This document shows positions 1-57,286 of a stretch of 57,286 bases of DNA, piece by piece; within the stretch, counting starts at the first letter, position 1, and every line of letters begins with the position of its first letter. Origin of the DNA: Treponema sp. (lineage in GTDB: Bacteria; Spirochaetota; Spirochaetia; Treponematales; Breznakiellaceae). A program made the translations under genes and the position numbers. Location of the stretch: contig WRLP01000018.1 of assembly GCA_009777535.1 (NCBI GenBank), forward strand, positions 1 through 57,286, written 5' to 3'. The notes under the pieces are model-generated. The model was not told the origin of the DNA, searched no databases, and saw only the letters and a program-made list of their open reading frames with translations.

Positions 1-2349
1 ACCTGCCATACTTTTACTGGTTTAAGCAATGGTACGCAGTATACTTTCATGGCACGCGCTGTCAATGAGGTTGGTGGGGGAATTGAAAGTATTCAAACAG
101 CGACACCGGCAACAATACCTTCGGCACCAACCGGTTTCGCGGCAGTGCCGGGTAACAGTCAGGTTACACTTACATGGACAACGCCCGGTAACGGCGGCAA
201 CGCGATTACAAAGTATCAGTACTCGTATGGAGCTACAAGCGGTTATTTAGCGAGCTGGACTGATATTCCAGGTTCCGGTGAAAGTACCACGAGTTACACT
301 GTAACAAGCTTAACAAACGGCACAAATTACACCTTTGAAGTCCGTGCTGTGAACTCTGTTGGCAATGGGATAACTTCTGGCCAGCAGACAGCGACACCGG
401 CAACAATCCCTTCCGCTCCTATCGGCTTTACGGCAACGCCGGGCAATGTACAGGTTACACTTTCATGGACGACACCCAGTGACGGTGGTAGTACGATAAC
501 AAAGTATCAGTATTCTTATGGAACGACAAGCGGATATTCGACAAGCTGGGAAGATATTCCCGGTTCGGGGTCAGGTACCACGAGTTATACCGTAAGTGGC
601 CTGACAAACGGCACAAGTTACGCATTTGAGGTCCGCGCAGTAAACTCCAACGGCAATGGAACAACGTCCGGTCAGCAGACAGCGACACCGGCAACAATAC
701 CTTCGGCACCAACCGGTTTCGCGGCAGTGCCGGGTAACAGTCAGGTTACACTTACATGGACAACGCCCGGTAACGGCGGCAACGCGATTTTGAGATATCA
801 ATTTTCGGGAGGAACGACAAGTGGATATTCGGAAAACTGGTATAACATTCCCGGTTCAGGGCCAGGTACCACGAACTATACCGTAAGCGGCCTAGCGAAT
901 GGCACAGACTACACATTTGAAGTACGCGCTGTGAACTCTGTTGGCGATGGGATTACTTCCGGCCAGCAAACAGCGACACCGGTAACAGTGCCCTCTGCAC
1001 CAGGCAACTTTACCGCAGCACGGGGCAATACTATAATTAATCTGACATGGACAACGCCTAACGATGGTGGCAGTGTTATTTTGAAGTACCAGTATAGTTT
1101 TGGGGGAAGCTGGACTGATATCCCAGGCTCAGACGCGAGCACTACAAGTTATACCTTATCTGGTCTTACAAATGGCACAACATACACCGTTGCAGTGCGC
1201 GCGGTAAATGGCATCGGGAACGGTACAAGTTCCAGCCAGCAGGCAGCGACGCCGGCAACAACCCCTTCTGCTCCTGGAAGCTTTACGGTAACGCCGGGCA
1301 ATGGACAGGTTTCACTCTCCTGGACAACGCCCAATAACGGCGGCAGCGCTATTTTGAGGTATCAGTATTCTTATGGAGTGGCAAGCGGTTATACGCAAAA
1401 CTGGTTCAACATTCCCGGTTCAAGTGCAAGTACCACAAGCTATACAATAACCAGTCTTACGAATGGCACAAATTACAATTTTGAGGTACGCGCGGTGAAC
1501 TCTGTTGGCAATGGAACAACTTCCGGCATACAGACAGCGACACCGGTTTTCCCTACCTATAACGTAACCTTTAACAGCAATGGCGGAAGTACAGTCGCAC
1601 CAATTCTCAATGTGGTACATGGTACAGCAATAACAGCACCAACAGCCCCAACAATAAGCGCTGGTGGAGCAACCCTTAACCGATTTAGAGGTTGGTTTAC
1701 CGATAATGGCACTTTTGTAAATGCCTTTGACTTTAATACCCCAATTACTTCAAACATTATTCTATATGCCGACTGGGGTTACAGACCTGGCGACACAGGC
1801 CCCGGTACTGGAACAATCTACTACCGGAATGAAACAGGATTTGCTGTGGAAGGTTATTTAAGCGGAGCGTATCCATTTGTAGGATACGTCGCTCACTATC
1901 TTGAAGTTGCACCGCAGCATTCCAACAATATGACTAATGAATGGGGGGCTTCTGGCACATTAATGGGTGGAGTAACTACAATTACGTCAATTCCACACGT
2001 AGATTTGAACAGAATAGGAAACGGTAGGAAAGATACTATCACCATTATCGCACATTTAGCCGCTATACCTGAAATAGGTAGAGCCGCTCAACTAGCCGCC
2101 GCCGCTTCATTTGGTGGGCAAAATGACTGGTTTCTTCCTAGTTTAGGAGAATTGCTCTTGTTACACGCAAGCAGGGCAACAACTGGAGATATTATTACAA
2201 TTGGAATGGGAAATAGTTTATGGTCTTCGTCACAGTTCAACAGTACCGCTGCATGGTACATTGTATACGACGATGTCATAGAGAATCTTGATTATTGGAC
2301 ACGGTATAAGTGGTCAGGTTGTAACATCCGCGCCATACGAGCCTTTTAG
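1..2349 (+). CDS. Fibronectin-III repeat surface protein, 5' truncated by window edge
   Basis: The frame is open from base 1, so the gene starts upstream; 782 residues are visible. Seen: five complete repeats of about 97 residues, each opening with PSAP and carrying a TSYT..GLTNGT..F.VRAVN core typical of fibronectin type III, plus the end of a sixth. A Listeria-Bacteroides type repeat follows (VTFNSNGG ... GWF ... YADWG). The last 180 residues hold NDWFLPSLGEL, LWSSSQ and a closing IRAIRAF, as in DUF1566-like C-terminal domains. The architecture suggests a secreted or surface-exposed adhesin-like protein; the partner is unknown. Two of the repeats share 111 identical bases, so copy number may change by recombination. 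A terminator-like hairpin follows the stop codon. Confidence 0.85.
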   Translation, partial: TCHTFTGLSNGTQYTFMARAVNEVGGGIESIQTATPATIPSAPTGFAAVPGNSQVTLTWTTPGNGGNAITKYQYSYGATSGYLASWTDIPGSGESTTSYTVTSLTNGTNYTFEVRAVNSVGNGITSGQQTATPATIPSAPIGFTATPGNVQVTLSWTTPSDGGSTITKYQYSYGTTSGYSTSWEDIPGSGSGTTSYTVSGLTNGTSYAFEVRAVNSNGNGTTSGQQTATPATIPSAPTGFAAVPGNSQVTLTWTTPGNGGNAILRYQFSGGTTSGYSENWYNIPGSGPGTTNYTVSGLANGTDYTFEVRAVNSVGDGITSGQQTATPVTVPSAPGNFTAARGNTIINLTWTTPNDGGSVILKYQYSFGGSWTDIPGSDASTTSYTLSGLTNGTTYTVAVRAVNGIGNGTSSSQQAATPATTPSAPGSFTVTPGNGQVSLSWTTPNNGGSAILRYQYSYGVASGYTQNWFNIPGSSASTTSYTITSLTNGTNYNFEVRAVNSVGNGTTSGIQTATPVFPTYNVTFNSNGGSTVAPILNVVHGTAITAPTAPTISAGGATLNRFRGWFTDNGTFVNAFDFNTPITSNIILYADWGYRPGDTGPGTGTIYYRNETGFAVEGYLSGAYPFVGYVAHYLEVAPQHSNNMTNEWGASGTLMGGVTTITSIPHVDLNRIGNGRKDTITIIAHLAAIPEIGRAAQLAAAASFGGQNDWFLPSLGELLLLHASRATTGDIITIGMGNSLWSSSQFNSTAAWYIVYDDVIENLDYWTRYKWSGCNIRAIRAF
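97..207 (+). repeat. 111-bp perfect direct repeat inside FnIII gene, copy 1
   Basis: Bases 97-207 are identical to 679-789, an offset of 582 bases or 194 codons, which equals two fibronectin repeats. The other repeats of this gene have diverged, so this identity is recent duplication or gene conversion. Confidence 0.9.
679..789 (+). repeat. 111-bp perfect direct repeat inside FnIII gene, copy 2
   Basis: Second copy of the 111-base identity with 97-207. An in-frame exchange between the copies would remove or add two whole fibronectin modules (194 codons). Confidence 0.9.
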
Positions 2350-2382
2350 GGAAGAAAGAAAATAGTCCACGAAAATTCAACC

Positions 2383-2411
2383 GAGCCTGGCTGCTTCAAG
2401 TAGCCAGGCTC
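2383..2411 (+). terminator. Hairpin terminator after the FnIII gene
   Basis: GAGCCTGGCT pairs perfectly with AGCCAGGCTC around a 9-nt loop, 33 nt after the stop codon. No long U-run follows directly. The rest of 2412-2626 holds an AT-rich stretch with repeated AATCCGTG-like words and no convincing ORF. Confidence 0.6.
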
Positions 2412-2626
2412 CTCTTGGTCATGTGGAACTATTAGTAAAAGGCCCGCGGATTTTTTCTGTGCTAATCCGTGTAAATCCGTAGACATTTTTTCTTAGCGTC
2501 TTAGCACCTTGGCATGCGGAATTTTTCGAAAAAGATTTCGCACGGAGGTGTGAAGAAAGTTAAGCTACACATTTTATCTTCCCTTTTCTATCTTGCCCAC
2601 CGCCCCTTATACGGATAAAATGACTC

Positions 2627-3652
2627 ATGGTTCAGCAGGAAGATATAACCCGATCTGCGGCGATTATTGATGCGTGCAGAAAGGAAATGGCAAAAAAGAT
2701 TGTAGGGCAGAGTGAGATGATCGACGGTCTCCTTACCGCCCTTATTGCCGGCGGACACATCTTGCTGGAGGGCGTTCCTGGTCTGGCAAAGACCCTCGCC
2801 GTTAAGAGCCTTGCCGAGATTACCGGCCTGCAATTCAAGAGGATTCAATTTACTCCCGATCTGCTTCCGGCAGACTTGACGGGAACCCTTATCTGGGAGC
2901 CCACAAAGGGGAGTTTTTCGGTGCGCAAGGGACCGGTTTTTGCCAATGTTATTCTGGCCGACGAAATTAACCGCGCTCCGGCAAAGGTGCAGTCCGCCCT
3001 GCTGGAAGCAATGGAAGAAAAACAGGTAACTATCGGGGAAACCAGTTATCAGCTTCCCGAGCCTTTTTTTGTACTGGCTACGGAAAATCCAATTGAACAC
3101 GAGGGAACCTACTCGCTGCCGGAGGCGGAACTTGACCGCTTTCTGCTGAAATTGCTCGTAACATATCCCCAGCCGGATGAGGAACTGGATATTATCAAAA
3201 ACAGCGCTGCATTTTCCGCTAACGCAGCGGAAATCAGGGGGCAGGCGCTTTCTCCGGTCCTGAACGGCGAGGCGCTTGCCCTGCTTCGTAAAATAGCGGA
3301 TTCTGTTCACATTGATGAAGGCATAAACGAATACATTGTGTCGATAGTAACCGCTACAAGGCCTGCTTCCACCAGGCGTCATGGCGGCGCTCCCGTTCAT
3401 TCCGGCGCGGGCGAGGGGGTTTACCGTTATGTGTCATTTGGAGCTTCACCGAGGGCTTCAATTGCCCTGTACCGCTGTTCCCGCATTCTTGCCATGTTCG
3501 AAGGCAGGGGTTTTGTTATTCCAAATGATGTTAAGGCTGCCGCCAGCCCTGTTTTAAGGCACCGCATTGTTCTCTCCTACGAAGCCGAGGCTGAAGGACT
3601 GGACACCGACGCGGTAATCTCCAGAATTCTTTCCCACGTCCCCGTCCCTTAA
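2627..3652 (+). CDS. MoxR-family AAA ATPase
   Basis: 341 aa, the usual MoxR length. Walker A GVPGLAKT lies at residues 49-56 and Walker B VILADE near 108-113, followed by the INRAP sensor region typical of MoxR. MoxR ATPases are cytoplasmic chaperone-like proteins encoded next to DUF58 and VWA proteins. An in-frame TGA at 2621 makes ATG 2627 the earliest start; the ribosome site is weak. First gene of a seven-gene run (2627-9435) of the aerotolerance (Bat) type; the DUF58 gene starts 13 nt after the stop. Likely role: energy-dependent assembly or activation of the VWA membrane proteins downstream. Confidence 0.93.
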   Translation: MVQQEDITRSAAIIDACRKEMAKKIVGQSEMIDGLLTALIAGGHILLEGVPGLAKTLAVKSLAEITGLQFKRIQFTPDLLPADLTGTLIWEPTKGSFSVRKGPVFANVILADEINRAPAKVQSALLEAMEEKQVTIGETSYQLPEPFFVLATENPIEHEGTYSLPEAELDRFLLKLLVTYPQPDEELDIIKNSAAFSANAAEIRGQALSPVLNGEALALLRKIADSVHIDEGINEYIVSIVTATRPASTRRHGGAPVHSGAGEGVYRYVSFGASPRASIALYRCSRILAMFEGRGFVIPNDVKAAASPVLRHRIVLSYEAEAEGLDTDAVISRILSHVPVP

Positions 3653-3665
3653 ACCGGATTCCGAA

Positions 3666-4604
3666 ATGGATACCCAAACACTGCTGCGGAAAATAACCGC
3701 CCTTCCCGTTATCGCCGCCGGTCTTGCAGAAGATCTGCTGGCCGGGGATTTCCGTTCGATTTTTAAGGGACAGGGAATTGAGTTCGACGAAGCCAGGCAT
3801 TATCAGGCCGGTGATGATGTCCGCTCCATAGACTGGAATGCAAGCGCCCGCTTCGGCACTCCGTATGTAAAAATGTACCGAGAAGAACGGGAGCTTACAA
3901 TTATGATCCTGCTTGATATTTCAGCGTCAATGCACAGGGGAAGTTTTATTCCGGGCGGAACAGGCGGCGCAGATGATGAAGACTTAAGCCCCTATGAACA
4001 GGGACTCATTGCGGCGGCATTAATTGCATTTTCCGCAGAGCGTACAGGCCAGCGTGTAGGAGCGTTTTTTTTCGACAGCGATGTTGTGCGTGTTTTTCCG
4101 CCCAAGAAGGGGCGGCGTCATGTTATGTCAATTATCTGCGGCGCTCTTCAGTATCAGAATTTCCGGACGGATACGCGCAAAAACAGGGAACACGGCAGTA
4201 ACATTACAAAGGCTCTTGCCGCCGCAGGACGCCTGCTGAAGCGGCGCAGCCTTGTGGCGCTGATATCGGATTTTTACAGTTCCAACTGGGAACAGCAGAT
4301 GGGAAACCTGAATCGCAAACATGATGTTATTGCCCTTCGTATCAGCGATCCGGCGGAAAAAGATTTAACTGATATGGGGCTTATTACCATCGAGGATCCC
4401 GAAACTAATATACGGATAGAGGCTCCTACCGGTTTGGATTCCTTTAAGGAGGAGTGGACAAGATGGCACCTTGAACGCTCGGGTTTTTGGGACGGACAAT
4501 GCCGGCGCTGCGCCTCGGCACATTTGGAATTGTCTACAGCGTCCGACGCTGTATCGGCATTGTTAAAATTTTTTGGCAGCCGGCGAATCAGGGAACATTC
4601 ATGA
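3666..4604 (+). CDS. DUF58 domain protein of the Bat-type operon
   Basis: 312 aa. Near residues 50-70 it carries the DUF58 signature DDVRSIDWNASAR, followed by YREERE and a VWA-like strand ILLDISASM around residues 82-90, which resembles a MIDAS start. DUF58 proteins are cytoplasmic or peripheral and are consistently encoded beside MoxR. The stop overlaps the next start (ATGA at 4601-4604), indicating translational coupling. The exact function of the family is not established; a role in assembling the VWA proteins is inferred from operon context. Confidence 0.9.
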   Translation: MDTQTLLRKITALPVIAAGLAEDLLAGDFRSIFKGQGIEFDEARHYQAGDDVRSIDWNASARFGTPYVKMYREERELTIMILLDISASMHRGSFIPGGTGGADDEDLSPYEQGLIAAALIAFSAERTGQRVGAFFFDSDVVRVFPPKKGRRHVMSIICGALQYQNFRTDTRKNREHGSNITKALAAAGRLLKRRSLVALISDFYSSNWEQQMGNLNRKHDVIALRISDPAEKDLTDMGLITIEDPETNIRIEAPTGLDSFKEEWTRWHLERSGFWDGQCRRCASAHLELSTASDAVSALLKFFGSRRIREHS

Positions 4605-5476
4605 AAAAAAATTGGCTAATAGCTGTTTTTGTTTTAATATGTGCCCATTCTTTTGGCCAGGACGAAGCCTACCTTATTCCAAGGGTTGTTTATGTGGGGG
4701 ATATAGCTTTACTGGTTTTACCCCTCCCCCGTCTTGGAGCGCGAGAAGATAATGATGTTGTTCTTACTTCCGGCTCTCCTGGTTTTCCATCCGATCCTGA
4801 TATTGATTTTCACAGGATAATTCTGGAGCGCCGCATATCCGGCTCCAGGCTTGTTATTGAATTTTCCGCGTTTCAAAGCGGAACGCTGGAGCTGCCGCCA
4901 ATGGAAATCGGCGGAGAATTATTTTCCGGTCTGATAGCTGAGATAAGATCGGTAATTGCCGACTCCGGATCCGGCCTGGAACTATCCCCGCCCGCCACAG
5001 CCCTGACGATGCCGGGAACGGCGGCGCTTATTTACGGAACTCTTGCGGCGCTTGCGGCTGCGCTGATTCTTTCGTTCTGGATTTTGCTGCGGGGCAGGCG
5101 TTATCTGCACACATGGGCCGTAAAATGGAAGCGCCGAAGACTGATTGCATCCATGAAAATTATGGTACGGCGCCTGCATAAAGCTGTTCTAAAAGGAAAA
5201 AAAATAAGAGATATTCTCGATATTCTTTCAGGGGAATTCCGCGGCTTTCTTTCACATATTTCCGGCGAAAACTGCCGTGCAATGACTGCCCGCGAACTGG
5301 AACTTCTGCAGGTATGCGGGCTGGCAGGCTGCCTTATGGGTAAAATTTTCCACCGCTGCGATGAGCTTAGGTTTGCGCCTAACGCCGCCGGTGCGAATGA
5401 CGCTCATGCGGTTTTGGCCGATGTCAGGGCTGTACTTGATGCGCTGGAAAAGGTTGAAAAGGGAAAGGCTGCATGA
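4601..5476 (+). CDS. Bat-operon membrane protein with signal peptide
   Basis: 291 aa from ATG 4601, chosen because it overlaps the previous stop and opens with a clean signal peptide (MKKNWLIAVFVLICAHSFGQ). A beta-rich extracytoplasmic part of about 130 residues is followed by one membrane helix near residues 140-162 and a basic cytoplasmic tail of about 120 residues. This layout matches small single-pass proteins found between DUF58 and VWA genes in spirochaete bat operons. I do not recognise a catalytic motif. An in-frame upstream ATG at 4487 lies inside the DUF58 gene and is unlikely. Confidence 0.75.
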   Translation: MKKNWLIAVFVLICAHSFGQDEAYLIPRVVYVGDIALLVLPLPRLGAREDNDVVLTSGSPGFPSDPDIDFHRIILERRISGSRLVIEFSAFQSGTLELPPMEIGGELFSGLIAEIRSVIADSGSGLELSPPATALTMPGTAALIYGTLAALAAALILSFWILLRGRRYLHTWAVKWKRRRLIASMKIMVRRLHKAVLKGKKIRDILDILSGEFRGFLSHISGENCRAMTARELELLQVCGLAGCLMGKIFHRCDELRFAPNAAGANDAHAVLADVRAVLDALEKVEKGKAA

Positions 5477-6474
5477 GTTTTGGTTTTGACGCACCGCTAT
5501 TGGCCGTCGCCGCTTTTATTATACTGCCCCTTTGCCGGTTTGCGGCATCGAGGCTTAAAAATCCGTTTGCGGCGGCCATTCCCCTGGGTGCGCCCGGCGG
5601 CTCACCTTTTAAGGCGTCTTTTGGCATGGCAGGTCTGGTTAAATTCCTGAAAATTCTGGAGTATACAGGGATTATTCTGCTTTTTTTCAGCGCCGCAAAC
5701 CCGATGATCAAAACCACCGAAACTCACTGGCAGGGCCGCGGGGCGGATATTCTTTTTGTTCTGGATACAAGCCCCAGTATGGCAGCCCTGGACATGGATG
5801 GCCGAAGCCGCTTTAACGCTGCAAAGGCCATGCTTGTGGAATTTGCCGGCAAGCGCCCCACGGATTGTATCGGCCTTGTTGCAGTCGGAAATGACGCGGC
5901 GCTGCTGGTTCCGCCGACAGCGGACAGGGAAGCACTGCGACTAAGGCTGGAGCAGCTGCGAATCGGCGAAATGGGAGATGGTACTGCCCTGGGAATGGGC
6001 CTTGCCGTCGCAGCTTTTCATCTCGATAAATCGCAGGCGCAACGAAGGGTAGCCGTTCTTATTACCGACGGCGAAAACAATGCCGGAGCCGTTCACCCCG
6101 AAACAGCCGCATCAATGTTACACGAAATGGGTATTTCATTTTGGGTAATCGGAATTGGTTCCGGCGGAGAAGTACCAATCGATTATGTTGATCCTTTTTC
6201 CAGAATGCGCCGCACCGGAACGTTCGATTCGGGTTTTGACACAGAGTCGCTGATCCGCCTAAGCCTTTCCGGCGGCGGTACATACATTGCCGCTCCGTCG
6301 GCGCAGGCTTTTGCTGATGCCTTTGCCAGGCTTGACGACAGGGAAATAACAGTCCGCAGATCGGCGGTTACAGAAAGAAACAAATCTGTCTTCCTTCCCT
6401 TTTTGATTTCCGCTTTTGCGCTTCTTGCAGCGGTCAGATTTGTCAGGCGCTTTATTTTGGGGGCATGGCTGTGA
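5473..6474 (+). CDS. batA: VWA domain membrane protein (BatA-like)
   Basis: 333 aa. Membrane helices lie near residues 7-22 and 61-76 and at the C-terminus (about 310-330), with a von Willebrand A domain between them. The MIDAS motif DTSPS is at residues 98-102, followed by the conserved TDGENN segment. BatA-type proteins sit in the inner membrane with the VWA domain facing the periplasm. Start overlaps the previous stop (ATGA). The gene symbol rests on operon order and domain layout. Confidence 0.88.
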   Translation: MSFGFDAPLLAVAAFIILPLCRFAASRLKNPFAAAIPLGAPGGSPFKASFGMAGLVKFLKILEYTGIILLFFSAANPMIKTTETHWQGRGADILFVLDTSPSMAALDMDGRSRFNAAKAMLVEFAGKRPTDCIGLVAVGNDAALLVPPTADREALRLRLEQLRIGEMGDGTALGMGLAVAAFHLDKSQAQRRVAVLITDGENNAGAVHPETAASMLHEMGISFWVIGIGSGGEVPIDYVDPFSRMRRTGTFDSGFDTESLIRLSLSGGGTYIAAPSAQAFADAFARLDDREITVRRSAVTERNKSVFLPFLISAFALLAAVRFVRRFILGAWL

Positions 6475-7433
6475 ACGGATCTTTTAGTTTTACCTATCCC
6501 TGGGTTTTATACGCCCTTGCTGTTTTTGTTCCCCTTGTCCTGTTCGATATTTTTGGCAGCCAAAGAAAACGGGAACAAAGACTACCGGAAGAGTTAAGAA
6601 AAAAACTGATAATTTCCGTTCTCTTTTTCAGGGTATTTATTGCATGTGTTATCATTGCTCTCGCGCAGCCCCGCTGGGGAATCTCTTTTTCGCAGACCGA
6701 GAATCGCCGCAGCCTGGATACGGTCTTTGCTATAGATGTGTCGCGCAGCATGGATATTCGTGATGCAGGAAGCAGGGGATTATCCCGGCTTGAACGCGGT
6801 CTTGCCATAGCAAGGGAAACAGCTGCTGCCGTTCCCGGCCCCCGCTATGCTGCGGCGATTGGCAAGGGAACGGGGATTTTGGCGGTTCCACTTACATGGG
6901 ACAGCGAAGCGGCGCTGAGTTTTCTTGAATCCCTGGAAAGTTCTTCCATTACAGGCAGGGGGACGAACCTTGAATCCCTTTTAACAGCTGCTGCAGGCGC
7001 TTTTCATGGTACCTTTCCGGCACGGCAGGTTATTGTGCTGATATCGGACGGGGAATCCCTTTCGGGTGTTATTCGGGCGGCGCTGGATCGATGCGCCGGA
7101 AGCGGCGTCATCGTTGTTGCCGTGGCAGTCGGCAGCGACGAAGGCCGGCCTGTACCCGGCGACGGTATTTCTGATGATGAAGGCACTATAAGCAGCAGAG
7201 ATGCTGCTGTTATGCGCATGGCTGCCAGGCGTACGGGGGGCATTTATATTGACGGCAACCGCGATGACGCCGCCGGGATTTTGGCCGCCCATTTGCGGAG
7301 CCTCTCTCCCGAATCGGGATTTCAGGGCAGCCGTCCTGAACCAAAAGAACGCCGGTCGCTTTTTATAATACTTGCCATAATAGCGTACGGAATGTCAAAG
7401 TTTTCACCATTGGCACCGGGGAAAAAACGATGA
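6465..7433 (+). CDS. batB: VWA domain membrane protein (BatB-like)
   Basis: 322 aa with two N-terminal membrane helices (about 12-28 and 48-66) and a VWA domain with MIDAS DVSRS at residues 91-95 and a later ISDGES metal-site segment. C-terminal helix SLFIILAIIAYGM. Overlaps the preceding VWA gene by 10 nt and the next gene by 4 nt (ATGA at 7430). Paired BatA/BatB-like VWA proteins are expected to work as a membrane complex; ligand unknown. A GTG at 6471 is an alternative start. Confidence 0.88.
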   Translation: MAVNGSFSFTYPWVLYALAVFVPLVLFDIFGSQRKREQRLPEELRKKLIISVLFFRVFIACVIIALAQPRWGISFSQTENRRSLDTVFAIDVSRSMDIRDAGSRGLSRLERGLAIARETAAAVPGPRYAAAIGKGTGILAVPLTWDSEAALSFLESLESSSITGRGTNLESLLTAAAGAFHGTFPARQVIVLISDGESLSGVIRAALDRCAGSGVIVVAVAVGSDEGRPVPGDGISDDEGTISSRDAAVMRMAARRTGGIYIDGNRDDAAGILAAHLRSLSPESGFQGSRPEPKERRSLFIILAIIAYGMSKFSPLAPGKKR

Positions 7434-8020
7434 AGAAACAACGGCTTTTTCCTGTCTTAATCAGCATTTGTTTTTTGTCTTCGTGTTCACAGGGTATGTT
7501 ACTCGTCATGGAAGCCAATTATTACAATTCACGCGGCAAATATGATGAGGCTATTGTTTCGTACTTAAAAGCCCTTGAATATCATGAGTCCGCGCCCTAT
7601 GCTGAATACGGTCTTGGTTCGGTATTTTATTCGCTTGGAGAAGGCAAGGCGGCGCTGGAGCGTTTTGGTAACTGTCAAAAACTGCTGGAGACGCAGTCCC
7701 CGCAGGAGCACAGGGAACTTAGGTACAGAAACGCTTACAATTCGGGAGTGGTTCATTTTGCGGAAGGCGATTTTACAGCCGCCGCTTCCGATTTCAGAAA
7801 CTCTCTCCGGATTGATCCAAGAAGAATCGAGGCCAAGCGTAATCTTGAACTGACATTGATGACGCTTGAAAGGCAAAGCGCCGGCAGTGATCGTACGGAA
7901 AACCAACAACAGGAGGAAAACAGGGTTGTGCTCTTTGAATATATCCGGGTAAAGGAACAAAACCAGTGGAAAAGCAGGGAGTGGACAGAAGATGAGAGTT
8001 TTATGGGACCGGATTATTGA
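7430..8020 (+). CDS. batC: TPR lipoprotein (BatC-like)
   Basis: 196 aa. Lipoprotein signal peptide with lipobox FLSSC, then tetratricopeptide-type helices: NYYNSRGKYDEAIVSYLKAL, then VHFAEGDFTAAASDFRNSL. The C-terminal 40 residues are polar and low in complexity. In bat operons the TPR protein follows the VWA pair and is thought to scaffold them; here the acylated N-terminus would anchor it in a membrane facing the periplasm. Coupled to both neighbours by 4-nt and 3-nt overlaps. Confidence 0.85.
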   Translation: MKKQRLFPVLISICFLSSCSQGMLLVMEANYYNSRGKYDEAIVSYLKALEYHESAPYAEYGLGSVFYSLGEGKAALERFGNCQKLLETQSPQEHRELRYRNAYNSGVVHFAEGDFTAAASDFRNSLRIDPRRIEAKRNLELTLMTLERQSAGSDRTENQQQEENRVVLFEYIRVKEQNQWKSREWTEDESFMGPDY

Positions 8021-9435
8021 TGATGAAAAAAACGATTTTATTTTGCATAACATTTTTATTTATATGCGCGGAAACAGGGTTATTAGCTCAGAATGATTCT
8101 GGCAGCGAAGTAATTGTTAATTTTTCACCCGAAATTCCTTTCGCTGGCCTGCCCTGGACACTTTCGCTGCTGGTCGATCATTCTGTGCCGGAGGAGGTAA
8201 ATGTTTTTGCGCCCCTGTTTACAGGCGCTCTTTTTCTTGACCGTGTTGTTAAGGTACGGCGCATTGTGGAGGAGAATGCCGCTCCGTGGACATTGGTAGA
8301 ATACAGATTTATTCCCGAAAGCGCCGGCCGCGTAACCCTGGAACCTTTTACGGTGGTAAGCCCTGCCGGCACAACCAGAACCAGCGCTCTTGCAATAAAT
8401 GTGCAAAGGCCGGTGGGAGAGAATGAAACAGTGCGCCCACGCACTTTTTGGGACAGCCTTCCGTCTGTTATATTCAAGGGAGAGGAAGCGCTCCTGATCC
8501 TTCGTGTAACCGGTCTGGATTCGGTTCCGCGTCCGGCGCTGCCCCCTGCGGATTTTTTTATGCCCGCCATTCCAAGGGATGTGATTCTTGAAGCTGCAAA
8601 TTTATCGCAGACAGATGACGCCGGCATCCTTGTCAGATTAAGAATTATCCCGCTGGAAGCCGGTCTTTTTCAACTTCCTGCCAGGACGCTCCGCTACGGA
8701 AATATTCTGTTCGAAATACCGCCCCTGCGCATACAGGTGAATGCCCCTTCCGCGCCCGCCGCAGAAAATATAACAGAAGTTGTTACGCCAAATGGCGGCA
8801 AAGAGCCGGTACAGTTTCCTGTTTTTAACCCTGCCGGATATGCCAGCTCTGTTCTGCTTAAATTTTACCAGGCTGATTGTGATAAAATTTACAGCACGGC
8901 GCGGGGTTTGTGGGAGGCCGGTTGCCTCCCCGAAGCCCTGGCAGAACTCAGGAGAAATGAGCGGGATCATGCGGCGGGCGCACTGTTAAGGCCGGTCCGC
9001 CGGGAAGCGGAGCAGAGACTGGGTTTTTATAATACCAGGGACGAAGGGTGGGGGCAGAAAAAACTTTTTCTGTTTTCTTCCATTGCTTCTCTGATTTTTG
9101 CAACGATTCTTTTCTTTGTTTGTTTTAGGTTGAAACAGGGCTCGTTTTTGAAAAAGCCTGGTTTTTGTGTTTCTTTTATTTTGATGGCGGCAGGTTTCTT
9201 TTGCCTGTACCAGTTTTTTAATTACTCCGGCGGCAGGCACAGCCGTTTTGGGATAACGAGAGATACGCCGGTTCGCCGGACTCCGGATTATGCGGGGGAA
9301 CAATTATTCAGCTTTAGGGAAGGCCAACCGGTTCGCATATACCGTAAAGACAGCGGTTCCTGGTTATGGGTAATGGCAAACGAAACCGGCGGAAATGCCG
9401 GATGGATACCGGCTGATACGGTAATAACATATTGA
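8020..9435 (+). CDS. batD: BatD-like periplasmic/membrane protein with C-terminal SH3 domain
   Basis: 471 aa from ATG 8020, which overlaps the upstream TGA as TGATG; ATG 8023 is equally possible. Signal peptide, about 330 residues of beta-rich BatD-like sequence, then two membrane helices (near 345-368 and 378-397) and a bacterial SH3 domain at about 412-471 (TPVRRTPDYAGEQLF ... GWIPADTV). SH3b domains often bind cell-wall peptides, so the added module suggests contact with peptidoglycan. Last gene of the Bat-type run; the Smr gene follows after 10 nt. Confidence 0.8.
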   Translation: MMKKTILFCITFLFICAETGLLAQNDSGSEVIVNFSPEIPFAGLPWTLSLLVDHSVPEEVNVFAPLFTGALFLDRVVKVRRIVEENAAPWTLVEYRFIPESAGRVTLEPFTVVSPAGTTRTSALAINVQRPVGENETVRPRTFWDSLPSVIFKGEEALLILRVTGLDSVPRPALPPADFFMPAIPRDVILEAANLSQTDDAGILVRLRIIPLEAGLFQLPARTLRYGNILFEIPPLRIQVNAPSAPAAENITEVVTPNGGKEPVQFPVFNPAGYASSVLLKFYQADCDKIYSTARGLWEAGCLPEALAELRRNERDHAAGALLRPVRREAEQRLGFYNTRDEGWGQKKLFLFSSIASLIFATILFFVCFRLKQGSFLKKPGFCVSFILMAAGFFCLYQFFNYSGGRHSRFGITRDTPVRRTPDYAGEQLFSFREGQPVRIYRKDSGSWLWVMANETGGNAGWIPADTVITY

Positions 9436-9445
9436 GGGGAAAATA

Positions 9446-9862
9446 ATGGATTTTGGAGATATTCTTGATAAATGGGAGCGGAGAAAACCTCCCAACTTAA
9501 TGGAAGCCCTGCTAAATGAAGGTAATGTGTACGATAAGGACAACGCGGCAGAAAACGTAAAACTCCGGCACAGCGCGGATCGCCGCCGCCTTCGTTCCAG
9601 AAAACCAGATGATGTGCTGGATATCCACGGTCTTACCCGCGACCAGGCATGGCTTTCCCTGGATAGCTTTTTTGAAAGGGGCAGAAGTTCCGGTTTTGAA
9701 AAATTGCGCATAATCCATGGCAAGGGAAATCATTCAAAAGATGAAGCTGTTCTAAGAAAAACAGTTCTCGATTTTATTGAACAATGCCAGTTCGCCGGTG
9801 AAAGCGGTTACGAAAAGGCTTCCGGCGGCGGCAGCGGAGCCACCTGGGTGCTGCTTAAATAA
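9446..9862 (+). CDS. Smr domain protein
   Basis: 138 aa. The Smr domain (about residues 50-138) carries LDIHGLTRDQAW and IIHGKGNHS, the two conserved Smr motifs. Smr domains are nucleic-acid binding and several are nickases or RNA endonucleases; the stand-alone short form is common in spirochaetes. The N-terminal 45 residues are polar linker. A GAGGGGAAA stretch just upstream of the ATG is a plausible ribosome site. It is probably cotranscribed with the Bat-type genes but has no evident functional tie to them. Confidence 0.9.
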   Translation: MDFGDILDKWERRKPPNLMEALLNEGNVYDKDNAAENVKLRHSADRRRLRSRKPDDVLDIHGLTRDQAWLSLDSFFERGRSSGFEKLRIIHGKGNHSKDEAVLRKTVLDFIEQCQFAGESGYEKASGGGSGATWVLLK

Positions 9863-9879
9863 AAAGCTGATACGAACGC

Positions 9880-10773
9880 TTACCTTTTCCTTGCCCGTAC
9901 TATCATCACATCGCCAAACCCCAGGCGCTTTGCCAGAATATCGGCTGGTTTTTTTAGCAGCATCGGCACGGTACCGGCGGCAAGGCCTCCCCAGGTGTTA
10001 ATGCTTTCGGTCATAAAGCCTGTTTTGGTTAACAGCATTTTTAGCGTCCCGGCAGAAAAAAGAAATAGATGATCAAAAATTGCGGAGCGCCATCTACCGC
10101 CAAAGAGCCTGGCCTGCAAACCTGCGATATTCGGGGTGGAAATAAATATGTGTCCCTGCGGCTTTAGTACACGGCAGACTTCTTTCAGAAAAAAGTGCGG
10201 ATCGTTTATGTGCTCGATAAGGTGGGAAGCGTGTACAATATCAAATGTGCCGGCGGTAAAATTATTTTCTTCCAGGGGCAGGCTTCTTACATCAATGCCG
10301 CGTCTGTTCCGTGCATATCCGGCGGCGGGAGATATTTCCACCCCTGTTACGCGCCATCCGCGTTCCTTAAGATGTGCAAGCAGGGCTCCGGTTGCGCAGC
10401 CAATGTCCAGAACATGCGGCGGCTCTCTGGTCTGCATGTTACCTGCTGCGGACGATAAAAATAAATGCTTTTCAATTCTGTCAAAACCCGCGTCCGCCAG
10501 CGCAAGCATCTGCAGCCGCAGAAATGCGGCCTCGTTTTCCAGTTCGTAGGAAAGGTAATCCTCTCCATAGTCTCCGCTGTAGCGCTGCATTACCCCTGTT
10601 TTCACCGGCTGTGGATTCATCTGCACAAGGCCGCAGTTCTCGCAGCAGACATATCCGAAACCCTCGCAGTTCATGGCCGGCGAAAAATGGGAACCACCGC
10701 ATATCACGCAGGGAATCAGGCTGCTGTCTGCGGCGCAAACCGGCGTTGACCAGGTTTTTTTAATTCCGGCCAT
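9880..10773 (-). CDS. Class I SAM-dependent methyltransferase with N-terminal zinc ribbon
   Basis: 297 aa. Two CxxC pairs at the N-terminus (CVIC near 22-25, CENC near 44-47) suggest a zinc ribbon. SAM motif I VLDIGCATGALL lies near 118-129, motif II GVEIS follows, and IVHASHLIEHI matches the UbiE/MethylTransf_11/23 type. The substrate is unknown; this ribbon plus methyltransferase pattern is frequent in sugar or glycan-related C-methyltransferases and in uncharacterised spirochaete proteins. Its start lies 2 nt from the stop of the upstream minus-strand gene at 10776. Confidence 0.87.
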   Translation of the reverse strand: MAGIKKTWSTPVCAADSSLIPCVICGGSHFSPAMNCEGFGYVCCENCGLVQMNPQPVKTGVMQRYSGDYGEDYLSYELENEAAFLRLQMLALADAGFDRIEKHLFLSSAAGNMQTREPPHVLDIGCATGALLAHLKERGWRVTGVEISPAAGYARNRRGIDVRSLPLEENNFTAGTFDIVHASHLIEHINDPHFFLKEVCRVLKPQGHIFISTPNIAGLQARLFGGRWRSAIFDHLFLFSAGTLKMLLTKTGFMTESINTWGGLAAGTVPMLLKKPADILAKRLGFGDVMIVRARKR

Positions 10774-10775
10774 TT

Positions 10776-11651
10776 TTAGTTTACGATCATGCGGATAAGT
10801 GAACTGCGGGAATTGCCGGCTACATTCTGCACGATTACTTCCAGATTTGCCTGACCCCTGCTTAAATACACTTCGGCAGCTTCAAAGGCCGGGTAAGAGC
10901 TGTAAATCCGCCTTGCGGGAACAAGGCCGTTACGGGAAACCATCAGAACCCCGTCTCTGGAAGAAAACGCCTCAAAGTTCAGAGAACCAATTTCAGCGCC
11001 GTTGATTGAACAGACAATCCGGTGAGGCGCCAGATAATTATCGCGGGGGCGTAATATTAAATCCGTGGTTGTCACCGAAACCGTGTAATTACCCTGGCTT
11101 AAATTTCGCATCTGGTCGTTGTTTACCACGAGCCCCCGTTCATTTCTCAGAACGACGGAAAGTATTTGGGGCGGCCGTGTGTCTTGCGCGGGGTTAATAA
11201 TCATTGCAGGATTAATCCAGCTTCGCTCCCGCCTGTCATAAAGCATAAAATAAAATCCCGCCGTGCCGGACCAGCCGGAAATTCCTGATGAGGTTATGGG
11301 GCTTTGCCGTTCAATACGATTCGACTGCGGGGATTCGCTTCCATGGCGGCTGTAAATGCTGATTAACCCGTCGCCGTGATCAAGCGCAGTCCATGCGCCC
11401 AGCGGAGAAGGGAGGCGTGAGGCGGTATCGTTCCTGCCCCGTGAAAAAATCATTTCGCCGGTTTCCACGGCAAGCACTTCTGTTCCTCCGGAAAAAACCA
11501 TGCCCAAAACCGGTTTTCCGGCGTCGTTCCAGCCAAAGTTGCGGATCATAACCGCATCGCGCGAAGGCCAGTCCATCGCTTCCGCAGTGCCTGTAATAAA
11601 GAACGCTGTCAGCATAGCCGTCATTGTTATGTGCAATAATTGTTTTTTCAT
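10776..11651 (-). CDS. Secreted degenerate LytM/M23-like protein
   Basis: 291 aa with a signal peptide ending near TAEA. The segment from about residue 35 to 115 follows the M23/LytM layout: a FGWNDAGKP stretch, a TEVLAVETGEMIFSRG stretch like the usual PVxAxxxGxVxxAG, then TALDHGDGLISIYSRHG like the final DHGNGxxTxYxHL. Expected zinc-binding His residues of the first motif are not apparent and the last motif reads YSRHG, so I infer a non-catalytic LytM-type domain. The remaining C-terminal half is beta-rich. Starts overlap the stop of the upstream gene by 4 nt. Confidence 0.65.
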   Translation of the reverse strand: MKKQLLHITMTAMLTAFFITGTAEAMDWPSRDAVMIRNFGWNDAGKPVLGMVFSGGTEVLAVETGEMIFSRGRNDTASRLPSPLGAWTALDHGDGLISIYSRHGSESPQSNRIERQSPITSSGISGWSGTAGFYFMLYDRRERSWINPAMIINPAQDTRPPQILSVVLRNERGLVVNNDQMRNLSQGNYTVSVTTTDLILRPRDNYLAPHRIVCSINGAEIGSLNFEAFSSRDGVLMVSRNGLVPARRIYSSYPAFEAAEVYLSRGQANLEVIVQNVAGNSRSSLIRMIVN

Positions 11652-12763
11652 TTTTTCTCCAGATTAAAAGAAAGCAGGGTGGAGCCGCCGCCTATTATCA
11701 GGGCGGTGTCTGTTCTGCCCAAATAAACTCCCTCGCTTTTAAAGGGCGCCCTTATGTCAACAGTTCCCGGTATGCCTTTCCTCCTGTCTCTGGACAGCTT
11801 AATGCCGATCAATTCTTTTTGTTCATCAGATGGAGAACAAATAAGGAAAAAATATCCCTGGCTGCCGGTTTTGTCAATTGCGGCTAACTCGCCGTTCAGG
11901 GCTATTCGCACTGCCCGCCGTGATTTTATTTCAAAAAGGCTGATACCTTCTGTGCATTCAAAGGCGACTCGCCTGTCTTGATCAAAAAATGATATGTGAA
12001 CCGGCCGCCTGAAACCGGCTTCCAGAAATTCGTGATATATCACCTTGTATTCTCCCGAATCATAGTGCTCCAGCAGCAGAAAACGCTGCTGTGCTATGCC
12101 GGAAATAATCCCCACTCGCTGTCCGTCCTGCGAAAGAGCGCAGCCTAAAATTACCTCATAACGTGAACCGCCCGGTACAAAAAAGAATATTCGTTTTCCA
12201 TTGTTATCCAAAACTTCGATTACACCGTCAATGGAGCCTGCTAAAACCAGGCCGGCAGCTGCGTCAATGCATGTAAGGGGAGCGGCAAAGTCATAAGTCC
12301 AAAGGACGCTTCCGGTTGTATCAATTTCTGATAATGAATTCTGCCCGCTTCCCAGAATAAAAATCCTGTTATCCAGCAGAATCGGATATCCCCCCGGATT
12401 TTCCAGAATTAATGCGATATCTGCGGCATTGTTCATTATCTCTATATTGTCAGGTTCGGCTTCATATTCAGTCCATAGATATTCACTCAGGTATATTTCT
12501 CCATATTTGATTTTGTTTAATCTCAGGTGTCCTTCTGTGTCAATATATCCAAAGCGGCTGCCAAGGGTAAAGGGAATCAATCCGTTTGGCTGCACGGCTG
12601 TTTTTGTAACTTCGGTATTTTCCGCAGTATCGGATTCAAGAGGGCTTAACCAGTGGAGAGAAAGTACGGTTTCAGGCGGGATTGGCCTTGCAGCGGCAAA
12701 AAAATAAATAATAAAAAGTAAAAAAATCGCAATAACCCATAGTTTTTTTCTCTCTTTTACCAT
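11648..12763 (-). CDS. Membrane-anchored beta-propeller-like protein
   Basis: 371 aa from ATG 12763, preferred over the longer frame at 12823 because an AGAGGGG ribosome site precedes it and the longer form would put a polar tail before the signal anchor. The N-terminal anchor (LWVIAIFLLFIIYFFAA) is followed by repeated YSPILL/LAGSIDGVIEV/GIISGIAQQ segments typical of PQQ or WD-like blades. No enzymatic motif seen. It is translationally coupled (4 nt) to the LytM-like gene downstream, so the pair may act together at the envelope. Confidence 0.65.
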   Translation of the reverse strand: MVKERKKLWVIAIFLLFIIYFFAAARPIPPETVLSLHWLSPLESDTAENTEVTKTAVQPNGLIPFTLGSRFGYIDTEGHLRLNKIKYGEIYLSEYLWTEYEAEPDNIEIMNNAADIALILENPGGYPILLDNRIFILGSGQNSLSEIDTTGSVLWTYDFAAPLTCIDAAAGLVLAGSIDGVIEVLDNNGKRIFFFVPGGSRYEVILGCALSQDGQRVGIISGIAQQRFLLLEHYDSGEYKVIYHEFLEAGFRRPVHISFFDQDRRVAFECTEGISLFEIKSRRAVRIALNGELAAIDKTGSQGYFFLICSPSDEQKELIGIKLSRDRRKGIPGTVDIRAPFKSEGVYLGRTDTALIIGGGSTLLSFNLEKK

Positions 12764-12825
12764 ACACCCCTCTTCTAACAAATATTCGTTTTTATTATAT
12801 TTTATTATAGATGCAGGAGGCAAGT

Positions 12826-13236
12826 ATGGTTAGCGCAGAACAAATGGATTCTCTTTTTTTTAGTGCCCGGAAGGCAGCCGAGGCGGCGTATGCTCCTTAT
12901 TCAAAATTCAGGGTTGGTGCGGCTCTTTTATGCGAGAATGGGAGCGTTGTTACCGGCTGTAATGTGGAAAACCGCTCTTTTGGTCTAACCATTTGCGCCG
13001 AGCGGAACGCCGTATTTTCGGCTGTCGCCGGGGGAAGCCGCCGGTTTATTGCCCTGGCAATCTCAACGCCGGACTCTGTTGAATGTGTGGGCCCCTGCGG
13101 CGCCTGCCGCCAGGTATTAAGTGAATTTATGTCTCCGGAAACGCCCGTGCGTTTTGCGGGCAGCGGCCCGGATCAGGTTAATACCACAATAGGCGAACTG
13201 CTCCCATGGGATTCCCTTCACGATTTGGCAGTTTAA
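12826..13236 (+). CDS. cdd: Cytidine deaminase
   Basis: 136 aa, standard for the homotetrameric cytidine deaminases that convert cytidine or deoxycytidine to uridine forms in pyrimidine salvage. Zinc and catalytic residues are visible: C57-A-E59 (TICAERNAV) and C91-x-x-C94 (GPCGACRQV). Start ATG 12826 is set by AGGAGG at 12815-12820; an upstream in-frame ATG at 12811 would place that site inside the gene. The stop overlaps the convergent neighbour by 4 nt. Confidence 0.95.
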   Translation: MVSAEQMDSLFFSARKAAEAAYAPYSKFRVGAALLCENGSVVTGCNVENRSFGLTICAERNAVFSAVAGGSRRFIALAISTPDSVECVGPCGACRQVLSEFMSPETPVRFAGSGPDQVNTTIGELLPWDSLHDLAV

Positions 13237-14387
13237 TCTTCGAACATTATTCCCAGCCATGACTCAATGTCGCTGACATCCTGGGCGATCAGTCCAAGGT
13301 CTACTCTGTCGGTGGTTTCGGCTACCAGCCATCTTGTGCCATCTGCTTCAAAGCGGGCGCCGGTTCCGGCAATGTCTGCAAGCCCCATTGCATGGTTATG
13401 ATTCCGCGAAACCATAATTGCAGAGCGAATGTCCGCATGGGCAAGGATCATTGCCCAAAGCATGGCCCGGCTGTCGCAGTCTCCTCTGCCTTCAGTTACC
13501 GCTGTAACAAGATTGGTAAAATCACTGCCGGAAAAATCCCTTTCGTATTCAAAACCCTGTACAAAAGCAAGGGCTTTTTCAGCTAACATGCGTTCTGCAT
13601 CAGCATTATTCGCAATATTTCCCTGTGAATTTATTATGTTTACATTCCAGTGCCGCTCAAGCTGAAACATTGCGTCCGCTATCCGATCCCAGGAATCGCG
13701 GTATATTGCCCTGTAATAACGTGTCCAGGCTTCCTGCCAGTTTTCCAGAAAAAGATACCTTCGAAGCACGGCGAATTCGCGTTCTATTAAAACCTGGGCT
13801 GCCTCGGCATCATTTTCCCGAATCATGGCGCCTAATCCCGCGGCGGCGAGAGAGGTCCGCTGCAGTTCTCCCCTGGGAAAACCGTATATCATAATCGGTC
13901 CCGGATAACGCCGTTCCGCTTCCGACGGGGCAATGGAATCCAGCGCCGACATATGAAGCAGGTTAAGATCGTCTCTGCCCGCCTGCCCGTATGACAGGGC
14001 AAGAAGCATGGGTATTACACTGCTGTTTTCTGCACCCTCCAGTTCTACACAAAGCGCCCATCCATAAGTATCTCCGAATATCAGTTCTGTTAATGAAGCA
14101 AGTTTGCTGCTGTATTCAAAAAAAACAGTATCTCCTCTGTTTCCAAGTCTTCGGTTTACATCATCTACCATATCCTTCATTGTTTGAAAAGTTCCGTTAT
14201 ATATTCGGATATCAAATAATGTTTCGTCCGGTCCCCTGAATGAAAAACGGTCAACATTGTTTCCTTCCGCAAAATAATAGCCTTCGGGAAGATCCAGGCT
14301 GAAACCCCACTGGGCAGAATACAGCGGTTCTGCAAATGCCGGTATAAGAATCGAAAAAAGCAGAAACAGTAAAATTTTGTTTTTCAT
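13233..14387 (-). CDS. Secreted transglutaminase-like protein
   Basis: 384 aa with a signal peptide (ILLFLLFSILIPAFAEP). The C-terminal third holds a transglutaminase-core triad pattern: Cys in EGRGDCDSRAMLW, His in SRNHNHAMGL and an acidic position in WLVAETTD. The first 200 residues are beta-rich and unassigned. Bacterial members of this fold act mostly as cysteine proteases or peptide-processing enzymes in the periplasm. Convergent with cdd; its start lies 20 nt from the divergent pseudouridine synthase gene. Confidence 0.75.
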   Translation of the reverse strand: MKNKILLFLLFSILIPAFAEPLYSAQWGFSLDLPEGYYFAEGNNVDRFSFRGPDETLFDIRIYNGTFQTMKDMVDDVNRRLGNRGDTVFFEYSSKLASLTELIFGDTYGWALCVELEGAENSSVIPMLLALSYGQAGRDDLNLLHMSALDSIAPSEAERRYPGPIMIYGFPRGELQRTSLAAAGLGAMIRENDAEAAQVLIEREFAVLRRYLFLENWQEAWTRYYRAIYRDSWDRIADAMFQLERHWNVNIINSQGNIANNADAERMLAEKALAFVQGFEYERDFSGSDFTNLVTAVTEGRGDCDSRAMLWAMILAHADIRSAIMVSRNHNHAMGLADIAGTGARFEADGTRWLVAETTDRVDLGLIAQDVSDIESWLGIMFED

Positions 14388-14407
14388 GCTACTATTATCG
14401 GTATATT

Positions 14408-15079
14408 ATGAAGACAATAGAAATTGTCTATGAGGACGATTCCTGCCTTGTAATTAACAAACCTGCGGGACTTGCCGTACAGGGCGGGGTGGGGGTGAAG
14501 GTTTCCCTGGATAAAATTCTGGCGGAAATCCGAACGCCGCCCCCGCTCCTTGTACACCGGCTCGACAAGGATACTTCCGGCCTTATCCTGGTCGCAAAAA
14601 ACAGGGAAGCCGCTGCCGATTTCTCCCGTCTTTTAAGTGATGGCAGGGCATCGGGCGGCATTTTCAAGCAATACACAGCGGTATGCCTGGGCTGCCCTGC
14701 CGGGGAACATGGAAGCATTAAGGCGGATTTGGAAATCCGCGGAAGCGCAAAAAAATCTGAAACAATTTATAAATTGATAAAAACAGGTGCCTTAACTATT
14801 ACTGACGAGTGCAGTTTTTCTGTTTTGGAATTAACTCTTGGTACCGGCAGAATGCATCAAATCCGCCGGCATCTTGCCATGACAGGAAACCCCATACTTG
14901 GAGATGATAAATACGGCGACTTTTCACTCAATAAAAAACTCCGTAAAACCATCGGCCTAAAAAGGCTGATGCTCCACGCACACAGGCTCGTTGTTGATGT
15001 TCAAGGACTCACCTTGAATCTCTATGCTCCCCTGCCAGATTATTATGCTCTTTTTACTGAGGCTTCCTTAAGTCTGTAA
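14408..15079 (+). CDS. RluA-family RNA pseudouridine synthase
   Basis: 223 aa. The catalytic motif HRLDKDTSG is at residues 50-58, with Asp53 as the expected nucleophile; downstream GRMHQIRRHL and LMLHAHRL motifs are intact. There is no N-terminal S4 domain, so it resembles the short RluA/TruC branch that modifies rRNA or tRNA; the target base cannot be read from the sequence. The 3' end overlaps the convergent MFS gene by 37 nt. Confidence 0.9.
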   Translation: MKTIEIVYEDDSCLVINKPAGLAVQGGVGVKVSLDKILAEIRTPPPLLVHRLDKDTSGLILVAKNREAAADFSRLLSDGRASGGIFKQYTAVCLGCPAGEHGSIKADLEIRGSAKKSETIYKLIKTGALTITDECSFSVLELTLGTGRMHQIRRHLAMTGNPILGDDKYGDFSLNKKLRKTIGLKRLMLHAHRLVVDVQGLTLNLYAPLPDYYALFTEASLSL

Positions 15080-16209
15080 ATAACATAGATCGCCGCTCCC
15101 AAAATGGCGAAAGCCGTAAAAGACCCAAAAAGAGCGCGGTAACCGGCGCTGTCGATTATAAAACCCCCGATGAAATTCCCAATAAAAATGGGAAGCCCTG
15201 ATCCTACCGACATATACAAGGTCATTCCAAAAGAGCGTTTTTCAGGCGGTACATTGTTGGAAATAAAAGCTATTGCTGCCGGGTGAAAAAGTCCAAAAGT
15301 AAAGCAGTGCAAGAGCTGGGCGATTATAATGCTCCCCTTGTACGGGAAGACCGCGTACAAACCCAGTCGAAGCGCAACCATTGCGCTGGTAAAGGCAAGT
15401 AGCGGCATTGTACCGAAACGCCTGATAATGCGTTTGGACAGGAGTATAAAGGGTATCTCCGCAATGCTTGCCAGTGCCAGCATTGGGCCGACCGCGTTCC
15501 AATTCATGTACTCAATCATAAATAATGGAAAGAAAGAGTATATAGAAGCCATTGCCATCCGGCTTAAAGCTATGCAGGCCAGGCCCAAAATGAAAATCGG
15601 CGTCCATAAAGTTCCTTTTTGTTTTTCTTCTTTACCGCAGGGACCTGAATTTGTATTTTTCTGATCGAATTTAACGTTTGCATATTTTGACGGCATTAAA
15701 AAAGATGCCCCCATGGCCAATGCGCCGGCAAAGAGAATCCACAGCGAGATATTTAACGGCGTGTCTGGCTGTAATACCGGTACCCATTGAAGGAAAAGTA
15801 TAAAACATACGTAGGAAACAGAACCGTATACACGAATTTTGCCATAATTGCCCTTCTCTCCCAAATTGATAGAGGTTATCGCATCTATAAGAGGGACTGC
15901 AGCCCGGTGGCCGATTGTAAAAACCGCAATTAACAAGGCGCTTGCAATGGGTTGTATAAAGATTGAAAGCGGTACAGCGGCGGCAGTTGTTAAAGCAAAC
16001 GAAAATATAATGGTTCTCCTGTAATTACCGCTCCTGTCCGCCAGTCTACTGAACAGAAATGGCCCGGTTATGCCCACTCCCTCGGCAATTGCAAAAAGTA
16101 TGCCAATTACCGCTGCACGGTAACCAAGGAGCCGCAGCATAATCGGCAGATATGGGGAGATTACTCCGTATATCATGCTTACTGTTATGTGAGCGAGGAT
16201 TAAATGCAT
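15043..16209 (-). CDS. MFS transporter, likely 12 membrane helices
   Basis: 388 aa, almost entirely hydrophobic segments, with the MFS loop-2/3 signature FSRLADRSGNYRRT after the second helix and a longer polar loop (about residues 176-197) between the two six-helix halves. The N-terminal pattern ISPYLPIMLRLLGY resembles the LacY/nucleoside-permease-like MFS branch. Inner membrane; substrate unknown. The last 37 nt overlap the pseudouridine synthase gene on the other strand. Confidence 0.88.
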   Translation of the reverse strand: MHLILAHITVSMIYGVISPYLPIMLRLLGYRAAVIGILFAIAEGVGITGPFLFSRLADRSGNYRRTIIFSFALTTAAAVPLSIFIQPIASALLIAVFTIGHRAAVPLIDAITSINLGEKGNYGKIRVYGSVSYVCFILFLQWVPVLQPDTPLNISLWILFAGALAMGASFLMPSKYANVKFDQKNTNSGPCGKEEKQKGTLWTPIFILGLACIALSRMAMASIYSFFPLFMIEYMNWNAVGPMLALASIAEIPFILLSKRIIRRFGTMPLLAFTSAMVALRLGLYAVFPYKGSIIIAQLLHCFTFGLFHPAAIAFISNNVPPEKRSFGMTLYMSVGSGLPIFIGNFIGGFIIDSAGYRALFGSFTAFAILGAAIYVIYRLKEASVKRA

Positions 16210-16270
16210 GTAAGCATCTTAGCATAATTGCATTGACTTTATCTCTTCTTTTTTCCACAATAAACAAGGT

Positions 16271-17071
16271 ATGAATGTGTCTCAACCAGACAGCCCGAAG
16301 ATCGACAAGCAATGCGAGCGTGAACAGCGCGGACATACTCCTTTTACCAGATCATGGCTGGAAAGTTTAAGCACCGGTGAGCTGGTTAATCTGGCGGATT
16401 GTCATGGCATAGATATTCCTTCCGGCATGGGGCGGTTTTTCATAATTGAAGAACTGCTGGACGCTTCATTAAATGCGGAAGGCGATGCCGCGGACAATGC
16501 GGAAATCAGGGAGCGGTTTATGGAAACTGCCGCCCTTCCCAAACAGTACAACATTTCGTTTTTGGAAGTAATTATCAGGGATCCCCTCTGGGCATTCGTT
16601 CTTTGGGAGATAAAGGAGCATGACAGGGAAATCCATGAAAATGCCCCTGACTTTGGAGGCTACTGCCTTAGGGTTATTCCGCTTAATGATGATAAAAACC
16701 GGAACAGTACTGGTTTTACCGGAGACGAATCCTTTACGGTTGCTGTGAATGTCAGTGATACAGCCAGGTATCTCGGCTTTCCGGTAGCCAGGGAGAATGT
16801 TGATAAAACAGACGACTCCATGCAAGAACAGGAGGGCGCTTCTGATCGCAGTTACATTATTAAGTTATGCGCAATCCGCGGATCTGCGGAGATGCCGCTT
16901 GTTGTATCGCGGCCATTTTCCCTGCCAAGGCTTGTTGAAGCGGCGGATCGGAACGGCGGCAGCCCAAAAGTTATCGAACTGTATCAGAATCCATGCATTA
17001 GTTTGTCCGGAGCGCACGATTTTTCCGTAATGAAAAGCGCAGACCGTCAACTCAGGATCAAGAGGCAGTAA
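16271..17071 (+). CDS. DUF4912 domain protein
   Basis: 266 aa. An N-terminal SAP/Rho-like helical segment (LSTGELVNLADCHGIDIPSG) is followed by a DUF4912 domain from about residue 90 (ISFLEVIIRDPLWAFVLWEI), with the conserved aromatic WAFVLWE stretch. The family is common next to glycan genes in spirochaetes and Firmicutes; its biochemical role is unknown. The GH57 gene starts 2 nt after the stop, so the two are probably one transcript and DUF4912 may act in the same glucan pathway. Confidence 0.82.
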   Translation: MNVSQPDSPKIDKQCEREQRGHTPFTRSWLESLSTGELVNLADCHGIDIPSGMGRFFIIEELLDASLNAEGDAADNAEIRERFMETAALPKQYNISFLEVIIRDPLWAFVLWEIKEHDREIHENAPDFGGYCLRVIPLNDDKNRNSTGFTGDESFTVAVNVSDTARYLGFPVARENVDKTDDSMQEQEGASDRSYIIKLCAIRGSAEMPLVVSRPFSLPRLVEAADRNGGSPKVIELYQNPCISLSGAHDFSVMKSADRQLRIKRQ

Positions 17072-17073
17072 AA

Positions 17074-18669
17074 ATGGAATGCCGTTATGTGATTTCCCTG
17101 GTTCTTAATGCCCATCTGCCTTTTGTAAGGGAATTCAACGGCGATGATGATCTTTCGCAGGCGGGGGAGGAGGGCTGGTTTTTTAACGCCCTGTCGGAGA
17201 CATATATTCCGCTTTTATTAATGCTTGATCGTCTGGAAAATGATCGCATTCCTTTCCGCTTGGGGCTTTCGATTTCTCCCCTGTTTTGCCAGATGCTGGG
17301 TGATGAGCATCTAAAGAAAAAATATCTGGCTCATATTGACAGGCAGATTGAATTCGGTCGAAGTGAATTGGAAAGGAATGCTGATAAGGGAGAACTGCAT
17401 AAACTGGCGGAGTTGTTTTTTAACCGAACAGTTGATCGTAAAACAGCTTTCATCGAAAATTATGAAAGCAACATTCTCGGTGCCATTGACCGGTATAAGC
17501 GCAAGGGAAAGATTGAAATTCTCGCCAGTCCGGCAACACACGCTTTTCTGCCGTTCCAGACTTCTTCCTCCGGTGCGATTTACGCTCAAATTGAAACAGC
17601 CATTTCCTGTTATAAGCAACACTTCGGCGGCTGTCCTCAGGGCTTTTGGCTTCCGGAGCTTGGCTGGAGCACCGCAGTGGAGCCATATTTACGCAAATAT
17701 AATTTCAGTTACACCATTGTTGACGCTCATGGTTTAATATTCGGGAAACCTGCGCCGCTGCGGGGGAGCTTTTACCCTGTAAAAACTCCGGGCGGTATTT
17801 TTGTTCTGGGCAGGGATTTTTATGCCGCCAGAGACCTTGAGCAGATGGCGGGCGATGGAATATACAGGGACAACACACGGGATGCCGGTTATGAGCTACC
17901 GCCCTGCGACATCAGTCCGTTTTTAAGTACGGAAGGCAGCAGGCACATGACCGGCTTTAAGTACTGGCAGCTTTTGGCGCGTCAGGCTCAGGATGCGGTT
18001 TATGATCCTGATGCCGCCAGGGACAGAGCGGTTGAGCATGCCAGAATCTTCCTGGAAGACCGGATAGCCCGCCTGGATGAAGCGGCCAAACACATCGGGA
18101 AAATACCCATCAGTCTTTGCGCATACAATGCCGATAGCTTCGGCCATTTCTGGCATGAAGGGCCGCTGTTTATCGAAGCCCTGTTCCGGCTGGCTTCGTC
18201 CTATCGTGGGCTGCAGTTTATGACTCCTGTTGAATATCTTTACAAGCAGGATACAGGCGCTTTTCAAACCTCGGTCCCGGAATTTTCTTCGTGGGGCTTT
18301 AACGGCTATGCCGAAACCTGGCTGGACGCTTCCAATGACTGGATGTACCGCCATCTGATTCGTTCAATGGAAAGAATGACAGAATTGGCTGAACGCTTTC
18401 CTGATGATACAGGCCTAAAAGAACGCGCTTTAAACCAGGCTGCCAGAGAAATACTGTTGGCTCAATGCTCCGATTGGCCGAAACTATTGTACAACCAGGA
18501 TTCTACGGAATATGCCCGTAACAAGATAGAAGGCTCCCTGCGCAATTTCACAACGATTTACGAAGCTCTTGGCAGCAACTACATAAGTACAGAATGGCTT
18601 ACCAGCCTGGAGCGCCGTCACAATGTATTTCCTGATATTAATTACCGGATTTTTCGGCGGAGAAAGTGA
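17074..18669 (+). CDS. GH57 glycoside hydrolase, 1,4-alpha-glucan branching enzyme-like
   Basis: 531 aa. GH57 branching enzymes transfer alpha-1,4 segments to alpha-1,6 branch points in glycogen. Motif 1 appears as VLNAHLPFVRE; the nucleophile motif is GFWLPELGWS with Glu195. The motif-4 stretch reads AYNADSFGHFWHEG (350-363), where the usual catalytic Asp position is Asn352; Asp354 lies two residues on. The C-terminal domain contains WLDASNDWMYRH, typical of the branching-enzyme branch. Activity therefore needs testing. The stop is followed at once by a large palindrome. Confidence 0.85.
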   Translation: MECRYVISLVLNAHLPFVREFNGDDDLSQAGEEGWFFNALSETYIPLLLMLDRLENDRIPFRLGLSISPLFCQMLGDEHLKKKYLAHIDRQIEFGRSELERNADKGELHKLAELFFNRTVDRKTAFIENYESNILGAIDRYKRKGKIEILASPATHAFLPFQTSSSGAIYAQIETAISCYKQHFGGCPQGFWLPELGWSTAVEPYLRKYNFSYTIVDAHGLIFGKPAPLRGSFYPVKTPGGIFVLGRDFYAARDLEQMAGDGIYRDNTRDAGYELPPCDISPFLSTEGSRHMTGFKYWQLLARQAQDAVYDPDAARDRAVEHARIFLEDRIARLDEAAKHIGKIPISLCAYNADSFGHFWHEGPLFIEALFRLASSYRGLQFMTPVEYLYKQDTGAFQTSVPEFSSWGFNGYAETWLDASNDWMYRHLIRSMERMTELAERFPDDTGLKERALNQAAREILLAQCSDWPKLLYNQDSTEYARNKIEGSLRNFTTIYEALGSNYISTEWLTSLERRHNVFPDINYRIFRRRK

Positions 18670-18670
18670 G

Positions 18671-18830
18671 GCTTTTCCACGGCTATGGCGATGCCAAAAA
18701 TATATGCCTATAACAGGCAATAGGGGGCCTGTCAGAGGCCAAAAGCACCGTGCGGGCACGGCACTTTTGCCTCTGCCACCCCTCGTTACCTGTTCTGTGC
18801 ATATATTTTTGAATAAGCCAAAGCAGTGAA
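18671..18830. repeat. Large imperfect palindrome, left boundary of AT-rich insert
   Basis: One nucleotide after the GH57 stop codon begins a palindrome of about 160 bp. Nested pairs are visible from outside in: GCTTTTCCACGGCTATGG with the degenerate GCCAAAGCAGTGAAGC, CAAAAATATATGC with GCATATATTTTTG, then AGAGGC.AAAAG with CTTTTGCCTCT, around a CACCGTGCGGGCACGG core. Its outer 18 bases recur inverted and exact at 21719-21736. It may act as a terminator; the shared ends suggest a mobile or REP-like family. Confidence 0.75.
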
Positions 18831-19071
18831 GCGCTGACGAATAGGAAACCACGCCGTAATCGCACGCCGCGTTAGGTGACATACCCCCTAAATTGGTTGA
18901 AAAGGATTATATAAATACCGAGGGAAGTAAATAAAATGGAGAGAGTGATAAGCAGATAAAGAAAGGCAAGCCTATATTGCATCTTAGCCCCGAATTTAAG
19001 CATCTTACTTAAAATTATATTCTCATTGGGGGTATTTGCATCTATAATTTCACCAATTACAGGAGGAAAAA
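18831..19071. other. Non-coding AT-rich stretch before small envelope gene
   Basis: No convincing ORF. It holds a loose inverted pair, ATACCCCC near 18890 with GGGGGTAT near 19028, and an AGGAGG ribosome site just before ATG 19072. Base composition shifts here from moderate GC to AT-rich and stays so up to about 21400. Confidence 0.5.
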
Positions 19072-19548
19072 ATGAAAAAATTATTTTTTTTGCTGGTATT
19101 GGTATTTTTAATGTCGTCTTTCTCTTATAGTCAGACCTTCTTAATTCGCCCCGACGCGGGTATTGGTTATCTCTCTGCTGATGATATTAGCGGGTGGGCT
19201 GCTAATTATGGGTTAAAAATACATCTATCTGCAAATGAGTTTCAACGGTATGGTTTAATTGTTAATCATTTATTTATCCCGAGCAATGATCAAGTATCGT
19301 ACTTATGTACAGGGTTAATGATAGAACAGGTAATGTTTAAATATTTCAATATGGGAATTGGATCAATAGGTTATATTAACCTTGTCAAAACAGGTGAAAA
19401 TATATTTGGCATTTATTCACATTTAGGATTTGAGTATAATTTATCTAAATATATTAATATTCTCGCTTCATATAGAAGCGATTTTATTTTTAGAAAATCG
19501 CTTACTCAGTATAATGCGTTCTTATTTGGGATAGGTATTATGATATGA
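19072..19548 (+). CDS. Small secreted envelope protein, possibly beta-barrel
   Basis: 158 aa with a clear signal peptide (LFFLLVLVFLMSSFSYSQ). The mature part alternates aromatic and polar residues and ends in FGIGIMI, compatible with a small eight-strand barrel, but no family is recognised. AGGAGG precedes the ATG. Codon use is much more AT-rich than in the flanking genes. The stop overlaps the next start (ATGA at 19545). Confidence 0.7.
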   Translation: MKKLFFLLVLVFLMSSFSYSQTFLIRPDAGIGYLSADDISGWAANYGLKIHLSANEFQRYGLIVNHLFIPSNDQVSYLCTGLMIEQVMFKYFNMGIGSIGYINLVKTGENIFGIYSHLGFEYNLSKYINILASYRSDFIFRKSLTQYNAFLFGIGIMI

Positions 19549-20369
19549 AGAAACAAATTATCTTTCCACTCGTTCTATGGCTTTTTTTTATGACCATTGC
19601 ATTATCACTTGGTTTAACAATCCATTTGTTTTATTTATTTAATTTTACATATATCGGGACATGTGTTGCCATCGGCTTATTTTTTCATATGAAAAAGTAT
19701 AAATATGCACGGCTTATAGTGCTATTTGCAGTTGGATTATATATGTTTTTATATCTTGGGGTAATATCAAATGAAAATATGCAGATAGAAGGATTTTGGA
19801 TTCTTTTATTTAATGGTGTATTTTATGCTGCTGTTCTGCATTATTTAATTGCAAAAATATTTGGTCCTTTGCTTTTTGGCAGGGCTTGGTGTGGTTATGC
19901 TTGTTGGACTGCAATGATACTTGAATTATTGCCTTATAAAATTCCTCAAAATCCAAGAAAAAACATAGGTTACATTAGGTACATTGTTTTTGCTGTATCT
20001 TTGATTTTTGGTATCATCCTATTCTTAAAGCAAGTTCCTTATATGGGTAATGTAATGTTTTGGTGTTTTATCGCGGGAAATATTCTATATTATGTGACGG
20101 GTATTACACTTGCACTTCTTCTCAAAGATAATAGAGCATTTTGTAAATATATTTGTCCAATAACTGTTTTTCTTAAACCCGCAAGCTATTTTGCATTACT
20201 TCGTGTTAAAATAAATATTGATAAATGTATTTCATGTAATAAATGCAAAAAGGTTTGTCCTATGGATGTAGACATGATGGTTAATTCAAGGAAACGCGTT
20301 AATGGAACGGAATGCATTCTTTGTTTGAATTGTATTGAAGAATGTCCTCAAAAAGCATTACATAGTTAA
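19545..20369 (+). CDS. NapH-like membrane ferredoxin (two 4Fe-4S clusters)
   Basis: 274 aa. About six membrane helices, with the GRAWCGYACW motif on a loop as in NapH/CcoG-type proteins, then a C-terminal ferredoxin domain with two cluster motifs, CISCNKCKKVCP and CILCLNCIEECP. NapH-type proteins pass electrons from the quinone pool or support cofactor maturation; the redox partner here is unknown because no reductase is nearby. Translationally coupled to the gene before it; AT-rich codon use as in its neighbours. Confidence 0.85.
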   Translation: MKKQIIFPLVLWLFFMTIALSLGLTIHLFYLFNFTYIGTCVAIGLFFHMKKYKYARLIVLFAVGLYMFLYLGVISNENMQIEGFWILLFNGVFYAAVLHYLIAKIFGPLLFGRAWCGYACWTAMILELLPYKIPQNPRKNIGYIRYIVFAVSLIFGIILFLKQVPYMGNVMFWCFIAGNILYYVTGITLALLLKDNRAFCKYICPITVFLKPASYFALLRVKINIDKCISCNKCKKVCPMDVDMMVNSRKRVNGTECILCLNCIEECPQKALHS

Positions 20370-20397
20370 AAAATTTATTATATTATTAAAATAGCAT

Positions 20398-20841
20398 ATG
20401 ATATTAAAGCTTGAGCAAAGAGTATCGCAAAAAGACATTGAAATAACAATAACCTATCCTCAAAAAAACAGGGTAATTGAGCGCCTAGTCTCAATAATAA
20501 AGTCGGTTGATATGCAAATAGAGTGTTATTTGGATGACAGTGTGAAAAATATTAATGTTTCAGACATCTATTATATTGAGAGTCTGGACGAAAAAACAAT
20601 TGTATGTTGTGAAAAGGAAAAATATATTACCAAATACCGCCTGTATCAAATATATGAGAAACTGAAAAGCAAAGGTTTTATTCAAATCAGCAAATATTGC
20701 ATTATAAATGTTAACAAACTTGACAAATTCAGACCCATGAGCAATAGCAGGCTGGAGGCAGTATTATCCAATAAAATATACTTATGTGTTACCAGAAAAT
20801 ATGTTGCTGGTATAAAACAGTTTTTACGGGAGAGTGAATAA
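20398..20841 (+). CDS. LytTR DNA-binding transcriptional regulator
   Basis: 147 aa with a C-terminal LytTR domain: DIYYIESLDEKTIV, FIQISKYCIINVNKL and YLCVTRKYVAGIKQFL are the usual beta-strand and recognition segments. No receiver domain, so it belongs to the short LytTR regulators paired with a small DUF3021 membrane protein, a two-gene module well known in Firmicutes. It has no strong ribosome site. The DUF3021 gene starts at the base after its stop. Confidence 0.9.
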   Translation: MILKLEQRVSQKDIEITITYPQKNRVIERLVSIIKSVDMQIECYLDDSVKNINVSDIYYIESLDEKTIVCCEKEKYITKYRLYQIYEKLKSKGFIQISKYCIINVNKLDKFRPMSNSRLEAVLSNKIYLCVTRKYVAGIKQFLRESE

Positions 20842-21261
20842 TTGAAACAAACTATTATTGGCATTATGGTAGTCACAGGCGCCGCATTGGTCATTCTGGC
20901 TGTTTTTTCAATACTTTTCAGCGGGGAAACTGAGATAATTAATGCCCGCGTGGTTTTGGAGATTTTCCTTACAAATATAGTGATTCATATTCCCGGATAT
21001 TTTTTGCGGGGGAAATTGGAGATCCGGAATTACATTCTGGTGCATTTTATTAATATTAGCTATTTAATTCTTGTACTGGTTATATTCGGGCTGATATTTG
21101 ATTGGTATTCCGCAATACCGGTATGGCTTCTTATTGCAATGGCTATTGTAATTCACTTATTCGTCTGGATAATTTTTTCTACCAAAATCAAAAGAGATTC
21201 AGCGGAAATGAACGAATTATTGCAAAAATTAAGGGAAAAACAGAGCAATACTGAATCTTAG
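20842..21261 (+). CDS. DUF3021 membrane protein
   Basis: 139 aa from a TTG start immediately after the LytTR stop, with GGGAGAG upstream at 20828-20834. Four membrane helices and a polar C-terminal tail fit DUF3021. In LytTR/DUF3021 modules the membrane protein is thought to hold back or sense for the regulator; this follows from family knowledge and is not shown here. Last gene of the AT-rich insert. Confidence 0.85.
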   Translation: MKQTIIGIMVVTGAALVILAVFSILFSGETEIINARVVLEIFLTNIVIHIPGYFLRGKLEIRNYILVHFINISYLILVLVIFGLIFDWYSAIPVWLLIAMAIVIHLFVWIIFSTKIKRDSAEMNELLQKLREKQSNTES

Positions 21262-21449
21262 CATCGGATATATGCATGCCTCTTTCATGTCAATTTTTAC
21301 AATTTTAGTCTGTCAATTCTTTCAAATTATTTTGTATTGTTTGTTACAAAAATATAAATAAACTCCTGAGCAAATAGAATATATGGAGTACGGGGGTACG
21401 TCATATAACAGGTCTGTTTACGCATCGCCGCCTTCCGGTGTAGCTCCCC
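21262..21449. other. Non-coding stretch with 28-bp palindrome
   Basis: No gene seen. At 21380-21407 TATATG and GTAC pair with GTAC and CATATA around GGGG, with two-base bulges. It may be a terminator for the LytTR/DUF3021 transcript or the left edge of the element that follows. Confidence 0.5.
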
Positions 21450-21740
21450 CTACGCAAGCGTTTCACTACTTTGATAATTGCAGAAAGATGCCCAATAAAA
21501 TACTTGAGGGGTGCCTGTGGCAAAAACGCCGCCCCCGCGCGGCACTCGCTTCTGCACAGCAACAAGCTGTGCAGATGACTAATGCCACATGGTGTGGCGC
21601 TAAATAAAGGCCGTTGATAAGATAAAGGCGCGAAGGCTTTAGCCTGAGCGGCGCGCCCGGATTTTTTTGGCCACAGGCAGGCCCCCCAAGAATTATCTTT
21701 AGGCATCTTTCTGCTTTTACCATAGCCGTGGAAAAGCTAA
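21450..21740. repeat. MITE-like inverted-repeat element, right boundary of AT-rich insert
   Basis: Arms 21454-21527 and 21661-21736 are an imperfect inverted repeat of about 75 bp; shared words include GCAGAAAGATGCC and GCCTGTGGC. The 130-bp centre has its own hairpins: CTGCACAGC with GCTGTGCAG at 21552-21574, GCCACATGGTGTGGC, and GGCGCG with CGCGCC. No real ORF inside. The outermost 18 bases match the palindrome at 18671 in inverted orientation, and the element touches the stop codon of the UPF0164 gene. Confidence 0.7.
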
Positions 21741-23014
21741 AATTCCAGGTTTTGCACATCCGTTATGCGCTGCTCAAGCGCCTCGCGGCGGTTCAGGAAA
21801 GCTAGTCCCTCTTTTGCAGGATCGAATCTGGGGTTTAGCGAAAGCGTCTCTTCCCAATAGTACCTTGCCTCACCGAAATCTCCGCGGGAATAGGATTCCA
21901 GACCCAGGAGATAAAGCTCGTCTATACGATCGGATATTTGTTTCCTGCCGCCATCGCCCAGATCAAGGCGTACTCCGAGACTGATCCTGTTCAGTGGCTG
22001 CAACTGGGTAACAAGATCCAGAGTATAGTTAATGTCTATCGAAATTTTATCAAGATTTACGGCGCTGCCTACTGTAAGCCGGCTGCTTCCCGCCTTGAAC
22101 ATAATTCCGCCGTGCATAGACAAAAAGCCGGTTACATTTACCGAAGCGCCAAAAGCCATGTAGGGTTTTTCCGACAGATCAGGGTCGATCATGTTAACAG
22201 GCAGATAAAAATCAAACGCAAAGAGAATGGGCCGCAATGGACTGTAAGACATGGCTGCGCATGCGACCGTAGGCAGGGGCTCGTCTATCGCCGGAGGCCC
22301 CAAATTTCGCATAGTCAGTGCCACGGAAGTATTTTTGTCCCGCGAGCTGTAAAATTTAAACAGATTAAACCGGGTCAACATGCCGACATCCGCCATTCCC
22401 ATTACCGCAGATTGTTCCCAGCCGGAATTCGCGATTATTTTGTCCTCGCTATCAGTAAAATCCGGCATTACACGGAATGCTCCTTTCAGATTTACCCCTG
22501 CCGAAATTCCGGAAAAATAATAGCCCGAAAGAAAGTTATAGGAGGCATTCAGAATAACAAGCCCCTCAGAATAATAGCCGTTGGAAACCCGTTCGCCGTA
22601 AAGATTGTACTCGGTAAAAGGGGTATACATCCATTTTGCGCCTGCTCCAATGCCCAAATTTCCAAATCGTGTCGCATAAACAATGCCTTCCAGCATGGTA
22701 TCCGCTATCCAGTTGTTATGAAAAAAGGCCAGTTCAGACTTTGAAAGCATGGAAGACCCGGCAGGATTGAATTCTATAAAGGAAATATCATCGCAAACGG
22801 CGGTAAATGCAGTCCCCATGCCCTCTGAGTGGCCGCCCATGGGCACATTAAGCACCGGAAAGGCAGTAAGGCCGGCATTTTCGTCCAAACCGTAAATATT
22901 GTCCAGATAATCAGCAATGTCCCCGTAATTATCTTGCCGCTCCTGAGCGCCCGTGCCAGGGGCTGCGAAAATGGGAAAAATTACAAAAAAAAGCACGATT
23001 ATCCGTCGAGGCAT
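21737..23014 (-). CDS. UPF0164 / FadL-like outer-membrane protein
   Basis: 425 aa from ATG 23014 (MPRRIIVLFFVIFPIFAAPG, a good signal peptide); a GTG at 23038 would add eight residues. The segment MGGHSEGMGTAFTAVCDDI followed by NPAG is the signature of the UPF0164 paralogue family of Treponema, which resembles FadL-type transport barrels. The last 50 residues form a TPR-like helix pair (YSRGDFGEARYYWEETLSLNP), an added periplasmic tail. The AGGAAG before ATG 23014 is unusually close to the start. Confidence 0.85.
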   Translation of the reverse strand: MPRRIIVLFFVIFPIFAAPGTGAQERQDNYGDIADYLDNIYGLDENAGLTAFPVLNVPMGGHSEGMGTAFTAVCDDISFIEFNPAGSSMLSKSELAFFHNNWIADTMLEGIVYATRFGNLGIGAGAKWMYTPFTEYNLYGERVSNGYYSEGLVILNASYNFLSGYYFSGISAGVNLKGAFRVMPDFTDSEDKIIANSGWEQSAVMGMADVGMLTRFNLFKFYSSRDKNTSVALTMRNLGPPAIDEPLPTVACAAMSYSPLRPILFAFDFYLPVNMIDPDLSEKPYMAFGASVNVTGFLSMHGGIMFKAGSSRLTVGSAVNLDKISIDINYTLDLVTQLQPLNRISLGVRLDLGDGGRKQISDRIDELYLLGLESYSRGDFGEARYYWEETLSLNPRFDPAKEGLAFLNRREALEQRITDVQNLEF

Positions 23015-23163
23015 CTTCCTATAGTATATATCGGACACTTAATAAAAAATAGCAATAATTTGTATATGGAGCCTGTTTTTCCGATACTATAATATAGTGA
23101 TTTTCTCATTTTTCTTGTATAAGTGTAGTATCGCCTCTGGAAGGTGTTAAAATTATAGAACAG

Positions 23164-26100
23164 GTGTTAATTGTGCCAAAAGGCCGAAAACCGGTAAAAT
23201 TTTCCCTAAAAATACTGATGTTTTGCGTTTTTGTGCCCTTATGGTTTATGGTAAGCCTTCCGGCTGCTTATGCCGCCGGAAGACAGGATCAAGCGCTGGC
23301 CAGAGCAGATGAACTGATACATGAAAAGCGTTACGACGATGCTATTGTGATTTTAAGCGGCTTTTCAAGGCGTAATCCGGTATATTTTGACCAGGCCCAG
23401 AGGCGCCTGCGGCAGATTTACCGCGCACGGGACGAATTTAATCGCGTTGGGGAAGAGCTGGTTGATACCTTATTGAATGAGCCCGAAAATTCGGAAAAGA
23501 TACTCGACCTGACAAGGCATCTTGAGGAACTGGAAAGCAGCACAAGCCCGCTTTTTATATCCTTTATAACAAGGGTAAGGGAACTTGCGCTTTATAATTT
23601 TAACCGGATGCGCCTGCAGGATATTCTTGTGCGGGCTCGCGCCCAGCTTGATCACGGGGACTTCCATGGGGCGCTTTTGACCTATGCCGGCGGAATGGAT
23701 ATATACCGCGATGAATTTTTTAACGAAGGCTATGGTGAAATTATTGAAAATCAGGTCCGGCGCCAGACGGAAAACATCAATGCTGTGTTAGGTGCATTTT
23801 CCCAGGCAGGCGCTTTGTTAAGAATGGCGGCATCGGAAATGGTGCAGGTTGTTGAATCCGGGCAGGCAGCCAGTTTGGCTGCGGTTTACAGCCGGATGCT
23901 GCCGGTCATGGACAGCTTTATCGAACTGCAGCAGGATCTTTACAATGCAGCCGGCTATTTTGATTATCAGCTTGATATTTTTCAAAACGCCGATCCAAGT
24001 ATCGGGAATCGCAATCATCTTGCGTTCATGATCCGTTTGATACATGGGCGCCCGGGAGAGTCGATTCAGGAGGGGATGCTTGGCGCACTGGAGGGCCACT
24101 GGAACAGTACGGCAGGCCGGATAGAAAATGCAATTACAGAAAAAGCTGAAAACAATTATTCAAACGGCATGGCTGCCTTTCGCGGCAATAACTATATAAC
24201 AACAAGAAATACTCTTGCCGGAACAGATGATTATACCCGCTTTTCCGGCTTACTATTCGGTAAACGTATGCAGCTAAAAGAGGGGGGGAATCCCCGTTCC
24301 GAAAGGATTTTTGATCAGCAAATTTTACCGGAGAATGCCGGACAATTCCTCAGGCTGGAATCCATTAACGGTGCGGGCGTGCATCTTGCGGAAGCCGCGG
24401 ATTTGGGAAGCAGACTGGTACCGCTGCGCTCTTCGAATATTTCCCTGTTTGCAGACTGGCAAAGCGGGGCAGTCAATTCCGGTCGTGCCATGGAGCAGGA
24501 GCAGCAGTCAAGAACAGGTTTTGACGGTTTACAGAATGATCTTAATGGTGTCCTTGCTGCAGTGGAACAAAGGGAAACAGAACTGCGTTTGTATGAAAAC
24601 ATAGCGGAAGAAAGCGGCGATGCTGATTATCTTTTTTACATTGAAGATACAAAAAGCGCTATAGAAAATTTATACTCCATAATCGTTGAAGAAGTCCTCC
24701 GGTCGGCCCGCAGATATTATACGATTGGAAACGGCGATCTTTATCAGTCTCTTACAGCAAGACGTGAAGAACTTGCTGAAGCTAATGTATTTATTCAGGG
24801 GCAGCGCCGTGAAACCGAGGACGGCAATGTTGTTATTGGTTTCTATCCGGCTGAAGGGCTTGCGATACTTGGCCGCATGCTTCAGGCATTGGAAGATGAT
24901 ATTGGCCGCGGAAATAATCTGCTGACTTTATTCAGAAATGAGCAGCCTGTCATACTTGCCGACGGCGGAATTACAGGCCTGCAAACGTCAGCCGTAACGA
25001 CTGTTAATGAGTTAATTGGCCTTAGAACACAGGGGCTTGCTGTTTCCAATGCCGCCCGAAACAGGATTTCCCAGGCCGAAGCCTACAGGCAGGAAGGTGA
25101 GAGGCTGTTCAGGGAGGCGCAGGCCGCCTACACAAGGCAGGCTTTGGAAACTGCCAGGGAGCAGCTTCAGAGAGCCGCCGACCGGTTTAACGATTCCCTT
25201 GCAATACAGGAATCGGCTTCGCTAAGGGCAGACTGGGATAACCGGCTTGTTAACCTTGGACAGGATATCAGCCGTCTGGAAAATGAGATGGTTATCAGGG
25301 ACGTTAGAAACCTTGTAAATAATGCACGCGATACATATTTTGCAGGGAATTTTGAACGTGCCGAAGATTACCTTCTGCGGGCCAGGAGCCGCTGGCAGGT
25401 TACCAATATTGATGAAAACGAGGAAGTTATCTACTGGCTTGGCATTGTACGCGGCGCCCTGTCGCTCCGTTCCGGCCGTGTTATTCTGCCGACCGCCCCC
25501 CTGTATCCAGAAATGAGTCAGCTCCTTAGCGAAGCCAAGAGGAATTATGAAGAAGGCGTCAGGTATATAAACATCGGGCAGCGTTCCAACGGGCTTGCCA
25601 AATTTAGCGAAGCAAGGCAGCAGACCAGGGAAGTAAAACTTATTTTTCCGGTTAACCAGGAAGCCGGAATTCTTGAACTCAGAATGGATCAGTTTATCGA
25701 TCCTGCCGCATTTAACGCATCGTTTGAACAGCGTCTTAGAGACGCCGTAGCCGGCACAAGAAGGCGTTCCCTGGAATCCTTCGCCGATCTTCAAAACCTG
25801 GCGGAAATAAATCCCAGGTATCCGGGAATTGCGGGCATTCTAAGGCAGGCCGAGATTGATATGGGTTACCGGCTCCCGCCGCCAAACCCGCAGAATCTTG
25901 CCCGCTCCAGGGAACTGGCCGCTTCGGCCAGCCGCATTCTGGAAGGAAATATCAGTACACAATATGAAGTTGCCGTTGCTCAGATAAACGAGGCCATTGC
26001 CCTTAACCCGGAAAACATCGAAGCCACGCTGGTTAAAGACAGGCTGCTTACCAGGATGAGCGCTCCGGGTGCAATCGTTCTGAACAGCCAGGATGAATCA

Positions 26101-26244
26101 AATTACCAGCGGGCTGTAAGGGAACTTCAGTCAGGCAACAACCTTATGGCTATGGCGATAGTAGAGCGGCTTTTGCAGAATCCAAATAACCGTAATGTAA
26201 TTAAGCTGATCGAATTACAGCGAAGGATACAGTCTGTATTATGA
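23164..26244 (+). CDS. Large periplasmic TPR-like protein
   Basis: 1026 aa from GTG 23164 (GTG 23173 is an alternative). A basic N-terminus and a signal sequence (LKILMFCVFVPLWFMVSLPAAYA) are followed by almost entirely alpha-helical sequence with TPR-like helix pairs, e.g. ADELIHEKRYDDAIVILSGF near residue 48 and NQINEAIALNPENIEA-like repeats at the end. Long Glu/Arg/Gln-rich stretches suggest solenoid plus coiled coil. It ends in an ATGA overlap with the sensor phosphatase gene, so both are probably made together and may interact in the periplasm. Confidence 0.75.
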   Translation: MLIVPKGRKPVKFSLKILMFCVFVPLWFMVSLPAAYAAGRQDQALARADELIHEKRYDDAIVILSGFSRRNPVYFDQAQRRLRQIYRARDEFNRVGEELVDTLLNEPENSEKILDLTRHLEELESSTSPLFISFITRVRELALYNFNRMRLQDILVRARAQLDHGDFHGALLTYAGGMDIYRDEFFNEGYGEIIENQVRRQTENINAVLGAFSQAGALLRMAASEMVQVVESGQAASLAAVYSRMLPVMDSFIELQQDLYNAAGYFDYQLDIFQNADPSIGNRNHLAFMIRLIHGRPGESIQEGMLGALEGHWNSTAGRIENAITEKAENNYSNGMAAFRGNNYITTRNTLAGTDDYTRFSGLLFGKRMQLKEGGNPRSERIFDQQILPENAGQFLRLESINGAGVHLAEAADLGSRLVPLRSSNISLFADWQSGAVNSGRAMEQEQQSRTGFDGLQNDLNGVLAAVEQRETELRLYENIAEESGDADYLFYIEDTKSAIENLYSIIVEEVLRSARRYYTIGNGDLYQSLTARREELAEANVFIQGQRRETEDGNVVIGFYPAEGLAILGRMLQALEDDIGRGNNLLTLFRNEQPVILADGGITGLQTSAVTTVNELIGLRTQGLAVSNAARNRISQAEAYRQEGERLFREAQAAYTRQALETAREQLQRAADRFNDSLAIQESASLRADWDNRLVNLGQDISRLENEMVIRDVRNLVNNARDTYFAGNFERAEDYLLRARSRWQVTNIDENEEVIYWLGIVRGALSLRSGRVILPTAPLYPEMSQLLSEAKRNYEEGVRYINIGQRSNGLAKFSEARQQTREVKLIFPVNQEAGILELRMDQFIDPAAFNASFEQRLRDAVAGTRRRSLESFADLQNLAEINPRYPGIAGILRQAEIDMGYRLPPPNPQNLARSRELAASASRILEGNISTQYEVAVAQINEAIALNPENIEATLVKDRLLTRMSAPGAIVLNSQDESNYQRAVRELQSGNNLMAMAIVERLLQNPNNRNVIKLIELQRRIQSVL

Positions 26245-29200
26245 TACCCTTCACTAAAACAAGGGACACGTTTCCACGCTGTGTACTGCTCATCGGATTG
26301 GTTCTCTTTTTATTTACAACGACCCTAAGTGCGCAATCAGATCTTTTTTGGGATAATCCGGTTGTTTTTTCCGGCGCAGGCAGTTTCCCGGTCAGTGCAT
26401 CATCAGACAGTTTTGCCGCTGTTGCCTGGCAGCAAGCCGCCGTAAACAGAAATCCGGGCCTTGCCGCCGATGGATTTATTAGCATCGCCCTGGCTGTAAA
26501 AAATTCCGGCGAAACCTGGAGGCAAAGGGGAATTGTGGCGGGGCCGTATTCATATTCCGGAACGGAGCCTTCGATTTTAAGCCTTGTTATTGATAATCTG
26601 GGCAGGATTATCATTGCTGTGGGTGCATCAGGCAGCGAGACGGAGATACTCATTTCCAGTGACAGGGGGGCGAGTTTTTCCGGCAACAGGGTAAATTTGG
26701 GATCCGAAAATTCCGTTGCTCCGCGTATTTTTGTCCGAGCCGACGGGGGATATATCCTTTTTATAACCAGGGGCCAGGGACAGTCTCTTTCCATCTATTA
26801 CGCTCTTTCCGATGATGGACTTTCCTGGTCGCCGTTTGAACTCTTTATCGACGAGCCAAATCTGCAATTGAATTTTCTGCCGGCACATGGAAGCATTGGA
26901 CAAAGGGACATTGTTTTTTTTCAGTCTCTGGTTACGGGCGAAGATTTTTCTTCGACATTTCAGTTGTTTTTCAAGACCAGCGATGACAACGGTCAAACCT
27001 GGAGCGAATCAAGGCGCTTTTCCTCGTTTCGTGATCCCGTTGTGCAGACACTGGCGTCACCCGACAGGTTTGACAACCAGCGCCCGCATCTTTCAAGATA
27101 CGGAAACGACCTGCTTCTTGTCTGGGAACGGCGTTATATTACAAACCCACCCCAGATATACTCTACCATTATCGGGCAGAATGGAAATATTAACGGGCTA
27201 ATAGAGAGGGTAAACAGTACAGAAGCGTACTGCAATAACCCCATTGGCTTTTTACATGAAGGTTTCCCTATTGTTACATGGTTCGATAACAGCAGGGGGA
27301 ACAACCGTGTTTTTATGGCACGGCATGATGGTTTAACCTGGCAAAATTACGAACTTTCCGGTACATCAGGCGAAGCGTCTTTTGCCAGGCCTGTTGTTGG
27401 CTGGGACGGCATTTCCATTTTTTGGCAGGGAATCTCCGGGGGTGCCGGACGAATATATTCTGTAGAGCCGGATCGTTTTGTTGAAAGACCGAGAATAACC
27501 ACCGGCTATACTCCCGGCAGGCCTTCCCGTTCAGAGCGTGCAAGATATTCCTGGAATATCCCTGCGGATCCTTCCGGTATTCTTGGCTTCTCATGGAACT
27601 GGTCTAAGGACCAGGATGATGAACCGGAAAGACAGGTGATGGTTTACAATACCGGTAGCACTGCAAATCTGAATCTTGACCTTTACGCCCCTGAGGAAGG
27701 CCGGTGGTATTTCAGCGTAATTGCACATGACTTTGCCGGCAACTGGTCTGCGCCTTCCCGTATTGAATACTATAGAAAAACAACACCGCCCGACGCCTTG
27801 ATCCTTATCGAGCCGGCGGTCGATGATCGCGGCTACCTTACTACCAACAGTTTCAGAATGGCCTGGGAACCTTCCAATGAACCGTTTCTTGAAGGATATA
27901 CGTGGAGCCTGCAATATCTGGGGAACACTCCCGGCAGGACACCGGATAATCCTCCATCGCGATTAATGGGAACAGGCAGCACTGTAAGCTATGTTAATCA
28001 GGATGACGGCTATTGGGCATTCTCGGTATCAGCCATTGATCAGGCCGGAAATATCAGTGAAAGATCGAGCATTGTGTTCAGAACAAATAAATTTATTCCC
28101 TATACATCAGTCAGCTATGTTGATTCTTCCCAGGATGAACAGGGTGTGCTGACATTAAGAATAATCGGAAGAGGTTTTGCTACCAACGGTTCTGTTGCCA
28201 GAATTATTCTTGAACCGGAGGATGCTTCCGGATCTTCATCAGAATTCCTGGCCGCCGGCGGAGAATTTATTACTCGCTCCGACCGTGAAATCAGCGGCCT
28301 TGTTATTGATAATCTTGAAGAGGGCCGGTATCGCTTAAGGCTGGAGCATTCTTCAAGGGGCTGGTATACAGCCGAGCAGATAATAACCGCCGGCAGAAGG
28401 GGAACCGTTAAATTCGGCGACTATTTACAGGAATGGAAACCTTACTGGACGCGCAGGGCAGAGCGCAAAGTGCTGCTAAATCCGGGCATGGCGCTTGCCG
28501 CCGTGCTGGTTGTTTTTTGCGTTCTGGGAATGTTCGCCGCGGTGCGCGGTATCGGCGGAGTAATTGCCGAAAGTTCAGCGGTAAAGATGGAAGCGCTTGC
28601 ACTCATTACAGGAGATTTATTGCCTATGGAAAAGAAAAAACAAATTACCAGAATAAAAAAGCGGGGGATTGGCCTGCGTTTCAAACTTGCAGCATATACC
28701 ACTGTACTCGTACTCCTGGTGGTTGTAATGGTTTCCAGTCCTCTGTACTACTTAATGACCAGAACCCAGCGGGAAACCCTGCTGCAGGGATTATGGGATC
28801 GTTCCACGGTATTGCTGGAAGGACTTGCCTCAAGCGCCAGAGCGTATTTACCAGCCGGAAATTTGCTGGAACTGGGTTTTCTTCCTTCGCAGTCAATAGT
28901 CCTTCCAGAAGCCAATTATGTTACGATAACCGGTTTTGGCTCCGGTTCCACAATTTACAACGATCATGTCTGGGCGACAAACGATCGAAATATATTATCC
29001 AAGATCGATACTTCCGAGTTGCAGGAAGGCGTTTCCAGGATACATGACGATCTTAGCCCTGTTCTTGAAGAATTTGGCAGGGAGCTGAATGAAAACGCCC
29101 GCAGAAGTGTGGGGCATATTACTCAAACCATCGCAGAATTGACACAGGAAGGAGTTTCCCTGGCGCTCCGTACAGATGCACGAAGCCTTGAGCGCCTCGA

Positions 29201-30809
29201 CGAGATTCAGCTTACTACCCGTTCGTTGGAAACAACTCTAGCCGAAACGCTGGCAGAACTTACCGGTGAAATTGGCTCCTATCCGCAGTTTTCTGCTCAA
29301 CATCTTCCGGAAACATCTGATAATATTTTTATATTCTTTAAGCCGGTAATGTTCCGTCTCGGCACAGATGATAATTACCTTAGAGGTATCGTCCGGCTGG
29401 AAGTGTCGCTGGATACCATTGTTGCGGAAATATCCAGCAGACAGTTGCTGCTGCTGCAGACCATACTGGTCGTCGCCGTTGCTGCGCTTATCATTGGAAT
29501 AATCGGCGCTCTGATTCTATCAACCATTATTATCAAGCCGATCCGGAAACTGGTGAGCCATGTCGAAACAATCCGTGATACGGAAAATATGGCAAAACTT
29601 GCCGGTCTGGATATTAACATCACTTCCCATGATGAATTGGCCGTATTGGGCAGTACCATTAACGACATGACCCACGGCCTTGTTAAGGCGGCTGTGGCAG
29701 CTTCGGATCTTTCGATAGGCAAGGAAATACAGAAGAAATTTATCCCCCTGGATTTGGACAAATTTGGCAATAAGCAGAGTACAGGATTCAAGGAGACGGG
29801 AAGCGTCCAATTTTTCGGTTACTACGAAGGGGCCAAGGGAGTATCCGGCGACTACTTCGATTACAAGGAACTGGATGGGCGTTACTGGGCCATCATAAAG
29901 TGTGATGTAGCCGGCAAGGGAATACCTGCGGCCCTTATAATGATCCAGGTAGCGACTATGTTCCTGAATTACTTTAAACAGTGGAAGCCGGATGACAAAG
30001 GTATGCGAATCGAGGAAGTCGTTTACCAGATAAATGACTTTATAGAAACCCTGGCTTTTAAGGGCAGGTTTGCAGCTTTTACCCTTTGCCTTTTCGACAC
30101 CCATACCGGAACATTGCGCTTCTGCAATGCCGGCGACAATATCGTGCATTTATATGATGCATCGGAAAGCAGGATAAAAACCATTTCCTTGCCGGAAACA
30201 CCGGCTACCGGCGTACTTCCCAATTTCATTGTTGAATCCAAGGGCGGCTATAAGGTGCAGACTCTTACCCTCGGCCAGGGAGACATATTGCTGCTTTATA
30301 CAGACGGTATTGAAGAAGCAAAGAGAAAATTCCGCGGCGAAGATTTTAAGGAAACCGTATGCGCCGAAGGCGAGACTGATACGCCCCACGAAAACCATGC
30401 AAGCGGCCAGGCTGATGAAGAACTGGGGGCCGATCGCGTTCACGACATCATCAATGCGGTAATGGCCAGGCAGGTCTACACGCTGCGTAAACACCACAAT
30501 CCCGAAGGTGAAAAAGAGCTGCAGTTCGATTTTTCTTTCTGTAAGGGAACTGCCGAAGAAGTGATTATGGCCATGGTATCGGTAGAAAAAATGTTTCGTT
30601 GCTATAAGGGCCCCAATTCCGGTGAAGACTCAAAAGTCCTTGTGGACAAAAAGGTGGATGAATTTCTGAAAAAGCACTTCCAGCAGTACAGACAATATTG
30701 TTCTTCCACCCAGGAATTCCGTGAAAATGAAGCGTATATGTACTATACTTACCTTGAAGAGGACGAACAGTATGATGATCTTACCATTCTGGGTATTAAG
30801 AGAAAGTAA
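26241..30809 (+). CDS. Asp-box/HAMP/PP2C (SpoIIE-type) sensor phosphatase, 1522 aa
   Basis: Signal peptide, then a sialidase-like propeller region with Asp-box motifs (SSDRGASF, SDDGLSW, SDDNGQTW) over about residues 30-420, Ig/FnIII-like segments to 735, membrane helices near 749-770 and 814-836, an extracytoplasmic part of about 230 residues, a third helix near 1070-1097, HAMP (from KPIRKL at about 1098), and a PP2C domain from about 1160 with GVSGDYFDY, CDVAGKGIPAAL and YTDGIEEA. RsbU/SpoIIE phosphatases dephosphorylate anti-anti-sigma proteins; the partner is not in this window. The external propeller is an unusual sensor for this class. Confidence 0.88.
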   Translation: MIPFTKTRDTFPRCVLLIGLVLFLFTTTLSAQSDLFWDNPVVFSGAGSFPVSASSDSFAAVAWQQAAVNRNPGLAADGFISIALAVKNSGETWRQRGIVAGPYSYSGTEPSILSLVIDNLGRIIIAVGASGSETEILISSDRGASFSGNRVNLGSENSVAPRIFVRADGGYILFITRGQGQSLSIYYALSDDGLSWSPFELFIDEPNLQLNFLPAHGSIGQRDIVFFQSLVTGEDFSSTFQLFFKTSDDNGQTWSESRRFSSFRDPVVQTLASPDRFDNQRPHLSRYGNDLLLVWERRYITNPPQIYSTIIGQNGNINGLIERVNSTEAYCNNPIGFLHEGFPIVTWFDNSRGNNRVFMARHDGLTWQNYELSGTSGEASFARPVVGWDGISIFWQGISGGAGRIYSVEPDRFVERPRITTGYTPGRPSRSERARYSWNIPADPSGILGFSWNWSKDQDDEPERQVMVYNTGSTANLNLDLYAPEEGRWYFSVIAHDFAGNWSAPSRIEYYRKTTPPDALILIEPAVDDRGYLTTNSFRMAWEPSNEPFLEGYTWSLQYLGNTPGRTPDNPPSRLMGTGSTVSYVNQDDGYWAFSVSAIDQAGNISERSSIVFRTNKFIPYTSVSYVDSSQDEQGVLTLRIIGRGFATNGSVARIILEPEDASGSSSEFLAAGGEFITRSDREISGLVIDNLEEGRYRLRLEHSSRGWYTAEQIITAGRRGTVKFGDYLQEWKPYWTRRAERKVLLNPGMALAAVLVVFCVLGMFAAVRGIGGVIAESSAVKMEALALITGDLLPMEKKKQITRIKKRGIGLRFKLAAYTTVLVLLVVVMVSSPLYYLMTRTQRETLLQGLWDRSTVLLEGLASSARAYLPAGNLLELGFLPSQSIVLPEANYVTITGFGSGSTIYNDHVWATNDRNILSKIDTSELQEGVSRIHDDLSPVLEEFGRELNENARRSVGHITQTIAELTQEGVSLALRTDARSLERLDEIQLTTRSLETTLAETLAELTGEIGSYPQFSAQHLPETSDNIFIFFKPVMFRLGTDDNYLRGIVRLEVSLDTIVAEISSRQLLLLQTILVVAVAALIIGIIGALILSTIIIKPIRKLVSHVETIRDTENMAKLAGLDINITSHDELAVLGSTINDMTHGLVKAAVAASDLSIGKEIQKKFIPLDLDKFGNKQSTGFKETGSVQFFGYYEGAKGVSGDYFDYKELDGRYWAIIKCDVAGKGIPAALIMIQVATMFLNYFKQWKPDDKGMRIEEVVYQINDFIETLAFKGRFAAFTLCLFDTHTGTLRFCNAGDNIVHLYDASESRIKTISLPETPATGVLPNFIVESKGGYKVQTLTLGQGDILLLYTDGIEEAKRKFRGEDFKETVCAEGETDTPHENHASGQADEELGADRVHDIINAVMARQVYTLRKHHNPEGEKELQFDFSFCKGTAEEVIMAMVSVEKMFRCYKGPNSGEDSKVLVDKKVDEFLKKHFQQYRQYCSSTQEFRENEAYMYYTYLEEDEQYDDLTILGIKRK

Positions 30810-30818
30810 GGAGACAAT

Positions 30819-31142
30819 ATGACATTTAGCGAAAGAATGAAGGAATTGATGGATCAGGGACTTACGGCATCCAAGGAATTTGCCGTTAAGGCAGGCGCAA
30901 AAGCCCAGGATCTGGGTGAACGCGGAATTATGATGCTCGAAATCAGGCAGCTTGAAGGCCAGGCTCAAAAAATCCTGAGCCGCCTGGGGAACGAGGTTTA
31001 CCGCACATTTGCCGAGCGCCGCGAATCCATTGTAGAGCGTGACGCCCCCGAGATAAAGGCCATACTTGACGAGCTTGCGGCGGTGAAGGAAGCCCTTGAA
31101 AAGAAAGAAACAGAACTGAAGATGCGGAAAAACAATTCCTGA
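30819..31142 (+). CDS. Small coiled-coil protein
   Basis: 107 aa, nearly all helix, rich in Glu, Lys and Ala. Heptad-like pattern from about residue 35 to 100. AGGAG stands 6 nt before ATG 30819, and the gene starts 9 nt after the phosphatase stop, so it is cotranscribed. No family recognised with confidence. Followed by a strong hairpin terminator. Confidence 0.75.
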   Translation: MTFSERMKELMDQGLTASKEFAVKAGAKAQDLGERGIMMLEIRQLEGQAQKILSRLGNEVYRTFAERRESIVERDAPEIKAILDELAAVKEALEKKETELKMRKNNS

Positions 31143-31212
31143 TCCCGCACGGTAAGCAAAAAAACTCCGTCTACCGACGGAGTTTTTTTCTTATTGAGCC
31201 GTGCAGGATTCG
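31141..31212. repeat. Direct repeat flanking a folded stretch, copy 1 (with tRNA-Lys 3' fragment)
   Basis: About 72 bp nearly identical to 31403-31475: a CCCGCACGG word, the ACTCCG terminator hairpin, and GAGCCGTGCAGGATTCG at 31196-31212, which is the 3' end of the tRNA-Lys gene. Only 17 nt of tRNA are present, so this copy is not a tRNA gene. Confidence 0.85.
31158..31189 (+). terminator. Bidirectional intrinsic terminator
   Basis: AAAAAAACTCCGTC and GACGGAGTTTTTTT form a perfect stem with A-run and T-run, so it works on both strands. It ends the transcript of the sensor phosphatase and coiled-coil genes. Confidence 0.9.
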
Positions 31213-31215
31213 CCT

Positions 31216-31400
31216 TACAACCCTCGGCATCCCTGCCTCGGGTAGGCCTCCCTATGGTCGGCGAGCCGATAGGAAGGATTTTCACCCAGCACTTAAAAAT
31301 TAAGTGCTGGGTGACGGCTACCAGGCCGGGGTTTTCGCTAAACGCACATCCATGTGCGTTTGCCATCGGAACCAGTGGTTCCTCGGGCCGCGAAAACCCT
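31216..31400. ncRNA. Strongly folded non-coding stretch, candidate structured RNA
   Basis: Five hairpins follow each other: GGCA/TGCC at 31226-31237, an imperfect CCTCCCTAT..ATAGGAAGG stem at 31247-31277, a perfect 14-bp CACCCAGCACTTAA stem at 31283-31313, AACGCAC/GTGCGTT at 31341-31360 and GGAACC/GGTTCC at 31368-31382. The last two are enclosed by an outer 10-bp stem, GGGTTTTCGC (31329-31338) with GCGAAAACCC (31390-31399). No ORF fits. It could be an RNA, or DNA structure of a recombination site; strand and expression are unknown. Confidence 0.4.
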
Positions 31401-31402
31401 TC

Positions 31403-31475
31403 GAATCCCGCACGGTAAGCAAAAAAACTCCGCCTATCGACGGAGTTTTTTTTCATTGAGCCGTGCAGGATTCGA
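31403..31475. repeat. Direct repeat flanking a folded stretch, copy 2 (runs into tRNA-Lys)
   Basis: Second copy of the 31141-31212 repeat. Here the right part is the genuine 3' end of the tRNA-Lys gene. CGAATCCCGCACGG at the left end is complementary to CCGTGCAGGATTCG at the right end, so the terminator sits inside a longer palindrome. Confidence 0.85.
31421..31453 (-). terminator. Terminator after tRNA-Lys
   Basis: AAAAAAACTCCG ... CGGAGTTTTTTTT stem-loop just downstream of the tRNA on the minus strand; symmetrical, so active in both directions in principle. Confidence 0.85.
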
Positions 31476-31529
31476 ACCTCCGACCACCGCCTTAAAAGGG
31501 CGATGCTCTACCTACTGAGCTAACGGCCC
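31457..31529 (-). tRNA. tRNA-Lys (UUU anticodon)
   Basis: 73 nt without encoded CCA. Acceptor GGGCCGT pairs with ACGGCTC (one G-T pair) and the discriminator is A. The D arm TAGCTCAGTAGGTAGAGCA, the anticodon stem TCGCC/GGCGG with loop CTTTTAA (anticodon TTT) and the T arm GGAGGTTCGAATCCT are all intact. Confidence 0.95.
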
Positions 31530-31611
31530 GAGCTTTTAACTATACTTTCTTTATAGGACAAATGGTAAAAATAATCAACCTACCCTGCCGCAGAGCAGAC
31601 GGGGTGTAAAA

Positions 31612-32187
31612 TCACCATTCTTTTGGGCTGCCGTTTGGCGGGGTTATGTTATAAGTATCTCCGGAAGGCTCAATAAAATAAAGGCCCTGGTTTAATGCGT
31701 GATTTCTTGCTTCATCTGTTACTACAATACCTGCAACCGCTCCCAAAAAAGCGCGTTTATCACCGCGTATATTTGCATAGACACGCATTTTTTCAAGGCG
31801 TTCTATGTGTTTATCTATACGGTCGGTGGTGAGTTTTGTTTTTGCTTCGACCAGCATGGCTTTATCGCCGTTTTCCAGCATGATGTCAATTTCCAGATAA
31901 ATCTTATTCACCCTGTCGTTAACAAAAACATTTGGATTTGCTCTGGGAAAGTCGAACCCAAAATCTCTGAATTTTTCACATAGATCGGCTGCGAGCATAT
32001 GTTCAGTTACTTCGCCAAAAAGGTTGGTTAAATGTCCAAGCCTTCTGTAAAAATCATCTCTATTTTTTTTCATTGTTCGGTCGGATTCTTCCTGCCGCTT
32101 GGCAATTCTGTCTAATGTCGCCCAGACTGTTTCAAAACCGGGGGGAGGGGCATCCGGTTGCCGCCCTGCTGTTTGTGTTGTTTCCAT
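31612..32187 (-). CDS. DUF3782-type PD-(D/E)XK nuclease-like protein, copy 1
   Basis: 191 aa from ATG 32187; a longer GTG frame to 32277 would translate the upstream terminator and is rejected. An N-terminal helical segment is followed by a restriction-endonuclease-like core: LEIDIMLENGD ... MLVEAKTKL gives the D and ExK elements. The DUF3782 family is often multicopy in host-associated bacteria and its role is unknown. It is a diverged paralogue of the gene at 36808-37404, sharing EIDILLENGDxAMxVEAK and the closing SPKEW. Confidence 0.8.
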   Translation of the reverse strand: METTQTAGRQPDAPPPGFETVWATLDRIAKRQEESDRTMKKNRDDFYRRLGHLTNLFGEVTEHMLAADLCEKFRDFGFDFPRANPNVFVNDRVNKIYLEIDIMLENGDKAMLVEAKTKLTTDRIDKHIERLEKMRVYANIRGDKRAFLGAVAGIVVTDEARNHALNQGLYFIEPSGDTYNITPPNGSPKEW

Positions 32188-32242
32188 AGTTATAATATAC
32201 ATATCTTCGGCCATCAGGGCAAATGGTGTTCGTGGTGTTCCA

Positions 32243-32274
32243 CAAAAAAAACCCCGGCTGCCCGGGGTTTTTTT
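32243..32274 (-). terminator. Terminator of left outer-membrane gene
   Basis: A-run, then ACCCCGG..CCGGGGT stem and T-run; conserved in the inverted copy at 36761-36791. Confidence 0.9.
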
Positions 32275-32289
32275 CACTGCTAGGTTAAA

Positions 32290-33645
32290 TTACCAGCTAA
32301 CTTTGAAGTGTACGGGAATTCCAAAGTAAATCTCACCGGCTGCATCAACATTGCTGCCTGCTTGTTTACCGGACGAACTCTCGGTTGCCACACTAAGCCC
32401 GGTCTGGAGTGTTACACCCCCAATCTCGTAAGAAGCATACACGCCAAGGCTGAATGTGGTGTCATTATTGATAAACTCTTCTGTGCTGCCACCAACATCA
32501 AGTTCAGCAGTCTCTGAAAGTACTGCAAAGGCAAGCTGGGCACCAACAGTAAGGTTTTCGGTAATTTCGTATTTTCCACCAAGAGCCATATACAATCCGA
32601 ACATACCGCCCTTTTCGTCTTTTCCAAAATACTGCCCGTCATAAACACCAATTGGATTATCAGAGCCGGTTATACCGCCAAACCACAGGTGAGTAATAAG
32701 ACCGACTGTCAGACTTTCAACTCCGGTGAACTGTACTGCAAGATCAATGCCAAGCAGGAAGGGCGAAACAAAACTAACTTGATCGCCAGCAACCATGTCA
32801 TCTTCATATACGGTGAATTCTGTTGCAACACCGAAAGCAATATCAAGTCCGTCTACAACAAACAGGTTGGCATAAACGCCAATGCTGTTGTACCACTCGC
32901 CATTACCATCCGGATCGCTCGAACCGGTAAGATCGTTGCTATGCTTTGATGTTTCGTTTCCGCCAAGAATCCTGTAGACAAATCCGAGCGATATCACATC
33001 GGCGAGTTTATCAAGCTCGAGCCTTAAACCCATATTAATTGCATCTGAGTTCCAGGTTCCATCGGGTACTGACCTGATTACACTGGTACCGATCGTAACA
33101 AAAACAGGCTCGAAACCGGCAGTTATGTAATACAGTGCTTCGCCCAATTTGAGACCTTTGCAATAAAAACCATCTGCAAAATCATCGTAGTAGAAGAAAT
33201 CTCCGTTAAAGGCATCGGCAAAGAAACTGATTTTGCTGCCATCACCTTCATTCCCTACATAGCCGCTGAAAATACCGATGTCACCCTTGAAGTACCAGTC
33301 TCCAAAACCCTGATCCAGAAAGTCCTGGAATGTCGCGCCATTATCGGAATAGAAACTTCCGTGTCCTTGCCAATCGGCCAAAGCTCCCAGGTCCCAATCC
33401 AGGAAGGCTTCATAATTTTCACCTGTGTAGGTGAATGACAGACCCAATCCATTTCCGAAACGGGCGTGCGGAATAGACAGGAAATCAACATCTCCGGGCT
33501 CCGAATTGTCAGCGGCTTTCCCCGTCCCATTCCGAACACTGAACAGATCCACTGCGGCGTCCGCATGGAATCCAATGGACAACTGCGCAAAGGCGGCGGT
33601 GGTTATTAATGCGAGCAGAATAGAAATTGCAACAAGCTTTTTCAT
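32290..33645 (-). CDS. Outer-membrane beta-barrel protein, variant L
   Basis: 451 aa. Signal peptide MKKLVAISILLALITTAAFA, then alternating beta-strand sequence ending in FKVSW, a C-terminal aromatic residue typical of barrel-insertion signals. AAGGAGGAAAT precedes the ATG. A TTGACA promoter is upstream. It is about 90% identical to variant R at 35387-36742, with differences clustered in short patches (about residues 93-101, 107-112, 191-199, 253-256 and 320-350) that look like surface loops. Function, pore or adhesin, is not readable from the sequence. Confidence 0.85.
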   Translation of the reverse strand: MKKLVAISILLALITTAAFAQLSIGFHADAAVDLFSVRNGTGKAADNSEPGDVDFLSIPHARFGNGLGLSFTYTGENYEAFLDWDLGALADWQGHGSFYSDNGATFQDFLDQGFGDWYFKGDIGIFSGYVGNEGDGSKISFFADAFNGDFFYYDDFADGFYCKGLKLGEALYYITAGFEPVFVTIGTSVIRSVPDGTWNSDAINMGLRLELDKLADVISLGFVYRILGGNETSKHSNDLTGSSDPDGNGEWYNSIGVYANLFVVDGLDIAFGVATEFTVYEDDMVAGDQVSFVSPFLLGIDLAVQFTGVESLTVGLITHLWFGGITGSDNPIGVYDGQYFGKDEKGGMFGLYMALGGKYEITENLTVGAQLAFAVLSETAELDVGGSTEEFINNDTTFSLGVYASYEIGGVTLQTGLSVATESSSGKQAGSNVDAAGEIYFGIPVHFKVSW

Positions 33646-33675
33646 ATTTCCTCCTTAAACTTGCGGGAAGGAAGC

Positions 33676-33686
33676 AACCGACGGTT
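33676..33686. other. 11-bp palindrome at inner end of left arm
   Basis: AACCGACGGTT is a perfect palindrome with one central base. It lies at the point where identity between the inverted arms stops; the same sequence (AACCGTCGGTT) is at 35346-35356. It is a candidate recombinase crossover core. Confidence 0.5.
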
Positions 33687-33727
33687 ACTTAGTTCCTCCC
33701 CTATCTCATGAAGTACTATTGATCATA

Positions 33728-33756
33728 GTAGTATCATGTTTTAATTTTTTTGTCAA
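33728..33756 (-). promoter_or_regulatory. Promoter of left outer-membrane gene, inside invertible centre
   Basis: On the minus strand TTGACA (33751-33756), 17-nt spacer, TACTAC (33728-33733); a perfect -35 box and a fair -10 box pointing into the gene at 33645. It lies 40 bp inside the central segment, not in the shared arm. Confidence 0.65.
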
Positions 33757-34071
33757 GATATTTTTCCGAAAGTGGATTCTACCCGGTTTCCCGAAAACAA
33801 CCCCCAATACAGTGTACAATGCCCCTTTAGTGTACATATCCTAACATGCGTTCCCGGCACAAGCCCAGAAAACGCCTCCTCTATATTATCGCATCTTTTT
33901 ATAAAGTGTTCAAGTAGTTTATCAAGGATTTTTGCAGTAAAAAATTGATTATTTCCAGGATTTCGGCCAAAAACAGGGGTTTTTTTGGGAAATTTCAGTT
34001 TTCCACACAAAAACTCAAAAAACAGGCAGCGTCCCACTCAAAGCCTATGTCAGCGGAAATGACAGCAGTTT
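33757..34071. other. Non-coding part of the recombinase segment
   Basis: No gene seen. It contains AGTGTACA twice (33811-33818 and 33829-33836), 18 bp apart in the same orientation, which could be recombinase arm-binding sites, and short A/T runs. Confidence 0.4.
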
Positions 34072-35199
34072 TCAGGGGAGAATTGTTTTTTGAACATCAA
34101 GAACCTCGGAAAATTCACGGCTGTCAAAATGGGTATAGTGCCTGGTCATGGACAGGGATTTGTGGCCCGTAACCTTCTGAACTTTAAGTGTACTGACATT
34201 AGCCATAAGCAGGGCAGTATTAAGAAAATGCCTCCAATGGTGCAGTGTAATACTGCGTTTTTTTCTCTCCCTGCTGTCTATGCCTATTTTATCGAAGGCC
34301 CTTCCCGTTTCCCTGTAAAGCCGACTCCGTGAAATCGGAGTTTTACCCCCCGAATCGGAAAAAACAAACCCTTGCCCATAATTAACGAGTTTTAGAAGGT
34401 TCCTGCGCAGACTGTCTACAATAGGAACATTCCTTGAGTCTTTTGTCTTTAATGGCCTTAAGCCGTATTTTTTTGAATACTGAACACAAACATGTATATA
34501 ATTATCATGGATATTTTCTCTTTGCAGGCCCATTATCTCGCTCAGCCTCATGCCCGTACAGGCGGCAAGCATATTAAAAATATACACCTCATGGCTTGTC
34601 CAAACATTTTTCCAGTTCTCCGGGAATAGTTTTCGTACTTCTTCACGCTTTAATATTTGGACTTCTTTGTTATGTGCAGTTAATTTTTTTATTTTCTCGG
34701 ACGGATCGAATGTTATCAGTTTAAGACGTACCGCCTCTTTCAACATTACCTTTAGCGTAGCGATATGAACATTAATGGAAGAATTGCTGCAGCCTTTCCG
34801 TGAAAGGGTTATAATCCAGTTTTGTATTGTTTCCTGACATATAGTGTTAAGCCGCATATTTCCAAAATATGGTTTTATATGGCGCTCCAAACTGGTTTTA
34901 TAATGATCGATGGTAGAAGGCGCAAGGGGATTTTGCATCCGTCGCCATTCCAGATATTTACATGTTTTGGGATTCCACCAGCCGACAGCAAAATCAGCAA
35001 AGCCAATGGTTCTTTTTTCGGGTACTAATTTTCCTTTTTTATATAACTCCATGCAATATATTTTGGCGGCTGTTTTTGTCCGTTGTCCGGTAGAATGGCC
35101 GCAAATTCTTTTGCCATTACTGTCATAACACTGGTAATAGAACACGGTAACTGTTTTTAATTTTCTGGGATAAACCGTAAAGGGCTCCTTGTATCTCAT
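34072..35199 (-). CDS. Tyrosine recombinase (phage-type integrase)
   Basis: 375 aa from ATG 35199 with AGGAGG 7 nt before it; an ATG at 35220 would add seven residues. An N-terminal SAM-like core-binding domain covers about residues 90-175 (PSTIDHYKTSLERHIKPYFG). The catalytic domain shows Arg in ACTGMRLSEIMG, His-x-x-Arg in LHHWRHFLNTA, His in TGHKSLS and the nucleophile Tyr in TRHYTHFD, so it should be active. The N-terminal MRYKEPFTVYPRKL part resembles AP2-like arm-binding domains. It lies inside the centre of a 1.45-kb inverted repeat formed by two outer-membrane genes, so it may invert that segment; being a conventional island integrase is the alternative. Confidence 0.92.
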   Translation of the reverse strand: MRYKEPFTVYPRKLKTVTVFYYQCYDSNGKRICGHSTGQRTKTAAKIYCMELYKKGKLVPEKRTIGFADFAVGWWNPKTCKYLEWRRMQNPLAPSTIDHYKTSLERHIKPYFGNMRLNTICQETIQNWIITLSRKGCSNSSINVHIATLKVMLKEAVRLKLITFDPSEKIKKLTAHNKEVQILKREEVRKLFPENWKNVWTSHEVYIFNMLAACTGMRLSEIMGLQRENIHDNYIHVCVQYSKKYGLRPLKTKDSRNVPIVDSLRRNLLKLVNYGQGFVFSDSGGKTPISRSRLYRETGRAFDKIGIDSRERKKRSITLHHWRHFLNTALLMANVSTLKVQKVTGHKSLSMTRHYTHFDSREFSEVLDVQKTILP

Positions 35200-35343
35200 A
35201 AAACCTCCTGTTGCATACATAAGTGCTTACACCCGATCAAACTTGAATTACGTGCAATGCATAATCTATGTGCAATTTTAACCATAATAACGATTTACGC
35301 TCTCGTAGACTATCGGAATTTTTCCGGTTCATGAAAGCAAAAT
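35200..35343. other. Leader of recombinase and region upstream of right outer-membrane gene
   Basis: AT-rich, no ORF. Words TTGCAC and TAATTC on the minus strand may form a weak recombinase promoter. On the plus strand I find no -35/-10 pair comparable to the TTGACA promoter of the left copy. Confidence 0.45.
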
Positions 35344-35386
35344 GTAACCGTCGGTTGCTTCCTTCCCGCAAGTTTAAGGAGGAAAT

Positions 35387-36742
35387 ATGAAAAAGCTTGT
35401 TGCAATTTCTATTCTGCTCGCATTAATAACCACAGCCGCCTTTGCGCAGTTGTCCATTGGATTCCATGCGGAAGCCGCAGTCGATCTGTTCAGTGTTGAG
35501 AATGGTACAGGAAAAGCTGCTGACAATTCGGAACCCGGGGATGTTAATTTCCTGTCCATTCCGCACGCCCGCTTCGGCAATGGTTTAGGTCTGTCATTCA
35601 CCTACACAGGTGAAAATTATGAGGCCTTCCTGGATTGGGACCTGGGAGCTTTGGCCGACTGGGAGCATGGCCCAAGTTTCTACAACGACAATGGCGCGAC
35701 ATTTCTTGACGTTCTGGGTCAGGGCTTTGGAGACTGGTATTTCAAGGGTGATATCGGTATTTTCAGCGGTTATGTAGGGAATGAAGGCGATGGCAGCAAA
35801 ATCAGTTTCTTTGCCGATGCCTTTAATGGAGATTTCTTCTACTACGATGATTTTGAGGATGGTTTTTATTGCAAAGGCCTCAAATTGGGCGATACGCTGT
35901 ATTACATAACTGCCGGTTTCGAGCCTGTTTATGTTACAATCGGTACCAGCGTATTGAATATTGATCCCCGCGACCACTGGAACTCCGATGCGATTAATAT
36001 GGGTTTAAGGGTTGAGCTTGATAAACTCGCCGATGTAATATCGCTCGGATTTGTCTACAGGATTCAAGGCGGAAACGAAACATCAAAGCATAGCAACGAT
36101 CTTACCGGTTCGAGCGATCCGGATGGTAATGGTGCGTGGCAAAACAGCATTGGCGTTTATGCCAACCTGTTTGTTGTAGACGGCCTTGACATTGCTTTTG
36201 GTGTCGCTACACCATTCACCGTATATGAAGATGACATGGTTGCTGGCGATCAAGTTAGTTTTGTTTCGCCCTTCCTGCTTGGCATTGATCTTGCGGTACA
36301 GTTCACCGGTGTTGAAAACCTTACAGTCGGCCTTATTACCCACATGGTGTTTGGCGGTATAACCGGCTCTGATAATCCAATTGGTGTCTATGAAGGGCAG
36401 ACTTTTGGAAAAGACGAAAAGGCCAGTTTATTCGGGTTGTATATGGCTCTTGGAGGAAAATACGGTATTACCGAAAACCTTACCGTCGGTGCCCAGCTTG
36501 CTTTTGCAGTAGCTTCATCGACCGCTGAACTTGATGTTGGTGGCAGCACAGAAGAATATATAAATAATGACACCACATTCAGCCTTGGCGTGTATGCTAC
36601 CTACGAGATTGGGGGTGTAACACTCCAGACCGGGCTTAGTATGGCAACCGAGAGTTCGTCCGGTAAACAAGCAGGCAGCAATGTTGATGCAGCCGGCGAA
36701 ATTTACTTTGGAATTCCCGTGCACTTCAAAGTTAGCTGGTAA
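35387..36742 (+). CDS. Outer-membrane beta-barrel protein, variant R
   Basis: 451 aa, the same length, signal peptide, C-terminal FKVSW and AAGGAGGAAAT ribosome site as variant L (32290-33645). Substitutions come in clusters, e.g. IRSVPDGT to LNIDPRDH and EWY to AWQ, while long stretches between are identical, a mosaic typical of surface-loop diversification or gene conversion. No consensus-like promoter precedes it in the present orientation, so it may be silent or weakly expressed. Convergent with the DUF3782 gene. Confidence 0.85.
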   Translation: MKKLVAISILLALITTAAFAQLSIGFHAEAAVDLFSVENGTGKAADNSEPGDVNFLSIPHARFGNGLGLSFTYTGENYEAFLDWDLGALADWEHGPSFYNDNGATFLDVLGQGFGDWYFKGDIGIFSGYVGNEGDGSKISFFADAFNGDFFYYDDFEDGFYCKGLKLGDTLYYITAGFEPVYVTIGTSVLNIDPRDHWNSDAINMGLRVELDKLADVISLGFVYRIQGGNETSKHSNDLTGSSDPDGNGAWQNSIGVYANLFVVDGLDIAFGVATPFTVYEDDMVAGDQVSFVSPFLLGIDLAVQFTGVENLTVGLITHMVFGGITGSDNPIGVYEGQTFGKDEKASLFGLYMALGGKYGITENLTVGAQLAFAVASSTAELDVGGSTEEYINNDTTFSLGVYATYEIGGVTLQTGLSMATESSSGKQAGSNVDAAGEIYFGIPVHFKVSW

Positions 36743-36760
36743 TTTAATTTAGCAGACTAT

Positions 36761-36791
36761 AAAAAAACCCCGGGCAGCCGGGGTTTTTTTT
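36761..36791 (+). terminator. Terminator of right outer-membrane gene
   Basis: AAAAAAACCCCGG/CCGGGGTTTTTTTT stem-loop, the inverted counterpart of 32243-32274. Symmetrical, so it also serves the convergent gene. Confidence 0.9.
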
Positions 36792-36807
36792 GTGCTTGGC
36801 GGGGTGA

Positions 36808-37404
36808 CTACCACTCTTTAGGAGAAAAATCTTTTGGAATGGAAATCTTCACAGTAGGCTCCCCTTCGGGTCGCGCACTGAGTGGAAATATTGAATGGTC
36901 GCTCCGAACCTCCGGTTCGTCGCTCCCGGCAGTGACACCAGTCTGCTCTACTATATAAAAACCCGCCTTATGGGCGTAGTTGCGCACAGAATCGCTCATT
37001 ATTGCTCCGGCTATGGCTCCCTGAAACTTGCGTCTGTCATTGCGGGCATCGGCACGCCGGCGAAGTACTTCAATCCGCTTTACGTGTTCGTCCACATCAT
37101 TTTCGCGCGGTTTTGCTTTTACCTCTACCACCATGGCTATATCGCCGTTTTCCAGCAGTATATCAATCTCCGCAAGGCACCGCCCATTGCCGTCATAAAT
37201 ACTGTGATCAAGCGAGATTTGTTCGAATTTAAAGCCTAAATCCCTGAATTTTTCCTTTATGTTGGGAGCAACCAGATGCTCGGCCAGTTCCCCAAAACGA
37301 TTACCTAATCTGCTGATTTGCCGATCAGTTTCCTTCATTTGTTCTCGGGTTTCCTGGAACATTGCCCAGACCTTTTCAAAGGTTAATGTCTCTGTTGATG
37401 TCAT
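36808..37404 (-). CDS. DUF3782-type PD-(D/E)XK nuclease-like protein, copy 2
   Basis: 198 aa. N-terminal helix with QETREQMKETDRQISRL, then AEIDILLENGDIAMVVEVKAK giving the D-ExK catalytic pattern, and a closing SPKEW. It carries an insert before the end (about residues 160-185) that copy 1 lacks. Copies 1 and 2 point the same way although the outer-membrane genes between them are inverted, so they are not part of the inverted repeat. Role unknown. Confidence 0.8.
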   Translation of the reverse strand: MTSTETLTFEKVWAMFQETREQMKETDRQISRLGNRFGELAEHLVAPNIKEKFRDLGFKFEQISLDHSIYDGNGRCLAEIDILLENGDIAMVVEVKAKPRENDVDEHVKRIEVLRRRADARNDRRKFQGAIAGAIMSDSVRNYAHKAGFYIVEQTGVTAGSDEPEVRSDHSIFPLSARPEGEPTVKISIPKDFSPKEW

Positions 37405-37491
37405 AACTACACTCTCCTAAAGTAATTTAGTGTACCTTTTTTCAAATTCAAGATACAAGTAAAAGATAAAGAAATTATAACTTTCATCTTT

Positions 37492-37531
37492 TACATATAT
37501 ATATTGGCGCACGGACGTGTGGTGCTTTAGT
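37492..37531. repeat. Repeated intergenic motif, copy 1
   Basis: TATATAT-rich start, GGCGC, four variable bases, then CGYGTGGTGCTTTA; the same arrangement with the same spacing recurs at 55112-55145. Both copies lie just upstream of a minus-strand gene start (37404 and 55109). Confidence 0.5.
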
Positions 37532-37568
37532 ATTTTAGAAAAAAATTCTGTAATTACAGAGAAAAACC

Positions 37569-40442
37569 TTAATCCAGCGAGCCCAGTTCAAGAATAAGCT
37601 CTACCTCGCCTTTGGAAAGCCCAAGGGCATTGGCGATTTCGTCTATCGTCCAGCCTGAGCGTTTAAGCCTTATAACATTGTCACGGTCCTGCGGGGGCGG
37701 GGCGCCCTTGCTGCTCTTCGCGGCGGCGGCGGTGATTTTGCCTCCTTCGCGGCTGAGCAGCGACTTTGTCAGGCGGAGCTGTGTCTGGGCGTCTTTATCC
37801 AGCGCCTGCATTTCTGTTTCCAGGCGGGCAAGCCATTCGCGGGCTACGTTCATTTCCACGATGCGTTTTTCAATCAGGGTAAGCGAATCGTCGAGGATAG
37901 CGAGCTTGTCGGAGGTGTCGCGGGCTTTTTCATTTTCAGTTACCAGAGACTCAATCGAGGACCTCATATATTCACTCTGCTCTGTAAGCAGGGAAATGGT
38001 TTCGCCCGCAGTTTTGAGGGCAGCTTCCGTTTCCTGTAATGACTTAAAGTTGCGGTCTATGCTTTCGGTTGTTTCTTCGAGCGTTTGGCTCTTACGCTGG
38101 ACACGCTGGTACTTTTCTTCGGTTTCTTTGATCGAATCTTCCAGCCTGCGGATTTGCACCTGCACACCCTGTAAGATGTCATCGGAGGTTGATACCTGGG
38201 TCAGCTTTTCTTCGACAGCCTGGGAAGTCTGAAGCAGGCGGTTAAAATCGCTTTCCATCAGTTCAATCCGGTGTTTTTCCGAGAGGAAGCGCGTCATTTT
38301 GGCGTTTACTTCATCTTCCAGCCGCTTAATGCGGGTAAACTGGCTTTCTATCTGGACAATTTCATTTTTACGCTGATCCAGGCGGTCGAGGTCTCCGCTT
38401 ATTTCTTCCATGCGGCGCTCAAGCTCCTGCTTAAGCTCGCCGGTTTTTGCGAACACCTTTGTCTGAACGCCCAGTTCTTTGCGAATGTCTTCAAGGCTAA
38501 CACGCATGGAATCAATCCGCTCATCATTTTCCGTCGCCATATCCCGGCTGCGGCGGCGCAGTTCTTCCATCGAAGCATCCATATCCCGCATCTGGGTTTT
38601 CAACTGGCCATGCCATTCCTCGATTGTCTTCCGGGAATTTTCAGCGGAGGTTTCAATGGCGGCGTACCTTGTTTCAGAGTTATCTGATATTTCTTCGAGT
38701 TTTTCGTCCAGTTCCCTCTGCTTCTGCCGCAGGGTTTCCTGCATGGTAAGGTGATGCTGCCCGATTTGATTCTTAACTTCGTTCTCGGCGGCAAGACGGA
38801 TTTCTTCCAAATCCCGCCTGTTCTGATCCGCAAACGAAAGACGGGAGTCGTCTGCATTGCGCATCTCTTCGCGAATGCCGTCTTCAAATGCCGAGGCTTC
38901 TTGTTTAAGCCTGTTCAGATCCGTTGTCAGCCGTTCGGCTATATCCGCGATATTTTTCCGCTGTTCTGCCGCTACATTTTCTTCGATCTTCCGCCATTCA
39001 GCGTTATTCGCACTTTCAGCCTCTTTAAGCAGGTTTTCAGTATTCTGCTGGGCCTCCGTCATTTTATTTTCTATTTCGGCGCTGCGTTTTTCAATTTCAC
39101 CGTAAACGCTTTCTTCGAATTTTTTAAGTTTGCCCGAAACATTGTCAAATGCCTGCTGTTTTATTTCATCAAGCTCCTTGTCCAGTTCCTTAAGCTCCTT
39201 GCGCAAAGAGCCTGACTGTGCCTTAAAGTCGGCAATGGCGGCATCCCTTGCAGTGCGGGATTCTTTCTCGAAATCGGCAAAGTCGCCGGAAACCCTGTTC
39301 ATGGCTCCCTGCATATAGGAACGCAGTTCTGAATCCAGGCGGGCTGCGTCATCTGCAAGATTATTCAGTTGATTAATTGATTCGGTATGGGCGCTTTTAT
39401 ATTCGCCAAGGCGCTTTTCAACGGCGCTGATTATATTCTGTTCGGAATTTTTACACAGTTCCTTCCAGTTTTCTGTTTGTTTATTCAGCGAGTCATTCAA
39501 CTCTTCCTGCTGCTTTTTTGCCTCGGTGTTGAATTCTCTAAAGCCCTGTTTCCATTCGCTTTGAGTTTGGGTAAGGGCGGTATTTATTTCACCCAGTTTG
39601 CCCTTGGCGTTTTCCTGAACAGCCTTGATTTTTTCTTCAACCAGAGTTTTAAGCTGATTTATCCGTTCCTGCGCCTGCTCCCGCAGTTTTACCAGGGCAG
39701 TTTCTTCCAGTTTGTTGGCGCGGCTACCCGCCTTTTCTACAGCTTCTCTAAGGGTTTTATTGATCTGCTCGGTGTCCCTTGCAAGGACTGCTTCCCTTTC
39801 CTTTTCTACCCGATCAACGGCCAGGCGGTGTTCGGCTACCTTGCGTTCAATAGTTTTTGCAACTGTCTCAAAGCCGGCAATTCTGGTTTCCGTTGCAGAA
39901 ATCAGCGCCTTTGCATTCATCTCCAGAGCTTCGGCATTTTGTTTTCTATAGCGATCTTCCGCCTCATGCAGATTTTTATCCGTTATACTCAGGGCTTTTT
40001 GGATTTGCTCCATTTTTTCCCTGGCTTCGCCTACCTTTTTGCCCGCGCTTTCAACAAAAGCGGATTCATCGCGGATGCGGTGCAGGTTTTCCTGGACGCG
40101 GCCGGTCATTCCCGCCAGTTCCTGTAAGGATGAATCGTAAGCTTTTATTTGCTCGTCGATATAGGCAATTGTCTGGGCTTTTTTTGCAAGCTCTTCCTCG
40201 GTAATCTTCTGGATGCTTTTCATCAGCTCCGCTGCGGCCTTTCTTTCCACATCCAGATCAATTCCGAAATTCTTTACCGCAATGCTTTTTTCTTCAACGT
40301 ATGCGGCAATATCATCTTTGCACTTATCGGCAAATTTGCGCACCTTGTCCAGAGAGCGGTTATTCTTGTCCAAAAACCGGTAGAGGATCAGCGTAAGTGC
40401 AACAATGCCAATGGTAATCAGATTCCCAATAGTAAAAACCAT
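37569..40442 (-). CDS. SpiroCoCo-like long coiled-coil membrane protein
   Basis: 957 aa from ATG 40442; a TTG at 40451 overlapping the HAD stop would add three residues. One N-terminal membrane helix (ITIGIVALTLILYRFL), then some 800 residues of nearly continuous coiled coil rich in Glu, Lys and Gln, and a short C-terminal helix-turn-helix-like end (SGWTIDEIANALGLSKGEVE). This matches the coiled-coil proteins of spirochaetes thought to support the cytoplasm or cell shape. Antisense frames are shadows of the charged composition. Confidence 0.85.
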   Translation of the reverse strand: MVFTIGNLITIGIVALTLILYRFLDKNNRSLDKVRKFADKCKDDIAAYVEEKSIAVKNFGIDLDVERKAAAELMKSIQKITEEELAKKAQTIAYIDEQIKAYDSSLQELAGMTGRVQENLHRIRDESAFVESAGKKVGEAREKMEQIQKALSITDKNLHEAEDRYRKQNAEALEMNAKALISATETRIAGFETVAKTIERKVAEHRLAVDRVEKEREAVLARDTEQINKTLREAVEKAGSRANKLEETALVKLREQAQERINQLKTLVEEKIKAVQENAKGKLGEINTALTQTQSEWKQGFREFNTEAKKQQEELNDSLNKQTENWKELCKNSEQNIISAVEKRLGEYKSAHTESINQLNNLADDAARLDSELRSYMQGAMNRVSGDFADFEKESRTARDAAIADFKAQSGSLRKELKELDKELDEIKQQAFDNVSGKLKKFEESVYGEIEKRSAEIENKMTEAQQNTENLLKEAESANNAEWRKIEENVAAEQRKNIADIAERLTTDLNRLKQEASAFEDGIREEMRNADDSRLSFADQNRRDLEEIRLAAENEVKNQIGQHHLTMQETLRQKQRELDEKLEEISDNSETRYAAIETSAENSRKTIEEWHGQLKTQMRDMDASMEELRRRSRDMATENDERIDSMRVSLEDIRKELGVQTKVFAKTGELKQELERRMEEISGDLDRLDQRKNEIVQIESQFTRIKRLEDEVNAKMTRFLSEKHRIELMESDFNRLLQTSQAVEEKLTQVSTSDDILQGVQVQIRRLEDSIKETEEKYQRVQRKSQTLEETTESIDRNFKSLQETEAALKTAGETISLLTEQSEYMRSSIESLVTENEKARDTSDKLAILDDSLTLIEKRIVEMNVAREWLARLETEMQALDKDAQTQLRLTKSLLSREGGKITAAAAKSSKGAPPPQDRDNVIRLKRSGWTIDEIANALGLSKGEVELILELGSLD

Positions 40443-40447
40443 TGATA

Positions 40448-41134
40448 TCAATTTAGCATATAATCGAGTAATTGGCGATAGCTTGTAAAGGTAAAATCGG
40501 GTTTATAATTTTTTACACGGCCGGGCAGCAGGGGGTTTTTTATCCAGGCTGTTTTCATTCCCGCGCGGCATGCTCCGGCCACATCATAATCAAGGCTGTT
40601 TCCCACATAGAGAATTTTTTCCGGCGGCCGACCGAGCGATTTGCTCAATTCCAGGAAAGAGAGGGGATGAGGTTTGATGGTTCCTGAACTTTCTGAACAT
40701 AGCACTGCGTCCCAACAGCCGGAAAGCCCAAGATAATCAAGTTTATTTTCCGGCGGGAAATCAGAGAGCAGCCCCAGTTTATATCCTTTTGCCCTAAGGG
40801 CGGAAAGTGTTTCCGGTACATATGAAAAAGGCTCAACGTTCTTAAACAGAGGTTCCCAGCCCCGGTACATAAGGCGGTCTATTTTATCCTTTACAATATC
40901 CGGCGCCAGGTTCAGTATTTTTGCTGTAATGGCTGCTTGATAATTGTAGAAGTCGGTAAGAGGATAATTTGGAGAGCTTTCCTGCTCTTCACGGATAATT
41001 TCACGGGTTTTCCCGAACGCAACCAGAAGGCGGCATTCTTTCAGGATAAACGGGAGAAGTTTGATGTTCAGGCGGTAGTTGGGGTACAGGGTTCCGTCAA
41101 GGTCGAATGCAACAGCATCAATATCCCGTCTCAT
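40448..41134 (-). CDS. HAD-superfamily hydrolase
   Basis: 228 aa. HAD motif I DLDGTLYPNY near residue 11, motif II LLSDFPP, motif III/IV KPHPLSF and GNSLDYDVAGA are present, so the Asp nucleophile site is intact. Cap insert suggests the HAD-IA phosphatase group; the substrate is unknown. Its stop lies within a few bases of the coiled-coil gene start, so the two are probably one transcript. Confidence 0.9.
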   Translation of the reverse strand: MRRDIDAVAFDLDGTLYPNYRLNIKLLPFILKECRLLVAFGKTREIIREEQESSPNYPLTDFYNYQAAITAKILNLAPDIVKDKIDRLMYRGWEPLFKNVEPFSYVPETLSALRAKGYKLGLLSDFPPENKLDYLGLSGCWDAVLCSESSGTIKPHPLSFLELSKSLGRPPEKILYVGNSLDYDVAGACRAGMKTAWIKNPLLPGRVKNYKPDFTFTSYRQLLDYMLN

Positions 41135-41156
41135 TCTTTAAGTATAGCTGGTTTGC

Positions 41157-42533
41157 CTATGGATCAAAAGCGGTCTCGAGCGGGATACGTACAAGATTTA
41201 CATGATGCTCCGGGTAGCGGGTTCTGAAGGCATTAAAAGATGTCTCGGCGGCGCTTTCAAAGACTACGATTCTAAAGTCGCCGTATTCGGTAAAATACGG
41301 AACTAATGCCGCAATGTGAAAATATTGACGCATTCTGGCGCCGCCGCGCAGGTTTTCCGGCGTTGATGCAGGGCCCATTTCGGTGTTAACCGCCGCAAGG
41401 TAAAACCTCCCGGGCTCGTCAATAGCGAGGGTGTAGAGCAGGGGGTGGAGTCCCTCAATGCCATACCCGGCATCCTGCAGAAAGCCTGTGTACGAGTGCG
41501 CGGAGAACGCCCTGTTAACAGGGACAAGTACCTGCGAAAAAACCTCGCTGCGTACTTCTATTTCGTCAAGGCTGCTGTAAGCGGGTGAGCGCAGGACGGA
41601 GCCTGCTTCGGCGGCAAGGTTCCGTATCCAGTCAAGGCCGAAGAATGGATCCCGCGATTCTTCATGCAGTTCCGTAAAAGAAGAACCACGGCTGCCGAAC
41701 GGCTCTTTTAAGGGCGGTATCGCAAGCCGCCTGCCTGTAACAGGGCGCAGAATACCGTCGATGAGCCACTTTGCGAAACCTGAGCAGTTAAGACCGCCCC
41801 TCGCTTCGTTTTGCTGCTCCAGGGTATTTATAAAAACATAGTCACCATCTTCGTTAATTGCACCGTCGTCAGCAAAACGAAGCTGCGGAAGGCGCTGACG
41901 TACCATGCCGATAAACCTTCGCTGACCGGCATAGTCCATAGGATTTGGCTCGAAGTATTTCAGCGGAAACTTGTCGCCGGCAAGCCGCAGAACATCGTTC
42001 ACCGGCATTGTGTAGAGCCTCTCGAATGGTACAGGCAGCGGCAGCGACTGCACCGCGTAACTGCCATAGAGAACTACATCCATCTGGCATTTGTCGGAGG
42101 TGAACGGGCGGAATTGAATATATGTAAATTGATCGCTGCGCGGGAATACCCGAATCAGCATAGGCTGCCCTGTTTCCAGACTGCGGGTGATCATCCAGGA
42201 GCCCTGCGCCCAGCCGGGAAACAGACCCGTATTTGTGCGCGGTACGTCAGGGCTGCCGTCATCGGCCATGCGCCCCCTCATCAGTTCTCTGGCGAAAATC
42301 ACCATAAACTCATTGCGGCCCGATTCAACGCGTATTTCTACCCTGTTGCCTCCGTCGAGCGTCAGTGAGACGGTACGGCGCGTTAAAACACGGCTGGGGC
42401 TTTCGGTCAGCCAGGAATCCTTCAGTAGTATCCTTAAAGGTGAATCGTCGGGGATTTGCCGCACAGGTAAATCAAGGCCGAAAAGAGGAGTAACAATGAA
42501 AACAACAATCAAAAGTGTTAAAAATCGGGACAT
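41157..42533 (-). CDS. Secreted NlpC/P60-like protein, predicted cysteine hydrolase
   Basis: 458 aa from ATG 42533 (GTG 42539 is possible). Signal peptide (LTLLIVVFIVTPLFGLD). Near residue 250 the motif GGLNCSGFAKWLIDG resembles the catalytic DCSGF stretch of NlpC/P60 amidases, and RQYFHIAALVPY could supply the His. The N-terminal 200 residues are beta-rich. Peptidoglycan processing is inferred from this pattern only. Divergent from the HtrA gene, 55 nt apart. Confidence 0.6.
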   Translation of the reverse strand: MSRFLTLLIVVFIVTPLFGLDLPVRQIPDDSPLRILLKDSWLTESPSRVLTRRTVSLTLDGGNRVEIRVESGRNEFMVIFARELMRGRMADDGSPDVPRTNTGLFPGWAQGSWMITRSLETGQPMLIRVFPRSDQFTYIQFRPFTSDKCQMDVVLYGSYAVQSLPLPVPFERLYTMPVNDVLRLAGDKFPLKYFEPNPMDYAGQRRFIGMVRQRLPQLRFADDGAINEDGDYVFINTLEQQNEARGGLNCSGFAKWLIDGILRPVTGRRLAIPPLKEPFGSRGSSFTELHEESRDPFFGLDWIRNLAAEAGSVLRSPAYSSLDEIEVRSEVFSQVLVPVNRAFSAHSYTGFLQDAGYGIEGLHPLLYTLAIDEPGRFYLAAVNTEMGPASTPENLRGGARMRQYFHIAALVPYFTEYGDFRIVVFESAAETSFNAFRTRYPEHHVNLVRIPLETAFDP

Positions 42534-42588
42534 ATCCACTTCTATTATCGGTCTTTTTACTATATAATTGAAAACTGGGGGAATTGAA

Positions 42589-43800
42589 ATGAAACTTTAT
42601 ACCCGCGGTCAGGTTTTATTTTTCTCGCTTTTAAGCGGACTTATTGTGATCCTTTTTGCCCTGGGGCTGGGGGTGAAACCCGGTTTCGGAGCTAAAAATA
42701 CAGCCCTTCAGACAGCCTCTGCCCAGGAGCCGGAGTTCACACTCAGGCAGACCGAATACACAGCCCTGAATACAAGCGACCTTGTTCCATTTTCCGAAGA
42801 TGAACGGGAAAATATCTCGATTTATGAACAGCTTAATGCCGCTGTTGTTAATATTACTACAGAGACCATGGCGATTAACTGGTTTTTGGAGCCTGTTCCG
42901 CAGGAAAGCGGTTCGGGTTCCGGTTCAATTATTGATACACGCGGTTTTGTTCTTACCAATAATCACGTCATCGAAAACGCATACAGGGTATTTATCAACC
43001 TGGCTGACGGTAGTCAGTTTGAAGGCACAGTGGTTGGCGCCGATCCCGAAAACGATCTTGCGGTGCTGAAATTTGATCCTCCGGCGGGAATGGAACTTAC
43101 GACCGTACCTTACGGCGATTCTTCCTCCCTCAGGGTCGGGCAGAAGGTACTCGCCATCGGAAATCCCTTTGCGCTGGAGAGGACGCTGACAGTGGGCATT
43201 GTATCCGGGCTGGGCAGGCCGATTCAGACATCCAGGCGGCGTATAATACGCGACATGATTCAGACTGATGCATCGATTAATCCCGGGAATTCCGGCGGCC
43301 CTCTTTTGGATACCCAGGGCAGAATGATAGGGATTAATACAGTGATATTTTCGCCTTCCGGCGGCTCTGTCGGAATTGGTTTTGCGGTTCCTGTAAACAC
43401 GGCCAAGCGTGTGGTAACCGAGCTGATGCAGTTCGGCAGGGTGCGCCGCGGCTGGATAGACGCAACAATGGTGCAGCTTTTCCCGTCTCTTGTGCGTTAT
43501 GCGAACCTTTCTGTCGATTCGGGGCTGCTTGTTTCCCGTACCCGCAGAAACGGGCTTGCAGAAAGAGCCGGTCTAAGGCAGGGGAGCGAGCCTGTTCAGT
43601 ACGGGCGTTCCGTTATCTATCTTGGCGGCGACATTATTACATCGGTGAACGGTTTAAAGGTGGGGACACTGGCCGATCTTTATGCAGCACTGGAAGCCTG
43701 CAAGCCCGGTGAAAGCGTCAGCGTCGGCATTATCCGCGGCGGCGCGGAAAGCACTCTGGAAGTTACCCTGGCCGACAGGGAAGAAGTGGTGTCTCAATAA
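42589..43800 (+). CDS. HtrA/DegP-type periplasmic serine protease
   Basis: 403 aa from ATG 42589 with GGGGGA upstream; a TTG at 42568 is less likely. Signal anchor, then a trypsin-like domain with His126 (NNHVIE), Asp156 (ENDLAVL) and Ser235 (GNSGGP), so the triad is complete, and one C-terminal PDZ domain (about residues 305-395). HtrA proteases degrade misfolded envelope proteins. The 3' end is duplicated at 52653, see the direct repeat there. Confidence 0.93.
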   Translation: MKLYTRGQVLFFSLLSGLIVILFALGLGVKPGFGAKNTALQTASAQEPEFTLRQTEYTALNTSDLVPFSEDERENISIYEQLNAAVVNITTETMAINWFLEPVPQESGSGSGSIIDTRGFVLTNNHVIENAYRVFINLADGSQFEGTVVGADPENDLAVLKFDPPAGMELTTVPYGDSSSLRVGQKVLAIGNPFALERTLTVGIVSGLGRPIQTSRRRIIRDMIQTDASINPGNSGGPLLDTQGRMIGINTVIFSPSGGSVGIGFAVPVNTAKRVVTELMQFGRVRRGWIDATMVQLFPSLVRYANLSVDSGLLVSRTRRNGLAERAGLRQGSEPVQYGRSVIYLGGDIITSVNGLKVGTLADLYAALEACKPGESVSVGIIRGGAESTLEVTLADREEVVSQ

Positions 43801-43855
43801 ATTACCCCAATGCCGAGACTGCCGAGGACGCTGTTAACTGAACCACGCCGCTGCC
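43772..43855. repeat. Direct repeat at left end of 8.8-kb block
   Basis: Matches 52653-52744 at about 85-90% with one 8-nt gap. It contains the last nine codons of htrA on the plus strand and, on the minus strand, a remnant of the C-terminus of the PEGA outer-membrane protein. Confidence 0.9.
43794..43855 (-). pseudogene. Remnant of PEGA outer-membrane protein C-terminus
   Basis: On the minus strand the frame ends LGSLGIGVIY-stop, matching GGLGIGVIY-stop of the intact gene at 52675-54318. The remnant is overlapped by the htrA end and is cut off at the response-regulator stop codon. It shows that an OMP end once lay here next to htrA. Confidence 0.8.
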
Positions 43856-44479
43856 CTACAGTTTTAATAATTCCAGCCGGTTTTCCGCGCCGGTTTTAAA
43901 ATAAATATTGCTGATATAATTTTCTACTGTACGCAGACTAATGTTAAGGTTCTGGGCTATTTGCTGGTTGGTTTTGTTTTGCTTTATCAGATTAAGTACC
44001 GTTATTTCCCGCTTGGTAAATCTGGCATGAATGCTGGATGCTTCGTGTAACGCGCCGGTGTATTCATCGGGAACAAACAGTCCGCCCTGCAGTACGGTGT
44101 CTATGGCAGAGATCAGTTCGGTCTTGGTTCCGGTTTTTGGTATATAACCGGACGCTCCCAGCGACAGGGCGGAACGTATGCGGAAGGGGTCTTCCAGGAC
44201 TGAACAGACAAGTACCGGCGGCTTTGTCTGCAGCGACGTCCGGCAGAAGTCGTCAAGAAAGGAAAGGAAATCGAGCCCATTCTCTTCGCCTAATAAAATG
44301 TCCAGTATTATAAGCGAGGGGAGAGTTTTCGCATCTTTAATAATGCACTGCGCTTCACTCAGGCTGGTAGCTTGTGCGCTTATAGAAAAACGGCCTGTTT
44401 CTTCGAGGCAGGCTGCAAGACCATAATTAAGCATGGGGTGATCATCAATCAACATTACATTAAAAGTTGGAGCATTCAT
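43856..44479 (-). CDS. NarL/FixJ-type response regulator
   Basis: 207 aa. Receiver domain with DDHP near residue 12, phospho-acceptor Asp in LIILDILLGE and Lys in YIPKTGT; LuxR-type HTH at about residues 145-205 (FTKREITVLNLIKQNKTNQQIAQ). Complete. The stop codon starts exactly where the flanking repeat ends. The histidine kinase gene ends 3 nt before its start, so both belong to one operon. Target genes unknown. Confidence 0.93.
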   Translation of the reverse strand: MNAPTFNVMLIDDHPMLNYGLAACLEETGRFSISAQATSLSEAQCIIKDAKTLPSLIILDILLGEENGLDFLSFLDDFCRTSLQTKPPVLVCSVLEDPFRIRSALSLGASGYIPKTGTKTELISAIDTVLQGGLFVPDEYTGALHEASSIHARFTKREITVLNLIKQNKTNQQIAQNLNISLRTVENYISNIYFKTGAENRLELLKL

Positions 44480-44482
44480 TTC

Positions 44483-45679
44483 TTAATTATTACTTGGCAG
44501 TTCCAGGCGCACAAGGGTTCCTTCACCAGGCTCGCTGGTAATTGTTAATTTACCGCCCAATATTTCAGCTCGTTTGCCCATGCTCCATATTCCAAGCCGG
44601 GCAGGTTCGGCGGCTGATAAACGGAACGGTGAGTTTTCCCTGGAAGGATCAAAACCCTTACCGTCGTCGGATATGCCTATGTACTCTCCTTCCGTTCCCC
44701 GCATAATGACTATTGCTTCGGAGGCATCTGCGTGTTTTTCAATATTGTTCAAAGCTTCCTGCACGATTCGAAATACCTGCAGTTGTTGTTCCTGGTTTAA
44801 AAAGGCGAGCCTTGAACCTTCTATTATTTCAGCACGGCAGTCTATTCCGGTGCGCTTGCTGAAATCCATGCATAGCCGCCGAATTGCATCGCCCATGTCC
44901 TGGAACCGGAAGTCCGGCGGCACTAAATTGTCGCATATATCCCGTACCCTGCGGATAAGGGCGGACTGGGCTGCGGCAGCTTCCTCACAGAGCTTTTCAC
45001 GTTCGGCGCCATCTGCGGTGCGGCTGATTTTTTCCATGCCCAGCGAAAGACAGCGCAGATCCTGGGCTATGGTGTCGTGTAACTCCCTGCTGATTCGTTC
45101 CCGCTCTGCTTCCTGGGCCAGGAGGAAGGCATGGGAAAAACCGGCCCCTTGGGCTTCCCGGTTTATGGAACGCATGAGCGTTTTGCTGAGAATTACGACT
45201 GCGGCGGCGCTTAGAATAATAAAGGCGAGGAATACAATAAGCAGCCGGTAATATGCGGCGCCAGAAAAGCGCTCGACACGGTTATTCCATTCCAGCAGCG
45301 AACCAAGGGCAGCGCGAATATCACCGGATAGCAGCAGGGCTTGCTCCTGTTCGCCGCTTGCCAAAGCACCGCGAAAATCCGCAATAAGTTTTACCATGTC
45401 GGTATTTTCGAAGGGCTCCCCAAGAGGGATTAGCCTGAATATGCGGTGCATGTCCGAACCTTGAAAGGCCAGCGCCGACAAATAAAGAAGATCGGCTGCA
45501 TTAAGAAGGGCTTCATCTGCGGCGGTATTATTCTGAAGCTGCCATTCGTGCAGGCGGCGTTCAATGGCTGTCCATTGATTAGCCATCTCCTGCACAGAGG
45601 GAGCCTGCGCAGATGCGGGGTGAATGCCCGGGATCATTAGTACTGCACTGATTAACAAAAGGTGTTTCATAACTATCAT
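44483..45679 (-). CDS. NarX-type sensor histidine kinase
   Basis: 398 aa. Signal anchor, a periplasmic part of about 120 residues, a membrane helix (LLIVFLAFIILSAAAVVILS), then HisKA_3 dimerisation with the phospho-His in ERERISRELHDTIAQDL and an HATPase domain (EALNNIEKHA, ISDDGKGFDP). Start ATG 45679 overlaps the ATPase stop by 4 nt; ATG 45670 is possible. It should phosphorylate the neighbouring LuxR-type regulator; the signal is unknown. Confidence 0.92.
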   Translation of the reverse strand: MIVMKHLLLISAVLMIPGIHPASAQAPSVQEMANQWTAIERRLHEWQLQNNTAADEALLNAADLLYLSALAFQGSDMHRIFRLIPLGEPFENTDMVKLIADFRGALASGEQEQALLLSGDIRAALGSLLEWNNRVERFSGAAYYRLLIVFLAFIILSAAAVVILSKTLMRSINREAQGAGFSHAFLLAQEAERERISRELHDTIAQDLRCLSLGMEKISRTADGAEREKLCEEAAAAQSALIRRVRDICDNLVPPDFRFQDMGDAIRRLCMDFSKRTGIDCRAEIIEGSRLAFLNQEQQLQVFRIVQEALNNIEKHADASEAIVIMRGTEGEYIGISDDGKGFDPSRENSPFRLSAAEPARLGIWSMGKRAEILGGKLTITSEPGEGTLVRLELPSNN

Positions 45680-46974
45680 GCCAATACTTCAAACAGCGAG
45701 CCAATCATATACAATGGAACTGAATGTAAAGCATTATTTCTACCCATGTTTTTTAACGAAATTCTTACTGCCGTTTTTGGGTTATATTCTTCCATGTAAA
45801 CCTTTAGTGATTTTGACTGAGTGTTTCTTTCTGATTTAACCTCTATCGGTATAATTTCGTTTTTATACTGCATAATAAAATCAACCTCCGCAGCGCCTTT
45901 ATCGCGCCCCCAATAAAACAGCGGATTATCACAGGTCGCTTTCAATTCCTGGCAGACATACTGTTCTGTTATTGCTCCGTGAAAATCATGGAATATTTTA
46001 GGATCGGCTTCGTAAAATGCAGTCAAGTCAACATTTGTTATTGCACATAATAAACCAATGTCAAGCATAAACAGCTTAAACGCCTCACGAACTTGGTCCC
46101 GTGCAAGCGGAAGTTTTGGCGATAAAGTACGCGGAACTTTGTAAACCAGACCTGTATTTACAAGCCAATCCATTGCATTCTCAAACTCGCTGGCGCGGCC
46201 GCCTGTTTTTATATCGCTGTAAATAAATTTTTTCTTTTCCCGGGCAAGATGAACAGGTATAGAATCCCATAACATTCGCACTTTGGGAATATCATGCGGG
46301 AGTATATGTTTTGTAAAATCATTTTTGTAGTTATTCAGTATTTCTTTTTGTATATCGCGAACTTTATTCAGACTTTGGGATTGGGCATAACAGTCCACTG
46401 CCGCCGGCATACCGCCAATGTAGAAATATGTTTTTAGCATATTAATTAGTAAATCGGATAAACTTTCCAGTAGAGGAAGGTCCAGGCTTTTTATGGCTTC
46501 TGCCAGCTTTTCGTGCCCTATGGCTTCTAAAAATTCATAAAAAGACATGGGGTAAAGGGTCAGGCTGTTTACCTGCCCAACAGGGAATTTGCCGGCAGCA
46601 ACACCCAAAAAACTGCCTGCTGTTACAATGTGATATTGCGGGGCGTTTTCATTGAAATATTTAAGGGAATCTTTTGCCCGCTGACATTCCTGCAATTCAT
46701 CAAAAATGATCAAGGTTTTTTCCGGGATAATATTAACGTTAAAACGGCTTTCAAGAGCATTGATTATTCGGACCGGTTCAAGGTCTTTTTGAAAAAAACT
46801 GCTCATTTGCTCGTCATCATCAAAATTTACATAAACAATTTGTTCGTATTCCGTTTGCCCAAACTCTTTTAAAAGCCAGGTTTTACCCACCTGCCGTGCC
46901 CCATATAATATCAAGGGCTTGCGGTTTTTCGAGTTTTTCCAATTTTTTAAGGCTTCCAGTGCGTATCTTTTCAT
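45676..46974 (-). CDS. AAA ATPase with DUF4143 (AAA_14 type)
   Basis: 432 aa. Walker A GARQVGKT at residues 25-32, Walker B LIIFDELQEC, and a C-terminal DUF4143 nuclease-like half with FIMQYKNEIIPIEVKSERN (D-ExK pattern). These proteins are widespread and multicopy, with unclear function, sometimes suspected in mobile-element or defence contexts. Translationally coupled to the kinase gene. The region upstream of its start is a 33-bp tandem array. Confidence 0.88.
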   Translation of the reverse strand: MKRYALEALKNWKNSKNRKPLILYGARQVGKTWLLKEFGQTEYEQIVYVNFDDDEQMSSFFQKDLEPVRIINALESRFNVNIIPEKTLIIFDELQECQRAKDSLKYFNENAPQYHIVTAGSFLGVAAGKFPVGQVNSLTLYPMSFYEFLEAIGHEKLAEAIKSLDLPLLESLSDLLINMLKTYFYIGGMPAAVDCYAQSQSLNKVRDIQKEILNNYKNDFTKHILPHDIPKVRMLWDSIPVHLAREKKKFIYSDIKTGGRASEFENAMDWLVNTGLVYKVPRTLSPKLPLARDQVREAFKLFMLDIGLLCAITNVDLTAFYEADPKIFHDFHGAITEQYVCQELKATCDNPLFYWGRDKGAAEVDFIMQYKNEIIPIEVKSERNTQSKSLKVYMEEYNPKTAVRISLKNMGRNNALHSVPLYMIGSLFEVLA

Positions 46975-47008
46975 TCTTTATCACCTATACAGCAATTTTA
47001 TCGTAATC

Positions 47009-47149
47009 TTTACAGTTTTTCAAGGGACTTTCTGTAATATATATACACTTTTACGGGTGACTTTCTGTAATATATTTACAGTTTTTCAAGGGACTTTCTG
47101 TAATATGAACACACTTTTACGGGGTACTTTCTGCAATTTACAGTTTTGC
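47009..47149. repeat. 33-bp tandem repeat array
   Basis: Four 33-bp units in the order A-B-A-B: 47009-47041, 47042-47074, 47075-47107 and 47108-47140, plus a partial fifth. The two A units differ only in the last base. Shared word ACTTTCTGTAATAT. Lies between the ATPase start (46974, minus) and the toxin-antitoxin promoter (plus). Not CRISPR, as there are no unique spacers. Could be an operator array or a remnant of a repeat family. Confidence 0.85.
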
Positions 47150-47187
47150 AAAAAAATGTAAAAAACCAGCTATTTAATATTTGTGCT

Positions 47188-47216
47188 GTTGAATCTTATG
47201 TAAAATAAGGATATAA
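47188..47216 (+). promoter_or_regulatory. Promoter of the toxin-antitoxin pair
   Basis: TTGAAT (47188-47193), 17-nt spacer, TATAAT (47211-47216), followed by GGAGG and ATG 47239. Confidence 0.75.
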
Positions 47217-47238
47217 TTGTTACAGCAATGGAGGATGT

Positions 47239-47493
47239 ATGCTGAATATCAAACCAGTATCAGATTTAAGAAATTATACAGATGTTCTAAAAGATATAAG
47301 TTCCGGTTCTCCTGTTTACCTTACAAAAAACGGCAGGGGGCGCTATGTTATTCTTTCCATGGAAGATTATGAAAAAAATGAAGCAATTATTAAACTAATG
47401 ACGGAGCTGGAAAAAGGCAGAATATCCGGGGAAAAAGAGGGCTGGAGTACATTAAAAGAAGTTCGAAAAGAATTCGGAGTTTTTAGTGATTGA
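47239..47493 (+). CDS. Phd/YefM-type antitoxin
   Basis: 84 aa. N-terminal Phd fold (IKPVSDLRNYTDVLKDIS ... VYLTKNGRGRYVILSMEDYE), C-terminal polar toxin-binding tail. Phd-type antitoxins also repress their own promoter, so the promoter at 47188 is likely autoregulated. Overlaps the toxin start by 8 nt. Confidence 0.9.
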   Translation: MLNIKPVSDLRNYTDVLKDISSGSPVYLTKNGRGRYVILSMEDYEKNEAIIKLMTELEKGRISGEKEGWSTLKEVRKEFGVFSD

Positions 47494-47803
47494 TCCTGTT
47501 CTTTCTGCAGAAGCAAGACGAGATCTCCAAAGTATTCAAGATTACATTGCAGATGAACAAGAGAGTCCAAAAACGGCATTAAAGGTTATCGAGGATATTC
47601 TTGATAGAATAGAAAGACTGTTAAGTTTTCCTGATACTGGAACATTATTGTCTCCAAAAGTTAATTTTCCAACCACATATCGCTATGCAAGGGCAGCGGG
47701 TTATCTGATTTTTTACCGCCATGAAAATGATAAAGTATTTGTTGATAGAATAATTCATGAAAAAAGGAATTATATTGCTATTTTATTTCCGGAATCCATG
47801 TGA
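47486..47803 (+). CDS. ParE/RelE-type toxin
   Basis: 105 aa from GTG 47486. ParE/RelE superfamily pattern: LSAEARRDLQSIQDYI at the start, then RYARAAGYLIFYRHEND and VFVDRIIHEKRNY. Whether it acts on gyrase (ParE) or as an mRNA endonuclease (RelE) cannot be decided here; the sequence leans to ParE. Overlaps the next gene start (GTGA at 47800). Confidence 0.88.
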   Translation: MIDPVLSAEARRDLQSIQDYIADEQESPKTALKVIEDILDRIERLLSFPDTGTLLSPKVNFPTTYRYARAAGYLIFYRHENDKVFVDRIIHEKRNYIAILFPESM

Positions 47804-48450
47804 ACACTATGAGAAAAAAGAAGGCGGCAATTAAGATAATCCTTCTCTGCATTCTGGCGGCGGCGGCAAATAACGGTCTTAATATTCTGTGCATTGATAT
47901 TATTAAAATACCGCTGTTTCTGGATACGGTATTTACAGCAGCCGTAAGTTTCACTGTAGGCCTTGTTCCCGGTCTGATTACGGCACTGCTTACCCAGGCA
48001 GGATCCAGTTTCCGGGAAGGCAGCACCAACCCCTTTGTACTGTGCAGCTTTGCCGAAGTGCTGCTGATATGCGCTCTTAATCCGCTTGCGGCAAAGAAGA
48101 AGCCGCTCAACGGAGAGCAGTCAGGCGATTTAAAAAGAAGCCGGCCGCAGACAAGCGCCACAGTGGTTAGTATTTTTGCCAGGCTGCTGTTGTTGTACAT
48201 TGTTTCCTGTCTTGCCATAAGTATTCTGGGCGGGATAATTGATTTTGTGTACCATGGTCTATTTTCCATGTCCAAACCTTATTTTAGCGCCGAGGATTCC
48301 TTTAAGATAAGCCTGATGCGCGGCGGCACACCCATGCTTGTTATAAATATCCTTTCGCGAATTCCCGTAAATATTGTGGATCGCTTTGTTGTAATTTTCG
48401 GCGGGTTTTTTCTTTCAAGAGGATTGAGAAAGATTTTCAGTGCCTCTTGA
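47800..48450 (+). CDS. Integral membrane protein, ECF S-component-like
   Basis: 216 aa from GTG 47800 (ATG 47809 possible). Five to six hydrophobic segments; the pattern FLDTVFTAAVSFTVGLVPGLITALLT resembles substrate-binding subunits of ECF transporters. No ATPase subunits are nearby. Overlaps the toxin stop by 4 nt, an odd neighbour for a toxin. Substrate unknown. Confidence 0.6.
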   Translation: MNTMRKKKAAIKIILLCILAAAANNGLNILCIDIIKIPLFLDTVFTAAVSFTVGLVPGLITALLTQAGSSFREGSTNPFVLCSFAEVLLICALNPLAAKKKPLNGEQSGDLKRSRPQTSATVVSIFARLLLLYIVSCLAISILGGIIDFVYHGLFSMSKPYFSAEDSFKISLMRGGTPMLVINILSRIPVNIVDRFVVIFGGFFLSRGLRKIFSAS

Positions 48451-48458
48451 TACCGGGC

Positions 48459-48674
48459 TTATGTTATCGCCTCATCAAATTCTTGCATTAGGTCTTCGGC
48501 AAGATATTTTTCGCTTCTGCAATGCATATCAGAGATGCCCTCCCGCATTTCCTGGTAAATTTGAGATTTATAAAACAGATCCAGGGCTTCTCTTTTGGAA
48601 ATATTTCTCATTGCGGCAAATGTATCTATTACACCGCAATATGTAAGCATCAGAATTGCTGGATCGGCTTTCAT
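48459..48674 (-). CDS. DUF3791 protein, second copy of cassette
   Basis: 71 aa, mostly helical (MLTYCGVIDTFAAMRNISKREALDLFYKSQ), matching the small DUF3791 family encoded next to DUF3990. Its start overlaps the DUF3990 stop by 4 nt. Role as antitoxin or adaptor is inferred from context. Confidence 0.75.
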   Translation of the reverse strand: MKADPAILMLTYCGVIDTFAAMRNISKREALDLFYKSQIYQEMREGISDMHCRSEKYLAEDLMQEFDEAIT

Positions 48675-49147
48675 ATTTTTTCCATTCCTGTGAATTTAAG
48701 GTAATTATCAATAACTACCTGATTTTTAAAACAATATTGGATATTCGGTTTTTCATAACGTAATCGTTTTATTGCTTCTTCTTTTCCTATATAACCCCGG
48801 AAAAAAAGTGTCAGGGTATTATATACATCATCATTGGCAATACCGCCTATTACAAGATCATAATTCCCGCTAAATTCGCCCCGCCTGCATTTTACAATAT
48901 ATTCCAGCCACGGTTCAGAGTATGTTTCAAACTCCAGTATGGATACACTTTTCCGAAGATCCAATTCATCAATATCATACATTGAAACTGTTCCGTAGCC
49001 AAACCGGCGTTTAAAACGGCCTGTCCAATTTATAGCCTGTGATTTAATTGTTGTTGTGTAAAACCCTTTCCCAAAATCTGTGTTATTGCGGGAGAAAGAA
49101 ATATCAGGCTTTTCTATTGTATAACGAGAACCATGGTAAAGGATCAT
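48671..49147 (-). CDS. DUF3990 protein, ADP-ribosyltransferase-like
   Basis: 158 aa. Begins ILYHGSRYTIEKPDI and continues DFGKGFYTTTIKSQA; YHGS and GFYTT resemble the first two NAD-site motifs of ART-fold enzymes, and acidic residues later (e.g. EPWLEY) could complete the site. DUF3990 is uncharacterised in general. It lies between two DUF3791 genes with 4-nt overlaps on both sides, the layout of a toxin with flanking partner genes. Confidence 0.8.
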   Translation of the reverse strand: MILYHGSRYTIEKPDISFSRNNTDFGKGFYTTTIKSQAINWTGRFKRRFGYGTVSMYDIDELDLRKSVSILEFETYSEPWLEYIVKCRRGEFSGNYDLVIGGIANDDVYNTLTLFFRGYIGKEEAIKRLRYEKPNIQYCFKNQVVIDNYLKFTGMEKI

Positions 49148-49362
49148 TTCAGTAATCCTTTTTCTTGCATTATTTCAACAATATCATTTACAATGTACTC
49201 TTTTCCCTGAGTATGAAGGGCGTCATAGCAGGGGATGATATAATTATCGAGTATATCGCTTTTTTCTGTCAGGAGTTTGTATGCATCGTCCCCCTTAAGC
49301 CCCAGATATTCTGCGACATTTTCAATGCAAAATACCGCAAATACCAATTCTTTCGTATCCAT
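49144..49362 (-). CDS. DUF3791 protein, first copy of cassette
   Basis: 72 aa, helical, VFAVFCIENVAEYLGLKGDD then AYKLLTEKSDIL and YIVNDIVEIM; DUF3791-like and different in sequence from the copy at 48459. Its stop overlaps the DUF3990 start (ATGA). Confidence 0.75.
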   Translation of the reverse strand: MDTKELVFAVFCIENVAEYLGLKGDDAYKLLTEKSDILDNYIIPCYDALHTQGKEYIVNDIVEIMQEKGLLK

Positions 49363-49380
49363 TAACTGCCATTTTAATTC

Positions 49381-49429
49381 AAGGGCATGGTTTTATCAAG
49401 GATGTGTATTGATACTAAACCGTGCCCTT
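49381..49429 (-). terminator. Hairpin between lipoprotein gene and DUF3791 cassette
   Basis: AAGGGCAtGGTTTtATCAA and TTGATacTAAACCgTGCCCTT form a long stem around an 8-nt loop; no strong T-run. Likely ends the lipoprotein transcript. Confidence 0.5.
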
Positions 49430-49461
49430 CTATTGCTAAACCGCAGACATTGTAAGGCAAG

Positions 49462-52452
49462 TTACTGTTTTATAAGCCCCTGGTCGCTCAACATTATCAT
49501 TTGCGGAGCAGAACCTCCTGAGGAAGGGTGCCCAAGTGTTAGTTTGTCTCCGCTCACGCTCCATGTAACGGTTGCCACTACCACCCCACTGTAGGTAAAC
49601 CTCAACTGGGTCCCATTGACTGTCCAAGTGCCACTATTCGTTAAGAAATTTCCTATGCCATTGGCATTCATGGTTATAACAGTATCTTTTGTTACGCTTG
49701 CTATCCAGGTTCCTACCAGGGCCGCTGGAGGATAGCCCCAGGGATTATAGTACATCGATACGTTCTTTGAGCCTGTTTCAATGCCGGTTCTGGTAATGTA
49801 AACACTTGCATAGCCGCTTCCGCTGACCGTGATGGGCGACAGGGTTCTGATAGTACCGCTGCCGGAAAGCGTTGCGCTTCCCATTGATGCGTTCCCGCTT
49901 AAGCTGATGTTACTTTCAGTTAAAACGCCGGGGTCTGCGCTGAAAGAAAAGGTAAGGGCTGTAGTCGTGGTGGTTGCATTGCCGTTGGCTGTAACAGAGT
50001 AAGTAATATCTTGTGGGCCCTGGTACACATAAACGCTCTTTTCGCTTGGGTCAATGTTGAGTGTATAGGTGCTGTTAATGAAAACAGTTAAATTGCCGGT
50101 TGTGGTTACGGTGATGGGCGACAGGGTTCTGGTGGTACCTGTACCTGTCAAGGTTGCGCTTCCCTTCGATGCGTTCATACTTAAGAATATATCGCTTGCT
50201 GTTAAATAAGGACTGGGTTCTTGACTGAAGGTAAATGTAAGAGCTGTGGTTGCGGTGGTCGCATCGCCATTGGCTGTAACAGTGTAAGTTATATCTATGC
50301 CCGTGTACACAAGCATGCCCTTATTGCCGGTTTCTATACCGGTTCTGTTTATGGAAACCGTCGCCCAACCTGAACGGCTTACGGTGATAGGCGACAAGGT
50401 TCTGGTGGTACCTGTGCCTGTCAATGTTGCGCTTCCTTTTGAAGCAGGGCCGCTGACATTTATACTGCTTGCTGTTATATCGCCGGGGTCTTCACTGAAG
50501 GTGAAGGTAAGAGATGTAGTTGTAGTGGTTGCATCGCCGTTGGCTGTAACAGTGTAAGTTATTGGGTCGCTTACTTCCTCCAAATACACATCCACGTTCT
50601 TTGAATCCGATGTTATGCCTGTTCTGCTGATACTTACCGATGCCGAACCGTTAGCGCTTACGGTAATCGGCGACAGGGTTCGGGTGGTACCTGTGCCTGT
50701 CAAGGTTGCGCTTCCCTTTGATGCGGAGCCGCTCACGTTGATATCGCTTGCTGTCAGAGCGCCGGGATCTGTGCTGAATGTAAAAGTAAGGCTGGTTGTA
50801 GTAGATGCTGTTGAGTTGCTATCGCCTGTAACGGTATAGGTGATATCGCTGATACCGCCACCGTCGCCTTTTTTGTAATAGGTGTCCGGCGCAAGGCCGC
50901 TGCCAAAGGAAGCAAGGCCTCTATCGTCAAAGAGCGTCAATGCCGTTCCATTGATAACATAGGAAATTTCACCCTGAGCTATTCCCGAAACTCTTGTCGT
51001 AATCGTAGTGTCGGTTGCGGTATAAGTCAGTAGTCCCTGGGTAGGCAAACCGCCGACTATGTAACTTCCATCGGATTTAAACTCGTAGTTTGCCGGAAGA
51101 CCCATCGGATTATCCGCAAGCTCTTGGTTAATATACCATTTTGCTATGAGCGCTTCTTGTGGTGTTCCGCCGCTGCTTTCTCCCTCTTTATAAACCGGTA
51201 CGTTCTTTGTACCTGCTTCGATGCCTTCTTTTGAAATGGAGACCGTCGCCGTTCCGGTTGCGCTTACAATAATTGGCGACAGAGTCCGGTTAAAACCGCC
51301 GCTGGCTACCAATGTGGGGTTGGCTCCCAAAGCAGCATTACCGCCCAGAGTAATGTCGCTAACATTTAAGGTTCCCGGGTTTGTGCTGAAGGTAAAGAGA
51401 AGGCTGGTTGTGGTAGCGGCGCTTGATGAGCTGTTACCCGTAACCGTGTAGGTGATATTGCCGCTGCTGCCTCCGGCTTTTTTATAATATGTTCCCTCTA
51501 TGCTTTGGAAACCGCCTGTACTGCCGGAAAGAATCATTGAAGTTCCGTTAATTTGAAATAGTATATCGCCTACGGTGAATCCATTCGACATAGTAAAGGT
51601 GATGGTATCGCCGCTTACGCTATAATTATACGGCGCTTCAGCTCCGCTCGGCCCTGCCAGGAATCTTCCGTCGGATGTAAATTCAAACATCATATAAACC
51701 AATGTCTCATTATCTGCTAAATCCTGACTGGTGAACCACTTTGCGACTAGCGCCTCTGGAATAGTACCGCCGCTGGGGCCCTCGTCTCCCTCCAGGTATA
51801 CCTGCGGATTCTTGGGTTCCGATTCAATGCCGTCTTTCGTAATGGAAACCGTCGCAAGGCCGGTGGCGCTCACCGTAATGGGCGACAGGGTTCTGGAAGT
51901 GCCGGTGCCTGTTACTGTTGCGCCGCTTCCTTTAGAGGCATTCCCACCAACGCTGATATCTCCTGCCGTTAAAGTTCCCGGGTCTACACTGAAAGTAAAG
52001 GTAAGGCTGGTCGTGGTTGTTGAACTCGAAGAACTGTTGCCCGTAACGGTGTAGGTAATATCACCGCTGCCGGCTTTTTTGGTAAGCCCCAGATCGCTGT
52101 AACTTTTAAGTGTTGTTGCCATAGGCCCGGATGAAGGATCGCCAAGCGTTAAAGTATCGCCGCTAATGCTCCAGGTTACAGTTGTTACAACACCGGAGAT
52201 GGTAAGTCTTAGCTCAGAACCTTTTACTTTCCAGCTATCAACAGGGGAAGCTCCCATTGTTCCCGTTCCGTCGGCATTGATGGTAAATACAGGCGATACG
52301 CCCGACGATAACCAGGTTCCTACCAGTGCTGCCGGCGGATTACCCCAGGTATCAGGAGGTGTTGACGACCCTCCTCCGGGATCGCCGCAGCCGGTAATCC
52401 CGGCCATTAATACTACTGCCAGAGTGAGCAAAATTTTTCCCATGTTCTTCAT
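49462..52452 (-). CDS. Repeat lipoprotein with six Ig-like modules
   Basis: 996 aa from ATG 52452 with AGGAGG upstream. Lipoprotein signal (lipobox GITGC). Lipocalin-like segments (PPAALVGTW..., WSISGDTLTLGDPSSG) at the N-terminus and again at the C-terminus, and additional GTYY-type segments within. Six repeated modules each open with DITYTVT and contain TLTGTGTTRTLSPITVS. Surface or periplasmic lipoprotein with variable copy number potential; ligand unknown. Plus-strand frames across it are repeat shadows. Confidence 0.85.
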   Translation of the reverse strand: MKNMGKILLTLAVVLMAGITGCGDPGGGSSTPPDTWGNPPAALVGTWLSSGVSPVFTINADGTGTMGASPVDSWKVKGSELRLTISGVVTTVTWSISGDTLTLGDPSSGPMATTLKSYSDLGLTKKAGSGDITYTVTGNSSSSSTTTTSLTFTFSVDPGTLTAGDISVGGNASKGSGATVTGTGTSRTLSPITVSATGLATVSITKDGIESEPKNPQVYLEGDEGPSGGTIPEALVAKWFTSQDLADNETLVYMMFEFTSDGRFLAGPSGAEAPYNYSVSGDTITFTMSNGFTVGDILFQINGTSMILSGSTGGFQSIEGTYYKKAGGSSGNITYTVTGNSSSSAATTTSLLFTFSTNPGTLNVSDITLGGNAALGANPTLVASGGFNRTLSPIIVSATGTATVSISKEGIEAGTKNVPVYKEGESSGGTPQEALIAKWYINQELADNPMGLPANYEFKSDGSYIVGGLPTQGLLTYTATDTTITTRVSGIAQGEISYVINGTALTLFDDRGLASFGSGLAPDTYYKKGDGGGISDITYTVTGDSNSTASTTTSLTFTFSTDPGALTASDINVSGSASKGSATLTGTGTTRTLSPITVSANGSASVSISRTGITSDSKNVDVYLEEVSDPITYTVTANGDATTTTTSLTFTFSEDPGDITASSINVSGPASKGSATLTGTGTTRTLSPITVSRSGWATVSINRTGIETGNKGMLVYTGIDITYTVTANGDATTATTALTFTFSQEPSPYLTASDIFLSMNASKGSATLTGTGTTRTLSPITVTTTGNLTVFINSTYTLNIDPSEKSVYVYQGPQDITYSVTANGNATTTTTALTFSFSADPGVLTESNISLSGNASMGSATLSGSGTIRTLSPITVSGSGYASVYITRTGIETGSKNVSMYYNPWGYPPAALVGTWIASVTKDTVITMNANGIGNFLTNSGTWTVNGTQLRFTYSGVVVATVTWSVSGDKLTLGHPSSGGSAPQMIMLSDQGLIKQ

Positions 52453-52652
52453 AAAAGAACCTCCTTTTTGTGGCTTCTAACCCATATAAGCCGTTTTTTT
52501 GGCCTGGGCATCAAAAATGATACAGGTAGTTTAAATTTTGCACATCAGTGTGAACGCACGGTTTTTGCTAAAAAATTGACTGTTTTGCATAAGCGCTGTT
52601 GTTTTTATACAGACAGTGATATAATTATTTTAGTATATGAAATACGGATTAC

Positions 52653-52744
52653 CCGACAGGGAAGAAGTGGTATCTCAATAAATTACCCCAATGCCGAGGC
52701 CGCCGAAGGCGCCGTTATCTGATCCCCTGAACCACGCTCCTGCC
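52653..52744. repeat. Direct repeat at right end of 8.8-kb block
   Basis: Second copy of 43772-43855. Here the PEGA protein end is intact on the minus strand and the htrA end is a short remnant. Confidence 0.9.
52654..52680 (+). pseudogene. Remnant of htrA 3' end
   Basis: Frame DREEVVSQ-stop on the plus strand, identical to the last eight residues of the HtrA protein (43776-43800). No protease sequence precedes it. Confidence 0.8.
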
Positions 52745-54318
52745 AGGAATGAAAAAACAAGATTTGACGGCGGCGGGTAAAAACGTACATCGGCGCCGGT
52801 CGTTATCATAACTCGGTCGTTAAATAGAATATCTTTTTGCATATCGGAAAAATCGAATTCGGAGTTCACGGACAGGCCGGCGTTCAGCCATGCTCTGCGG
52901 TAAAGGGCGCCGGCGGATAGTTCCAGCCGGGGGACGGGGTCTTCGGGGCCGGGCCAGCGCATGCCCGGGCTGAAGATGAATGAAAATTTCGTAAGCTCCA
53001 GAGATAACGGCAAATACAGGAGCGCGCCGCGGTTCAGACCGGGGGAGGCTTCTGTATCTTCAGCCCATGCGTATCCGGCTCCGGCGGCGAGAGCCAGCGG
53101 CAGATTGTTGTCGCCGCCGAGAATGCTGTACTTGGCGGAGCCGGCGAAGCCCCATTCAGCGGAACCATCGAAGTGAGGATTGGCGTTTAATACCGCCGCT
53201 ATTTCCAGCCGGTCAAGGAATGAGAACCTAAGGCCGGCTTCAAACGGCAGCCTGGAAAAAGCATCTTCCCTGGAATTAAACTTGCCAAAGAGAATTCCCC
53301 CTTCAATCTGAAAACTCCCTGCCGGAAGTACATGCGGGGCGGGCGTAAAGGCAAGGCCGGAGAAACCTGTATAAAGAGAGAGCGGAAAGATATTAATCGA
53401 ATAACTAATTTCTGTTTCCAGTTTTATAATTTGCGGTTCAGTTGTATCAGGATAAAATTCCTGGTCAACCGCAATCTCTATGAGAGCGGTGTAAATTCCT
53501 TCCGGCAGAACATCACCATAAATGTCTCTGCCGTTCCATGATGCAGACTGGAACCAACTGCTAAAGGGGCCAAGGGCGCTTTCATAAACTACAAAGCCGT
53601 TTTTATCCGTTATTGTCAGGGTTCCCGTTCCCGGCGCGGTAGCTTCAAACCTGTATTCGTTAATGCCAAGATTACTGGAATTTTTCGGATTAAAACGGCT
53701 GCGGCTTTGGGACGCTTTTTCCAGTCTGAATTCCGCCGGCTTCAATTCGATATTTACCGATGTTGTTCTGTCTTCGGTAATGAGCGCTGTCGTTGTTGCA
53801 TCTTCCCAGCCGAATGCGCGAACCCTTATCGTTCTATAACCAACCGGCAGGCTGATCATCACCATGTTTTCACCCGTTGGCCTTGAAATAATTGATTCGC
53901 GCCCTTCTGCGCTGCCGGCGAACACCTGGGGAATGCATGGCAGCGAATCCGGACTGCCGGCAGCCCGGTGTACGGAAACAAGCGCCTGCCCTCGGGCTTC
54001 TTCCATTTCGATTGATACTGTCAGCCTATTGTTGTTGCTGATTGTTACCCTGAAGTATCTGTCTTTGTAGCCGTCCTTGCTTAGACGGATATTGTATTCG
54101 CCGGGCCTTAGCCTGTCGAATCTTGCAGGTGTTTGGGTGCGTTCTATGCCGTCGATAAAAACCCTTACTCCCCTTGGATTTGTATTGATAACGAGACCCC
54201 TGCCATCTGTTTCTTCAAAATTATCCCCGATGATATTACTTACATTACTTGCCGCATACAGGGTAAAGAGAGTGCAAAAAAATAACAACGGCAGGCAAAA
54301 GATTCTTCGGCGGCACAT
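52675..54318 (-). CDS. PEGA domain plus beta-barrel outer-membrane protein
   Basis: 547 aa. Signal peptide (FCLPLLFFCTLFTLYAAS), PEGA domain near residues 42-110 (GLVINTNPRGVRVFIDG ... PGEYNIRLSKDGY), a FlgD-like Ig segment around 215-285 (FVVYESALGPFSSWFQSASW), then about 240 residues of barrel-like strands ending LGIGVIY. PEGA domains are periplasmic, so the barrel probably lies in the outer membrane with the N-terminal part inside. Its C-terminus is duplicated as a remnant after htrA. Confidence 0.82.
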   Translation of the reverse strand: MCRRRIFCLPLLFFCTLFTLYAASNVSNIIGDNFEETDGRGLVINTNPRGVRVFIDGIERTQTPARFDRLRPGEYNIRLSKDGYKDRYFRVTISNNNRLTVSIEMEEARGQALVSVHRAAGSPDSLPCIPQVFAGSAEGRESIISRPTGENMVMISLPVGYRTIRVRAFGWEDATTTALITEDRTTSVNIELKPAEFRLEKASQSRSRFNPKNSSNLGINEYRFEATAPGTGTLTITDKNGFVVYESALGPFSSWFQSASWNGRDIYGDVLPEGIYTALIEIAVDQEFYPDTTEPQIIKLETEISYSINIFPLSLYTGFSGLAFTPAPHVLPAGSFQIEGGILFGKFNSREDAFSRLPFEAGLRFSFLDRLEIAAVLNANPHFDGSAEWGFAGSAKYSILGGDNNLPLALAAGAGYAWAEDTEASPGLNRGALLYLPLSLELTKFSFIFSPGMRWPGPEDPVPRLELSAGALYRRAWLNAGLSVNSEFDFSDMQKDILFNDRVMITTGADVRFYPPPSNLVFSFLAGAWFRGSDNGAFGGLGIGVIY

Positions 54319-54356
54319 TCCATGATTCTAATACAAGGGACAATGTAAGTGAAGCT

Positions 54357-55109
54357 CTAATTGTAATTTACGGGAAATACAGAGGGAAGCGCCGGTTCCT
54401 TATCCGGCAGGCTGCCGTTTTGCCTGAAGCTCCACCATGCGTTTTCCGAAAAAATCAGATGATCCAGGAAATGAATTCCGAGAATAACCGCCGCCGATTG
54501 CAGCCTTGTGGTTATCTCCTCGTCTTCCGGTGAAGATTTAAGTTGCCCCGACGGATGGTTATGAGCAACGCAGAATGCCGCCGCCCTGTCCTGGATTAGA
54601 TCGGCAAAGACTTCCCGCGGGTGGACAATTGTCTTGTTCACAAGGCCCATTGTTACCATTCTTACCGCAAGTACCTCGTGGGCGCCGTTCAGGGACAGGC
54701 TGATAAAACGCTCCTGCTTGCGATCCGCATAATGCCTTACCAGGGTAAAAATATCCGATGGCTGCTTGATTCGGGCCGAGAATGAGCCGTACCGCCGCCT
54801 GCCGAATTCGAGCATTGCAGCAACCGCACATGCTTTTGCTTCGCCCAGCCCGGCCAGATTGGAAATATCCCTGAAATCGGGAATATCCTTGTTTTGATCA
54901 AGAAACCACAGTAATTCCCCGGCCAGCGCCTTCACGTTTTTGCCCCGAATCCCCGTATTCAGGAGAATTGCAAGCAGTTCAATGTCCGAAAGCGCAGCCG
55001 GCCCTGTTTTCATCAGCTTTTCCCGCGGGCGATCTTCTGCGGGCAGGTCTGTTATGGCCCTGCCGTCTTTTTCCCCGCCCCCATAAGTTTTATTAATAAT
55101 GCTTTTCAT
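54357..55109 (-). CDS. radC: RadC-type JAMM protein
   Basis: 250 aa. An N-terminal helix-hairpin-helix (LAGLGEAKACAVAAMLEFG) is followed by the JAB/JAMM metal site HNHPSGQLKSSPED near residue 195. This is the complete RadC layout. Its long-assumed DNA-repair role is not established. The start lies next to a repeated intergenic motif at 55112. Confidence 0.92.
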   Translation of the reverse strand: MKSIINKTYGGGEKDGRAITDLPAEDRPREKLMKTGPAALSDIELLAILLNTGIRGKNVKALAGELLWFLDQNKDIPDFRDISNLAGLGEAKACAVAAMLEFGRRRYGSFSARIKQPSDIFTLVRHYADRKQERFISLSLNGAHEVLAVRMVTMGLVNKTIVHPREVFADLIQDRAAAFCVAHNHPSGQLKSSPEDEEITTRLQSAAVILGIHFLDHLIFSENAWWSFRQNGSLPDKEPALPSVFPVNYN

Positions 55110-55111
55110 AC

Positions 55112-55145
55112 TATATATATGGCGCGTCCCCGCGTGGTGCTTTAC
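55112..55145. repeat. Repeated intergenic motif, copy 2
   Basis: TATATATAT-GGCGC-four bases-CGCGTGGTGCTTTA; same spacing as 37492-37531. Possible regulatory element or small repeat. Confidence 0.5.
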
Positions 55146-55247
55146 CGAGCTTATTCAAAATTACGGCAATACCATAAATGTGCAACGCTTACGAATAAAT
55201 CGGTGGGGAATCCAGATGTTTACCGGAAAAAACACCGATACAAAAGC

Positions 55248-55874
55248 ATGGATAAATTGATAACAAGAAATTTTCTTTTGGCTGTGCCGGTGATCTTTTT
55301 GCTGTTTTCCTGTGCAAGCATTTCGGGCGGGCGGGCTGGCGTTGCGGAGGAAAGGGCGCCTGTGGAAAGGCTCCAGCCGCCGGAATATATAATGGGGGAG
55401 GGAAGCGTCACGGGGGAAAAACTAGCGTATTTTCTGGGATTGAACAATCCACAGGCAGACAGTGATTTCACGCTGATACTTGCAGGACTGTATATCGAAG
55501 AAGCCGCTGCCGAAGGGGTGAACCACGATACCGCTTTCGCCCAGATGTGCCTGGAAACCGGTTACCTGCGCTATGGCGGATTGGTCTCGCCGGAGCAGAA
55601 CAATTTCTGCGGCCTTGGCGCCATTGGCCCCGGGCAGCCCGGCGAGGTATTCCCCGACCCCCGCACCGGTGTGCGCGCGCACATTCAGCACTTAAAGGCT
55701 TACGCCAGCGAGGAGCCCCTGAACACGGAATTGGTTGATCCGCGCTTTAAGTGGGTGCGCCGTGGTTCCAGCCCCACCATTCAGGGGCTTTCGGGAACAT
55801 GGGCTGCGGACAGAACTTACGACAATAAAATTGCCAGTATACTAAACCGGCTCTACGATTTCTCTTTTGAGTGA
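55248..55874 (+). CDS. Glucosaminidase-like lipoprotein
   Basis: 208 aa from ATG 55248, chosen because it opens a lipoprotein signal (LLAVPVIFLLFSCAS); the longer frame from 55119 runs through the repeat motif. The C-terminal 130 residues match the glucosaminidase/FlgJ-like family, with the catalytic Glu in AQMCLETGYLRYGG and a NNFCGLGAIG segment. It should cut peptidoglycan glycan strands in the periplasm. Convergent with the small lipoprotein gene. Confidence 0.85.
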   Translation: MDKLITRNFLLAVPVIFLLFSCASISGGRAGVAEERAPVERLQPPEYIMGEGSVTGEKLAYFLGLNNPQADSDFTLILAGLYIEEAAAEGVNHDTAFAQMCLETGYLRYGGLVSPEQNNFCGLGAIGPGQPGEVFPDPRTGVRAHIQHLKAYASEEPLNTELVDPRFKWVRRGSSPTIQGLSGTWAADRTYDNKIASILNRLYDFSFE

Positions 55875-55893
55875 TGAAATGTCTCGGTGCCAA

Positions 55894-56451
55894 TTAAGGA
55901 GTATCGGGTCTATCCGGATCCGGGTCTCCTGAAATGGTATCGGTAAACATTAAATCGAGATCAGAATCGGGCGGAAAAAAAGAGTTGCCCGTACCCTTTG
56001 TAATTTTCATTCCTCTGCTTATGTCAAGGACCGCATTGGGACCCTCCGGAACGCTGGTAAACCCGTACATTTCCAAATCATCAAAACTGCCTGCACTTGC
56101 GGGACAGATAACTACCGAGGCGTAATTTGCACGTCCCGTCCATGTTCTTGTATATGTGGGCGGTGAATCCGGAAAGTACAATTCAATCTCCTGAACTTCT
56201 GCTGAAAGCGGAATACTTTTATCGCCGGATGATTTTCTTCCCTCGGCTACATGGGTATCCGCTGAACTTCTTGCATTGGAAAGCTGTACATACACTTTGT
56301 AGGGTATAGCTGTGCCGTTAAGTGCTGCAGGTATGTTTCTTACCGTAATGGTAACGACATTGGCGGGGGAATCCGGCTCGTCTGAGCAGGCGGTAAGAAT
56401 AAACGAAAAGATCAACATAGCTCCCATCATAAAAAAAACAAATTTCTTCAT
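55894..56451 (-). CDS. Small lipoprotein
   Basis: 185 aa. Lipoprotein signal with lipobox ILTAC, then a beta-rich domain and an acidic tail with PDPDRPDTP. A GGAGGAATT stretch upstream is a fair ribosome site. No family recognised. Convergent with the glucosaminidase gene. Confidence 0.75.
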   Translation of the reverse strand: MKKFVFFMMGAMLIFSFILTACSDEPDSPANVVTITVRNIPAALNGTAIPYKVYVQLSNARSSADTHVAEGRKSSGDKSIPLSAEVQEIELYFPDSPPTYTRTWTGRANYASVVICPASAGSFDDLEMYGFTSVPEGPNAVLDISRGMKITKGTGNSFFPPDSDLDLMFTDTISGDPDPDRPDTP

Positions 56452-56592
56452 AAAATAATTCCTCCATACTGTTTGTTAATTGATGCTTTACAAATTGTAT
56501 CATTTCGTAATAAAGTAGTCAAGTAAGGAAAAACGTCTGGTTTTCCGGGAAATACAAGGGTTCGTGTCATCATTAATTGCTGGATGGTATAT

Positions 56593-57286
56593 ATGAAGAA
56601 AAGCGCAGTCATTTTATCCCTGTTTATGGCCTTATCGGGAGGTGTTTTTGGCATAGATTTATCCCCGAGCGCCGGCGCAGGCGGGTTATTAGGCTATAAT
56701 TTCACCAGATACAAAATGGAAGCCGGTGGTACGGTATCGCATCAAAGCATGGACAGGCTGAATTATGCCGGTTTTTTGTTTTTTGACGCCACTTACGGGG
56801 AATTTGCCATTTTGATCCAGGGCGGAAACAATAATTATGATGAAAACATGGTTTACAAGGATTCTGCGCTAATGGCTGGAAATGGGGCAGGAACCGAAAC
56901 CAGCCTTGGTTTTTCACTGCTGGGAAAATATCCCTTTACAATCGACGAAAAAATCTCCTGGTTTCCCATGTTTGGCTTTGAGTATCAGATTTCTTTAATG
57001 CAAAGACGAAAACCGGAAGGGGATATTGAATATAACCGCGCAAAGGGACATTTGATTGCGGATAGAGACAAGGACGATAAGCCGTATTCAATGTCAGCAT
57101 GGAATTCATTCTGGATTGATGTCGGAGCCGGCCTTGATTACAACTTTGCAGAACGGTTGTTCCTGCGAAGTGAACTGTTGTTCGGTTTCAGGCTGCCTAC
57201 GGGCTATGAACTCGGCTCGCTGGAAAGGGTAAAAAAAGAAACAAAGGATAATAATCCCAAACTTACGGGGCTTACCGGCGGCCCAG
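56593..57286 (+). CDS. Outer-membrane protein, 3' truncated by window edge
   Basis: 231 residues are visible and the frame is still open at the last base. Signal peptide MKKSAVILSLFMALSGGVFG, then barrel-like strands rich in Tyr, Gly and aromatic residues (LLGYNFTRYKMEAGG, DVGAGLDYNFAERLFLRSEL). GGATGG precedes the ATG. A probable porin-like barrel; family not certain. Confidence 0.75.
   Translation, partial: MKKSAVILSLFMALSGGVFGIDLSPSAGAGGLLGYNFTRYKMEAGGTVSHQSMDRLNYAGFLFFDATYGEFAILIQGGNNNYDENMVYKDSALMAGNGAGTETSLGFSLLGKYPFTIDEKISWFPMFGFEYQISLMQRRKPEGDIEYNRAKGHLIADRDKDDKPYSMSAWNSFWIDVGAGLDYNFAERLFLRSELLFGFRLPTGYELGSLERVKKETKDNNPKLTGLTGGP

Follow-up and report, generated by a model that had tools for sequence, protein, structure and literature searches.

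Evidence for a probable phage-integrase-derived inversion switch of paired outer-membrane protein genes in Treponema, with its predicted sites inside a structured leader RNA

By analogy, the known system that is functionally closest to the treponeme locus described here is Vpma/Xer1 of Mycoplasma agalactiae, by which we mean that the locus would work like it and not that the two have a common descent. In Vpma each gene has a recombination site within its 5' untranslated region (-1 to -72), there is one promoter with an adjacent tyrosine recombinase, inversion joins silent surface-lipoprotein genes to the promoter, and disruption of xer1 locks the state (PMC2268961). Vpma/Xer1 and the Vsp system of M. 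bovis share with our locus a tyrosine recombinase beside a surface-gene family, one promoter, and sites in the 5' untranslated regions, but they concern lipoproteins of a wall-less bacterium, comprise six genes and have sites of unrelated sequence (PMC2268961), whereas the treponeme locus encodes spirochete outer-membrane proteins, has an enzyme of the phage-integrase type, holds both recombinase and promoter within the predicted invertible segment and has its site inside a covarying leader hairpin. Tyrosine-recombinase promoter inversions are also known in Bacteroides, e.g. those of outer-membrane proteins and of the capsules of B. fragilis (PMC4747536), and there too DNA inversion switches surface genes on and off. 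The Bacteroides systems differ, however, in having many small invertible promoters and recombinases with genome-wide reach (PMC2268961), while the treponeme segment carries its own recombinase and would serve two genes alternately. Switches of this kind are known; the novelty lies in the bacterial group that carries it, in its integrase origin and in a structured RNA leader serving as the site.

Variation of a treponemal outer-membrane protein has a precedent in TprK of Treponema pallidum, but TprK varies by gene conversion from donor cassettes, without a site-specific recombinase or promoter inversion. Our literature searches found no recombinase-driven surface switch described for treponemes, in agreement with the first-pass annotation of this DNA, to which no such arrangement in treponemes was known, and a 2025 review mentions T. 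pallidum solely in connection with repeat-length (simple-sequence-repeat) variation (PMC11868660). If our reading is true, treponemes gain a recombinase-driven surface switch, and the locus shows how a phage integrase can turn into a gene switch once a conserved leader of the host has become its target.

Anatomy of the locus and its promoter

The window, by which we mean the whole stretch of 57,286 nucleotides that was analysed, is an entire contig of a 2.77-Mb, 47-contig, 93%-complete genome. Its same-genus relatives, as far as they are named, are Treponema metagenome-assembled genomes, presumably from termite guts judging by their isolate codes. The features of the locus are as follows.

32241..32274 (-): outer terminator of the left arm, the same sequence as 36761-36794 (100% inverted repeat I4)
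32290..33645 (-): left outer-membrane gene, 451 aa, signal peptide, C-terminal Trp; predicted ON in the assembly
33662..33703 (-): complete leader RNA hairpin of the left gene; 58 bits with leader model R1, fold -20.6 kcal/mol
~33694-33701, 33673-33689 and 33665-33672 (-): left strand, inner hairpin and right strand of this hairpin
33670..33686 (-): left recombination core AACCGTCGGTTGCTTCC, inferred from the homology boundary and the exact motif
33728..33756 (-): promoter TTGACA-17-TACTAC, from direct reading and comparison
33689..35343 (no strand): predicted invertible centre, 1655 bp
34072..35199 (-): tyrosine recombinase, 375 aa when begun at MRYKE (the ORF opens at 35220); catalytic R...K...HxxR...H...Y intact
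35212..35231 (+): direct repeat TGC(A/T)TACA, two copies at 12-bp spacing, from alignment
35344..35386 (+): right half-leader, without promoter or left strand; only 28 bits with model R1
35346..35362 (+): right recombination core, an inverted exact copy of the left one, inferred from the homology boundary and the exact motif
35387..36742 (+): right outer-membrane gene, 451 aa; predicted OFF in the assembly
36761..36794 (+): outer terminator of the right arm

The first-pass annotation had described two 451-aa genes as inverted arms around a 1655-bp centre with a complete tyrosine recombinase, and this was borne out, the centre spanning exactly 33689-35343 and the recombinase having its catalytic residues intact. 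The two genes point away from the centre, are both intact and are 91% identical, and the inverted arms (32241-33688 and 35344-36794) are 91-94% complementary in three blocks; the arms also take in the terminators, whose 34-bp arms are identical. Arms of this kind are not explicable by chance. The window's genome has no other close copy of either outer-membrane gene, and the 17-bp cores at 33670-33686 and 35346-35362 are its sole exact copies. As the contig is unbroken over 57 kb, either one orientation dominates or the assembler chose the orientation. Misassembly could have fixed the orientation arbitrarily, but as the origin of the locus it is unlikely because the arms differ by 8% and an independent genome has the same layout.

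The outer-membrane proteins carry two marks of outer-membrane beta-barrels, a signal peptide (MKKLVAISILLALITTAAFA...) and a C-terminal aromatic residue (...FKVSW), both read by eye. They have no match in Pfam, a weak match to TDE1717 covers the first 36 residues only, and prediction gave no confirmation of a barrel fold, the AlphaFold model (pLDDT 27) being too poor for a fold search. Between the left and right genes dS is 0.245 over the gene and dN/dS is 0.25, so that there is no overall sign of diversifying selection; the amino-acid changes are clustered, e.g. at residues 93-96, 190-197 and 346-348. With the outer-membrane proteins of the same-genus genome G009 the window proteins match over the first 50 residues only, and with those of G015 not at all. 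Related genes of 221 and 198 aa (31612-32277 and 36808-37404, both -) flank the locus on both sides and are nuclease-like by weak DUF3782/DUF6997/YraN matches; PD-(D/E)XK genes likewise lie near cassettes in loci L027 and L119. A 48-bp block with a terminator-like hairpin occurs twice (31142-31189 and 31405-31452), 263 bp apart and 96% identical.

The promoter lies on the minus strand as TTGACA (33751-33756), a 17-bp spacer and TACTAC (33728-33733), and points toward the left gene. Because its -10 is weak it goes unlisted in a generic sigma-70 scan, which finds 5 promoters in the centre against 4.0 in shuffles and hence no excess; the promoter claim therefore rests on comparison. TTGACA-17/18-TAnnnn stands upstream of all eight complete-hairpin leaders and of none of nine half-leaders (Fisher 4e-5), although one of the nine (L120) is cut by a contig end and has only 20 bp of upstream sequence. 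The leaders are related, and the p-values thus overstate their independence. The earlier assignment of this promoter to the left gene is supported both by the sequence as read directly and by the pattern shared with complete-hairpin leaders elsewhere. The right gene, as had also been claimed, has no comparable promoter, the best candidate having a score of 8 at the wrong distance, and equal independent promoters before both genes, a result set beforehand as refuting the switch, were looked for and not found. There is only one promoter in each promoter-bearing locus (window, G009 and G003).

The core site and the leader RNA

AACCGT(C/A)GGTT is present in every copy of the core about 40 bp before the start codon, in decayed form in G032. 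When the copies within the window, G009 and G003 were compared, identity was found to begin 0-3 bp before ACCG and to run 87-118 nt downstream of the core, and further upstream the similarity was chance-like. The exception is that OMP3 and OMP4 of G009 also share upstream sequence. OMP1 and OMP2 of G009 show the breakpoint at the core although the proteins are only 38% identical, and the two copies in G015 have one core mismatch and are then identical for about 80 nt. In a control genome of another genus, G100, which has three leader-bearing paralogs and no recombinase of this clade, the upstream 30-40 nt or so are 95-100% identical. Since in the absence of the recombinase sequence is shared on both sides of the core, the breakpoint goes with the recombinase. 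From these alignments we infer that the crossover site lies within the core AACCGTCGGTTGC; the exact crossover base is likewise an inference.

The idea that the core is peculiar to recombinase loci was dropped because the core was also found in genomes without the recombinase, and this led to the recognition of a leader RNA. The core lies inside a leader hairpin that is widespread in treponemes and also occurs without a recombinase, and hence conservation of the leader alone does not show recombination. Promoter-bearing leaders fold into a two-part hairpin in which a left strand rich in purines and a right strand rich in pyrimidines enclose an inner hairpin formed by the core, and eight of them covary (score 0.429 versus 0.292 when shuffled, 0/500). 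With a model built from these eight and a cut-off of E 1, a match is obtained in 62 of 200 family genomes. Of the 31 best matches, nearly all stand 13-27 nt ahead of the start codon of genes whose beginning resembles a signal peptide, usually with AGGAGG following. In these 31 leaders 80 double-change cells were counted versus 27 in shuffles (0/500), and sliding the partner halves the score; the alignment, however, was fitted to the model and so leans toward covariation. The leader has no match in Rfam and seems to be a so far unlisted family of 5' leader RNAs, widespread among the outer-membrane genes of treponemes. In L168 (G204:C103, 1501-1593) a tandem pair of leader hairpins precedes one outer-membrane gene.

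The promoterless copies at recombinase loci lack the left strand as well, and their right strand is predicted to pair with the Shine-Dalgarno sequence AGGAGG; in the right half-leader of the window this anti-Shine-Dalgarno strand is predicted to pair with AAGGAGG. For the window, the Shine-Dalgarno sequence has a predicted accessibility of 0.93 on the left and 0.09 on the right, and the two values swap upon virtual inversion. Deletion of the left strand lowers the predicted accessibility in 28 of 30 leaders, from a mean of 0.67 to 0.22, while shuffling of that strand leads to 0.53. Among standalone leaders the Shine-Dalgarno sequence is not free in every case (0.01 in L158 and 0.20 in L164), and since the effect is not universal (L158, L164, L178) a translational lock stays an inference. 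Such a lock would resemble the fold-back inhibition of Tn10/IS10, in which RNA begun outside the proper promoter folds and hides the ribosome-binding site. The difference is that in Tn10/IS10 it protects the transposase from read-through, whereas the lock on the unselected surface gene of the treponeme is predicted in silico only.

The recombinase and its relatives

The recombinase ORF (34072-35220, -) has a better start at 35199 (AGGAGG-N4-ATG, 375 aa), preferred because the MRYKE N-terminus is common to all relatives. The enzyme is a phage-type tyrosine recombinase (PF00589 Phage_integrase, E 1.9e-20; PHROG 1 integrase, E 5e-55), its closest solved relatives are 'Int protein' 6en0, XerH and XerD, and its best named matches are XerD/XerC models, far below the cut-off, and phage integrases. 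The catalytic R, K, HxxR, H and Y are present and are invariant in four species; the AlphaFold model (pLDDT 42) was of too low a quality for a fold search. Of 200 family genomes, 31 contain a match with E no greater than 1e-60. In five of these, all of the window's genus (G009, G032, G015, G031 and G003), the recombinases are 67-73% identical, and the remaining matches do not exceed 49%; extending the search to 394 genomes from the order gave no additional close members. The window and its five relatives form one clade with 100/100 support that is nested among treponemal phage integrases, and because this six-genome clade sits inside them an integrase appears, on sequence grounds, to have been domesticated once in the window's genus.

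Many of the related phage-type integrases are followed by HTH_17, terminase and portal genes. This wider family marks a treponemal prophage type with that gene content (L062, L086, L059, L076 and others), and a conserved stretch GAATTAGCGTTGCTGGTT is found about 100 bp ahead of many of its integrases. The locus itself was not classed as a prophage because its sites are inverted, with att-type direct repeats absent, and its centre is without other phage genes. Near-matches to the core palindrome occur 150-231 bp upstream of 7 of 31 phage-type integrases where 0.24 are expected, which suggests, as an inference from motif matches, that the core resembles the native core site of the integrase family. 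The TGC(A/T)TACA direct repeat between recombinase and site is kept in all six clade genomes and could possibly be a pair of arm-type binding sites. Scans of IMG/VR with the core and with the recombinase gave no match.

The recombinase stands back to back with an outer-membrane gene in G009 (L025), G032 (L026), G015 (L073) and G003 (L075). A divergent promoterless outer-membrane gene with a core leader lies beside it in 5/5 clade genomes with enough flank, G031 being left out because its contig is cut off 129 bp before the recombinase. An outer-membrane gene is neighbour to none of the roughly 30 phage-type integrase members (Fisher 3e-6 versus the clade). In G009 the order is OMP1(-)-core-recombinase(+)-small genes-TTGACA-17-TATACT-core-OMP2(+), as in the window, and beyond OMP2 there is an OMP3 with its own core and no promoter; a fourth cassette is on a separate contig. 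The comparison among relatives that the first-pass annotation had proposed thus came out in its favour, in that the adjacency of recombinase and outer-membrane gene is conserved and the topology is repeated in a second species. What it had missed is the position of the core within an RNA leader, the descent of the recombinase from phage integrases, and the presence of more than two cassettes in other species. In G032, a nearly complete genome, there is a single decayed core without a promoter partner, and in G015 there are two cassettes and no promoter-bearing site in the assembly. The switch of G015 may be locked or incomplete, and both loci may be either locked remnants or assembly gaps.

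The proposed switch and its alternatives

The anatomy, the shared core, the breakpoints, the single promoter per locus, the conserved association and the covarying leader are all features of the sequences themselves, and the reading of them that we favour, with a probability of roughly 0.77, is that the locus is a site-specific inversion switch in which a phage-derived recombinase flips the promoter-bearing 1655-bp centre between two outer-membrane genes. The recombinase would pair the two inverted cores (AACCGTCGGTT...) in the 5' leaders and flip the centre together with its own gene. The promoter would move together with the left strand of the hairpin while the right strand remains with each gene, and because the hairpin strands are split in this way between promoter and gene, inversion would restore promoter and leader to one gene only. 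The gene that meets the promoter would gain a complete leader and a free ribosome-binding site and be ON; the other would be left beside the recombinase without promoter or left strand and be OFF, and its leftover right strand would pair with its own Shine-Dalgarno sequence and silence read-through RNA. The assembly would represent the state with the left gene ON and the right one OFF, and in G009 the promoter could be carried to any cassette by one inversion after another. Catalysis by the recombinase, the inversion itself and the ON/OFF expression are inferred, with no reads and no second strain at hand, and the same holds for the crossover base and the lock. Alternate expression of two variants, as first proposed for this locus, agrees with every comparative test that was run. 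A more specific version, in which the recombinase adopted a structured mRNA leader as its crossover site and unchosen genes are doubly silenced by the lack of a promoter and by the anti-Shine-Dalgarno half, we put forward only tentatively, at somewhat less than even odds; in G009 this split-leader device would serve at least four cassettes.

Some surface-gene inversions are RecA-driven, e.g. that of the Campylobacter fetus sap locus, and with arms as long as 1.45 kb and 91-94% identical the centre could flip by RecA-type homologous recombination with the tyrosine recombinase as a bystander. However, the G009 copies are 38% identical in protein and offer useful arms of only about 100 bp, and yet the breakpoint and the topology are unchanged; crossovers within the arms would also yield hybrid genes, and the recombinase is intact, always adjacent and conserved in its catalytic residues. 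We consider it unlikely that the recombinase is a bystander. Neither is it probable, and rather less so, that the locus is the remnant of a phage integrase that inserted in the leader of an outer-membrane gene as its att site and has no regulatory role. In its favour are the HTH_17, terminase and portal genes beside the phage integrases of the wider family and the core-like palindromes upstream of these, but insertion leaves direct-repeat att sites with one gene half on each side, whereas the sites in the window and in G009 are inverted with an intact gene behind each, and a simple phage insertion was rejected on this ground. Moreover, the locus retains no other phage gene, and several species have kept the same arrangement.

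It could also be argued that nothing inverts and that the right gene, itself silent, merely donates sequence to the left one by gene conversion. Inversion has not been observed, gene conversion could also homogenise 5' ends, and in the window the leader and 5' coding sequence are identical over 87 nt despite the gene-wide dS of 0.245. Such a static pair, however, fails to explain why homology stops at the core, and it leaves unexplained the constant presence of the recombinase and why the other half of the hairpin is on the promoter side; we regard it as very improbable. Contig breaks near the sites in G003, G009 and G011 were given no weight in favour of the inversion switch because repeats fit them equally well.

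Two further loci were noted. In the genome G011 at least three cassettes belong to the same outer-membrane family as those of the window, one of them clearly promoterless (L117, C55, 7992-11420; L118, C51, 1-1426), and its only relative of the recombinase is a broken one elsewhere in the genome. Near the G015 locus, a lipoprotein gene lies between inverted repeats (81, 53 and 28 nt, 92-94%; L027, 175-325 and 1195-1362), and this is possibly another invertible or mobile unit.
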